This document shows positions 1 to 33,013 of a stretch of 33,013 bases of DNA, in pieces. The notes beneath the pieces are model-generated. The model was not told where the DNA came from. It did not search any database and saw only the letters and a program-made list of their open reading frames with translations. Each line of letters starts with the position of its first letter. The first letter of the stretch is position 1. A program made the translations under genes and the position numbers. The stretch spans positions 1-33,013 of the forward strand of contig CAOJYR010000016.1 of NCBI GenBank assembly GCA_948465965.1, given 5' to 3'. Source of the DNA: an uncultured Mycoplasmatota bacterium. GTDB taxonomy: Bacteria > Bacillota_I > Bacilli_A > RF39 > UBA660.

Positions 1-10
1 TTATTGTATC

Positions 11-36
11 AAAAAACCGCACCGAGTGGTGCGGTT
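11..36 (-). terminator. Rho-independent terminator after whiA
   Basis: On the minus strand an 8-bp GC-rich stem (ACCGCACC / GGTGCGGT, positions 16-35) with a four-base loop is followed directly by a run of Ts (11-16). It lies about 35 bases past the whiA stop and ends the uvrA-to-whiA gene run. It is the most GC-rich hairpin seen in the window. Confidence 0.93.
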
Positions 37-69
37 GAAATTTCAATTTAGGAAACTGTTAAATCAATT

Positions 70-1014
70 TTAACAGTTTTCTTTGTTATTTTGCTCTAAT
101 TTTAATGCTAGTTCTTTAATTTTTCTAAAACGATGATTCAGACCAGACTTAGATATCTCTTTTCCTGTTTCAATAGAGATTATTTTACTCAATTCTTTTA
201 AAGAGGCTTCTGGATATTTTTTTCGGTATTCTAAAGCTTCTTTTGTTTTATCATCCAATAAACTTATTCCCATATTTTTTTCAATTATATCAATATACTC
301 TAATTGTATTGTGGCTGTTTGTACTACTTTGTCAATGTTTGCCTGTTCACAATTATTAAGTCTATTGGCTTGATTTTTCTTTTCTCTATAGATTCTCACA
401 TTTTCAAAATACATTACTGCATTATTTGCACCTAGTATTTTTAAATAGTCACTAATTTTTTCTGCCTCTTTTATATATAACATATATCCTTTATCTCTAG
501 TTAATAGTTTTATGTTTAAGTCAAATAAATTTAAAAGTTTTTGAACAAATACTGCTTCTTGAGGTTTATTTATTAATAACTCCATATGATATCTAGAGGT
601 TTTTGGATCATTTATACTTCCACAACATAGGAACACGCCTCTAAGATAAGCTCTTATTTCTTCGTTGGAGCCCACTAAATATTCTGGTGGAGTCTCAAGA
701 TAATTACCATTTTCATCAACAAAGCATAAATCTTTTAATATTAAATCTCTTTTTTCTATTATTGATAATAAATATAAATCTTTTTTACTAAAATTTAGAC
801 TATCCTTGATTTCAACTTTTAAGTCTATTTCATAAATATCTTTAAAGGATTCTCTAATTCTTTTTGCAATTATTTCGTTTTCTGTTGTTAAATGTAAAAC
901 GTTGTTATTTATATAACCATTATTTCTAATAAAACCTGATAGTTCAGCTATTGTTTCCGATCTGGCTCTAGATATTTTTGCGATTTCTTCTTTTATTCTT
1001 GTAGTATATGACAT
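70..1014 (-). CDS. whiA: WhiA, DNA-binding protein
   Basis: This 314-residue protein has the WhiA layout: an N-terminal half derived from LAGLIDADG homing endonucleases (the stretch around RGVFLCCGSINDP and YHMELLI, about residues 125-147) and a C-terminal helix-turn-helix (about residues 270-305, with LKELSKIIS and SGLNHRFRKI). In Bacillus subtilis WhiA affects cell division and chromosome segregation; in Streptomyces it is a sporulation regulator. The ATG has a GAGG-type ribosome binding site 7 bases upstream. It starts two bases after the yvcK stop, so the two are probably co-translated. It is the last gene of its operon, followed by a strong terminator. Confidence 0.97.
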   Translation of the reverse strand: MSYTTRIKEEIAKISRARSETIAELSGFIRNNGYINNNVLHLTTENEIIAKRIRESFKDIYEIDLKVEIKDSLNFSKKDLYLLSIIEKRDLILKDLCFVDENGNYLETPPEYLVGSNEEIRAYLRGVFLCCGSINDPKTSRYHMELLINKPQEAVFVQKLLNLFDLNIKLLTRDKGYMLYIKEAEKISDYLKILGANNAVMYFENVRIYREKKNQANRLNNCEQANIDKVVQTATIQLEYIDIIEKNMGISLLDDKTKEALEYRKKYPEASLKELSKIISIETGKEISKSGLNHRFRKIKELALKLEQNNKENC

Positions 1015-1016
1015 TT

Positions 1017-1970
1017 TTATTTCCTCAATAGATAGTTAAATATTAGGGCGCTTAGTTTTATACTGTTATGTCTTAATGTATTGTCTTCTACTAAAATTAA
1101 GTCGTCCTCTATTAGTTCAACACTTAACTTATTTATATTTTCATAATCTATTTCTACAGGGTCTTTTTGTTCTTTAGTTTCATATTTTTTCGCAATGTTT
1201 TTATCAATTTTTGAATTACTAGCAATAACGACATCTATTTTTTTCTGATCTAGATATTTATTTAGTAATTGTATATGGTCACTTACTGTAAAATTGTCTG
1301 TTTCCCCTGGCTGAGTTACTGCGTTGCATAAATACATAATTGGAGATTTTGTTTTATTTAGAGCCTCTTTTACCTCTTTACAAATAATATTAGGAAGAAT
1401 ACTTGTATAAAGACTACCCATACTAAAAATAATTAAATCTGCTTCTTCTATAGAGTTTATTACTTCTGGTAATACTTTGGGTTCATCTTTATAATATATT
1501 CTTTCAAATTGATGATGTGCTTTTGTAATTTGTTCTTCACCTTCTATAACATTCCCATCCTTATCTAGGCCCATTAAAGTAAGAGATGAATCTTCTGAGA
1601 TTGGTAAAACTTTATGTTTTACATCTAAAAGTTTACTTAAACAAGAAATCGCTTCTTTTAGTGATCCTGTAATATCTAACATAGAAGTTAGGATTAAGTT
1701 ACCTACTGCATGTCCATCTAAATCACTTGATGTATTAAATCTATACTCCATCATCTTTTTGATTGGATCATCTATTTCTGATAAGGAAGTTATTACCTTT
1801 CTAATATCTCCTACTGCAGGAGTATTAAATTCTTTTCTTAGTTTTCCAGTAGAGCGTCCATTATCTGAAACAGTAATCACCGCGGTGATATCAACAGGAA
1901 ACTTCTTTAATCCTCTTAGTAAGTAGGAAAGGCCTGTTCCTCCTCCTAAAATAACTATTTTTTTATACAT
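1017..1970 (-). CDS. yvcK: YvcK/GlmR-type nucleotide-sugar-binding regulator
   Basis: This 317-residue protein belongs to the YvcK (GlmR, CofD-like) family. The N-terminal LGGGTGLSYLLRGLK (residues 8-22) is the glycine-rich nucleotide-binding loop; VSDNGRSTG, TPAVGDIRK and FSMGSLYTSILPN are family motifs. In B. subtilis the protein binds UDP-GlcNAc and steers carbon to cell-wall precursors, and it is needed on gluconeogenic media. It lies directly between lgt and whiA. The usual upstream partner rapZ (yvcJ) is not here. The ATG follows a GGGAGTGA ribosome binding site. Identification is firm; the physiological role is transferred from Bacillus. Confidence 0.97.
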   Translation of the reverse strand: MYKKIVILGGGTGLSYLLRGLKKFPVDITAVITVSDNGRSTGKLRKEFNTPAVGDIRKVITSLSEIDDPIKKMMEYRFNTSSDLDGHAVGNLILTSMLDITGSLKEAISCLSKLLDVKHKVLPISEDSSLTLMGLDKDGNVIEGEEQITKAHHQFERIYYKDEPKVLPEVINSIEEADLIIFSMGSLYTSILPNIICKEVKEALNKTKSPIMYLCNAVTQPGETDNFTVSDHIQLLNKYLDQKKIDVVIASNSKIDKNIAKKYETKEQKDPVEIDYENINKLSVELIEDDLILVEDNTLRHNSIKLSALIFNYLLRK

Positions 1971-2002
1971 AAAATCACTCCCTAATATTTAATAATATCA
2001 CT

Positions 2003-2785
2003 TTACTTCTCATTATATAATGCTCTTTCTTTTTTATGATAGATAAATAATATTAATCCTGCCATAACAAAGATAGCTGAGACAACTTGGGCCATTTTCA
2101 GACTACCTATCATTAAGGAATCGGTACGCATTCCTTCAATAATAAATCTAATTGTTCCATACCAAATTAGATAGAATCCGGTTAATTGCCCTTTTTTTAA
2201 ATATTTATATTTTCTTATCATCAACATAGCAATAAATCCAAATAGACACCATATTGATTCGTAAAAAAAGGTAGGTTGTCTATATGCACCCATTATATAC
2301 ATCCCATTTATCACAAAATTTGGCACTCCAAGTGCCTTTAGGTTACTCACTGTCGTTATTGTACCATATGCTTCACTATTAAAGAAATTGCCCCATCTTC
2401 CAACCGCTTGGGCAATAATCACACCTACTACAATTATATCCAACATTTTTATTGCATCTACATTATGTTTTTTAGAATAAATTATTGTAACAACTAAACC
2501 GGCTAGTAATCCCCCATGAATGGCAAGCCCTCCATTCCAAATTTTAAACATTTCTATTGGACTTGATAAATAGTATGGAATATTAAATAGAACATAATAA
2601 ATTCTCGCTCCTATTATTCCAAATACTATTGCGTTAAATGTTAAATTTAATAAAAATTCTTCATCTATATTTTGCTTTTTTGCCTCTTTACAGATTATTA
2701 TACTCGCTAGGACTATGCCTAAAAATATAAATAATGAATACCAATAAATTTGTATTGGTCCTAAATCTAGCGCTACTCTATCCAT
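2003..2785 (-). CDS. lgt: Prolipoprotein diacylglyceryl transferase
   Basis: Lgt moves a diacylglyceryl group from phosphatidylglycerol to the lipobox cysteine of prolipoproteins, the first step of lipoprotein maturation in the membrane. The 260-residue protein has about seven hydrophobic segments, the family signature GRWGNFFNSEAYG (about residues 129-141), the HGG motif (about 90-92) with the essential histidine, and the conserved FYESIW and YGTIRF stretches. The ATG overlaps the last 8 bases of the upstream YvlD-like gene, with an AAGGGT ribosome binding site inside that gene, so translational coupling is likely. Length is normal for the family. Confidence 0.98.
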   Translation of the reverse strand: MDRVALDLGPIQIYWYSLFIFLGIVLASIIICKEAKKQNIDEEFLLNLTFNAIVFGIIGARIYYVLFNIPYYLSSPIEMFKIWNGGLAIHGGLLAGLVVTIIYSKKHNVDAIKMLDIIVVGVIIAQAVGRWGNFFNSEAYGTITTVSNLKALGVPNFVINGMYIMGAYRQPTFFYESIWCLFGFIAMLMIRKYKYLKKGQLTGFYLIWYGTIRFIIEGMRTDSLMIGSLKMAQVVSAIFVMAGLILFIYHKKERALYNEK

Positions 2786-3203
2786 GGTGCTTTACCCTTT
2801 TTATTATTTTATTTATTATCTGTTCCATAATAAAGTTCATTATTGATAAAAGAATTGCGACAAATAAGGCTATATAGATATTATGAAGTTGAAAGTGACT
2901 CCCTAAAATCCAGTCTACCAACTTTAAAATAAATAGATTTATAAATGGATAAAATAATCCTAAGGTTAGTCCTGTTATAGGAATAGTCAGACTAACTAAT
3001 AAAGGTTTAATTGTTTTATTTAGGATGTAAATTATTAGTACAATGATGGATGAATAGATAATAAGATTTTCTTCATCAATATAAATGGTTTTAAAAAAGC
3101 TAGTTACAAATATGAAAACTATTATGTACCCTAGCATATATAAAAGCCATTCTATTATCCTATTTATCCTTATTTTCTCTTTTTCTTTTACAATTAGATG
3201 CAT
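2778..3203 (-). CDS. YvlD/phage holin family 4 membrane protein
   Basis: This 141-residue protein has a short charged N-terminus, then four hydrophobic segments (about residues 18-36, 43-60, 65-95 and 105-125). The order KTIKPLLVSLTIPITGLTLGLFYPFINLF matches in outline the four-TM superfamily that includes B. subtilis YvlD; no single catalytic motif is expected. In Bacillus yvlD also sits between uvrA and lgt, which supports the call. Members are annotated as holin-like by homology, but this one is far from any phage gene and more likely has an envelope-related role. A GAGGTG ribosome binding site precedes the ATG. The gene starts 10 bases past the uvrA stop and overlaps lgt. Confidence 0.82.
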   Translation of the reverse strand: MHLIVKEKEKIRINRIIEWLLYMLGYIIVFIFVTSFFKTIYIDEENLIIYSSIIVLIIYILNKTIKPLLVSLTIPITGLTLGLFYPFINLFILKLVDWILGSHFQLHNIYIALFVAILLSIMNFIMEQIINKIIKRVKHHG

Positions 3204-3213
3204 TTTCTCACCT

Positions 3214-6027
3214 CTAAAGGATTTTCTTTAAAAACTGTCCAGTATATGATTCTTTTACTTTAGCTACCTCTTCTGGTGTTCCTGTGGCAACAATTTCTCC
3301 TCCACCGTCTCCGCCTTCTGGTCCTAAATCTATGATATGATCTGCTACTTTTATAACGTCTAAGTTGTGTTCAATTACTACTACAGTATCTTTATTATCT
3401 ACTATTTTCTCCAAAATTGCAAGTAAACGTTTAATATCGTCAGTATGCAATCCTGTTGTTGGTTCATCCAGTACAAAAAGTGTTTTTCCTGTGGCTTTCT
3501 TTTGTAATTCTTTAGCAAGTTTTACACGTTCTGCTTCTCCTCCTGATAATGTTGGAGCGCTTTGACCTAGTTTAATATATCCTAGACCTACATCCTCTAA
3601 CACTTGCAGTTTATTCTTTATTTTTGGAACATTTTCAAAAAATTTTAAGGCTTCTGTTACACGCATATCTAGTACTTCAGCTATATTTTTATCTTTATAT
3701 TTTATGTTAAGTGTTTCTCTGTTATACCTTGTTCCATGACATACTTCACATGGAACATATACGTCTGGTAAGAAGTGCATCTCTATTTTTTTCACACCAT
3801 CTCCACGACAAGCCTCACATCTTCCACCTTTAACATTAAATGAGAAACGATTTTTTTCAAAGCCATACATTTTTGCTTCTTTTGTAGTTGTGAAAAGGGT
3901 TCTGATGTCATCAAACACTCCAGTATATGTTGCTGGATTACTTCTTGGTGTTCTACCAATTGGATTTTGAGATATTGCTACTAATTTGTCAATATTTTCT
4001 ATGCCTAGTATCTTTTTAAACTTCCCTGGTTTCTCTTTTGATCTATAAAGTTTACCTGAAATTTCTTTACAAAGAATTTCATTAATTAAACTACTTTTAC
4101 CACTTCCTGATACTCCAGTTATACAAGTAAATGTTCCTAATGGAATATTTACGTCTATATCCTTTAAATTGTTTTCACAAGCACCTTTAATCTTTAAATA
4201 TTTTTTATTACCTTTTCTTCTTATTTTAGGAACTTCAATGCATTTTTTACCACTCAAATACTGACCAGTTAAGCTTTTTTCATTATTCATTACTTCTTTT
4301 GGTGTTCCTTCAGCAACAATTTTTCCACCTTGATCTCCTGCTTTGGGTCCGACATCTACTAAGTAGTCTGCCGCTAGCATTGTATCTGTATCATGTTCAA
4401 CTACTATTAAAGTGTTTCCTAAATCTCTCATATCTAACATTGATTTTATTAGTCTGTCATTATCTCTTTGATGAAGTCCAATACTTGGTTCATCTAATAC
4501 ATATAAAACTCCTGTTAAGTGTGATCCTATTTGCGTAGCGAGACGAATGCGTTGTGCTTCTCCACCTGACAGGGTTCCTGCACTTCTACTTAATGTTAAA
4601 TATTCTAATCCTACGTTAGCAAGGAAATTCAATCTATCTTGTACTTCTTTGATTACTAGTTTAGCAATTTCTCTCTTTTCTTCTGATAACTTTAGATTAT
4701 TAAAGAATGGAATTAGGTTTTTAATACTCATCTGTGTTACTTCATAGATATTCTTATCTCCTAATTTTACTGCCAATACATCATCTTTCAGTCTCGCTCC
4801 ATGACAGGTCTCGCAGGTGTGCTCTATCATATAACGTTCTAACCATTCTCTAACCCAAGCAGAACTTGTTTCTATATAACGTCTTTCTAAGTTATTAATA
4901 ATTCCCTCATAGAAGTCTCTACTGTTATATTTATTACCACTTTTTGATTGGTATTGAAAATGTATTATTTCGTCTGATCCATAAAGAATGACTGCTTGTT
5001 GGCGTTTGGTTAGACTTTTCCAAGGTTTTGTCATACTTATTTTATAATGCTTACATAAACATTCTAACTTTTTATAATCGATTCCCTCTGTGTCATCTGT
5101 TAGAGTTTTTATACAACCTTCAGCAATCGATAATGTTTTATCTGGTATTAATAAATCTTCATCTATTTGGAGCTTCATACCTAGTCCTTTACAATCTGGA
5201 CAAGCTCCATATGGTGCATTAAAACTAAAAAGACGTGGTTCTAATTCTGGAAGAGAGAATTCACAGTATGGACAAGCAAATGACTCGGACATAACGATTT
5301 CTTTTTTATTTTCTCCTAATATTTCAATAACTACTTTTCCTTCAGATAATTTTGTTGCAGCCTCTATCGCTTCAAATAATCTGCTCCTAGAGTCTTCTTT
5401 TAGAACGATTCTATCAATTACAACATCTATCTTATCTTTTTTATTTTTTTCTAGAGTTATTTCTTCACTTAGGTCTAACATTTCTCCATTAACACGAACA
5501 CGAATATAACCTTCTTTTCTCAACTCTTCCAATAATTCTTTATGTGTTCCTTTTTCTCCATGTACAACTGGTGACATTATGATTAGTTTTGTACCCATTG
5601 GATACTCTAAAATTTTATCAGTCATTTCTTCTATGCTTTGAGATGCTATTGGAATATTATGATTCGGGCAATATGGTGTTCCTGCTCTTGCGAATATTAA
5701 TCTAAGATAATCATATATTTCTGTTACTGTTCCGACTGTGGATCTTGGGTTATTATTAGTTGTTTTTTGATCAATACTAATTGCTGGAGACAATCCCTCT
5801 ATACTATCTACATCTGGTTTTTCAGATCCTCCTAGAAATTGTCTAGCATAAGCAGAAAGACTTTCTACATATCTTCTTTGCCCTTCTGCATAGATTGTAT
5901 CGAAGGCTAGACTACTCTTTCCACTACCTGATACGCCTGTCATAACAATAAGTTTGTTTTTTGGTAGTTCTATATTTACATTCTTTAAATTATTTTCTCT
6001 TGCACCTTTTATAACTATTTTATCCAT
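3214..6027 (-). CDS. uvrA: Excinuclease ABC subunit A
   Basis: UvrA is the damage-sensing ATPase of nucleotide excision repair and loads UvrB at lesions. The 937-residue protein has both ABC modules: Walker A motifs GVSGSGKSS near residue 31 and again near 645, signature loops TLSGGEAQR and TLSGGEAER, and Walker B VLDEPS/VLDEPT. Zinc-module cysteines are seen as CPYC...CPDC in the first half and CEAC...CEVC in the second. I start it at ATG 6027 rather than the in-frame GTG at 6033 because AGGTG lies 8 bases before the ATG. uvrB is encoded separately at 8578. It heads the uvrA-yvlD-lgt-yvcK-whiA unit. Confidence 0.98.
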   Translation of the reverse strand: MDKIVIKGARENNLKNVNIELPKNKLIVMTGVSGSGKSSLAFDTIYAEGQRRYVESLSAYARQFLGGSEKPDVDSIEGLSPAISIDQKTTNNNPRSTVGTVTEIYDYLRLIFARAGTPYCPNHNIPIASQSIEEMTDKILEYPMGTKLIIMSPVVHGEKGTHKELLEELRKEGYIRVRVNGEMLDLSEEITLEKNKKDKIDVVIDRIVLKEDSRSRLFEAIEAATKLSEGKVVIEILGENKKEIVMSESFACPYCEFSLPELEPRLFSFNAPYGACPDCKGLGMKLQIDEDLLIPDKTLSIAEGCIKTLTDDTEGIDYKKLECLCKHYKISMTKPWKSLTKRQQAVILYGSDEIIHFQYQSKSGNKYNSRDFYEGIINNLERRYIETSSAWVREWLERYMIEHTCETCHGARLKDDVLAVKLGDKNIYEVTQMSIKNLIPFFNNLKLSEEKREIAKLVIKEVQDRLNFLANVGLEYLTLSRSAGTLSGGEAQRIRLATQIGSHLTGVLYVLDEPSIGLHQRDNDRLIKSMLDMRDLGNTLIVVEHDTDTMLAADYLVDVGPKAGDQGGKIVAEGTPKEVMNNEKSLTGQYLSGKKCIEVPKIRRKGNKKYLKIKGACENNLKDIDVNIPLGTFTCITGVSGSGKSSLINEILCKEISGKLYRSKEKPGKFKKILGIENIDKLVAISQNPIGRTPRSNPATYTGVFDDIRTLFTTTKEAKMYGFEKNRFSFNVKGGRCEACRGDGVKKIEMHFLPDVYVPCEVCHGTRYNRETLNIKYKDKNIAEVLDMRVTEALKFFENVPKIKNKLQVLEDVGLGYIKLGQSAPTLSGGEAERVKLAKELQKKATGKTLFVLDEPTTGLHTDDIKRLLAILEKIVDNKDTVVVIEHNLDVIKVADHIIDLGPEGGDGGGEIVATGTPEEVAKVKESYTGQFLKKIL

Positions 6028-6047
6028 ATACACTTCACCTGCAAGCT

Positions 6048-6056
6048 ATTATAACA
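6048..6056 (-). promoter_or_regulatory. Extended -10 promoter for uvrA operon
   Basis: The minus strand reads TGTTATAAT, a consensus extended -10 (TGnTATAAT), about 20 bases before the uvrA ATG and next to its AGGTG ribosome binding site. No convincing -35 is visible 17 bases upstream. The terminator of the preceding gene lies just upstream, which fits a new transcription start here. The leader would be very short. Confidence 0.7.
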
Positions 6057-6085
6057 CACTTTTGTTATTTTTTATATTATTTCAT

Positions 6086-6119
6086 AGAAAAAAGATTGGT
6101 ACTATTTGGTACTAATCTT
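6086..6119 (-). terminator. Terminator after the 6123-6458 gene
   Basis: On the minus strand an 11-bp stem with one G-T pair (arms 6092-6102 and 6109-6119, six-base loop) is followed by a T run. It starts only four bases past the stop of the small orphan gene and isolates it from uvrA. Confidence 0.88.
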
Positions 6120-6122
6120 ATA

Positions 6123-6458
6123 CTATTTTCCTCTTCCTTTTCCTGGTTCATTATAGAAACCATCTCTATCAAACCTATTCGATATACCCGTTGTTCCAAA
6201 ATATGAATTATTTCTTTCACGATCATTAGTTTCTATTGCGTGACCACGAGTATTTTCATCAAACATCTCATTTAAATCCTCGTTTATGAAGTCTTTACTT
6301 CTTACATCCATCATTTCTATTATTCCGATTTCAAAGTCTCTTCGAGCTCGTCGTCCATACTTTTGCTGAATTTCTTCTGCTTTACCTTTTTGAACATCAT
6401 AAAATTCATTCGCCATCTTTTTACCATATTCATAAAAATCAATTTTTTCTTGTCCCAT
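6123..6458 (-). CDS. Small charged protein of unknown function
   Basis: I do not recognise this 111-residue protein. It starts MGQEKIDFYEYGKK and is rich in charged residues and arginines (KYGRRARRDFE near residues 34-44). The C-terminus is glycine- and asparagine-rich and likely disordered (NSYFGTTGISNRF to the final PGKGRGK). There is no signal peptide or membrane segment. I chose ATG 6458 because GGAGGG ends 5 bases before it; the longer frame to 6485 has no ribosome binding site. It is monocistronic, with its own possible promoter and a strong terminator. The high charge and Gly/Arg-rich tail would allow nucleic acid or ribosome binding, but that is only a guess. Confidence 0.7.
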   Translation of the reverse strand: MGQEKIDFYEYGKKMANEFYDVQKGKAEEIQQKYGRRARRDFEIGIIEMMDVRSKDFINEDLNEMFDENTRGHAIETNDRERNNSYFGTTGISNRFDRDGFYNEPGKGRGK

Positions 6459-6475
6459 ATGTACCCTCCATATTA

Positions 6476-6484
6476 ATTTTATCA
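6476..6484 (-). promoter_or_regulatory. Possible extended -10 for the 6123-6458 gene
   Basis: The minus strand reads TGATAAAAT (TGn plus TAAAAT), 17 bases before the ATG at 6458. There is no clear -35. The match is weaker than the other extended -10 elements of the window. Confidence 0.4.
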
Positions 6485-6574
6485 TTCATTTTTAGTTATC
6501 TTATTAAATTTTAATTGAATTGCACATATTTTACATAATTTTACGAAAGATTTATTGTCTTCGCATCATGTTCA

Positions 6575-6994
6575 CTAGTTATCTATAAAATGAATTTTTA
6601 TTTCTAAATTACCATTTCCATCTATATATTCTAATTCGTAGTCATATTTTTTATTATAGCAATCAATATCTACATCATAAATTTCTTTTAAATTAGCTGT
6701 TTTTCCTTTAAAACTTGTCCATTCTTCAAGGGATGGTAGTTCAATTTCAATATATTCTACACTAAAACCACTATTCGTAAAATTAATTGAATTTAATTTT
6801 TGCAAGGTATTTTCGTCATCTATTACTCCCAGTGCATAATCAAAATATAAATAGTCATCTGTCCAATTCATACCAAGGCCAATTATATTTTCTTTACTCG
6901 TATATGGAGAAATATAATCCCAAAATGCCCCTATAAATTGTTCCTGTTCCCAGTCAATACATCTTACTCTTATCTTATATCCCTTATATTTCAT
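6575..6994 (-). CDS. Stand-alone GyrI-like effector-binding domain protein (tentative)
   Basis: This 139-residue protein has the order seen in GyrI-like (AraC effector-binding, SOUL-related) domains. A mid-region GLGMNWTDDYLYFDYALGV resembles the strand before the ligand pocket, a PSLEEWTSFKGKTANLKEIY stretch resembles the strand-helix that often reads W..F.G, and an acidic C-terminal strand follows. Such free-standing domains bind small cationic or aromatic compounds. I start it at ATG 6994; the longer TTG frame (7027) has no ribosome binding site. The ATG overlaps the end of the upstream amidotransferase gene by 11 bases, so coupled translation is likely. The family assignment is by eye only. 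Confidence 0.6.
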   Translation of the reverse strand: MKYKGYKIRVRCIDWEQEQFIGAFWDYISPYTSKENIIGLGMNWTDDYLYFDYALGVIDDENTLQKLNSINFTNSGFSVEYIEIELPSLEEWTSFKGKTANLKEIYDVDIDCYNKKYDYELEYIDGNGNLEIKIHFIDN

Positions 6995-7679
6995 AACTTT
7001 TACCACATTCCTTGACAAATTCTTCAAAAATAGGATTCATATCATCCATTAACTCTGGATGCCATTTTATACCCATTACAAATCTCTTATTTTCCAATTC
7101 CACTGCTTCTACAGTATTGTCAACAGGACATCTCGCAACTATTTTATACTCTTTTATTTCTTCTTCTGTAGTAACATAGGTATGGATACTATTAACCATT
7201 ACCTGGTTTGTTTTCAATATTTTGAATAATTTAGACTTATTTTCGACGCTAACTTTATGAGCAAGTTTTGATCCAAATTGGTTATGAAACATATTATTAT
7301 CTATATGAATTCTACCACCAAGTGCTCTTATTAAATTATTAAATCCTGAACATATACCAAGAATTGGAATATCTTTTTCTATACAAATTTTTGCGATTTC
7401 TTCTTCATACTTATTACTTACTAATCCTCCTTGTAATACTACACCATCTAATTTATTAATAATAGTTTCCAAATCTTCCTTTTCTGCTTTAGATAAATTA
7501 TAGTTGTCCGCCTCATCATCAAGTTTAAAATTTATCTTCTGGTCTGTAGGTAGTATGGCAATAACTAGGGCATTATTTTTTATAAGAATATGTCTGATGT
7601 CATCTACTATCTCTATATAGTGCCACATATCTGTTTCTATTGATGGTTTACCAACCACTCCAATTATGGGTTTATTCAC
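6984..7679 (-). CDS. Class I glutamine amidotransferase-like (peptidase C26, PuuD-like)
   Basis: The 231-residue protein has the class I glutamine amidotransferase triad: the nucleophile Cys110 in PILGICSGFNN, and His/Glu near 207/209 in GIKWHPEL. The N-terminal PIIGVVGKPSIE and the LDGVVLQGG stretch are typical of gamma-glutamyl-GABA hydrolase (PuuD-like) members, which cleave gamma-glutamyl amides. The substrate cannot be told. The start is GTG 7679, with AAGGAG 9 bases upstream. It overlaps the downstream GyrI-like gene by 11 bases, so the two are probably expressed together from the extended -10 promoter at 7701-7709. Confidence 0.88.
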   Translation of the reverse strand: MNKPIIGVVGKPSIETDMWHYIEIVDDIRHILIKNNALVIAILPTDQKINFKLDDEADNYNLSKAEKEDLETIINKLDGVVLQGGLVSNKYEEEIAKICIEKDIPILGICSGFNNLIRALGGRIHIDNNMFHNQFGSKLAHKVSVENKSKLFKILKTNQVMVNSIHTYVTTEEEIKEYKIVARCPVDNTVEAVELENKRFVMGIKWHPELMDDMNPIFEEFVKECGKSYEI

Positions 7680-7700
7680 AAATAATCACTCCTTAAAAAC

Positions 7701-7709
7701 ATTATATCA
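7701..7709 (-). promoter_or_regulatory. Extended -10 promoter for the amidotransferase gene
   Basis: The minus strand reads TGATATAAT, a perfect TGnTATAAT, 22 bases before the GTG start at 7679. It is placed in the short gap after the radical SAM gene. A good -35 is not visible. Confidence 0.65.
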
Positions 7710-7714
7710 TAACA

Positions 7715-8560
7715 TCAAGCCTTAAATTTCAATTTGAAGCTGCATTTTTGACATAATTTTTCACATGGTTTATTATCTTGAAAAGATTTTTGTAATCTTT
7801 TATATTTTTCGCTATTCATGATTTCGTCTAATGAGTTTTCAAATATATTTCCTAATGGAACGCATCCATTTGCATCTAAGCAACAAGGTACCACTGTTCC
7901 ATCTACTAGTATTGCGATATGGGTTTTTAGTGCATGGCAAAATCCCATTGTATCTTTATTGTTTGCATTTATATTTGGCCACTCAAATTCGTTATCTTTA
8001 TCCACATAAATTGTGGAAGAAATTCCTACGTTATTTTCTGTTTGTAATTTTTCCACTATTTCTTTTGATAAATTATAGTATTTAGATAGTTTTTCCACTG
8101 TTCCTGTGGATTTTTTATCTAACTTTCCATTACTTAGTGTCCATAATCTATAAATAACCACAATGTCTGGGGATAATTTTTCTACATTTTTGAAAATATT
8201 ATCTAAATAATTAGGATCATTATTTTCTGAATGAAGAGAAAAGTTTATTTTATGAAGAGCTCTTTTATTCTTTATCTTATCAACTACCTTTGGAAATAGG
8301 GTTCCATTCGTTGTAAGATTTACTTTTAGGTTGTATTTTTCTGCTAAGTCTAAAATTCCAACTATATTAGGATGAAGTAGTGGTTCTCCTTTTACGTGTA
8401 GATAGATATAATTTGTATAATCCTTTATTTTTTCTAAAATTGTTTCAAATTCATCTATACTCATGAATTTTCTCTTCCTTTTTACTTCACTACAAAAACT
8501 ACAATTTAAGTTGCAGTTATTTGTTATTTCAATATATATTTTTCTAAATTTTTTCTTCAC
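7715..8560 (-). CDS. Radical SAM protein with SPASM-like C-terminus
   Basis: The 281-residue protein has the radical SAM 4Fe-4S motif CNLNCSFC (Cys16, 20, 23), followed by a TIM-barrel-like body with HVKGEPLLHPN and NLTTNGTLF, typical of this superfamily. The C-terminal part has DGTVVPCCLD, then CEKLCQKC, the cysteine spacing of a SPASM/twitch auxiliary cluster. Substrates of such proteins are often peptides or tRNA, but no precursor peptide gene is visible nearby, so the substrate is unknown. The start is GTG 8558-8560 with GGAGT 5 bases before it, 17 bases after the uvrB stop, so co-transcription with uvrB is possible. Confidence 0.88.
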   Translation of the reverse strand: MKKKFRKIYIEITNNCNLNCSFCSEVKRKRKFMSIDEFETILEKIKDYTNYIYLHVKGEPLLHPNIVGILDLAEKYNLKVNLTTNGTLFPKVVDKIKNKRALHKINFSLHSENNDPNYLDNIFKNVEKLSPDIVVIYRLWTLSNGKLDKKSTGTVEKLSKYYNLSKEIVEKLQTENNVGISSTIYVDKDNEFEWPNINANNKDTMGFCHALKTHIAILVDGTVVPCCLDANGCVPLGNIFENSLDEIMNSEKYKRLQKSFQDNKPCEKLCQKCSFKLKFKA

Positions 8561-8577
8561 AGTTTACTCCTATATTT

Positions 8578-10527
8578 CTATTGTGCTTTCATTTCAAATA
8601 GAATATCACGTAATTCCATAGCACGTTCAAAGTCTAAGTTTTTAGCAGCTTCACGCATTTCAGTCTCAATTGTTTCAATATTTTTGGCAATTTCTTTTTT
8701 CGTTAACTTTTTGATCTTTTTATCTTTTGTATCATCAATATTACTTACTACTTCCCTTATTTCTTTCTTTATGGTGGTTGGTGTAATATTATGTTTTCTA
8801 TTATATTCTTCCTGGATTTTTCTTCTTCTTGCAGTTTCTTCGATTGCATATTGCATAGAATCAGTTATCTTATCACCATACATAATAACATGTCCTTTGG
8901 CATTTCTTGCACAACGTCCGATTGTTTGAACAAGACTTCTAGAGCTTCTTAGGAATCCTTCTTTATCAGCATCAAGTATAGCAATTAATGATACCTCTGG
9001 AATATCAAGTCCTTCTCTTAATAAGTTTATTCCAACAATACAGTCATATTTTCCAGCTCTTAAATCATGTATTATTTTTAACCTTTCAAGAGACTTTATT
9101 TCTGAATGAAGGTAGGCTACCTTTATATCTAATTCTTTTAAATAATTTGTTAATTCTTCGCTCATTCTAATTGTTAGAGTAGTTATTAATACTCTTTCAT
9201 CTTTTTCTATTCTATCTCTTATTTCTCCTACTAAGTCATCAATTTGTCCTTCGGACGCTCTCACTTCAATTGTTGGGTCTAAAAGACCTGTAGGACGAAT
9301 GATTTGTTCTACATATTCTCCCTTTGTATGTTCAAGTTCTAAATCTCCTGGTGTTGCGGATACATAGATTACCTGATTTATTTTTTTCTCGAACTCATCA
9401 TATTTTAATGGTCTATTGTCTAAGGCACTAGGTAATCTAAATCCATATTCTACAAGATTCATTTTACGAGCTCTATCTCCATTATACATTCCTCTAACTT
9501 GTGGTAGTGTTACATGGGATTCATCAACTACTAGTAAATAGTCTTTTCCAAAGAAGTCCATTAACGTAGTAGGTGTTTGTCCTTTTTTTCGTCCAGCCAT
9601 TGGTGCAGAATAATTTTCTATACCTGTACAAAATCCTGTTTCTTCTAACATTTCAAGGTCGTATCTTGTTCTTTGTTCTAGGCGTTCTGCGGCTAATAAT
9701 TTATTATCAGCTTTAAGTTCTTCTAAACGTTCTTTAAGCTCATTTTTTATCCTAATAATTGCCTCTTTTAATTTTTCATCACTTACTACGAAATGGCTTG
9801 CTGGAAATAAACTGATTGTTTTTTTATTTGTTATAACTGTCCCTGTTAGGGAATCTATTTCACTAATGCGATCAATTTCATCTCCAAAAAATTCTATTCT
9901 ATATCCTTTAGAGTTCTCATAAGCGGGAATTACTTCTAAGATATCTCCTCTTACTCTAAAGGTTCCACGCTTAAAATCTAAATCATTTCTTTCATAAAGC
10001 ATTTCAACTAGTTTTGTTAAAATATTATTTCTTTGGACTTGATCCCCCACACTTAGCGTTAACATCTTATTTTTATATTCTTCCACTTCACCAATACCAT
10101 AGATACAAGAAACACTGGCTACTATTATTGTATCACTATATGATAAGAGATTACTTGTTGCGGCATGACGCATTTCATCTATTTCATCATTTATTGAAGA
10201 GTCTTTTTCTATATATGTATCAGTAGATGGAACATAAGCTTCGGGTTGGTAATAATCATAGTAGGAAATGAACAGGGACACATGACTTTTGGGAAATAAT
10301 TCACAAAGCTCAGAGTAAAGTTGCCCTGCAAGGGTTTTGTTATGGGCTAAAACGAGTGTTGGCTTATTCACTTTTTCTATTACGTTAGCAATTGTGAATG
10401 TTTTTCCAGTACCTGTTGCACCTAATAATACTTGTTCTTTTTTACCCTCTTTAATTCCCTGAACTAGTTTTTCTATAGCTTGTGGTTGATCTCCACTTGG
10501 TTTATACTTTGAAATAAGTTCGAACAT
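8578..10527 (-). CDS. uvrB: Excinuclease ABC subunit B
   Basis: UvrB is the helicase-like damage-verification subunit of nucleotide excision repair; it receives DNA from UvrA and recruits UvrC. The 649-residue protein has Walker [11 protein letters not shown] (near residue 38), the beta-hairpin [12 protein letters not shown] (near 93) that inserts between the strands, the DEAD-like motif VVDESH, the QTIGRCARN motif VI, and a C-terminal UVR domain ([13 protein letters not shown]) that contacts UvrC. An AGGAGG-like site precedes the ATG. A TATAAT lies at 10548-10553, without clear flanking consensus. No Bacillus-type SOS box was seen upstream. Confidence 0.98.
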
Positions 10528-10590
10528 TTTTGCATCCTCCGTTCATTATTATAATAATTTTTGCCAATGATAATTTTTAATTTATTTACT

Positions 10591-11421
10591 TTAAATATCA
10601 CCTATAAGTTTATTTTTATCATCTTTTTCTAGCTCTTTTAATGACTTTTTAGGCGTTGGTAAATCTTCTGGCATTGTTCCACCAAGTCTTTTAATAGTAT
10701 TCCTAACTTCTTGTCCTACTTCATAATGAGTTTCTTTAGCTTTTCTTTCACCTTGTATATTATCTCTTTTTAATTTTTGTTCGGTTTGAGAAATTCTAAA
10801 TAGATTTGCAATTAATTCATCACTACCCATATTGTCCAAAATATCTTCTCTATATCTTAATTCTTTTCTTTTAGCAATATCATCTGCCGTTTCACCATTA
10901 TATAATCCTTTATACCCAGCATTATGAAACTCTCCAAAATTTTTAACACCCGCTTTTCTAGCTGCTTGATTTAAAGAATAATTTCCTTTTTTAGTCAAAC
11001 TTCTTTGATAAAATCTTTTTTCATCCTCAGTTAACAAGGAATATTCCTTTTCGGTTAATTCTTGGCGTCTTGTCTGAATTGCAAAATAAGTTTGGCCTAA
11101 AGCAACAACTTCTTTTCTAGGATCTGAGTTTTGCACTATTAAATAGCAAGCATATCTTGACAACTTATAATCTTCTATATTTCTTGAAGTTTTTGAACCT
11201 ATATTGACCATTTTGCCGGCGTCGGTAAAATGATCATAAACCATTTTGTTACTTAATTCACAGGCTGATTTTGCTTTCTCTATTACACTAGCAAAATTAC
11301 TCCATTTTGAATATTCAAGTGTACTCATTAATTCACGGGCGAGCCAATATTCATTACCATATCCATCAATATGCTTAATACTTTCAAATATTGTTTCATT
11401 ATATTCTTTAATTTCGTTCAT
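10591..11421 (-). CDS. dinD: DinD-like DNA damage-inducible protein
   Basis: The 276-residue protein matches the DinD/BRO-related layout. An N-terminal BRO-like domain has GNEYWLARELMSTLEYSKWSNF (about residues 18-39), then KMVNIGSKTSRNIEDYKLSRYACYLIVQNSDP (about 83-114). The C-terminal half is helical and charged, ending KELEKDDKNKLIGDI. E. coli DinD is SOS-induced and inhibits RecA strand exchange; many homologs sit on mobile elements. I chose ATG 11421 with GGGGGA about 9 bases before it. It is next to uvrB but in its own unit with an extended -10 promoter; no LexA-type operator was recognised. Confidence 0.85.
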   Translation of the reverse strand: MNEIKEYNETIFESIKHIDGYGNEYWLARELMSTLEYSKWSNFASVIEKAKSACELSNKMVYDHFTDAGKMVNIGSKTSRNIEDYKLSRYACYLIVQNSDPRKEVVALGQTYFAIQTRRQELTEKEYSLLTEDEKRFYQRSLTKKGNYSLNQAARKAGVKNFGEFHNAGYKGLYNGETADDIAKRKELRYREDILDNMGSDELIANLFRISQTEQKLKRDNIQGERKAKETHYEVGQEVRNTIKRLGGTMPEDLPTPKKSLKELEKDDKNKLIGDI

Positions 11422-11446
11422 TTTATTAATTCCCCCTTCTAACAAG

Positions 11447-11455
11447 ATTATAACA
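11447..11455 (-). promoter_or_regulatory. Extended -10 promoter for dinD-like gene
   Basis: The minus strand reads TGTTATAAT, 26 bases before the ATG at 11421, downstream of a terminator. No good -35 and no GAAC-N4-GTTC type SOS operator is visible around it. Confidence 0.65.
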
Positions 11456-11651
11456 TAACTTTTACCATTTTTTTAAAGCTTATATAATCTATTATTAGAA
11501 GAACTTTAGAGAAAAGTTTTAATTTTTCTTAGGATTATGATTGATTTTTATTTAGCTTATATTTTCATTTTAATTTTCCTACTGGAAATTTAATGTTGGT
11601 TATATTAATATTCTTAAAAACAAACAAGTTAATGAGTTTATAAGTATTATG

Positions 11652-11688
11652 AAAAAGAAAAATACTAATATATGATTACTATTAGTAT
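11652..11688 (-). terminator. Terminator after the 11716-12546 gene
   Basis: On the minus strand an 8-bp stem (arms 11662-11669 and 11681-11688, 11-base loop) precedes TTTTTC and more Ts. It lies 28 bases after the stop of the orphan gene. The rest of the 294-base gap 11422-11715 holds the dinD promoter and AT-rich sequence with no other signal I can support. Confidence 0.75.
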
Positions 11689-11715
11689 GCTTTAATTATG
11701 AATATAGTATTGAAG

Positions 11716-12546
11716 TTATTGTTTCGATTTTTTATACACACGCTCTTCCTTACTTTTACTGTCTAAAACAGGAAAGATATGGAAGGGACTTTTTTTATCA
11801 TCTGTATATATGAACGCTGTATCTTTATACCAGAAGCATTCATAATTAATTCTAGTTTTTTGTCTAGAAATTAATCTATATACTTGTCTGTTTGCCCTAG
11901 TAGCTACAACAATATCCCAATTATCCATACACATTTCATTACAACATAAACAATATTTTTCTAAATCTCTACAAAATGAATTCTCATAAATCCCTTGTGG
12001 TAATAGATCCCAAAATTCTAAACCTAAATCATTAAGTGCAAAAATACTTAGTAATTCTTCTTCATGCAGCAACCTAGCTTTTTCATCAAATTTTTTTATA
12101 TACCTTTCAATCTCTTCTTTTTTTCTCCATCCATCAGGAAGATCATTATAGCGTGGAATCCAAAATGGTTCTGGTATCTCATTTTTAGTTACTTTATTTT
12201 TTCCTAATGTTGGATATTCAAAGTCCTGTTCTGATAAAAGGGACGTATCGATGTATGCAATTTCAGTACCTTGATCATTCGTTGCATACCATAATCCATA
12301 ATCAGCAAGGCGTAAATTTTTATACCCTTTTGGAATATACTTCGGTTTTTCTAGTTTGTATGGGGTTATAACATAGTTTGGTCTATTATCTCCCCATTCG
12401 TAGTTTATTCCGCTTATTTGAAAGTTCTTTGGAATGGGTAATTTATATATAGGTTCATTATTTCCTTTATTTTTTAACACAATTGTGTTATCTACTAATT
12501 CACTATATATTAAATCTGAATTATAATTAAAGTTAATTGCTGACAT
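11716..12546 (-). CDS. Orphan protein with a cysteine cluster
   Basis: I do not recognise this 276-residue protein. It is soluble-looking, with no signal peptide or membrane segment. It is tyrosine- and proline-rich in the first 120 residues (NYVITPYKLEKPKYIPKGYK near 56-75), has a helical charged middle (about residues 135-170), then five cysteines in CRDLEKYCLCCNEMC (about 192-206), suggesting a metal site, and a C-terminal beta-rich part. The gene starts 54 bases past the stop of the methyltransferase-fold gene and may be its operon partner. The ATG at 12546 has AAGGAG 8 bases upstream. No function is assigned. Confidence 0.72.
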   Translation of the reverse strand: MSAINFNYNSDLIYSELVDNTIVLKNKGNNEPIYKLPIPKNFQISGINYEWGDNRPNYVITPYKLEKPKYIPKGYKNLRLADYGLWYATNDQGTEIAYIDTSLLSEQDFEYPTLGKNKVTKNEIPEPFWIPRYNDLPDGWRKKEEIERYIKKFDEKARLLHEEELLSIFALNDLGLEFWDLLPQGIYENSFCRDLEKYCLCCNEMCMDNWDIVVATRANRQVYRLISRQKTRINYECFWYKDTAFIYTDDKKSPFHIFPVLDSKSKEERVYKKSKQ

Positions 12547-12600
12547 ACGATTTTCTCCTTTGTGATTATTTAAATATTCTTAGGGATACTATTAATAAAT

Positions 12601-13692
12601 TTATAATCTTGGCATTCTAAATGGAGCATCAAGTGTTTTCATCTTTGCCATACTTTTTGCTGTTATAAAATCTATTTGCTCTTTCATTTCTTTCGTTTTT
12701 TCCTTATTATTTAAATACCAATTTAACATGACTTCTCTGAAATTATCTAGTTTAATCATATCTCTTATATCCTCAATGTTATGTATTTTTCTTCCTTTAA
12801 GAATATCATCTGCTATCATCCTATTATAAATCATATCAAGATTATATCCTGTTATACTTGCTAAAAGACTAGATTGTATTGCTTCTTTTAATTCAGGCTC
12901 TAGCCAATAGGAAAAATCTACATTATCATACTTACTCTCAATTTCTAAACATTCTAAGTAGAGAGGTAGCATGTCTGGAGTATCTCTCCAAATATCAACA
13001 TTTATATAATCATATTCAGATAAATCTTCATTTTTAAGGTAGGCAATCGCATTTCCTTTAATGATATTTACTTTATCTTTGTGTTCAAATTGAGGTAGGA
13101 TTTCTTCAGTAAATAATGCTATAACATCTTCATTTAATTCTACAATATCAATGGAGGTAATACTATCTTTTAAGGATAACATATATGCAGCATATCCCAT
13201 TCCTAATCCACACAACAATACATTTCCAGATGCTTCGTTAATAAATGGAGCAAAGCTTTTTATTTCAAAAGGCTCTACAGTCATCCAACTTACTGCAGTA
13301 TCCCCTTCTACAATTCCCGGGAATCTTAAATTATCTTCACAATAGAAAAATGTATTTGTTTGTTCAAATGTATCTATATCTCTACTTTTTTCTAGGTATT
13401 TCGTTACTAATTCTCTTTTTATTATTCTTCTTTTATTTAGGGAAAAGTTATTTTTTTGTGCTCTTGGTATAGAGATATTTTGAAGATAAGCATTATTCAT
13501 GACTTCTTGTTTTTCTATTTTGACTAATTTTAGGTTATTATCCTTTATAGCATTTTTGAATTTATAAAAGTCACTAACGGTAATCATTCCACTATCAACC
13601 ATACCATCAAATTTTAATATAAGTGACTCTTTCATTAATTGATCTATTATTGCTTCTTTTACTTTATTTAAATTACTTTTATTTTTTGCCAT
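12601..13692 (-). CDS. Methyltransferase-fold (spermidine synthase-like) protein
   Basis: The 363-residue protein contains a class I SAM-dependent methyltransferase Rossmann core: motif I VLLCGLGMGYAAYML (near residue 160), an acidic strand end SIDIVELNED (motif II) that would hold the ribose hydroxyls, and DYINVDIW at the strand-4 position. This arrangement resembles spermidine synthase-like folds. The N-terminal 150 residues and C-terminal 80 residues are not recognised. The substrate is unknown and activity is unproven. The ATG has AAGGGGTG 7 bases before it and a good promoter 28 bases upstream (13720-13748). The metallophosphoesterase remnant lies directly upstream. Confidence 0.78.
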   Translation of the reverse strand: MAKNKSNLNKVKEAIIDQLMKESLILKFDGMVDSGMITVSDFYKFKNAIKDNNLKLVKIEKQEVMNNAYLQNISIPRAQKNNFSLNKRRIIKRELVTKYLEKSRDIDTFEQTNTFFYCEDNLRFPGIVEGDTAVSWMTVEPFEIKSFAPFINEASGNVLLCGLGMGYAAYMLSLKDSITSIDIVELNEDVIALFTEEILPQFEHKDKVNIIKGNAIAYLKNEDLSEYDYINVDIWRDTPDMLPLYLECLEIESKYDNVDFSYWLEPELKEAIQSSLLASITGYNLDMIYNRMIADDILKGRKIHNIEDIRDMIKLDNFREVMLNWYLNNKEKTKEMKEQIDFITAKSMAKMKTLDAPFRMPRL

Positions 13693-13719
13693 ATGATCGC
13701 ACCCCTTTAAACGTGCTTT

Positions 13720-13748
13720 ATTATATCATAAATTGGCTCTTTTGTAAA
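13720..13748 (-). promoter_or_regulatory. Promoter of the methyltransferase-fold gene
   Basis: The minus strand has a -35 TTTACA (13743-13748), a 17-base spacer and -10 TATAAT (13720-13725), also preceded by TGA as an extended -10 (TGATATAAT). It lies 28 bases before the ATG at 13692, and it overlaps the degenerated end of the upstream remnant gene. This is one of the best promoters of the window. Confidence 0.85.
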
Positions 13749-13761
13749 TCAATATCTTTTT

Positions 13762-13896
13762 TGGCACAATAATGATATTATCACCTAGGGAATATATCTT
13801 AGTAATTTCTAGCCTTCTTATATCTTCTAAGGCAGATTGGGTGAGTTCTAATAATGCATGTGAGTCTGTAAAAATTGCAATTTTTATTTGTGATTG
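13762..13896 (-). pseudogene. Metallophosphoesterase remnant (N-terminal fragment)
   Basis: Translation of the minus strand gives KIAIFTDSHALLELTQSALE (starting at 13884) followed by a short helix and IYSLGDNIIIVP. The DSH motif and, about 35 residues later, GDN are the first two metal-binding motifs of calcineurin-like metallophosphoesterases; the usual reading after GDN is IGxGPNP, which is changed here to IIIVP. The rest of the enzyme is missing: the frame stops at 13726 inside the promoter of the next gene. The frame has no ATG start in this stretch and a TAA at 13900-13902. It is a decayed gene fragment, probably once part of this gene row. It is too short to show as a long open frame. 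Confidence 0.75.
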
Positions 13897-13927
13897 GTTT
13901 TAATTATTCGTATATAATACTACACCT

Positions 13928-14350
13928 TTAAAATTTTATTCTTTTATCATTGCCTATACTAATATCTAAATAGTCACCTTGTATATCTATATCATTTCTT
14001 ATTTTTAAATCGGGAATATGATTAGTCATTCTATAAAATAAATTAATTAGGTTTTCTGTTTTTAGTTTACTAATTACATCTTGTTTATCAACAATATGAT
14101 TATACCATTTTAGGCTATGTTTATATTCCTTTAATCTATATTTTTTTCTAGATTCACTTAAATATTTTAAGTCCTCCAGCGCGTCACTATTCCATTTTTT
14201 AGGAAAGTTTTCTTTTTCTCTTTCACTCAATAATTCATGATAGCGATAGGATAGAACCTGTAGTATTGGAACTTTTATTTTTGTAATGTTGTGCTCTTTT
14301 AAGAGATTTATGAATAAAAGCATTGAATATACTTGATTGGGATGTACATT
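13928..14350 (-). pseudogene. C-terminal part of a frameshifted orphan gene
   Basis: This frame starts as an isolated ATG at 14323 (131 residues), but that ATG has no ribosome binding site. Upstream of it, the same frame continues back through VHPNQVYS to about 14350, joining smoothly to the preceding gene's reading frame. The product is a charged, tyrosine-rich protein (PILQVLSYRYHELLSEREKE, then KHSLKWYNHIVDK) with no recognised domain. The best reading is one ancestral gene of about 400 residues split by loss of one base near 14350. Whether this is a true mutation or a sequencing artefact is open. Confidence 0.75.
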
Positions 14351-15087
14351 GGATTATCTATTCCTTTATTTAGTTGGTATAGCATTCTTTCTACTTTATT
14401 TATTTTTGTTGAATTACAATCATTTTGAATTCCATATATGTAACAGGTATTATCATCTGCTATATCATAATGAATATGTGGTAGAGAGTGAATATTTCCC
14501 TCTTTATCCTTGATTTTAAAACTCATGTTTCTACTAGTTTCATCCCAGGTTGTATTTAAATTACTTTTTATATAAACATCGTAGTCATAAAGATTAGTAT
14601 ACTTTTGTTCAAACTTATAGCTATCAAACTTATCATTCTTAATAAATTGCAGTTGTCTATTTAAAAATTTCTCTACATTGTTAAAATCTGTTACACCCAT
14701 ACGAAGCCATATCCTACGCATAACTAGGATTGCAAGAGCTCGTGCGCTATAATGATCTCCATATACATTATATAGGCGTACTAAATTATTCGTAATATCT
14801 GTTAAATAATTAAAAAAGTCATACTCATCCTTTACTATGATTGTCGGAACAGACTCATCTGCATTATTTTCCGGTCTTAATCTTTCTATATCTTCCTCGT
14901 GAATATTTGGTGTCCAGCCATCTTTTATGGTAAATGGGTGTTTCATTACAGTTTCGAACAAATCAAATGCTTCATTTGGAAAGATAATATTGAAATTTGG
15001 CGTTTCTGTTTCTTTTTTTATTTCAAAACTTGTATGGTTTACAAACAGCTCAACAATTTCTTTAAATGTTACTTTATTATCGTTCAA
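14308..15087 (-). pseudogene. N-terminal part of a frameshifted orphan gene
   Basis: This 259-residue frame starts at a TTG (15087) with AAGGA about 10 bases upstream. I recognise no domain. It contains a helical stretch YFDYLTDITNN-like (NYLTDITNNLVRLYNVYGDH, about residues 93-112), VMRRIWLRMG, and a beta-rich end with SLPHIHYDIADDNTCYIYGI. The tail after YQLNKGIDN (PMYIPIKYIQCFYS) reads out of frame; in the alternative frame the sequence continues as VHPNQVYSMLLFINLL into the next frame. The ancestral protein probably acted as one chain of about 400 residues. A partial product may still be made. Confidence 0.7.
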
Positions 15088-15267
15088 TATAATTCATTCC
15101 TTATCTTAATTTTTAGGTCTACTTTAATCCTTATTATTATAATATCTTTTCTTTACCTTTTTCCAAATATGACTTGCACTTTCAAGGGGGTTCTTCTGTT
15201 CTTATGGTCATATCTTCCTTTTTTATTGTCTTTATAGATTGTGAATAGTCTACATTCATTTATCCTG

Positions 15268-15774
15268 TTATTCTTTAACAAAATATTTATATACTTTATT
15301 ATTCCCTATTTCTCTTATTGTTGGTTTATCATAGAAGTCATCTAAATCAAATTCTTTAAGTAATTTTTCTCTACTTGTACTTGTTGTATATAAACTTACT
15401 AATACTCCTATGGTATCTAGTTCACAGTTATCTGTTTTAAGTATGAATTCTAAGTCTCTATTTTTTCTTTTTTTGATTTCTATTTTGAAGTTATCTTTCG
15501 ATTCATGTTCCCATACTCCATCGTTATTAACAGAGATAGTAACATTACCAATTTCTCCCTCATGTGTTCTTTCTTGTAATTCATCTAATGATTTAATTCC
15601 TTCTAGATCAATTTTTGCTTCTATTGCTCCACTTACTACATTCTCGCCAAATAAGGCAGGATAAAATTCTGTTGTTATTATTAGTGTAATAATATTTTTT
15701 TCTTTATACATTCTTTGTCTTATATTTACTTCAGTAAATTTCTCTTTAAATTCTATATCATTTATTTTTAACAT
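15268..15774 (-). CDS. Orphan beta-rich protein
   Basis: I do not recognise this 168-residue protein. Alternating hydrophobic strands (NIITLIITTEFYP near residues 27-39, VVSGAIEAKIDLEG near 46-59, GNVTISVNNDGVWEH near 76-90, and FKIEIKKRKNRDLEFILKT near 96-114) suggest a beta-sandwich-like core; the end is helical and acidic (FDLDDFYDK). There is no signal peptide. GAGGAGTG lies 7 bases before the ATG. It is divergent from the GNAT gene, and a 16-base inverted repeat lies in the shared gap. It is separated from the frameshifted gene by about 180 bases. No function is assigned. Confidence 0.7.
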   Translation of the reverse strand: MLKINDIEFKEKFTEVNIRQRMYKEKNIITLIITTEFYPALFGENVVSGAIEAKIDLEGIKSLDELQERTHEGEIGNVTISVNNDGVWEHESKDNFKIEIKKRKNRDLEFILKTDNCELDTIGVLVSLYTTSTSREKLLKEFDLDDFYDKPTIREIGNNKVYKYFVKE

Positions 15775-15801
15775 ATTAACACTCCTCTTTTAATTAGCTA
15801 T

Positions 15802-15817
15802 GTACTATAGTCAGTAC
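15802..15817. promoter_or_regulatory. Inverted repeat between divergent genes
   Basis: GTACT and AGTAC flank six bases (ATAGTC), with ACTATAGT as an inner palindrome, 28 bases from the ATG at 15774. It sits in the leader or promoter region of the 15268-15774 gene. It could be an operator, or a short hairpin, since six Ts follow it on the plus strand. No regulator can be named. Confidence 0.35.
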
Positions 15818-15869
15818 TTTTTTATTTATAATACTACATTAAAACTTATATGGCAAGACTTGATAGTTT

Positions 15870-15878
15870 TGGTATAAT
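15870..15878 (+). promoter_or_regulatory. Extended -10 promoter for the GNAT gene
   Basis: The plus strand reads TGGTATAAT, a consensus extended -10, 20 bases before ATG 15898. The start would fall almost at the AAGGAG ribosome binding site (15885-15890), giving a very short leader. No good -35 is seen. Confidence 0.65.
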
Positions 15879-15897
15879 ATATATAAGGAGAAATATT

Positions 15898-16359
15898 ATG
15901 GATATTAGAAGTCTTAATGATGAAGAAGTTGATGCTGCTTTAGAATTCTCTTTTCATCAACTAATTGATACTACTCAATTCTTTAAATTTAAGGATTATT
16001 ATGATTTGGCATTAAAAAAATATAAAGAATTGGCAAGAAATTATCATCAAGAGAATAACACTCTATTTATTGGATACTATTTAGAGGATAAATTGGTTGG
16101 ATTATTAGAGATTAACGATTGCTATATTAACCAGATTGCAGTAGATAGGAATTTTAGAAATCAGGGAATAGGGTATAATTTATTTTTTTTTGCTATTCGT
16201 AATAAAAAAGATGGTGAGATCGTTTGTTTAGATGCAGCAATGAATATTGTCCATTATTATGAAAAATGGGGATTTGTAATAAATGGAGAGTTGAATAAGA
16301 AAACGAATTCTATTAAGATGAAATATACAGTTTCTAATAAAAATAAAAGCTATTGGTAG
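15898..16359 (+). CDS. GNAT family N-acetyltransferase
   Basis: This 153-residue protein has the GNAT fold pattern: a central strand IGYYLEDKLVGLLEI (about residues 58-72), strand 4 CYINQIAVDRNFRNQGIGYNLFFFA with the acetyl-CoA pyrophosphate loop R-N-Q-G-I-G (about residues 87-92), and the late motif MNIVHYYEKWGF typical of the family. The acceptor substrate is not evident. ATG 15898 has AAGGAG 7 bases before it; the longer frame that begins at 15850 would begin upstream of the promoter. It is one of only two plus-strand genes, ending in a hairpin shared with the convergent ABC gene. Confidence 0.88.
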   Translation: MDIRSLNDEEVDAALEFSFHQLIDTTQFFKFKDYYDLALKKYKELARNYHQENNTLFIGYYLEDKLVGLLEINDCYINQIAVDRNFRNQGIGYNLFFFAIRNKKDGEIVCLDAAMNIVHYYEKWGFVINGELNKKTNSIKMKYTVSNKNKSYW

Positions 16360-16382
16360 AAAGTTATATACCATTAGCTTTT
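16346..16382. terminator. Bidirectional terminator between GNAT and ABC genes
   Basis: A stem of 7 + 5 base pairs with one T-T mismatch (arms 16346-16358 and 16369-16381) has a T run on each strand: TTTT on the plus side, and TTTTATTTTT on the minus side. The left arm overlaps the last codons of the GNAT gene. It serves both converging genes. Confidence 0.75.
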
Positions 16383-16385
16383 CAT

Positions 16386-18104
16386 TTATACTTTTTCATT
16401 AAATAAATCTATGTAATATTTATTATTTTTTATTAATTGTTTATGGTTAGCTATACCCACAACTCTACCATTTTCTAGAACTACTAATTTATCTGCTTTT
16501 TTCATTAAATCTTTATTATGTGTAATTATGATGATTGTGTGATCTTTTTTTAATTCTTTTAAAAGATCTATTATTTGTTTTGTTGTTTTTGGATCAAGGG
16601 ATGAGGTTACTTCATCTAAAAGAATTATTTCTGCTTTAGTAAGAAGGGTTCTAGCAAGCGATAACAACTGTTTTTGTCCACCACTAATATTTGTGGCATC
16701 TTCTTTCAAAATAGTATTATAACCCTTTGGGAGGGACATAATAAATTTATGGATGCCCACTCTTTTGCAGGCTTTTATTTGATTGTCTTTGTTACTATCT
16801 ACTAGAGATAAATTATCTTTTATACTCATATTAAATATAAATGTTTTTTGATTTACTATGGATACATTAGAGCTATGGACTTCTTTTTTATAGTTATAAA
16901 TATTTATATTATCTATTAATATTTCACCTTTATCTGGTTTATATAATCTAAGTAGTAAATTAAATAGGGTTGTTTTTCCAGCACCTGTATGACCGACTAT
17001 AGTAGTTATTTCCTGGGGTTCAGCTTTGAAAGAAACGTTATTTAAGGTTTGATTATCTTTATACTTAAAACAGACATTTTTAAATTCTAGTCTTCCGATA
17101 ATATCATCATTATCTTCGAATCCTCTTATACTTAACGACTTATAATTTATAATATCGCTTATTCTATACATTGAAATTGCTTCTTCTTTGATACTCATAT
17201 TATTATTCATAATTGTTGATGCTGTTTCTTTTACTTTTTCATAATAAGATATAAGTAACAAAAATACTGTTAATGTTATTTTGTTATTTATCATTAGTAT
17301 AGTCAAGAATATATACATTAAAATTTTTCCAAGTTGAATTATTCCTGATCCTACTGTTTGTTTTAGAAAATAACTTTTTCTCTTATTAAAATAGCTTTTC
17401 TCCCAAGAAGCTCTATAGTTTTTAAATTTATTATTCAACTTGCTTGATAAATTTAGGCTCTTTACATCTTTTAATCCGTGTAAGAGTTCAGATAATAGTC
17501 CTGTTAATTTATCAGCATAATATCTTTGCTTTTTAAAATAGAATGCGTTTTTAGTATTACAAATATTTGCAAAATAACAGTAGACTATGTTTATTAATAT
17601 AACATATATGCCTATTAGCATACTTTGCTTTATAAAAACTATAATAATTATCACTAATTTTATACAATTATTTATATTTGATATTAAAAATGATGGGAGT
17701 TCCGCTATATTTATTAAATCCATATTACAGGTATTTACTATTTTTCCAGAAGTTAATTTATTATTATATTCTTCATCAAAGTTATAAATACTATTTATTA
17801 CTCTTTTATGTAAATTAACATAACATTTCTTAAAATAACTAGCATAGTAAAAATAGTCTCCATATAAAAATATATTATGTATTAAATATAATAAAGCGAG
17901 TAGACCTATCATTATAAAGGTTTCATTATATAAACTATTGGTTAAATTTTCAATTATTGTTGCGGCTACTAAGGGTATTAATAGACTACTAATCTCTGTT
18001 AGGATATCAAAAATAATAAATAAAATTAGGTTTTTATCTTTTATACTAATTAGGTTAGAATAATCTTTCATTATTTTAAAATTTTCTTTTATCATATACA
18101 TCAC
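16386..18104 (-). CDS. ABC exporter, fused membrane and ATPase domains
   Basis: The 572-residue protein is a half-transporter: six hydrophobic segments in residues 20-300 (for example NLILFIIFDILTEISSLLIPL and CIKLVIIIIVF), then an ATPase with Walker A GHTGAGKTTLF (near 370), signature ISGGQKQLL, Walker B IILLDEVTSSLD and the switch His in IIITHNKDL. It likely exports peptides, lipids or drugs and must dimerise; no partner subunit is adjacent. The start is uncertain: GTG 18104, ATG 18101 and ATG 18095 all lack a good ribosome binding site. It lies 65 bases after an AraC-type gene, so regulation by that protein is likely. Confidence 0.9.
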   Translation of the reverse strand: MMYMIKENFKIMKDYSNLISIKDKNLILFIIFDILTEISSLLIPLVAATIIENLTNSLYNETFIMIGLLALLYLIHNIFLYGDYFYYASYFKKCYVNLHKRVINSIYNFDEEYNNKLTSGKIVNTCNMDLINIAELPSFLISNINNCIKLVIIIIVFIKQSMLIGIYVILINIVYCYFANICNTKNAFYFKKQRYYADKLTGLLSELLHGLKDVKSLNLSSKLNNKFKNYRASWEKSYFNKRKSYFLKQTVGSGIIQLGKILMYIFLTILMINNKITLTVFLLLISYYEKVKETASTIMNNNMSIKEEAISMYRISDIINYKSLSIRGFEDNDDIIGRLEFKNVCFKYKDNQTLNNVSFKAEPQEITTIVGHTGAGKTTLFNLLLRLYKPDKGEILIDNINIYNYKKEVHSSNVSIVNQKTFIFNMSIKDNLSLVDSNKDNQIKACKRVGIHKFIMSLPKGYNTILKEDATNISGGQKQLLSLARTLLTKAEIILLDEVTSSLDPKTTKQIIDLLKELKKDHTIIIITHNKDLMKKADKLVVLENGRVVGIANHKQLIKNNKYYIDLFNEKV

Positions 18105-18169
18105 ATTATCATTATAAAATGATTTTATTTTTTGTTTTTGATAATTTGAATATTGGATTTGTTAAAAGT

Positions 18170-18964
18170 CTATTTTATTGACACATAAATATAACAGTGA
18201 TCTTTTTCATACAATTCAAAATCATCATTTGGACATAAACTATAATTTGTGGAAGGAAACCATCTGCGATAAATATTTTCTTGTATCTTTACAATATCTT
18301 TTTGTTCTCTAGAATTTAATTGAAATACAGCATATTTCCCGCCCTTTATTGTATGTGTTTCTAAATTTTCATCTTTATGTTTAGATCCTACAAAATAGTG
18401 ATATGTATCCTCTACTTTTGTAGAAATTCCATACATACCATGTTCCTCGAACTTTTTATGGTAACCATTTTTTCTCATTTTGAAATAAAGTTTTCTTATC
18501 AAATATAAGTAATTTTGTCTATCTTCTGATGATACAGAAAAACAATATATTTTTATTGGTTCTATACTTTTTATTTCATAATCAAAGTCTAGATCTATAG
18601 AATTATTTTTATCAAATTCTATTATAGGGAAAATTTTATGTTTTTTTGTGCTTGTTCTGCACGCCTTTGGAGTTATTCCAAAAAGATTTTTAAATGCTCT
18701 TGTGAATGAGGCTTGTGAGTTATATTGGTATTTTATGGCAATATCTATTATTTTTGTATTTGTGGTATTTAATTCTTCAAAAGCCTTACTCAGTCTTCTT
18801 TTTTTAATGTATTCAGTCAAAGTCATATTGGTTAAAAATGTAAATATTCTTTGTAGAATAAAATCATTAACACCTATTATTTTTCCTAATTCTTTATAAT
18901 CTATATTGGTGTCTAGATGGTTTTCAATATATTCTATCATTTTATTTAAACTTTCTATATACAT
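18170..18964 (-). CDS. AraC-type regulator with GyrI-like effector domain
   Basis: The 264-residue protein has two helix-turn-helix motifs at the N-terminus: DYKELGKIIGVNDFILQRIF, and IDIAIKYQYNSQASFTRAFK, which ends in FGITPKACR (about residues 90-105). The C-terminal part (about residues 130-264) has a GyrI-like pattern with TYHYFVGS and GGKYAVFQL plus YRRWFPSTNY, as in Rob/BltR-type drug sensors. It likely binds a small molecule and activates the ABC exporter gene just downstream. I choose ATG 18964 because AGGAG is 8 bases before it; the upstream GTG overlaps the ribosome binding site. Only 45 bases separate it from the HipA-like gene's stop. Confidence 0.9.
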   Translation of the reverse strand: MYIESLNKMIEYIENHLDTNIDYKELGKIIGVNDFILQRIFTFLTNMTLTEYIKKRRLSKAFEELNTTNTKIIDIAIKYQYNSQASFTRAFKNLFGITPKACRTSTKKHKIFPIIEFDKNNSIDLDFDYEIKSIEPIKIYCFSVSSEDRQNYLYLIRKLYFKMRKNGYHKKFEEHGMYGISTKVEDTYHYFVGSKHKDENLETHTIKGGKYAVFQLNSREQKDIVKIQENIYRRWFPSTNYSLCPNDDFELYEKDHCYIYVSIK

Positions 18965-19009
18965 CTTATTCACTCCTATTAAAGTCTCGTTTTAAGTTTG
19001 CTTTCATTT

Positions 19010-20119
19010 TTATTTTACTTTTACTTTATTTTTATCTAATCTTTTTGTAAGTTCATTTTTTAAGGTCATTGCGACTTCCAAAACTTCTTCTTGTATTAAT
19101 TTGCTAATCATATCTAAATCAATGTCCTTTTTAGGCGTGTTTTTTTCAGATTGCTCTTTGGCTTTTATTGGATTGTTTTCTTTGTAAAGGGCAATTCCTG
19201 CTTCAAAATCATTACTATTAAATGGTTTTATAAAATTATTATCTTTTAGGTTTATTGGATTTTTCTTCAAGTCATTAATAAATAGTTCTAATCTTTCTAA
19301 GAAGTCTAGTGTTACATTTTCATATCTTTTTACAATAATATTTAAATTTTCTCGAAGAGGATAAAATTTAGAAGTTAGCCCTGATTCTTCAACCATATGG
19401 ATAAGCAATTTATCTATCTCATCTAACACTTCAGTATCTGTCAATCTAATGATAAATTCATTAAATGTTTTTTTGTGTTCCTCTAAATCATCTAAAAACA
19501 TAAACATAGTGGAAAACTCATGATCAATAGGTGGGGCTAGGCTAGTTAGTTCTTTATCCTTTGAAATAAAATTGACATTTTCATAATGGAAGTTTTGATC
19601 TGCTCTTAAAACAGAAAATAGTATCTGTTTTGCCAGATTCTCTCCTAGATTTCTATTTTCTTTTATTAATTTTGAGTCAAATATATTTGTATAATCATAT
19701 ATCTTCATACAATAGTTTTTATATTCATTTATATCTACTTCTGAGTCAGGATTGTCTCTAAAGTGTTCAAACAAATTAACTAGTTTTTCATCCTTGTTTA
19801 TAATTGAGGGAACTATAGTTCCTTCATTATGATACTTTGGTACATATTCATCATAATGACTACATATGGCTAATCTATATACTGGGGCTTTTTTATCAAA
19901 ATACTCTTGAATGATATTTGACCAAAATAGCTCACTATAGGCAAAGAATGGTGTTGAATAAGGTTTTGTTTTAGAAAGTGGTTTAAATATTTCTTCTTTA
20001 CCATCTTTTAAAAATACAGGAAAGAATTTTTGACTTTTAATTTTTCCTTGTGCTTCTACTTCTAAGTTTCTATTTCTTTTATTATAGTTATAGTATTCTA
20101 CTTTATAGTTAAAGTTCAT
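19010..20119 (-). CDS. HipA-like kinase-fold protein
   Basis: The 369-residue protein has the HipA/CtkA-like kinase pattern: an ATP-binding lysine in EEIFKP (Lys46), a glutamate in FAYSELFW (Glu63) that could pair with it, a catalytic-loop-like LRADQNFHYENVNFI (Asp174, Asn181 or Asn183) and a metal-binding APPIDHE (Asp199). The C-terminal 120 residues are helical and charged and unrecognised. HipA phosphorylates tRNA synthetases in toxin-antitoxin systems; here no HipB-like antitoxin is adjacent, so a toxin role is not shown. I start it at ATG 20119, 10-11 bases after AAGGA; an upstream GTG is too close to that site. It is divergent from the other kinase-like gene. Confidence 0.72.
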   Translation of the reverse strand: MNFNYKVEYYNYNKRNRNLEVEAQGKIKSQKFFPVFLKDGKEEIFKPLSKTKPYSTPFFAYSELFWSNIIQEYFDKKAPVYRLAICSHYDEYVPKYHNEGTIVPSIINKDEKLVNLFEHFRDNPDSEVDINEYKNYCMKIYDYTNIFDSKLIKENRNLGENLAKQILFSVLRADQNFHYENVNFISKDKELTSLAPPIDHEFSTMFMFLDDLEEHKKTFNEFIIRLTDTEVLDEIDKLLIHMVEESGLTSKFYPLRENLNIIVKRYENVTLDFLERLELFINDLKKNPINLKDNNFIKPFNSNDFEAGIALYKENNPIKAKEQSEKNTPKKDIDLDMISKLIQEEVLEVAMTLKNELTKRLDKNKVKVK

Positions 20120-20175
20120 CGTTATCACTTTCCTTATATATAAATTTATTATGGTAAGAGCTGTTTTTGTTATTT

Positions 20176-20205
20176 ATTATAATACATTTAACTTATATAA
20201 GTAAA
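20176..20205 (-). promoter_or_regulatory. Promoter of the HipA-like gene
   Basis: On the minus strand TTTACT (20200-20205), an 18-base spacer and TATAAT (20176-20181) form a moderate promoter, about 57 bases before the ATG at 20119. Confidence 0.5.
20191..20202. promoter_or_regulatory. Perfect 12-base palindrome in the divergent gap
   Basis: ACTTATATAAGT is a perfect palindrome inside the gap between the two kinase-like genes, overlapping the -35 of the HipA-like promoter. It could be an operator for a dimeric regulator, but AT-rich palindromes also arise by chance. Confidence 0.35.
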
Positions 20206-20222
20206 TTAAAGGAGAGTTTTTC

Positions 20223-20250
20223 TTGATTTTTTTCAATTTTATGTTATGAT
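20223..20250 (+). promoter_or_regulatory. Promoter of the plus-strand kinase-like gene
   Basis: TTGATT (20223-20228), a 16-base spacer and TATGAT (20245-20250), with TG one base before the -10, make an extended promoter. AGGGGTG (20263-20269) is the ribosome binding site, 7 bases before GTG 20277. Confidence 0.7.
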
Positions 20251-20276
20251 AATGTTCATTTTAGGGGTGTGATGTT

Positions 20277-21017
20277 GTGAAAAGAGAATTTATTAAAAAT
20301 ATTATTATTAATGATGAACTATTTGAGTTAAAAGGTGATCCTATTGGTAGAGGTGAGTTATCTGGTGTTACATATAGATTAAGGAGGGATAATTTAGATT
20401 TAGCAGTTAAATTATATTATCACGAACATCCTTTTGGAGATGATGACAGTTGGTATCCTGATATTCACACTTTGGAATATTTTACTGAAATATCTCATGA
20501 TGTTTATCCTATTCTTTTGAGCCATTATAAAGTAGAAGATGAAAATCATAATTATGTGGGATGTGCCTCTCCTTTTATAGAAGAGACTAGAGGTCCTACG
20601 GGGGATGCTATATGGAATCTGCCAAGGGACTCATTCTTTACTTATTTTTATAAAATATTTGGACAAATTCCTAAGTTAAGTAAGGCAGGAGTAGTTTTAG
20701 ATGATTGGAATATAAACAATATACGTTTAGGAAACCCAGTTAGTTATGAGGAGGGTATATACTGTTTTGATGATAGTAATTATTTTCTTTCTGATGATGT
20801 TAGTAGTAATAATTTAATTGATAATGAATTAATCGAAAATATTTTGTGTGATTATATTGAAGATAAATATTCTTACGATCTGCAGTCTAAGGTTTTGGAG
20901 GGGTTAAAAAGTAAAAGGAATTATATAGACTTTTTGGAAAAAAATAGTTTAGGCTATGCAACTATTGGTGAATTCTTAAATGATTATACTTCATGTTTAA
21001 AGAAAAAATATTATTAA
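20277..21017 (+). CDS. Protein-kinase-like fold protein
   Basis: The 246-residue protein has the outline of a eukaryotic-like (Hanks-type or related) kinase: a glycine-rich loop IGRGELSGVTY (Gly24, 26, 30), the ATP lysine in LAVKLYYHE (Lys45), a catalytic loop VLDDWNINNIRL (Asp142 or 143, Asn147 or 148) and YCFDDSNYF in the place of the DFG motif. The GVV.DD motif replaces the usual HRD. It has no membrane segment or sensor domain and is short for a Ser/Thr kinase, so it may be an aminoglycoside-phosphotransferase-like or atypical kinase. The start is GTG 20277. It is divergent from the HipA-like gene and ends in a bidirectional terminator. Confidence 0.72.
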   Translation: MKREFIKNIIINDELFELKGDPIGRGELSGVTYRLRRDNLDLAVKLYYHEHPFGDDDSWYPDIHTLEYFTEISHDVYPILLSHYKVEDENHNYVGCASPFIEETRGPTGDAIWNLPRDSFFTYFYKIFGQIPKLSKAGVVLDDWNINNIRLGNPVSYEEGIYCFDDSNYFLSDDVSSNNLIDNELIENILCDYIEDKYSYDLQSKVLEGLKSKRNYIDFLEKNSLGYATIGEFLNDYTSCLKKKYY

Positions 21018-21053
21018 AAAAAGAACTGTTAATTTTGTATAACAATTCTTTTT
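21018..21053. terminator. Bidirectional terminator between the kinase-like and M23 genes
   Basis: A 10-base stem with one mismatch (arms 21022-21031 and 21040-21049, eight-base loop) has As before it and Ts after it, so it can act on both strands. It lies between two converging stop codons 38 bases apart. Confidence 0.82.
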
Positions 21054-21055
21054 AA

Positions 21056-22264
21056 TTATCTAGTATTCCAACTTGATGGAAAACTTACATAGTTTGCTGG
21101 GTTGACTGTGCTTCTTTGATATGTTGCCCAAGTACAACCTCCTCCTGCTGACTTCCAATCACAAGTTGTTACTTCTAGGTGAAGGTGGGGACCAGTTGAC
21201 CATCCAGTATTTCCCATATTACCTATTTGAGTATTTACTGTGACATTCTGACCAACATTTACACTCCAACTGCTTAAATGGGCATATGTTGAATAAATAA
21301 TCCTACCTCCAACATAGTGTCTAATTTTTATTACTAAGGCTCCATATACATCATAGTATTTCGCACTAACTTGTCCAGCCATGATTGGATATATTGGGAT
21401 TGTTTTGTTACTACTAGATAGATCAATTCCCATGTGGGCTGTTCCTTTATATCCTTGTGTTACATAACCATATCCCATAGGTCTACATCGTCCATCAGCA
21501 CATGATGATCCCGCTCCAACATCAGGGATAGATCCACCCGAATTACTTGGAGGAATAAGACTTGCATAATATCTAGCAGTACAGCTATCAACGGATTCAT
21601 TTGTTCCACAGCCCATTCTTTGTAAATCTTTTATTTGTTGTTTTGCTGATTTAATTTGTTCTTCTAGACTAGGCATAGCTGCTTTTAGTGAGGCTGAATC
21701 TGCATTGATTCTTTCCTTTTCTGTTTCTAAATCTTTTTGAAGCTTATTTAACTCTGTTTTCTTCTTGGCAAGTTCTTTTTGTTTCAATTCATTCTTTTTA
21801 ATTAGGGCATCTAACTCTTTCATTATTTTATCATTGTACTCTGTAAGTTGTTCTACTATAGACATTCTATAGATCATATCAGTAATATTTGTGGCACCAA
21901 AGGCATACTCAAGATAAGTATTTTCGCCATTAGATATTTGATAATATTCCATTATCTTTTTACTTTCTTCGCTTTTCTCTTTGATTTCTTCATTACTCTT
22001 ATCTATTTCTTGTTGTAAAGATTCTACTTCCTGTTCAGTCTTTGTAATTTGAGATTGAATATCAGCTATTTTTTTCTTTATTTCTTCTACTTCAGCATCA
22101 TTTTTGGCAACCTTATCTTTTTTTGCCTGAAGTTCTGCAGTATATTTTGCTACTTCATCTTCAAATTGTTTAATTGTCTTAGCACTTGTATCTATAGGTA
22201 GTATTATGTAAGATACTGTAAGTGATAATATAATTAAACTGGTTAGTACTTTTTTAGTATTCAT
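21056..22264 (-). CDS. Coiled-coil M23 peptidoglycan peptidase (FtsEX partner)
   Basis: The 402-residue protein has a signal peptide (MNTKKVLTSLIILSLTVSY, cleavage likely after DTSA), then a long coiled coil from about residue 30 to 215 rich in K/E/Q, a linker with two cysteine pairs, and a LytM/M23 domain with TAHMGIDLS (zinc ligands His near 277, Asp near 281) and GPHLHLEV (His near 358 and 360). Such proteins are peptidoglycan hydrolases activated by FtsEX. It starts inside the ftsX stop region (overlap of one base, TAATG), so coupling with ftsX is expected, as in EnvC- or CwlO-type systems. It is the last gene before the terminator. Confidence 0.93.
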   Translation of the reverse strand: MNTKKVLTSLIILSLTVSYIILPIDTSAKTIKQFEDEVAKYTAELQAKKDKVAKNDAEVEEIKKKIADIQSQITKTEQEVESLQQEIDKSNEEIKEKSEESKKIMEYYQISNGENTYLEYAFGATNITDMIYRMSIVEQLTEYNDKIMKELDALIKKNELKQKELAKKKTELNKLQKDLETEKERINADSASLKAAMPSLEEQIKSAKQQIKDLQRMGCGTNESVDSCTARYYASLIPPSNSGGSIPDVGAGSSCADGRCRPMGYGYVTQGYKGTAHMGIDLSSSNKTIPIYPIMAGQVSAKYYDVYGALVIKIRHYVGGRIIYSTYAHLSSWSVNVGQNVTVNTQIGNMGNTGWSTGPHLHLEVTTCDWKSAGGGCTWATYQRSTVNPANYVSFPSSWNTR

Positions 22265-23163
22265 TATATTTTTAAATACTTTCTAACGGCACTGGCACTA
22301 CCAACCATACCTACTAATATACCAATTATAATTACAATTATAGATGTTGAATATATGAATGGTTCTGGCTTTATTAACTGAATTAACTCTGAGAATAAAT
22401 ATCCATCAAAATGTTTATAGAAAGCTAAATATCCATATGTTGTAAATATTACTGGAATCACTGATCCAAGTAAACCTAAGATCATTCCTTCTATAATAAA
22501 TGGTGTTTTTATAGTGAAGTTACTTGCTCCGACTAAACGCATGATGCTAATCTCTCTTTTTCTGGCTGAAATCGTTAATTTAATTGTATTGATAATTAAA
22601 AATACTGTAACGATTACTAGAGCTATTACAACTCCATAGGTTACTTTTTCGACAGAGGAAAAGGCACTAATTAATTTATCTACCATTCCCTCTCCATATC
22701 TAACTACTGATACCTTATCTATCTTTTTTATATTATCCGCTGTTCTAGCTATTTTTTCCACATTTTTTACCTTTACTTGAAAAGTATCTTTTAGAGGGCT
22801 TTCGTCTTCATTCCATCCCTCTAAAACAGTATTAAATACTTCTGATTCTTTTTGCATTTGTTCTTTTACTTCTTGTTTTGATTGAAAATCATATTTATCT
22901 ATATTGGATGTTTTATCTAATGCACTTTTTACTTCTTCTATATCCTCTTCTGTTGCATCAGTATCTAAAAATACAACTATAGTTAGATCTTTTTCTATTT
23001 CCTTAGTAAAGTTTTGAACATTGAATGATGCCATTATAGCAATCGCAACAATTATTAAAGTTATAGTTATACAAGAAATAGAGGCTAGGGATAAACTAAA
23101 ATTTCTTATTACGCTTTTGAAAGAATCTCTTATACTTCTTCCTAACATTCTAAACAGCTTCAT
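22264..23163 (-). CDS. ftsX: Cell division protein FtsX
   Basis: FtsX is the membrane subunit of the FtsEX ABC-type complex, which senses the cytoplasmic ATPase state and activates a hydrolase outside the cell. The 299-residue protein has the FtsX layout: TM1 (about residues 25-48), an extracellular domain of about 130 residues, TM2-TM4 with the ISARKREISIMRLVGAS motif after the second TM, and a final helix. It overlaps the end of ftsE by 14 bases and the next gene by one, indicating one co-translated operon. Confidence 0.97.
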   Translation of the reverse strand: MKLFRMLGRSIRDSFKSVIRNFSLSLASISCITITLIIVAIAIMASFNVQNFTKEIEKDLTIVVFLDTDATEEDIEEVKSALDKTSNIDKYDFQSKQEVKEQMQKESEVFNTVLEGWNEDESPLKDTFQVKVKNVEKIARTADNIKKIDKVSVVRYGEGMVDKLISAFSSVEKVTYGVVIALVIVTVFLIINTIKLTISARKREISIMRLVGASNFTIKTPFIIEGMILGLLGSVIPVIFTTYGYLAFYKHFDGYLFSELIQLIKPEPFIYSTSIIVIIIGILVGMVGSASAVRKYLKI

Positions 23164-23848
23164 TATCGTAAGTTCCTTTCTGTTTAAAGTTTACTAGGTG
23201 TCCATCTTTTAAAGTAATTACTTGTTTTTTCATTTTGTTAACAATGTCTTTATCATGTGTTGCCATTATTATTGTTGTACCACGTGATTTATTAATATCT
23301 TCTAAAACCTTCATTATTTCCATACTTCTTTCAGGATCTAGGTTTCCTGTTGGTTCATCACATAACAGTAGTTTTGGATCATTCACAATCGCTCGTGCAA
23401 TGGCTACACGTTGTTGTTCTCCTCCTGATAATTGATCTGGATAATTATGAACCTTATTTTTTAACCCTACTTCTTCTAGCGCTTTTAAAACTTTTATTCT
23501 CGTAATATCTTTTTTGGCTCCTATTACTTCCATAGCAAATGCTACATTTTCATAAACTGTTAATTTGGGAAGTAATCTATAATCTTGAAAAACGATTCCT
23601 AATTTTCGTCTTAATTTATAAACTTTTTTATTTCTCAATTTGGCTACATCAAGACCTCCAACTATTATTTGTCCCTTTGTTGGTTTTTCTTCTCGATATA
23701 GCATTTTTATTAAAGTGCTTTTTCCACTTCCTGAACCACCGATTACAAAGACAAATGAGCCTTTTTTTATAGCAAGGTTTAGATCATATATAGCTGTAAC
23801 ACCGTTTCTATATTTTTTTTCAACATTTTTAATTCTAATTAAATCCAT
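23150..23848 (-). CDS. ftsE: Cell division ATPase FtsE
   Basis: FtsE is the ATPase of FtsEX. The 232-residue protein has Walker A GGSGSGKSTLI (near residue 37), the Q-loop FQDYRLLP, signature LSGGEQQRVAIARA, Walker B LLLCDEPTGNLD and the switch histidine in MATHDKD. The YRLLPKLTVYENVAFAMEV stretch is typical of FtsE rather than other ABC ATPases. ATG 23848 is taken because GGAGGT is 4 bases before it; the frame upstream to 23860 would start at a GTG inside that site. It has its own extended -10 promoter at 23872-23880. Confidence 0.97.
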   Translation of the reverse strand: MDLIRIKNVEKKYRNGVTAIYDLNLAIKKGSFVFVIGGSGSGKSTLIKMLYREEKPTKGQIIVGGLDVAKLRNKKVYKLRRKLGIVFQDYRLLPKLTVYENVAFAMEVIGAKKDITRIKVLKALEEVGLKNKVHNYPDQLSGGEQQRVAIARAIVNDPKLLLCDEPTGNLDPERSMEIMKVLEDINKSRGTTIIMATHDKDIVNKMKKQVITLKDGHLVNFKQKGTYDNEAV

Positions 23849-23871
23849 TTCTACCTCCACTAGTATAAATT

Positions 23872-23880
23872 ATTATACCA
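23872..23880 (-). promoter_or_regulatory. Extended -10 promoter for ftsE
   Basis: The minus strand reads TGGTATAAT, 24 bases before the ATG at 23848. It follows directly after the terminator of the Rpn gene. No clear -35 is seen. Confidence 0.7.
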
Positions 23881-23893
23881 CAAAATTCGACAT

Positions 23894-23923
23894 AAAAAAA
23901 GCAAGAATAACAAAGTTAGTCTT
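23894..23923 (-). terminator. Terminator after the Rpn gene
   Basis: On the minus strand a 9-base stem with one mismatch (arms 23903-23911 and 23915-23923, three-base loop) is followed by GC and seven Ts. It lies about 37 bases past the Rpn-gene stop and just before the ftsE promoter. Confidence 0.7.
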
Positions 23924-23959
23924 CCAATTAATGGTCCTTTACAAAATTAAGCGCTTATT

Positions 23960-24817
23960 TTATTCTGGATCGTTTTGATTATTATATCTTTTTATTTCCT
24001 CTATGGTTAATCCTGTACACTCTGCTATTGTACTTATATCAATATTTTTGTTTAACATAGATTTAGCCATTTCCTTTTTTTCTTGCTCTATTCCATCAGC
24101 TACTCCGTTACGATATCCTTCATTTTTTGCGGAGTTTTCCATCTTCTTTTGTACAATACTTGCATCATATAGTGCTCCAAAATATTTATCTTGACTTAAT
24201 TTTTCTAATTCATCCACTATACTTAAGGCCTCCTTATCGTTGACTGCGAATGCTCTCATTTCTTCATAACTTTCACATGTAAACATTGCTAGATAATTTT
24301 CTAATAAATTTTCTTTATTGTAACATGTTTCTTTACAATTTCCTAGATATATTTCATAATCCTTTATTCCCTCTATTAGTAAATCGTGTTTTTTATCTAC
24401 AAATTCGTATAAGGATAGTTTTATATCTTTATTATCTTTTGAATATCCATTATTAAAATTAATTTGAGTAACATAAATATTTTTATAATCTTCTCCAGAT
24501 ATATAGGGATTTCCTGCGAGTCTATATAAGTAAGTATGATTTTTTATAGAACTATATTCTGTAGGGTTTTGGTTCACTTCTATATTAACGATATAATTAT
24601 CTTTTTTTAGTACTATATCTAATCTATAATCTTTATTGCTATTACCTGTATTTAATTCGTTATCTACTAATACGTAATCACTTAAATCAATATTTGTTTT
24701 TAAGAATATTACTTTCTCTAACCATTTTCTATGTCTATCACTCTTCCATAAATATTTAAAAGTAGTATCGTTTAATAATGATACAAATTGTCTCTTTTTA
24801 TTATTTCCTTCTGCCAT
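23960..24817 (-). CDS. Rpn-family PD-(D/E)XK nuclease
   Basis: The 285-residue protein matches Rpn/transposase-like PD-(D/E)XK nucleases: an N-terminal DTTFKYLW, the core DYRLDIVLKKDNYIVNIEVNQN (about residues 70-91) and AGNPYISGEDYKNIYVTQI following it. In the core, the Asp in RLD and the Glu in IEV fit the nuclease site, with VNQN in place of the usual ExK/ExQ tail. The C-terminus is helical with a GLTIEEIKRYN motif that resembles a short HTH. The family includes recombination-promoting nucleases; several are defensive or mobile. ATG 24817 has AGGAGG 6 bases before it. The gene has its own promoter and terminator. Confidence 0.85.
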   Translation of the reverse strand: MAEGNNKKRQFVSLLNDTTFKYLWKSDRHRKWLEKVIFLKTNIDLSDYVLVDNELNTGNSNKDYRLDIVLKKDNYIVNIEVNQNPTEYSSIKNHTYLYRLAGNPYISGEDYKNIYVTQINFNNGYSKDNKDIKLSLYEFVDKKHDLLIEGIKDYEIYLGNCKETCYNKENLLENYLAMFTCESYEEMRAFAVNDKEALSIVDELEKLSQDKYFGALYDASIVQKKMENSAKNEGYRNGVADGIEQEKKEMAKSMLNKNIDISTIAECTGLTIEEIKRYNNQNDPE

Positions 24818-24860
24818 TATCTTCCTCCTAATAATTTGTCTCATTCGAATAAGTAGATAA

Positions 24861-24889
24861 ACTATAACAAAAGAGAATAAGAATAACAA
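24861..24889 (-). promoter_or_regulatory. Promoter of the Rpn gene
   Basis: On the minus strand TTGTTA (24884-24889), a 17-base spacer and TATAGT (24861-24866), also preceded by TG one base upstream, form a promoter about 44 bases before the ATG at 24817. Confidence 0.65.
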
Positions 24890-24915
24890 ATCACACTTTT
24901 TATGGATTCAAAAGG

Positions 24916-24947
24916 AAAAAGTTAAGAAAACATTATGTTCCCTTAAC
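24916..24947 (-). terminator. Terminator after the SPFH gene
   Basis: On the minus strand a 12-base stem with two G-T pairs (arms 24921-24932 and 24936-24947, three-base loop) is followed by five Ts. It ends the four-gene set that comes from 28967. Confidence 0.9.
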
Positions 24948-25019
24948 TAATTTATTAAATTCATATACTGAATGATATTAAATTTAAAAGATTTATATAA
25001 ATTTAATTTTTTCATTTAT

Positions 25020-26210
25020 TTAATTTAATTGATTTCCACAATTAGTACAGAATTTTCCACCTGATGATGGTGTCCCACAGTTAGAACAGAATTTTGTTCC
25101 AGTCTGTTGCGATTGTGTTTCAGTTCCTACAATAGTTGGTTGTTCTTCCAATGTTTCAGGTTGAGTAGTTGTTGACTGCGTATTTTGTGCATATGGATCA
25201 TAGTTTTGTGTGGCCCCTTGCATTGTTTGGTTATTCATAGCATTTGTTGCTACTCCTCCCATCATTCCACCTGATGCCATATTCATCATACCAATACCCA
25301 TGAAACCATTAGCGGCACCTCCTGCATTGCTTGCAGCATCTTGAACAGCTTGTGCATAAGCTCCTGTAAGCGTTCCTTGTTGCATAAATGAGTTAGACGA
25401 TAATTCATAGTTATCAATTTTCTTATTTGATTCATCATCTAGTGTTACTGATTCTACAACAAACCCTACAATGCTAAGTCCTCTATCACGAATAGGTTGA
25501 TCAAATACCTTTTCATCCATAATTTTTTTGATTTCATCTGTTGCGCTTGGTAATTCTAATACTGGTGTTTTATGAGCTGAATTTCCAAGTTCATTTAAAA
25601 CGTTTTGGAATGAACCAATTACCTCAGAACGCATTTGTTCTATAAGGTTATCTTTTCTATATTCATCGGCTGTTCCAGCTACTTTTGTCATAAATGTTGC
25701 TGGATCAGAAATTTTGAATGTATATTTACCAAAACATTTTACTTCTACTCTCAATGGACTCATGCTTCCAGTCATTTGGTTTGGAATTGGATGAGACCAA
25801 TCTTGAAATGGAATTGGAGCTGGTGTTCCAAATTTATTATCCATAATTTCTTTTGCGTTTAAGTAAAATACTGCTTGCTCTTTACTTGTTCCACCATTAT
25901 AAACAAAACGATTCCACATTTCTTTAAATACTGGTCCGAATTGTCCAGCAAAAAATGAAGGGGATGTTGACTGGTCGAATGTATAAATTCCTTCTTCTGC
26001 TGTTGCATCTAAAATCTTTCCACTTTCAAAAATAATTGCTATTTGTCCAGGAGAAACCTGAATTGCACTATCCTTTGAAATAATTCCATTAGGAGTAGAT
26101 ACCTTTTTCATTAAAATATCTTGTCCTAAATCGTCACACTTAATATAATCTTTCCATTGATCATGTAATGTAGTTCCTACTGCACTTGCAGCTGCTTTAA
26201 TTAATCCCAT
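25020..26210 (-). CDS. SPFH protein with C-terminal zinc ribbon (YdjI-like)
   Basis: The 396-residue protein has the SPFH pattern seen in B. subtilis YdjI. The N-terminal IKAAASAVGTTLHDQWKDYI is followed by the SPFH core (AIQVSPGQIAIIFESGKILD, GTFTFDQSTSP-like stretch, and RVEVKCFGKYTFKI). A Gly/Met/Ala-rich linker (about residues 288-315) and a Pro/Gln/Thr-rich linker come next. The end is a zinc ribbon with CSNCG and CTNCG. In B. subtilis YdjI helps bring PspA to the membrane together with YdjG and YdjH; here TPM and YdjG-like genes are directly upstream but PspA is absent. GAGGTA precedes the ATG. Confidence 0.92.
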   Translation of the reverse strand: MGLIKAAASAVGTTLHDQWKDYIKCDDLGQDILMKKVSTPNGIISKDSAIQVSPGQIAIIFESGKILDATAEEGIYTFDQSTSPSFFAGQFGPVFKEMWNRFVYNGGTSKEQAVFYLNAKEIMDNKFGTPAPIPFQDWSHPIPNQMTGSMSPLRVEVKCFGKYTFKISDPATFMTKVAGTADEYRKDNLIEQMRSEVIGSFQNVLNELGNSAHKTPVLELPSATDEIKKIMDEKVFDQPIRDRGLSIVGFVVESVTLDDESNKKIDNYELSSNSFMQQGTLTGAYAQAVQDAASNAGGAANGFMGIGMMNMASGGMMGGVATNAMNNQTMQGATQNYDPYAQNTQSTTTQPETLEEQPTIVGTETQSQQTGTKFCSNCGTPSSGGKFCTNCGNQLN

Positions 26211-26243
26211 TTGATTACCTCTTTTCTTATCTTTATTTTATTT

Positions 26244-27134
26244 TTAAAAACTATGTCCACCACCACCATGACTTGATCCACTACTTCCTGAATGTGTTGA
26301 TGAACCTCCTGATCTACTTGATCTGCTTGATGATTCATGCTCTATTTTTGTTTTTACAGTATTACTACTAATAAATAGATCACCAATATTTTTTATATTT
26401 ACGCTTTCTTTATTTAGATATTCCCTAGCGGTAGTTGCTTTTCTTACCATTTTATTTTTATATATTAAAACACCAATAATTATAGTGGTTATAATTGATC
26501 CACTGAACATTGACATTAATATATCATGGACTATGAAATTTTCTTCTTGACTCGTATTATTATTAGGGAGTCCATCAAATGCATAATTACTAATTTTTTC
26601 AATATATCTTGATGTACCTTCATAATAATTTTCACTACTCATGTATGTATATACTGTATCAAGCGCTTGATTAATTCTATTGTCGTTATACATCTTTATA
26701 GCGCTTCCTGTTGTAGACATATAGATTTCCCTATTATCCATATCTATTAGAAATAATACTCCACCACTTTGATCGAAATCATTATAGTCGTAAAAGTCAT
26801 CTGCATATTCCTGTGGGGTTTTATTATTTTCACTTATAGTTACTACCGCTAAATCCATACTATGATTATTAATATATTCTTTTATGTTTGCATATAACTT
26901 CTCTTCCTCTGTTTCTGTAAATAAATCGGCAAAGTCATACACTTTTTCTTCTGCATCTACTGCTGGGGTTGTTAGTATCTTTTGCTTGTTAGCTTCTGTT
27001 ACTTCTATCCAATCTGCTACTAAGTAGTTTTCTTCACTTCTTTCTTTCGTATTAGTACTTGCATATACTGGAATTGTATTAATAATTAGACAAAGTATCA
27101 CCAATAAACTTATTTTATAAATTCTCTTCATCAT
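26244..27134 (-). CDS. TPM-domain membrane protein (YdjH-like)
   Basis: The 296-residue protein has a signal peptide (MMKRIYKISLLVILCLIINT), a TPM-type domain (about residues 60-185) with VYDFADLFTETEEEK and the acidic DQSGGVLFLIDMDNREIY, a TM helix (about 213-230), and a C-terminal tail of Ser/Gly/His-rich repeats. Family members are membrane-anchored, with the domain outside; the Gly/His/Ser tail resembles that of YgcG proteins. It follows the YdjG-like gene by three bases and precedes the SPFH gene by 33, the same order as B. subtilis ydjG-ydjH-ydjI. The second ATG is a possible start. GGGTGAT is the likely ribosome binding site. Confidence 0.87.
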   Translation of the reverse strand: MMKRIYKISLLVILCLIINTIPVYASTNTKERSEENYLVADWIEVTEANKQKILTTPAVDAEEKVYDFADLFTETEEEKLYANIKEYINNHSMDLAVVTISENNKTPQEYADDFYDYNDFDQSGGVLFLIDMDNREIYMSTTGSAIKMYNDNRINQALDTVYTYMSSENYYEGTSRYIEKISNYAFDGLPNNNTSQEENFIVHDILMSMFSGSIITTIIIGVLIYKNKMVRKATTAREYLNKESVNIKNIGDLFISSNTVKTKIEHESSSRSSRSGGSSTHSGSSGSSHGGGGHSF

Positions 27135-27137
27135 TTA

Positions 27138-28199
27138 TCACCCTATTCCCCTTATTATCACAAATACTATTAGTGTTGTTATAATAAATAATAATAATGA
27201 TATAATTATTGTCTTTTTAATATCAATTGGTATATTTCCCACTATTTCTCCAGTTTGTCCATTCATTGCGAATATATATTTTTTGTTGTTATAATTTATG
27301 TTTACCATCCATACTGGAAGTAAGATATAATCTTCCTTTACTTTAGAGATGTTTAAGTTTTTAGTAGCAACATTTTTGTTTTGGTGAGCTACAGATTCTT
27401 TCATAACATCAATTGCTGAATTCATTGCTCTAGTATTTGCTCTTTCTATCGCAATATTGCTTTCCACATCATATTTTTCAGCTAAAAATCCTGATAAATA
27501 AGCATGATCATAATCTACTAAATCCTTAAATTCAAATGGTTCTAGTGAGTCCATTAGATCATCATCAAACCTTGAAGATCCATCTACTAGAACTCTCTCA
27601 AAATTCATACTACCACTTCGTTTAGATAAATAAGTATCGATTTTTGTATATCTATAATTATAGTCACTCCATGTGGTAATATCTGTAGCATTAAAATCAA
27701 TCGTCCCATCAACTTTTAAATCGTATGTCCAGAATGGAATATATACACCAGAAATTTTTTCAATGTTTTTAGTATCGTTAAAAAGTTTAGGCATTAGAGG
27801 TCTTCCTTTGGATAAAGCTTTAAAAGCCTCTATGGCATCTTCCTTTACTTTTTTGAAAGGAATAATCTTACTAGGGGCAAGACCTTCTGTAATTCTATCC
27901 TTTAGTATTGCAGTGCTTCCGCAATATACACAAAATGTTGACGTTGTTTGCTCATCAGCCATTACTTCTGCGCCACAATTTTTACACCTATAAACATCTA
28001 ATCCATCTATTGTTTTTTCTGGTTTTTCTACTTGATTTTCTTTTTTATTATTGGCCTCTTTACTACTAGCATTATTATATTTTTGCATCTGTTCTAGAGT
28101 AAACTTACTTCCACAATATTCACAATCCCACATTTGATTTTTAGGATTAAAAGTAATTTTAGCACCACATGCTGGACATTTATTGTCCAATGCTTCCAC
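27138..28199 (-). CDS. Double zinc-ribbon membrane protein (YdjG-like)
   Basis: The 353-residue protein has two zinc ribbons: CPACG...CEYCG (residues 8-31) and CKNCG...CVYCG (about residues 72-95). A large central domain follows, with APSKIIPFKKVKEDAIEAF, GRPLMPKLF and a beta-rich body ending YNNKKYIFAMNGQTGEIVG. The C-terminal TM helix is ISLLLFIITTLIVFVII. B. subtilis YdjG has the same ribbon-TM layout and works with YdjH to bind PspA at the membrane. The start is a GTG with GGGAAG about 12 bases before it. It has an extended -10 promoter at 28226-28234 and is first of the three-gene set. Confidence 0.87.
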   Translation of the reverse strand: MEALDNKCPACGAKITFNPKNQMWDCEYCGSKFTLEQMQKYNNASSKEANNKKENQVEKPEKTIDGLDVYRCKNCGAEVMADEQTTSTFCVYCGSTAILKDRITEGLAPSKIIPFKKVKEDAIEAFKALSKGRPLMPKLFNDTKNIEKISGVYIPFWTYDLKVDGTIDFNATDITTWSDYNYRYTKIDTYLSKRSGSMNFERVLVDGSSRFDDDLMDSLEPFEFKDLVDYDHAYLSGFLAEKYDVESNIAIERANTRAMNSAIDVMKESVAHQNKNVATKNLNISKVKEDYILLPVWMVNINYNNKKYIFAMNGQTGEIVGNIPIDIKKTIIISLLLFIITTLIVFVIIRGIG

Positions 28200-28225
28200 T
28201 GATTATCACTTCCCATCATAAAATG

Positions 28226-28234
28226 ATTATATCA
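28226..28234 (-). promoter_or_regulatory. Extended -10 promoter for the YdjG-like operon
   Basis: The minus strand reads TGATATAAT, a perfect TGnTATAAT, 27 bases before the GTG at 28199. It means the three-gene set can be transcribed apart from the gene at 28269. No good -35 is seen. Confidence 0.7.
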
Positions 28235-28268
28235 TAAAGATAGTCATTTTTATCATTAATTTATAAAT

Positions 28269-28967
28269 TTAATATCTAACTATATTATTACAGGTCCATA
28301 CCCTTTTAACAAGATCAATTACTTTTGTTCCACAGTATTCACAATTTCTATTTCTTAGCGACCTTATTGGTGAGCCACAATTAGGACAATTTAATCCTAA
28401 AATCTTTTTATCAGCTGCTACTTTGGAACTATCTATTATATATATAAATTCCAACTTAAATCTATCTTGTACTTTCTTTTTAATACTATTATCTTTTTGA
28501 TAAAAATATTCTAGGCTAGAACCAAAATAGATTGTTGCAATACCATTATAATTTTCATACTTACTAACTACTGTTTTATGAAATTTAATTGAATCATAGC
28601 TAATGGTACTTCCTTTTAAATCTTCTATTTTACTATCTACAAAAGCTTTTATTTTAGCATTTTTTATATTTTGACTTGTTTTTTTCTCTATTGCATTAAG
28701 ACTATCTAAAATAATCTTTTCACTCATTCTTTTTAATTCATTTATGTTTATATCAGGAAAATCTTCTTTTATTTTTTCTAAATAAATACTGTCCATACTT
28801 GATAAAGATTTAGGTAATTCTTCATCTTCTAATTGTGCTTTTTCAAATGCTTCCTTTAATGAACTGATTCCATGACTGTTAAGAGCTTTTTTAACTTTTA
28901 TTTTTATAAATATATAGCAAAAAACAACAAATAGTATTAATATTATTACACCTATTAAAAATGCCAT
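28269..28967 (-). CDS. Zinc-ribbon membrane protein, possible TIM44-like domain
   Basis: The 232-residue protein has one N-terminal TM helix (MAFLIGVIILILFVVFCYIF), a helical part (about residues 40-105), a central alpha/beta domain with KAFVDSKIEDLKG, TIYFGSSLEYFYQ and FKLEFIYIID resembling TIM44-like or Tim44-related domains, and a C-terminal zinc ribbon with CPNCG and CEYCG. The TIM44 assignment is by pattern and less sure than the ribbon. ATG 28967 has GGAG 7 bases before it, and the longer frame has no ribosome binding site. It lies 69 bases upstream of the YdjG-like gene and probably belongs to the same system. Confidence 0.72.
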   Translation of the reverse strand: MAFLIGVIILILFVVFCYIFIKIKVKKALNSHGISSLKEAFEKAQLEDEELPKSLSSMDSIYLEKIKEDFPDININELKRMSEKIILDSLNAIEKKTSQNIKNAKIKAFVDSKIEDLKGSTISYDSIKFHKTVVSKYENYNGIATIYFGSSLEYFYQKDNSIKKKVQDRFKLEFIYIIDSSKVAADKKILGLNCPNCGSPIRSLRNRNCEYCGTKVIDLVKRVWTCNNIVRY

Positions 28968-29010
28968 CTTATCACTCCTTTTAGTATAGTTTATCATAAT
29001 TTATTCCAAT

Positions 29011-29030
29011 AAAAAAAGAGTAATTACTCT
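29011..29030 (-). terminator. Terminator after the second YitT gene
   Basis: A perfect palindrome AGAGTAATTACTCT (29017-29030) is followed on the minus strand by seven Ts. It ends the prfB-yitT-yitT unit, 5 bases past the stop codon. Confidence 0.85.
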
Positions 29031-29034
29031 AAAT

Positions 29035-29904
29035 TTATTTTCCACCTTCTACTTGATATGCATCTGTTACGACAAAAAAGGCTTTGTTATCTATCAATTT
29101 AATCCCTTCTGTTACTTTAAAATATTCACGAGAAGGTATTACTGCTAAAAGCACTTTTCTTTTTTTCTCTAGGAATGCTCCCTTAACATCAAATGTTGTA
29201 ACGCTATGTTTCATTATATTTATTATATAATCTTTTACCTTCTTTTCTTCTGATGTAATGATATAGAAGGCTTTGTTATTGGAAATTCCTAATAAAACCT
29301 TGTCAATTACGATGCTACTGATATATAGAAGTATTGTTGCATACATAACCATTGTCCACCCGAAGAAGAAACCTCCTGTTAAAACTATAATAGAGTTAAT
29401 TATGAAGGAACTTTGGGAAATGGGTATTTTAAAATATTTATAGAGAATTTGACTAATGACTTGCAATCCACCATTACTGTAACCTGTTTTATACATTAAA
29501 CCATTTGAAAATCCAATTAATACTCCACAAAAAATAGTAATTAGAAACATATCACTCGTATCAATAGAAATCGTTTTTGTTAATAATGATGTCACCTGTA
29601 CAAATATAGGATATAAAACACATGCGATAAAAGTTCCAATAGTTCTTTCTACACCTAGAAAGATCAAACTAATGATGGCACATGCTATTAAAATTATAGA
29701 TATCATTACAGAGGGTTCAATTCCATATAAGTGTTTCGTTATTACTGCAATACCATTTGCTCCTCCTGTTACTAAATTAGTTGGCAAAATTAAAAAATTA
29801 TAAATCAAGGCCGATGCTAGTAGGGAGATAACCATCATTAAAGTTCTTTGAATGATATTTTTCTTCTTTATGGTTGTAAATATCTCTTCTAAGAATTTTT
29901 CCAT
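29035..29904 (-). CDS. YitT family membrane protein, second copy
   Basis: The 289-residue protein has the YitT layout: six hydrophobic segments in residues 15-200, with NFLILPTNLVTGGANGIAVI, TGYSNGGLQVISQI and GFSNGLMYKTG, and a cytoplasmic DUF2179-type C-terminal domain (about residues 210-289) with AFYIITSEE, HSVTTFDVKGAF and AFFVVTDAYQV. The function of the family is unknown. The start directly follows the stop of the first yitT copy (TAAATG). The two copies are clearly paralogous. Confidence 0.93.
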   Translation of the reverse strand: MEKFLEEIFTTIKKKNIIQRTLMMVISLLASALIYNFLILPTNLVTGGANGIAVITKHLYGIEPSVMISIILIACAIISLIFLGVERTIGTFIACVLYPIFVQVTSLLTKTISIDTSDMFLITIFCGVLIGFSNGLMYKTGYSNGGLQVISQILYKYFKIPISQSSFIINSIIVLTGGFFFGWTMVMYATILLYISSIVIDKVLLGISNNKAFYIITSEEKKVKDYIINIMKHSVTTFDVKGAFLEKKRKVLLAVIPSREYFKVTEGIKLIDNKAFFVVTDAYQVEGGK

Positions 29905-30786
29905 TTACTCACCTCCAAAGACTTCATAGGCATCTGTTACAACGAAGAAAGCGGTGGGATCAATTTCGTGAATGCCTTCTTTTAGGCGATAATAATCCTT
30001 AGTTGGTAATACACACATTAAAACAGTTTGTCTTTCTCTGGCATATCCACCTTTGGCATTAAATACTGTTACACCATGATTTAAATATCTTAAAATATAT
30101 TCTTTTATCTTCACTTCTTCATCTGTGATAATATAGAAGGCTTTACTATCTGATATACCTAGTATTACTCTATCTGACATTAAACTTATCATATATAAAA
30201 TAATTATCGAATACATCAATCTAGTTGGACCAAATATAAAAGCAGAAGATAATACAATCAATCCATCACTTAATAGAATACTTTTTCCAATGCTCATTTT
30301 TAAATATTTTGAGATTATTTGATTCACTATATCTGTTCCACCAGTTGTGAATCCTGCTTTAAAAATCATACCAGATCCGAAGCCAGACATTACGCCCCCG
30401 AAAACTGCTGATAAAAGCAATTGATTTGTCTCAATATTAATAATTGTATTAATATTAGCCGTTAGCTTAACAAAGACTGGAAATAGTATAGATCCTAATA
30501 TTGAGGCCTTGGTTTTTTCTTTGCCTAACATGATGAAGCTAAGTATCATTAGAAGTACATTACCAATTAAAATAATTGTTGAATTTTCTATTTTGAGCAA
30601 GTGATTCAAAATAATGGCAATACCACTCACTCCTCCTGAGACTAAATCATTGGGAGCTAAAAAGAGATTATAAGATATGGCTACAATTAGACAACCAATA
30701 CAGAATTGAATATGTCTTTTAACATTTGACTTAGAATTTACTTTTTTTAATATTTCTAAGTTTTTATTTTTAGAAAATAATCTCAT
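29905..30786 (-). CDS. YitT family membrane protein, first copy
   Basis: The 293-residue protein matches its downstream neighbour along its whole length: LFLAPNDLVSGGVSGIAII, the family loop GFTTGGTDIVNQI, six membrane segments, and a C-terminal domain with SKAFYIITDEE, HGVTVFNAKGGYA and TAFFVVTDAYEV. The function is unknown. Its ATG lies one base past the prfB stop (TAAT ATG), with AAGGAG in the end of prfB, so it is coupled to prfB and to the next copy. Confidence 0.93.
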   Translation of the reverse strand: MRLFSKNKNLEILKKVNSKSNVKRHIQFCIGCLIVAISYNLFLAPNDLVSGGVSGIAIILNHLLKIENSTIILIGNVLLMILSFIMLGKEKTKASILGSILFPVFVKLTANINTIINIETNQLLLSAVFGGVMSGFGSGMIFKAGFTTGGTDIVNQIISKYLKMSIGKSILLSDGLIVLSSAFIFGPTRLMYSIIILYMISLMSDRVILGISDSKAFYIITDEEVKIKEYILRYLNHGVTVFNAKGGYARERQTVLMCVLPTKDYYRLKEGIHEIDPTAFFVVTDAYEVFGGE

Positions 30787-30787
30787 A

Positions 30788-31883
30788 TTATATCTCCTTT
30801 TTTAAATTTTCTTCTATAAATAGGTCTATATCCCCATCAAGAACTTTTGTAACATTACTAGTTTCTACATTTGTTCTATGATCCTTAACCATTGAATAAG
30901 GATGCATTACATAACTCCTTATTTGGGATCCAAACTCAATATTCATTTGACTACCTTTTATTTTATTTAATTCTTTTTCTTGTTCTTCTATTTTTAATAA
31001 AAGAAGCTTGTTTTTTAGTACCTTTAGGGCTTGTTCCTTATTTTGAATTTGGCTTCTTTCATTTTGGCATGTAACAACTATTTTTGTTGGTAAATGTGTT
31101 ATTCTTACTGCTGAATCTGTAGTATTTACTCCTTGACCTCCAGCACCTGTTGATCTATATACATCTATCTTTAAATCCTTCTCATCTAATTCTATTTCAT
31201 TATTTTGCTCTATTTCAGGTGTTATATCGATAGAGGCAAATGAAGTATGGCGTCGATTATTTGAATCAAATGGTGAAAGTCGAACTAACCGATGAACACC
31301 TTTTTCATTTTTTAAATATCCATAAGCATTATGTCCCTTAACTAAGATGGTTGCCCCTTTAATACCAGCCTCTTCACCATCTTGATAGTCTAATACTTCT
31401 ATTTTGTATCCCTTTTTCTCACACCACCTAGTATACATTCTATATAGCATTAAAGCCCAATCACATGCCTCTGTTCCACCTGCTCCAGAATGCACTTCTA
31501 AAATACAATTATTTTTATCATATGGCCCATTTAAATAAATATTTAGTGATAGTTGCTCTAACTGTGTGGTTATAGTTATTAATTCATCTTCTATCATTTC
31601 TGTTAAGTCCATATCTTCTGCTGTTATAGTTAATAATACTTCAATATTAGATGCAATTCTTTTATCTAAATCTAATATTTCAGAGGTTAATTTTTTTAAC
31701 TCGTTCATTTCAGAAATTACTATTTCGCTATTTTTTTTGTCATCCCAAAAGTTAGGTTTATTTAATTCCTTTTCTAATTCTTTAATTCTTTCTAGCTTAT
31801 TATCAACGTCAAAGTGACCTCCATATATTTTTTATAGTTGTATTTGCTTGTTCTAATTCTTTTTTTAGTTCTCTTTTTTCCAT
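30788..31883 (-). CDS. prfB: Peptide chain release factor 2, programmed +1 frameshift
   Basis: RF2 terminates translation at UGA and UAA. The main frame has the anticodon-like SPF motif (HRLVRLSPFDSNNRRHTSF) and the catalytic GGQ (STGAGGQGVNTTDSAVRI). The gene begins in another frame at ATG 31883, after AAGGAG, and codes 24 residues (MEKRELKKELEQANTTIKNI, then WRSL), then meets CTT TGA. Skipping one T at 31811 continues as DVDNKLERIKELEKELNKP into the main frame, giving about 364 residues, the normal RF2 length. Reading: complement of 31812-31883 joined to 30788-31810. Low RF2 levels favour the frameshift and so control RF2 level. It leads the yitT pair. Confidence 0.97.
31808..31822 (-). promoter_or_regulatory. 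Programmed +1 frameshift site in prfB
   Basis: On the minus strand a GGAGG Shine-Dalgarno-like element (31818-31822) lies three bases before CTT TGA C (31814-31808). The spacing matches the known RF2 recoding element, and slippage on CTT T continues into the RF2 body. The stop is the RF2-specific UGA, so the site is self-regulating. Confidence 0.95.
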
Positions 31884-31955
31884 TCTTTCTTCTCCTTTTT
31901 ATTTTACCCTATTTTCACTTCATTACTCATTTTCTACGAATAATTTTCCATTTAT

Positions 31956-31984
31956 AAATTACCATATTTTAACTATTTAGACAA
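31956..31984 (-). promoter_or_regulatory. Possible promoter of prfB
   Basis: On the minus strand TTGTCT (31979-31984), 17 bases, then TAATTT (31956-31961) with TG one base upstream. The -10 is weak; the leader would be about 65 bases. Confidence 0.45.
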
Positions 31985-32040
31985 TGGAAATAATTTAATA
32001 TTTTGTGAATACTTTTTTGTAAAATGCATATATTATTATT

Positions 32041-32107
32041 GAGGAAGGTTCACTGTATAATGTGGAGATCCTCTGTAAATAGATTGGAGCCATCAGGCTC
32101 CTTTTTT
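32041..32107 (+). ncRNA. Possible small RNA or attenuator
   Basis: The plus strand holds a first hairpin, GAGGA (32041-32045) pairing with TCCTC (32069-32073) with an inner CAC/GTG pair, then GGAGCC ATCA GGCTCC (32086-32101) and a run of Ts (32102-32107), a perfect terminator. No open frame of note precedes it. It lies in the 261-base gap (31884-32144) that otherwise has the prfB promoter. A good promoter for it is not clear, so the RNA is a candidate only. It could be a free small RNA or the end of one transcribed from a distal promoter. I could not match it to a known family. Confidence 0.4.
32086..32107 (+). terminator. Plus-strand terminator in the prfB upstream gap
   Basis: A perfect 6-bp GC-rich stem (GGAGCC / GGCTCC) with loop ATCA is followed by TTTTTT. 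It has no plus-strand gene before it in the window, which is why a small RNA is suggested. Confidence 0.85.
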
Positions 32108-32128
32108 GTTTTATTAATTTTTGTCATT

Positions 32129-32152
32129 AAAAAAAACAAAATTTTTATTTTG
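32129..32152 (-). terminator. Possible terminator after the histidine kinase
   Basis: On the minus strand a weak 6-bp AT-rich stem (arms 32137-32142 and 32147-32152) is followed by eight Ts. It overlaps the stop codon of the kinase gene. Confidence 0.45.
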
Positions 32153-33013
32153 CTTTTTCTAGTCTTTTTATAGATAATTCTTGTATATAATATCCATCTA
32201 TCACATCTTGTCTTCCACTTAACCATTCATTCTTTGTTATTAGATTCTTCGCAAAGTATAACCCATTCCCATGTCCTTCTCCTTTTGAGGATACTCCCTT
32301 TTCATTTCTTTTATCAAAGTTCTTTGCTTTCTTGAATGTATTTGATATTACTATGTTTACTTTGTCTTTTAATTCATATACTTCTACTAATACATTCTTC
32401 TTTCTTGTCTCTTTCGCTGCTTCTATCGCATTATCAAAATAAATTCCTATTAATTTACGCAATACTCTCATGTCTTTTTCTGGAAATTGATTTAGTATTG
32501 ATTTTCTTTCTATACTTACATCTACTGTTAAGTTTATTTTATTCTTTTGGGCTATTGCTGATTTATAATACATCAAACCTTTCATTCCACCTTTTGGTAA
32601 GGCCTTTAATTGATGTACTACTTCTCCTTCTATATTGATATTATCTTCTAGTATTTCATCTATCTTATCTTTTACCTTTTTCTCTTTGGTTAAACATCTA
32701 AGTACCGCTAATTGATTTTTATACTCATGTCTATTTAACTGTTCTTTCTCTATCCATTCTTCAAAGTTTTGGACATAGACAAATAGGTTATCGTATTCAT
32801 CACTTAATTGATTGTAATTATTTCTGTTATTTATAAAGATGACAGTTAGGACTGATATTATAATCATAACTATTAGATCACTAGCATACTTATAATTAAA
32901 ATCAAAATTTTTGTATAAATCATATGCCATGAACCATACTATTATAATTACCAAGATAAAAAATATTATATTAGATATTTTTCTTTTTCTTTTAATATTG
33001 GTGTAAAATTGGT
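32145..33013 (-). CDS. AgrC-like GHKL sensor histidine kinase, partial
   Basis: The visible part has a hydrophobic stretch with at least two TM helices (about residues 20-50 of the visible chain), then NRHEYKNQLAVLRCL, the H-box pattern of AgrC/quorum-type kinases (phospho-His in RHEYKN), and a GHKL ATPase with the N-box FDNAIEAAKE and the G-box-like GEGHGNGLYFAKNL. The stop is at 32145. The frame stays open to the window edge at 33013, so the N-terminal sensor part is missing; the TTG at 32954 is not the start. A response regulator and AgrB/AgrD-like genes may lie beyond the edge. The call is by motif; the signal is unknown. Confidence 0.88.
   Translation of the reverse strand, partial: QFYTNIKRKRKISNIIFFILVIIIVWFMAYDLYKNFDFNYKYASDLIVMIIISVLTVIFINNRNNYNQLSDEYDNLFVYVQNFEEWIEKEQLNRHEYKNQLAVLRCLTKEKKVKDKIDEILEDNINIEGEVVHQLKALPKGGMKGLMYYKSAIAQKNKINLTVDVSIERKSILNQFPEKDMRVLRKLIGIYFDNAIEAAKETRKKNVLVEVYELKDKVNIVISNTFKKAKNFDKRNEKGVSSKGEGHGNGLYFAKNLITKNEWLSGRQDVIDGYYIQELSIKRLEKAK

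Follow-up and report, generated by a model that had tools for sequence, protein, structure and literature searches.

Frameshift pseudogenes are the closest described counterparts of the locus analysed here, which comes from a bacterium related to gut Bacilli, and many apparent bacterial pseudogenes are assembly artefacts, as reported in PMC11017572. The broken gene, which lies on the minus strand of the window (i.e., the whole stretch of 33,013 nucleotides that was analysed), shares with ordinary bacterial frameshift pseudogenes, and with assembly errors that look like pseudogenes, a single net one-base change in an otherwise intact gene whose relatives are intact (PMC11017572). Compared with ordinary frameshift pseudogenes, nothing about it is unusual except that the libraries searched hold no name for its family, and the finding is an ordinary one. 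A different described system in which the frame changes inside one gene is prfB (release factor 2), whose programmed frameshift is a +1 site with known signals. This system is represented in the same window: the match of the main prfB frame (30788–31860, minus strand) to TIGR00020 does not begin until position 51 of 353, and CTTTGAC at 31814–31808 stands behind GGAGG at 31822–31818. This arrangement resembles the standard programmed +1 frameshift and explains the late start of the match. The broken gene differs from prfB in that no such signals are present at the break and in that the break is not common to its relatives. For the encoded protein, the closest described systems are the fold of the Gcn5-related N-acetyltransferases (GNATs) and the C-terminal domain of isocitrate lyase 2 (ICL2), which is likewise GNAT-like and without sequence homology to known proteins according to PMC6788997.

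Both minus-strand frames given in the initial annotation (14308–15087, 259 aa; 13928–14323, 131 aa) were found as described (Table 1). The minus-strand translation of 14308–15087 ends with ...YQLNKGIDNPMYIPIKYIQCFYS, and the second frame, read upstream, gives NVHPNQVYSMLLFINLL. In alignments, relatives follow the first part up to about the codon at 14355. The codon listing likewise has the first frame tracking the relatives to about AAT at 14355; the second frame has a TAA at 14356–14354 and is open from 14353, so that the change must lie at about 14356–14349, a span that covers the join previously placed at 14350–14355. The break is thereby located about two thirds along a gene of about 390 codons. 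Downstream of it, the second frame runs for 141 codons without a stop (probability from base composition about 7e-7), the remaining two frames of the minus strand contain 18 and 23 stops, and the match of the second frame to the relatives begins at the very point at which that of the first part ends. The open second frame is more than chance.

Table 1. Coordinates of the broken gene and its features in the window.
Feature	Position	Strand	Details
First part of the broken gene	14308..15087	-	frame of 259 aa with TTG as start and TAA as stop; identity to L088 55% over 244 residues
Second part, in the other frame	13928..14353	-	141 codons up to the stop; identity to L088 56% over 132 residues, contiguous with the first part
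Listed ATG frame within the second part	13928..14323	-	131 aa
Stretch where the frame must change	14349..14356	-	net one base missing (modulo 3) relative to intact relatives; from codon listing and alignments
Internal ATG, listed start of the second part	14321..14323	-	inside helix 251–266 of the L088 model; by eye without ribosome binding site
Predicted GNAT-like domain, interrupted by the break	13957..14625	-	L088 residues 157–378

Intact relatives were identified in several searches. The first part was searched in 98 related genomes and matched six of them (its own and five others), and in those five the match lies in open frames of 390–409 codons. A profile of these five aligns with the first part over its positions 46–231 and with the second part, in the other frame, over 246–351. 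Divergent members obtained with this profile from genomes of the same bacterial family include a subfamily closer to the broken gene. In the closest relative found (L078/L088), both parts lie back to back in one 395-codon frame: residues 5–248 of the first part align with residues 19–261 of L078 (55% identity) and, in the same frame, residues 2–133 of the second part with residues 262–392 (56% identity), and the parts likewise abut on the frame of L088 (19–261 and 262–392). The initial interpretation as one gene split by the loss of one base, whether as a pseudogene or through a sequence error, is supported. None of the 16 aligned members matching both parts (L079, which is truncated by a contig end, and four members weak on the second part were omitted) breaks at the break point of the window.

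In a further search, contigs were scanned with the subfamily alignment through one peptide pattern, yielding 19 named loci assigned by their titles to uncultured or metagenome-assembled Bacilli, Bacillales, Tenericutes, Firmicutes, Clostridia, Clostridiales, Erysipelotrichaceae or unnamed bacteria, one of them being Candidatus Coprovivens excrementavium (Bacilli in the NCBI taxonomy). All 19 loci carry both parts in a single open frame of 350–420 codons (L105 starts at the locus edge), and an intact homologue of about 400 residues, as sought in the initial annotation, thus exists. In addition, 386 genomes of the same bacterial family were screened with the subfamily profile, and members with an E-value below 1e-40 were regarded as close. 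All 22 close members besides the window have one frame across the break point (G350 runs into a contig end), and among the matches below this E-value two pieces in two frames occur only in the genome of the window. A single stop is listed for four of the 22 (G185, G303, G133, and G405); examination of the frames identified it as the terminal stop in G185 and G303, and in G133 and G405 it must be near an end since the match is open over its full length. The same profile search also returned a second, partial copy (C78) in G266. The 19-locus and 22-genome sets overlap, as L088 and L078 (G303) agree in length and sequence and are the same contig.

It is very improbable that a programmed frameshift links the two frames so that a single functional protein is made. 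The change (one base re-read) would have the direction of ordinary −1 frameshifting, and the two parts seem to be conserved to the same degree; however, the first-part frame contains no slippery heptamer of the form X XXY YYZ between 14400 and 14308, the frame change at the break point is found in 0/19 named loci and 0/22 close genomes, and at the programmed site of prfB, which is of the other type, the signals are plain in the same window. Programmed frameshifting was rejected for lack of a heptamer and of conservation of the break. A still smaller chance was given to a split of the gene into two working proteins, the second of which would start at the ATG at 14323 and be coupled to the stop of the first. 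Coupling would be possible given the 16-base overlap of the listed frames (14308–14323), but this ATG sits inside the conserved block NVHP...YSMLLF, so that the second protein would miss the first conserved residues, and inspection by eye of the bases before it revealed no purine run resembling a ribosome binding site, in agreement with the initial annotation. Homologues encoded as two separate proteins with the same split, which the initial annotation had named as evidence against a single broken gene, were not seen in any of the close relatives found (19 and 22, in overlapping sets), and that test thus does not refute it. The split would furthermore fall in the middle of one predicted domain, which makes two half-proteins with separate functions unlikely; with the break mid-domain and not conserved, a functional split was rejected.

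The best reading, with a probability of roughly 0.55, is that an accessory gene of patchy occurrence has recently been inactivated by mutation. This gene of about 390 codons, a single frame in related Bacilli, would have been thrown out of frame when a net one base was lost at about 14349–14356, whereupon translation would go out of frame and stop at 14308. The resulting truncated protein of 259 residues, about 14 of them foreign residues at its end, would be without the last third, i.e., the second half of the predicted GNAT-like domain, and should not fold or work. The two parts, the frame change, the intact relatives and the lack of detectable decay downstream are observations; we infer that the change is a real and recent mutation, which is only somewhat more likely than an assembly error, and that the product is non-functional. 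No member of the window's subfamily was found in the genus's three remaining genomes, of which one is just 64% complete, indicating that its loss is tolerated. The same-genus genome G002 carries a member of the wider family (L038, 8341–9486) without a match to the subfamily profile of the window, which points to a patchy history of the gene.

The age of the break was assessed by comparing the identities of the two parts with those of 16 relatives (L103, L105, and L106 were left out). Second-part minus first-part identity averaged +0.022 for the window and +0.013 (sd 0.036) among the relatives, and no decay of the second part was detectable in this comparison, meaning that the break is either recent or not real. 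The latter, i.e., a sequencing or assembly error in an organism whose gene is intact, is nearly as likely as a recent mutation. An assembly error would leave precisely such a second part without decay, no other lesion was seen in the gene, the genome is a draft of 45 contigs and the only one available for its species, and all close relatives found (19 + 22, in overlapping sets) are intact at the break point. Assembly errors are reported to inflate apparent bacterial pseudogene counts (PMC11017572). Against an error, the site is not in a homopolymer, the longest run near it being not over 3, and the conserved genes of the same 33 kb appear sound. When ten window genes were searched against NCBIfam, seven (whiA, yvcK, lgt, uvrA, uvrB, ftsX, and ftsE) matched their models over almost the whole length, the other three being prfB with the offset start given above, 6984–7679 with only partial matches under the cut-offs, and 29905–30786 with none; serS of the same genome is full length as well. 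The assembly is thus not generally poor here. Breaks in other members of the wider family also count against an error at this site, though these may be errors themselves.

The fold of the encoded protein was predicted with AlphaFold2 on the intact relative L088 (21 rows; pLDDT 89, pTM 0.86). From residue 157 on, the predicted fold is GNAT-like. The break corresponds to residues 247–250 of L088, between strand 215–222 and helix 251–266 of the model, which we take to be beta-4 and alpha-3 in GNAT terms. In a VIA structural comparison of the L088 model, the best 50 rows of 996 chains had Z-scores of 9.7 to 6.8, a Z of 8 being reached by only 19 of the 996 chains and values under 8 possibly reflecting a common arrangement. 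Judging from their titles or from the proteins named, we take these 50 rows to be GNAT or p300/CBP-type acyltransferases or the GNAT-like domain of ICL2. The best rows were the C-terminal domain of Mycobacterium tuberculosis isocitrate lyase 2 / Rv1916 (9obo, Z 9.7, 3.9 Å over 128 residues; 8g8k, Z 9.5, 4.0 Å over 129 residues); in contrast to isocitrate lyase 2, the model of the broken gene's family is missing the lyase domain. The predicted C-terminal fold of L088 also resembled human GCN5 (5trm, Z 8.2, 4.0 Å over 108 residues) and RimI (2cnm, Z 8.1, 3.7 Å over 110 residues). Foldseek alone gave no E-value below 0.001 (best 7.9e-3, p300), and a comparison with predicted viral structures produced nothing beyond weak rows, among them several acetyltransferases (best E-value 0.012). 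No solved structure was found by sequence, and neither the window pieces nor five relatives matched a GNAT profile in Pfam.

GNATs bind the pyrophosphate of acetyl-CoA through the motif [QR]xxGx[GA] between beta-4 and alpha-3. Before helix 251–266, this motif is absent from the family (0/19 members tested), in contrast to GNATs, and the protein was consequently not filed as an acetyltransferase. In the L088 model, strand 215–222 and helix 251–266 are separated by about 28 residues that include an additional short helix, a spacing longer than usual for GNATs. The N-terminal 158 residues were modelled with confidence (pLDDT 89) but are not clearly similar to any known fold (best Z 4.0; best Foldseek E-value 3.1), which does not show a new fold.

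The wider family, defined by the five-member profile, occurs in 117 of the 386 genomes of the same bacterial family, that of the window included. When the search was extended to the class, 14 of 296 genomes had a match, of which 11 belong to the same family (again including that of the window) and three to another family at E-values of 5e-4 to 8e-4. Searches of five relatives against Pfam, NCBIfam, PHROGs, and PADLOC gave scattered weak rows and no family name, the best library row being phrog_38673 at 0.0038 for one of the five, and the two window pieces gave no more than weak scattered rows in Pfam. The term orphan used in the initial annotation therefore needs qualifying: these libraries provide no name for the family, but the wider family is present in the 117 genomes given above.

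Breaks in this wider family were verified in at least five of the 117 genomes, a lower count since they were checked in genomes G000, G026, G297, G338, and G370. Four are frameshifts, located in profile coordinates at about 229–244 in the window, 198 in L039, 188 in L040, and 160 in L041, and L036 has a stop between profile positions 297 and 310. As a control, serS was searched in the same 117 genomes and matched in 109, with no within-contig break: 102 of the 109 have a near-full-length frame, and seven have only fragments on one or two contigs, which were taken for contig ends. The excess of breaks over serS is not significant and a hint only (5/117 versus 0/109, Fisher p = 0.06; versus 0/102 near-full-length frames, p = 0.06; frameshifts alone, 4/117, p = 0.12–0.13). 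It is doubtful, and at best a speculative possibility, that these proteins form an undescribed lineage-restricted family in which a degenerate GNAT fold is preceded by a helical N-terminal domain of unrecognised type, with members dispersed over a single family of Bacilli and repeatedly inactivated at different points, as would be expected under changing selection, e.g., phage conflict. The mutation itself is of little importance. In an annotation, a single broken gene should be entered in place of two orphan proteins, and the wider family, unnamed in these libraries and present in 117 of 386 genomes of its bacterial family, could receive a family model.

When the surroundings of the window gene and of the 19 named loci were compared, no family of neighbouring genes was common to more than 4 of the 20. 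In relative L089, uvrB immediately follows the family gene; in the window, three genes separate the broken gene from uvrB downstream. The three genes in between (10591–13692, minus strand) encode a Bro-N domain protein, an orphan, and a protein with a spermine-synthase-like match under the cut-off (Pfam). An origin from a mobile element was unsupported, as there was no match in the collections of viral contigs (one peptide pattern), plasmids, and phages that were searched. A scan for promoters and terminators between 13600 and 15900 gave no more than shuffled sequence. Elsewhere in the window, a divergent gene pair (19010–20128 on the minus strand and 20277–21017 on the plus strand) had no Pfam match over the cut-off; inspected by eye, its plus-strand member resembles a small protein-kinase-like protein.

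Follow-up and report, generated by a model that had tools for sequence, protein, structure and literature searches.

The divergent genes A and B are probably neighbours by accident, and gene A belongs to a little-known lineage with a HipA/CtkA shape, whose members always have an Asn where the catalytic Asp would normally stand. This is a distinct, antitoxin-less family whose members are probably atypical phosphotransferases or ATP-binding pseudokinases. Taken as a whole, the account that we favour, with reasonable though limited confidence, is that the two are independent accessory genes, with B a small phosphotransferase and A an orphan HipA/CtkA-fold protein carrying Asn179. Judged from dN/dS values between close pairs (0.07-0.24 for A and 0.17-0.27 for B), both are maintained proteins under purifying selection, and a profile comparison of A with B detected no relationship between them.

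Organisation of the locus

The window, a stretch of 33,013 nucleotides, is contig C16 of a 1.29-Mb genome in 45 contigs, which the titles of homologues place in a Bacilli-like lineage. Both divergent open reading frames described in the initial annotation are present head-to-head, with A at 19010-20128 on the minus strand and B at 20277-21017 on the plus strand. Gene A encodes 372 amino acids from a GTG, or 369 from the ATG at 20119 (codon 4) where the alignment of family homologues begins and which was taken as the start. The intergenic gap measured from this ATG (20120-20276, 22% G+C) has exactly the 157 bases originally given, and 148 when measured from the upstream GTG.

The perfect 12-base palindrome reported in the gap, ACTTATATAAGT (20191-20202), is real and occurs once in the whole window; however, about 0.11 palindromes of this length are expected per 157 bases of the window and one turned up in 12% of the gaps after shuffling (P ~0.12), which places it at chance level. 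Likewise, the gap was said to hold both promoters and promoter-like matches were found for A (TTTACT-18-TATAAT, 20205-20176, minus strand) and for B (TTGATT-16-TATGAT with a TG, 20223-20250, plus strand), but the region contained 17 such sites compared to 14.3 +/- 3.6 in shuffles, which is no excess. The palindrome and the promoter matches were rejected as evidence since neither rose above chance in the shuffles. Promoter cross-talk across the shared gap is possible, a point against independence of the genes.

The absence of an adjacent HipB-type antitoxin gene was confirmed, as the neighbours are a Rob/AraC-type regulator that starts 36 bases after A and an M23 peptidase gene beyond B. The Rob-like AraC regulator (GyrI-like/Cass2 effector domain) and an ABC exporter lie directly 3' of A on the same strand (16386-18973), and the three possibly form one operon.

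Fold and family of gene A

Searches of Pfam, NCBIfam and PDB sequences with A alone returned nothing useful, and the HipA_C family (PF07804) was weakly matched by ten of the 42 family members (best E 0.008). An AlphaFold2 model built on the 42-row family alignment was of high confidence (pLDDT 91.3, pTM 0.90). Foldseek ranked CtkA first for this model (E 1.7e-5), and VIA-align also gave CtkA as the best match (Z 18.9, 271 residues, 3.6 A) followed by HipA, PI4KII, HipT, Fam20 and CotH (Z 11.5-13.3). An hhalign comparison of the A profile with HipA_C proteins of related genomes gave a probability of 89% (E 2.3e-6). These comparison proteins are true relatives of CtkA, HipT and HipA, because their profile matches all three in PDB (2e-36, 1e-13 and 4e-4, respectively); the A family profile (A3) did not match the CtkA sequence there, whereas the canonical HipA_C profile did. 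The predicted fold of A is thus HipA-like, in agreement with the initial annotation.

CtkA, a Ser/Thr kinase of Helicobacter pylori (PDB 3akj, 3akk and 3akl), aligns with A over almost the full length and is, like A, a kinase-fold protein without a linked antitoxin. The two are only 11% identical, the CtkA loop has the canonical form GN-x-DRH-x-x-N where that of A reads D-x-N-[FY]-H-Y-E-N, and nothing suggests secretion of A. Relatives of CtkA at approximately 50% identity have been reported from other gut bacteria (PMC5536186), and A falls far outside that group. With HipA, HipT and the wider Hip kinases (PF07804), A shares the fold and the Lys/Glu/Asn/Asp frame but differs in lacking a linked antitoxin, whether HipB, HipS or another, and in having an Asn at the catalytic Asp position. 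Hip kinases have been curated by four motifs and a usually adjacent antitoxin gene, with HipH and HipL as exceptions (PMC8262856). Features present in A include the HipA-like fold (VIA-align Z 12-13 to HipA and HipT), the Mg-binding Asp and the ATP-binding Lys, while the N-x-D-x-H-x-x-N motif (Asn in 42/42) and an adjacent antitoxin (no family in more than three of 68 flanking proteins) are absent. Despite its fold, A is not classed as a Hip kinase because it lacks both the catalytic motif and the antitoxin neighbour.

Members of the family come from uncultured gut Bacilli and from Lachnospiraceae, Blautia among them, and are under purifying selection with no linked antitoxin. The HipA/CtkA fold thereby gains a lineage whose catalytic loop is re-arranged, and the A proteins of culturable commensals would allow a clean test of whether evolution has turned a HipA fold to new chemistry or to signalling as a pseudokinase. 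A defence library gave only weak matches to A (best PDC-M03A, E 0.001). Two A homologues are interrupted, by an in-frame stop or a broken frame (L035, 6001-7068; L080, 577-1592), which suggests decay of the gene in some genomes. The closest relative seen (71% identity over 96 residues) is fused in frame to a phage-type ORF at the end of an IMG/VR contig (L114, 4147-6288); this is the sole viral-contig match for A and probably an assembly misjoin, so it was set aside. A phage record with an A homologue (MT838063) was also discounted as its genes, which resemble those for LysR, XRE and amidohydrolase proteins, look like a bacterial fragment. Elsewhere in the genome of the window, L125 (G000:C28:1529-1675) codes for another HipA_C-like protein, whose GN-x-DR-x-x-x-N loop looks canonical.

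Catalytic loop and proposed activity of A

The residues Lys46, Asp174 and Asp199 that were first highlighted in A correspond to Lys49, Asp177 and Asp202 in GTG numbering. The motif positions were correct, including Lys49 at the ATP-binding Lys position (19982-19984, minus strand) and Asp202 of D-x-E-F-S at the Mg-binding Asp position (19523-19525, minus strand), each conserved in 42/42 members; however, the second residue is probably not the equivalent of the HipA catalytic Asp, a position that the profile alignment assigns to Asn179 (19592-19594, minus strand), Asn in 42/42. Asp177 (19598-19600, minus strand) lies two residues before it, is Asp in 40/42 and Asn in 2/42 members, and its position is Asn in HipA and CtkA. 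The alignment of the A loop with NxDRHxxN contains no gaps, and the hydrophobic pattern of the helix before the loop is kept; this register is read from profiles rather than from a residue-level superposition. In this alignment Lys49 and Glu66 pair with the conserved Lys and Glu of HipA_C proteins, His181 and Asn184 with the His and Asn of DRHxxN, and Asp202 with the Mg-binding Asp. In the PDB alignments of the HipA_C profile to CtkA and to the HipA_C kinase 7vkb, an Asp stands at the catalytic position. One of the two patterns used in the family scan contained the DxN loop and could have biased the set toward Asn179. A pattern artefact was rejected on the grounds that non-fitting members (DLN, DDN, DAN) recovered by the other pattern keep Asn179, as do the further loci found by profile.

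Protein A would bind ATP-Mg through Lys49, Glu66, Asn184 and Asp202, with Asn179 at the position of the catalytic Asp. An atypical phosphotransferase, to which we give about even chances, was ranked slightly ahead of an ATP-binding pseudokinase, with a Hip-type toxin well behind because no antitoxin is linked. As a pseudokinase, for which the case is appreciable but falls short of even, A would serve as a nucleotide-dependent switch or scaffold after the change from Asp to Asn. The invariance of Asn179 and of the ATP/Mg residues is consistent with this role, and in more than one branch of the tree some members also have Asn at 177, which leaves their loop without any Asp. Among predicted pseudokinases of other kinase-like families, cases are described in which the catalytic Asp is lost while the Asn and the second Asp are kept (PMC9758233). 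The retention of Asp177 in 40/42 members and the invariant loop residues His181 and Glu183 argue against a pseudokinase, as another residue could act as the base. Proteins of the HipA-like fold are in addition known to carry out unusual chemistry. A more specific and rather doubtful reading is that the catalytic Asp and the Asn two positions ahead of it were swapped in the gut Firmicutes family (NxDxH to DxNxH) and that these antitoxin-less proteins perform chemistry other than ordinary protein phosphorylation, such as nucleotide transfer.

It is improbable that A acts as a toxin kinase of the HipA type, with an antitoxin from another locus or with the downstream Rob/AraC-like regulator in that role. 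The HipA-like fold and a helix-turn-helix regulator gene only 36 bases past A would suit such a system, and two Hip kinases, HipH/YjjJ and HipL, have no antitoxin gene next to them (PMC8262856), but the AraC-type gene is not regularly found beside A, the neighbours of A share no common family, and the catalytic motif differs from that of Hip kinases.

Gene B

Gene B (GTG start) encodes a 246-amino-acid protein that was delimited by its ORF, the conservation of homologues and a family profile. On its own it gave nothing useful in Pfam, NCBIfam and PDB sequence searches and matched no Pfam family. The initial description of B as protein-kinase-like is nevertheless borne out at the profile level, as the family profile matches larger proteins carrying PF00069 (Pkinase domain) and nearly all of its PDB matches are protein kinases, each weak (best E 0.017) and with NleH2 among the top. 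The residue set of the protein kinase-like superfamily is present and retained in the nearer homologues (27-39% identity): Lys45 at the ATP-binding position (20409-20411) and the DFG-type Asp165 of FDDSNY (20769-20771), both invariant, and Asp143 (20703-20705) and Asn148 (20718-20720) of the catalytic loop LDDWNINN, both at least 90% conserved; all are on the plus strand. The VxK, D-x4-N and FDD motifs are shared with small protein-kinase-like proteins (PF00069 relatives and NleH-like minimal kinases), from which B differs by matching no Pfam family itself and by a minimal C-lobe of approximately 80 residues after the DFG-type Asp. An AlphaFold2 model from two sequences only was unusable (pLDDT 43) and the fold search made with it uninformative, which leaves sequence as the basis for the putative kinase fold of B. 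With its complete Lys/Asp/Asn/Asp set, B would be a stand-alone small kinase-like enzyme, presumably an ATP-dependent phosphotransferase.

Scans of viral contigs detected no B homologue and the defence library gave no convincing match. Another B-type gene (C33:61-729) is present in the genome of the window, as is a strong PF00069 kinase on C25. B has at least two paralogues in related genomes, and tandem B-type genes are located near spore-germination-like genes in L031 (5611-7092).

Pairing of A and B across genomes

Among 337 genomes of the order, A was present in 17, with a fragment in an eighteenth, and B-type genes in 49. Both occurred in only four, a co-occurrence that was not significant (Fisher p = 0.29), and most genomes with A are without B. 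When the close B subfamily alone was considered, the figure was two of nine, a weak trend (p = 0.07). Fifty A loci were surveyed, the window and 49 others, five of which end their contig at A, and adjacency of A and B was seen in the window and at 0/49 of the others. The upstream neighbour was visible at 45 loci and on the same strand as A at 31 of them, and no Pfam family was common to more than three of the 68 flanking proteins. All three congeners examined lacked A, one of them being only 64% complete. The survey of related genomes for the same divergent pair, which the initial annotation had called for, thus found conserved pairing to be essentially absent, an outcome named there as refuting, and neither the proposed two-kinase unit nor mutual regulation was supported.

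At one further locus, L035, A and B are likewise divergent and lie 4.5 kb apart; a HAD-like gene, an 849-aa gene and a metallophosphatase-like gene intervene, and A carries an in-frame stop. This pair is a point against independence, as the adjacency in the window may descend from an older shared neighbourhood. A module in which one kinase phosphorylates or regulates the other, both being transcribed from a common bidirectional promoter region with the palindrome as its control site, is very unlikely: the head-to-head genes with their short gap, the L035 pair within 5 kb and the trend for close B relatives point toward it, and the lack of adjacency at other A loci, the non-significant overall co-occurrence, the chance-level palindrome and the lack of B in most A genomes point away from it. 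The A-B pairing is of little importance if it is accidental.

A gene-variable zone as the probable source of the adjacency

Under the preferred account of independence, in which neither protein would regulate the other, A and B would be accessory genes of a zone downstream of ftsE-ftsX-M23 that were brought together by loss or insertion, which would give the head-to-head arrangement without a functional link. The blocks that we take, from similarity and in part from profile tests, to be prfB-like/YitT-like/ftsE/ftsX/M23 and uvrB/radical SAM/uvrA are common to relatives, and the stretch between M23 and uvrB is variable. In the window this zone spans 10591-21017 between the two blocks; a BRO-N (phage antirepressor-like) gene (10591-11445) lies within it, as do several genes that match no Pfam family. 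B adjoins M23 or sits one gene away in the window and in G068, G174 and G332. A is found downstream of M23 at three loci (the window, L037 and L039) and, at L041, L043, L045 and L047, between uvrA and the radical-SAM gene. In the sister genome L189, other genes directly follow M23.
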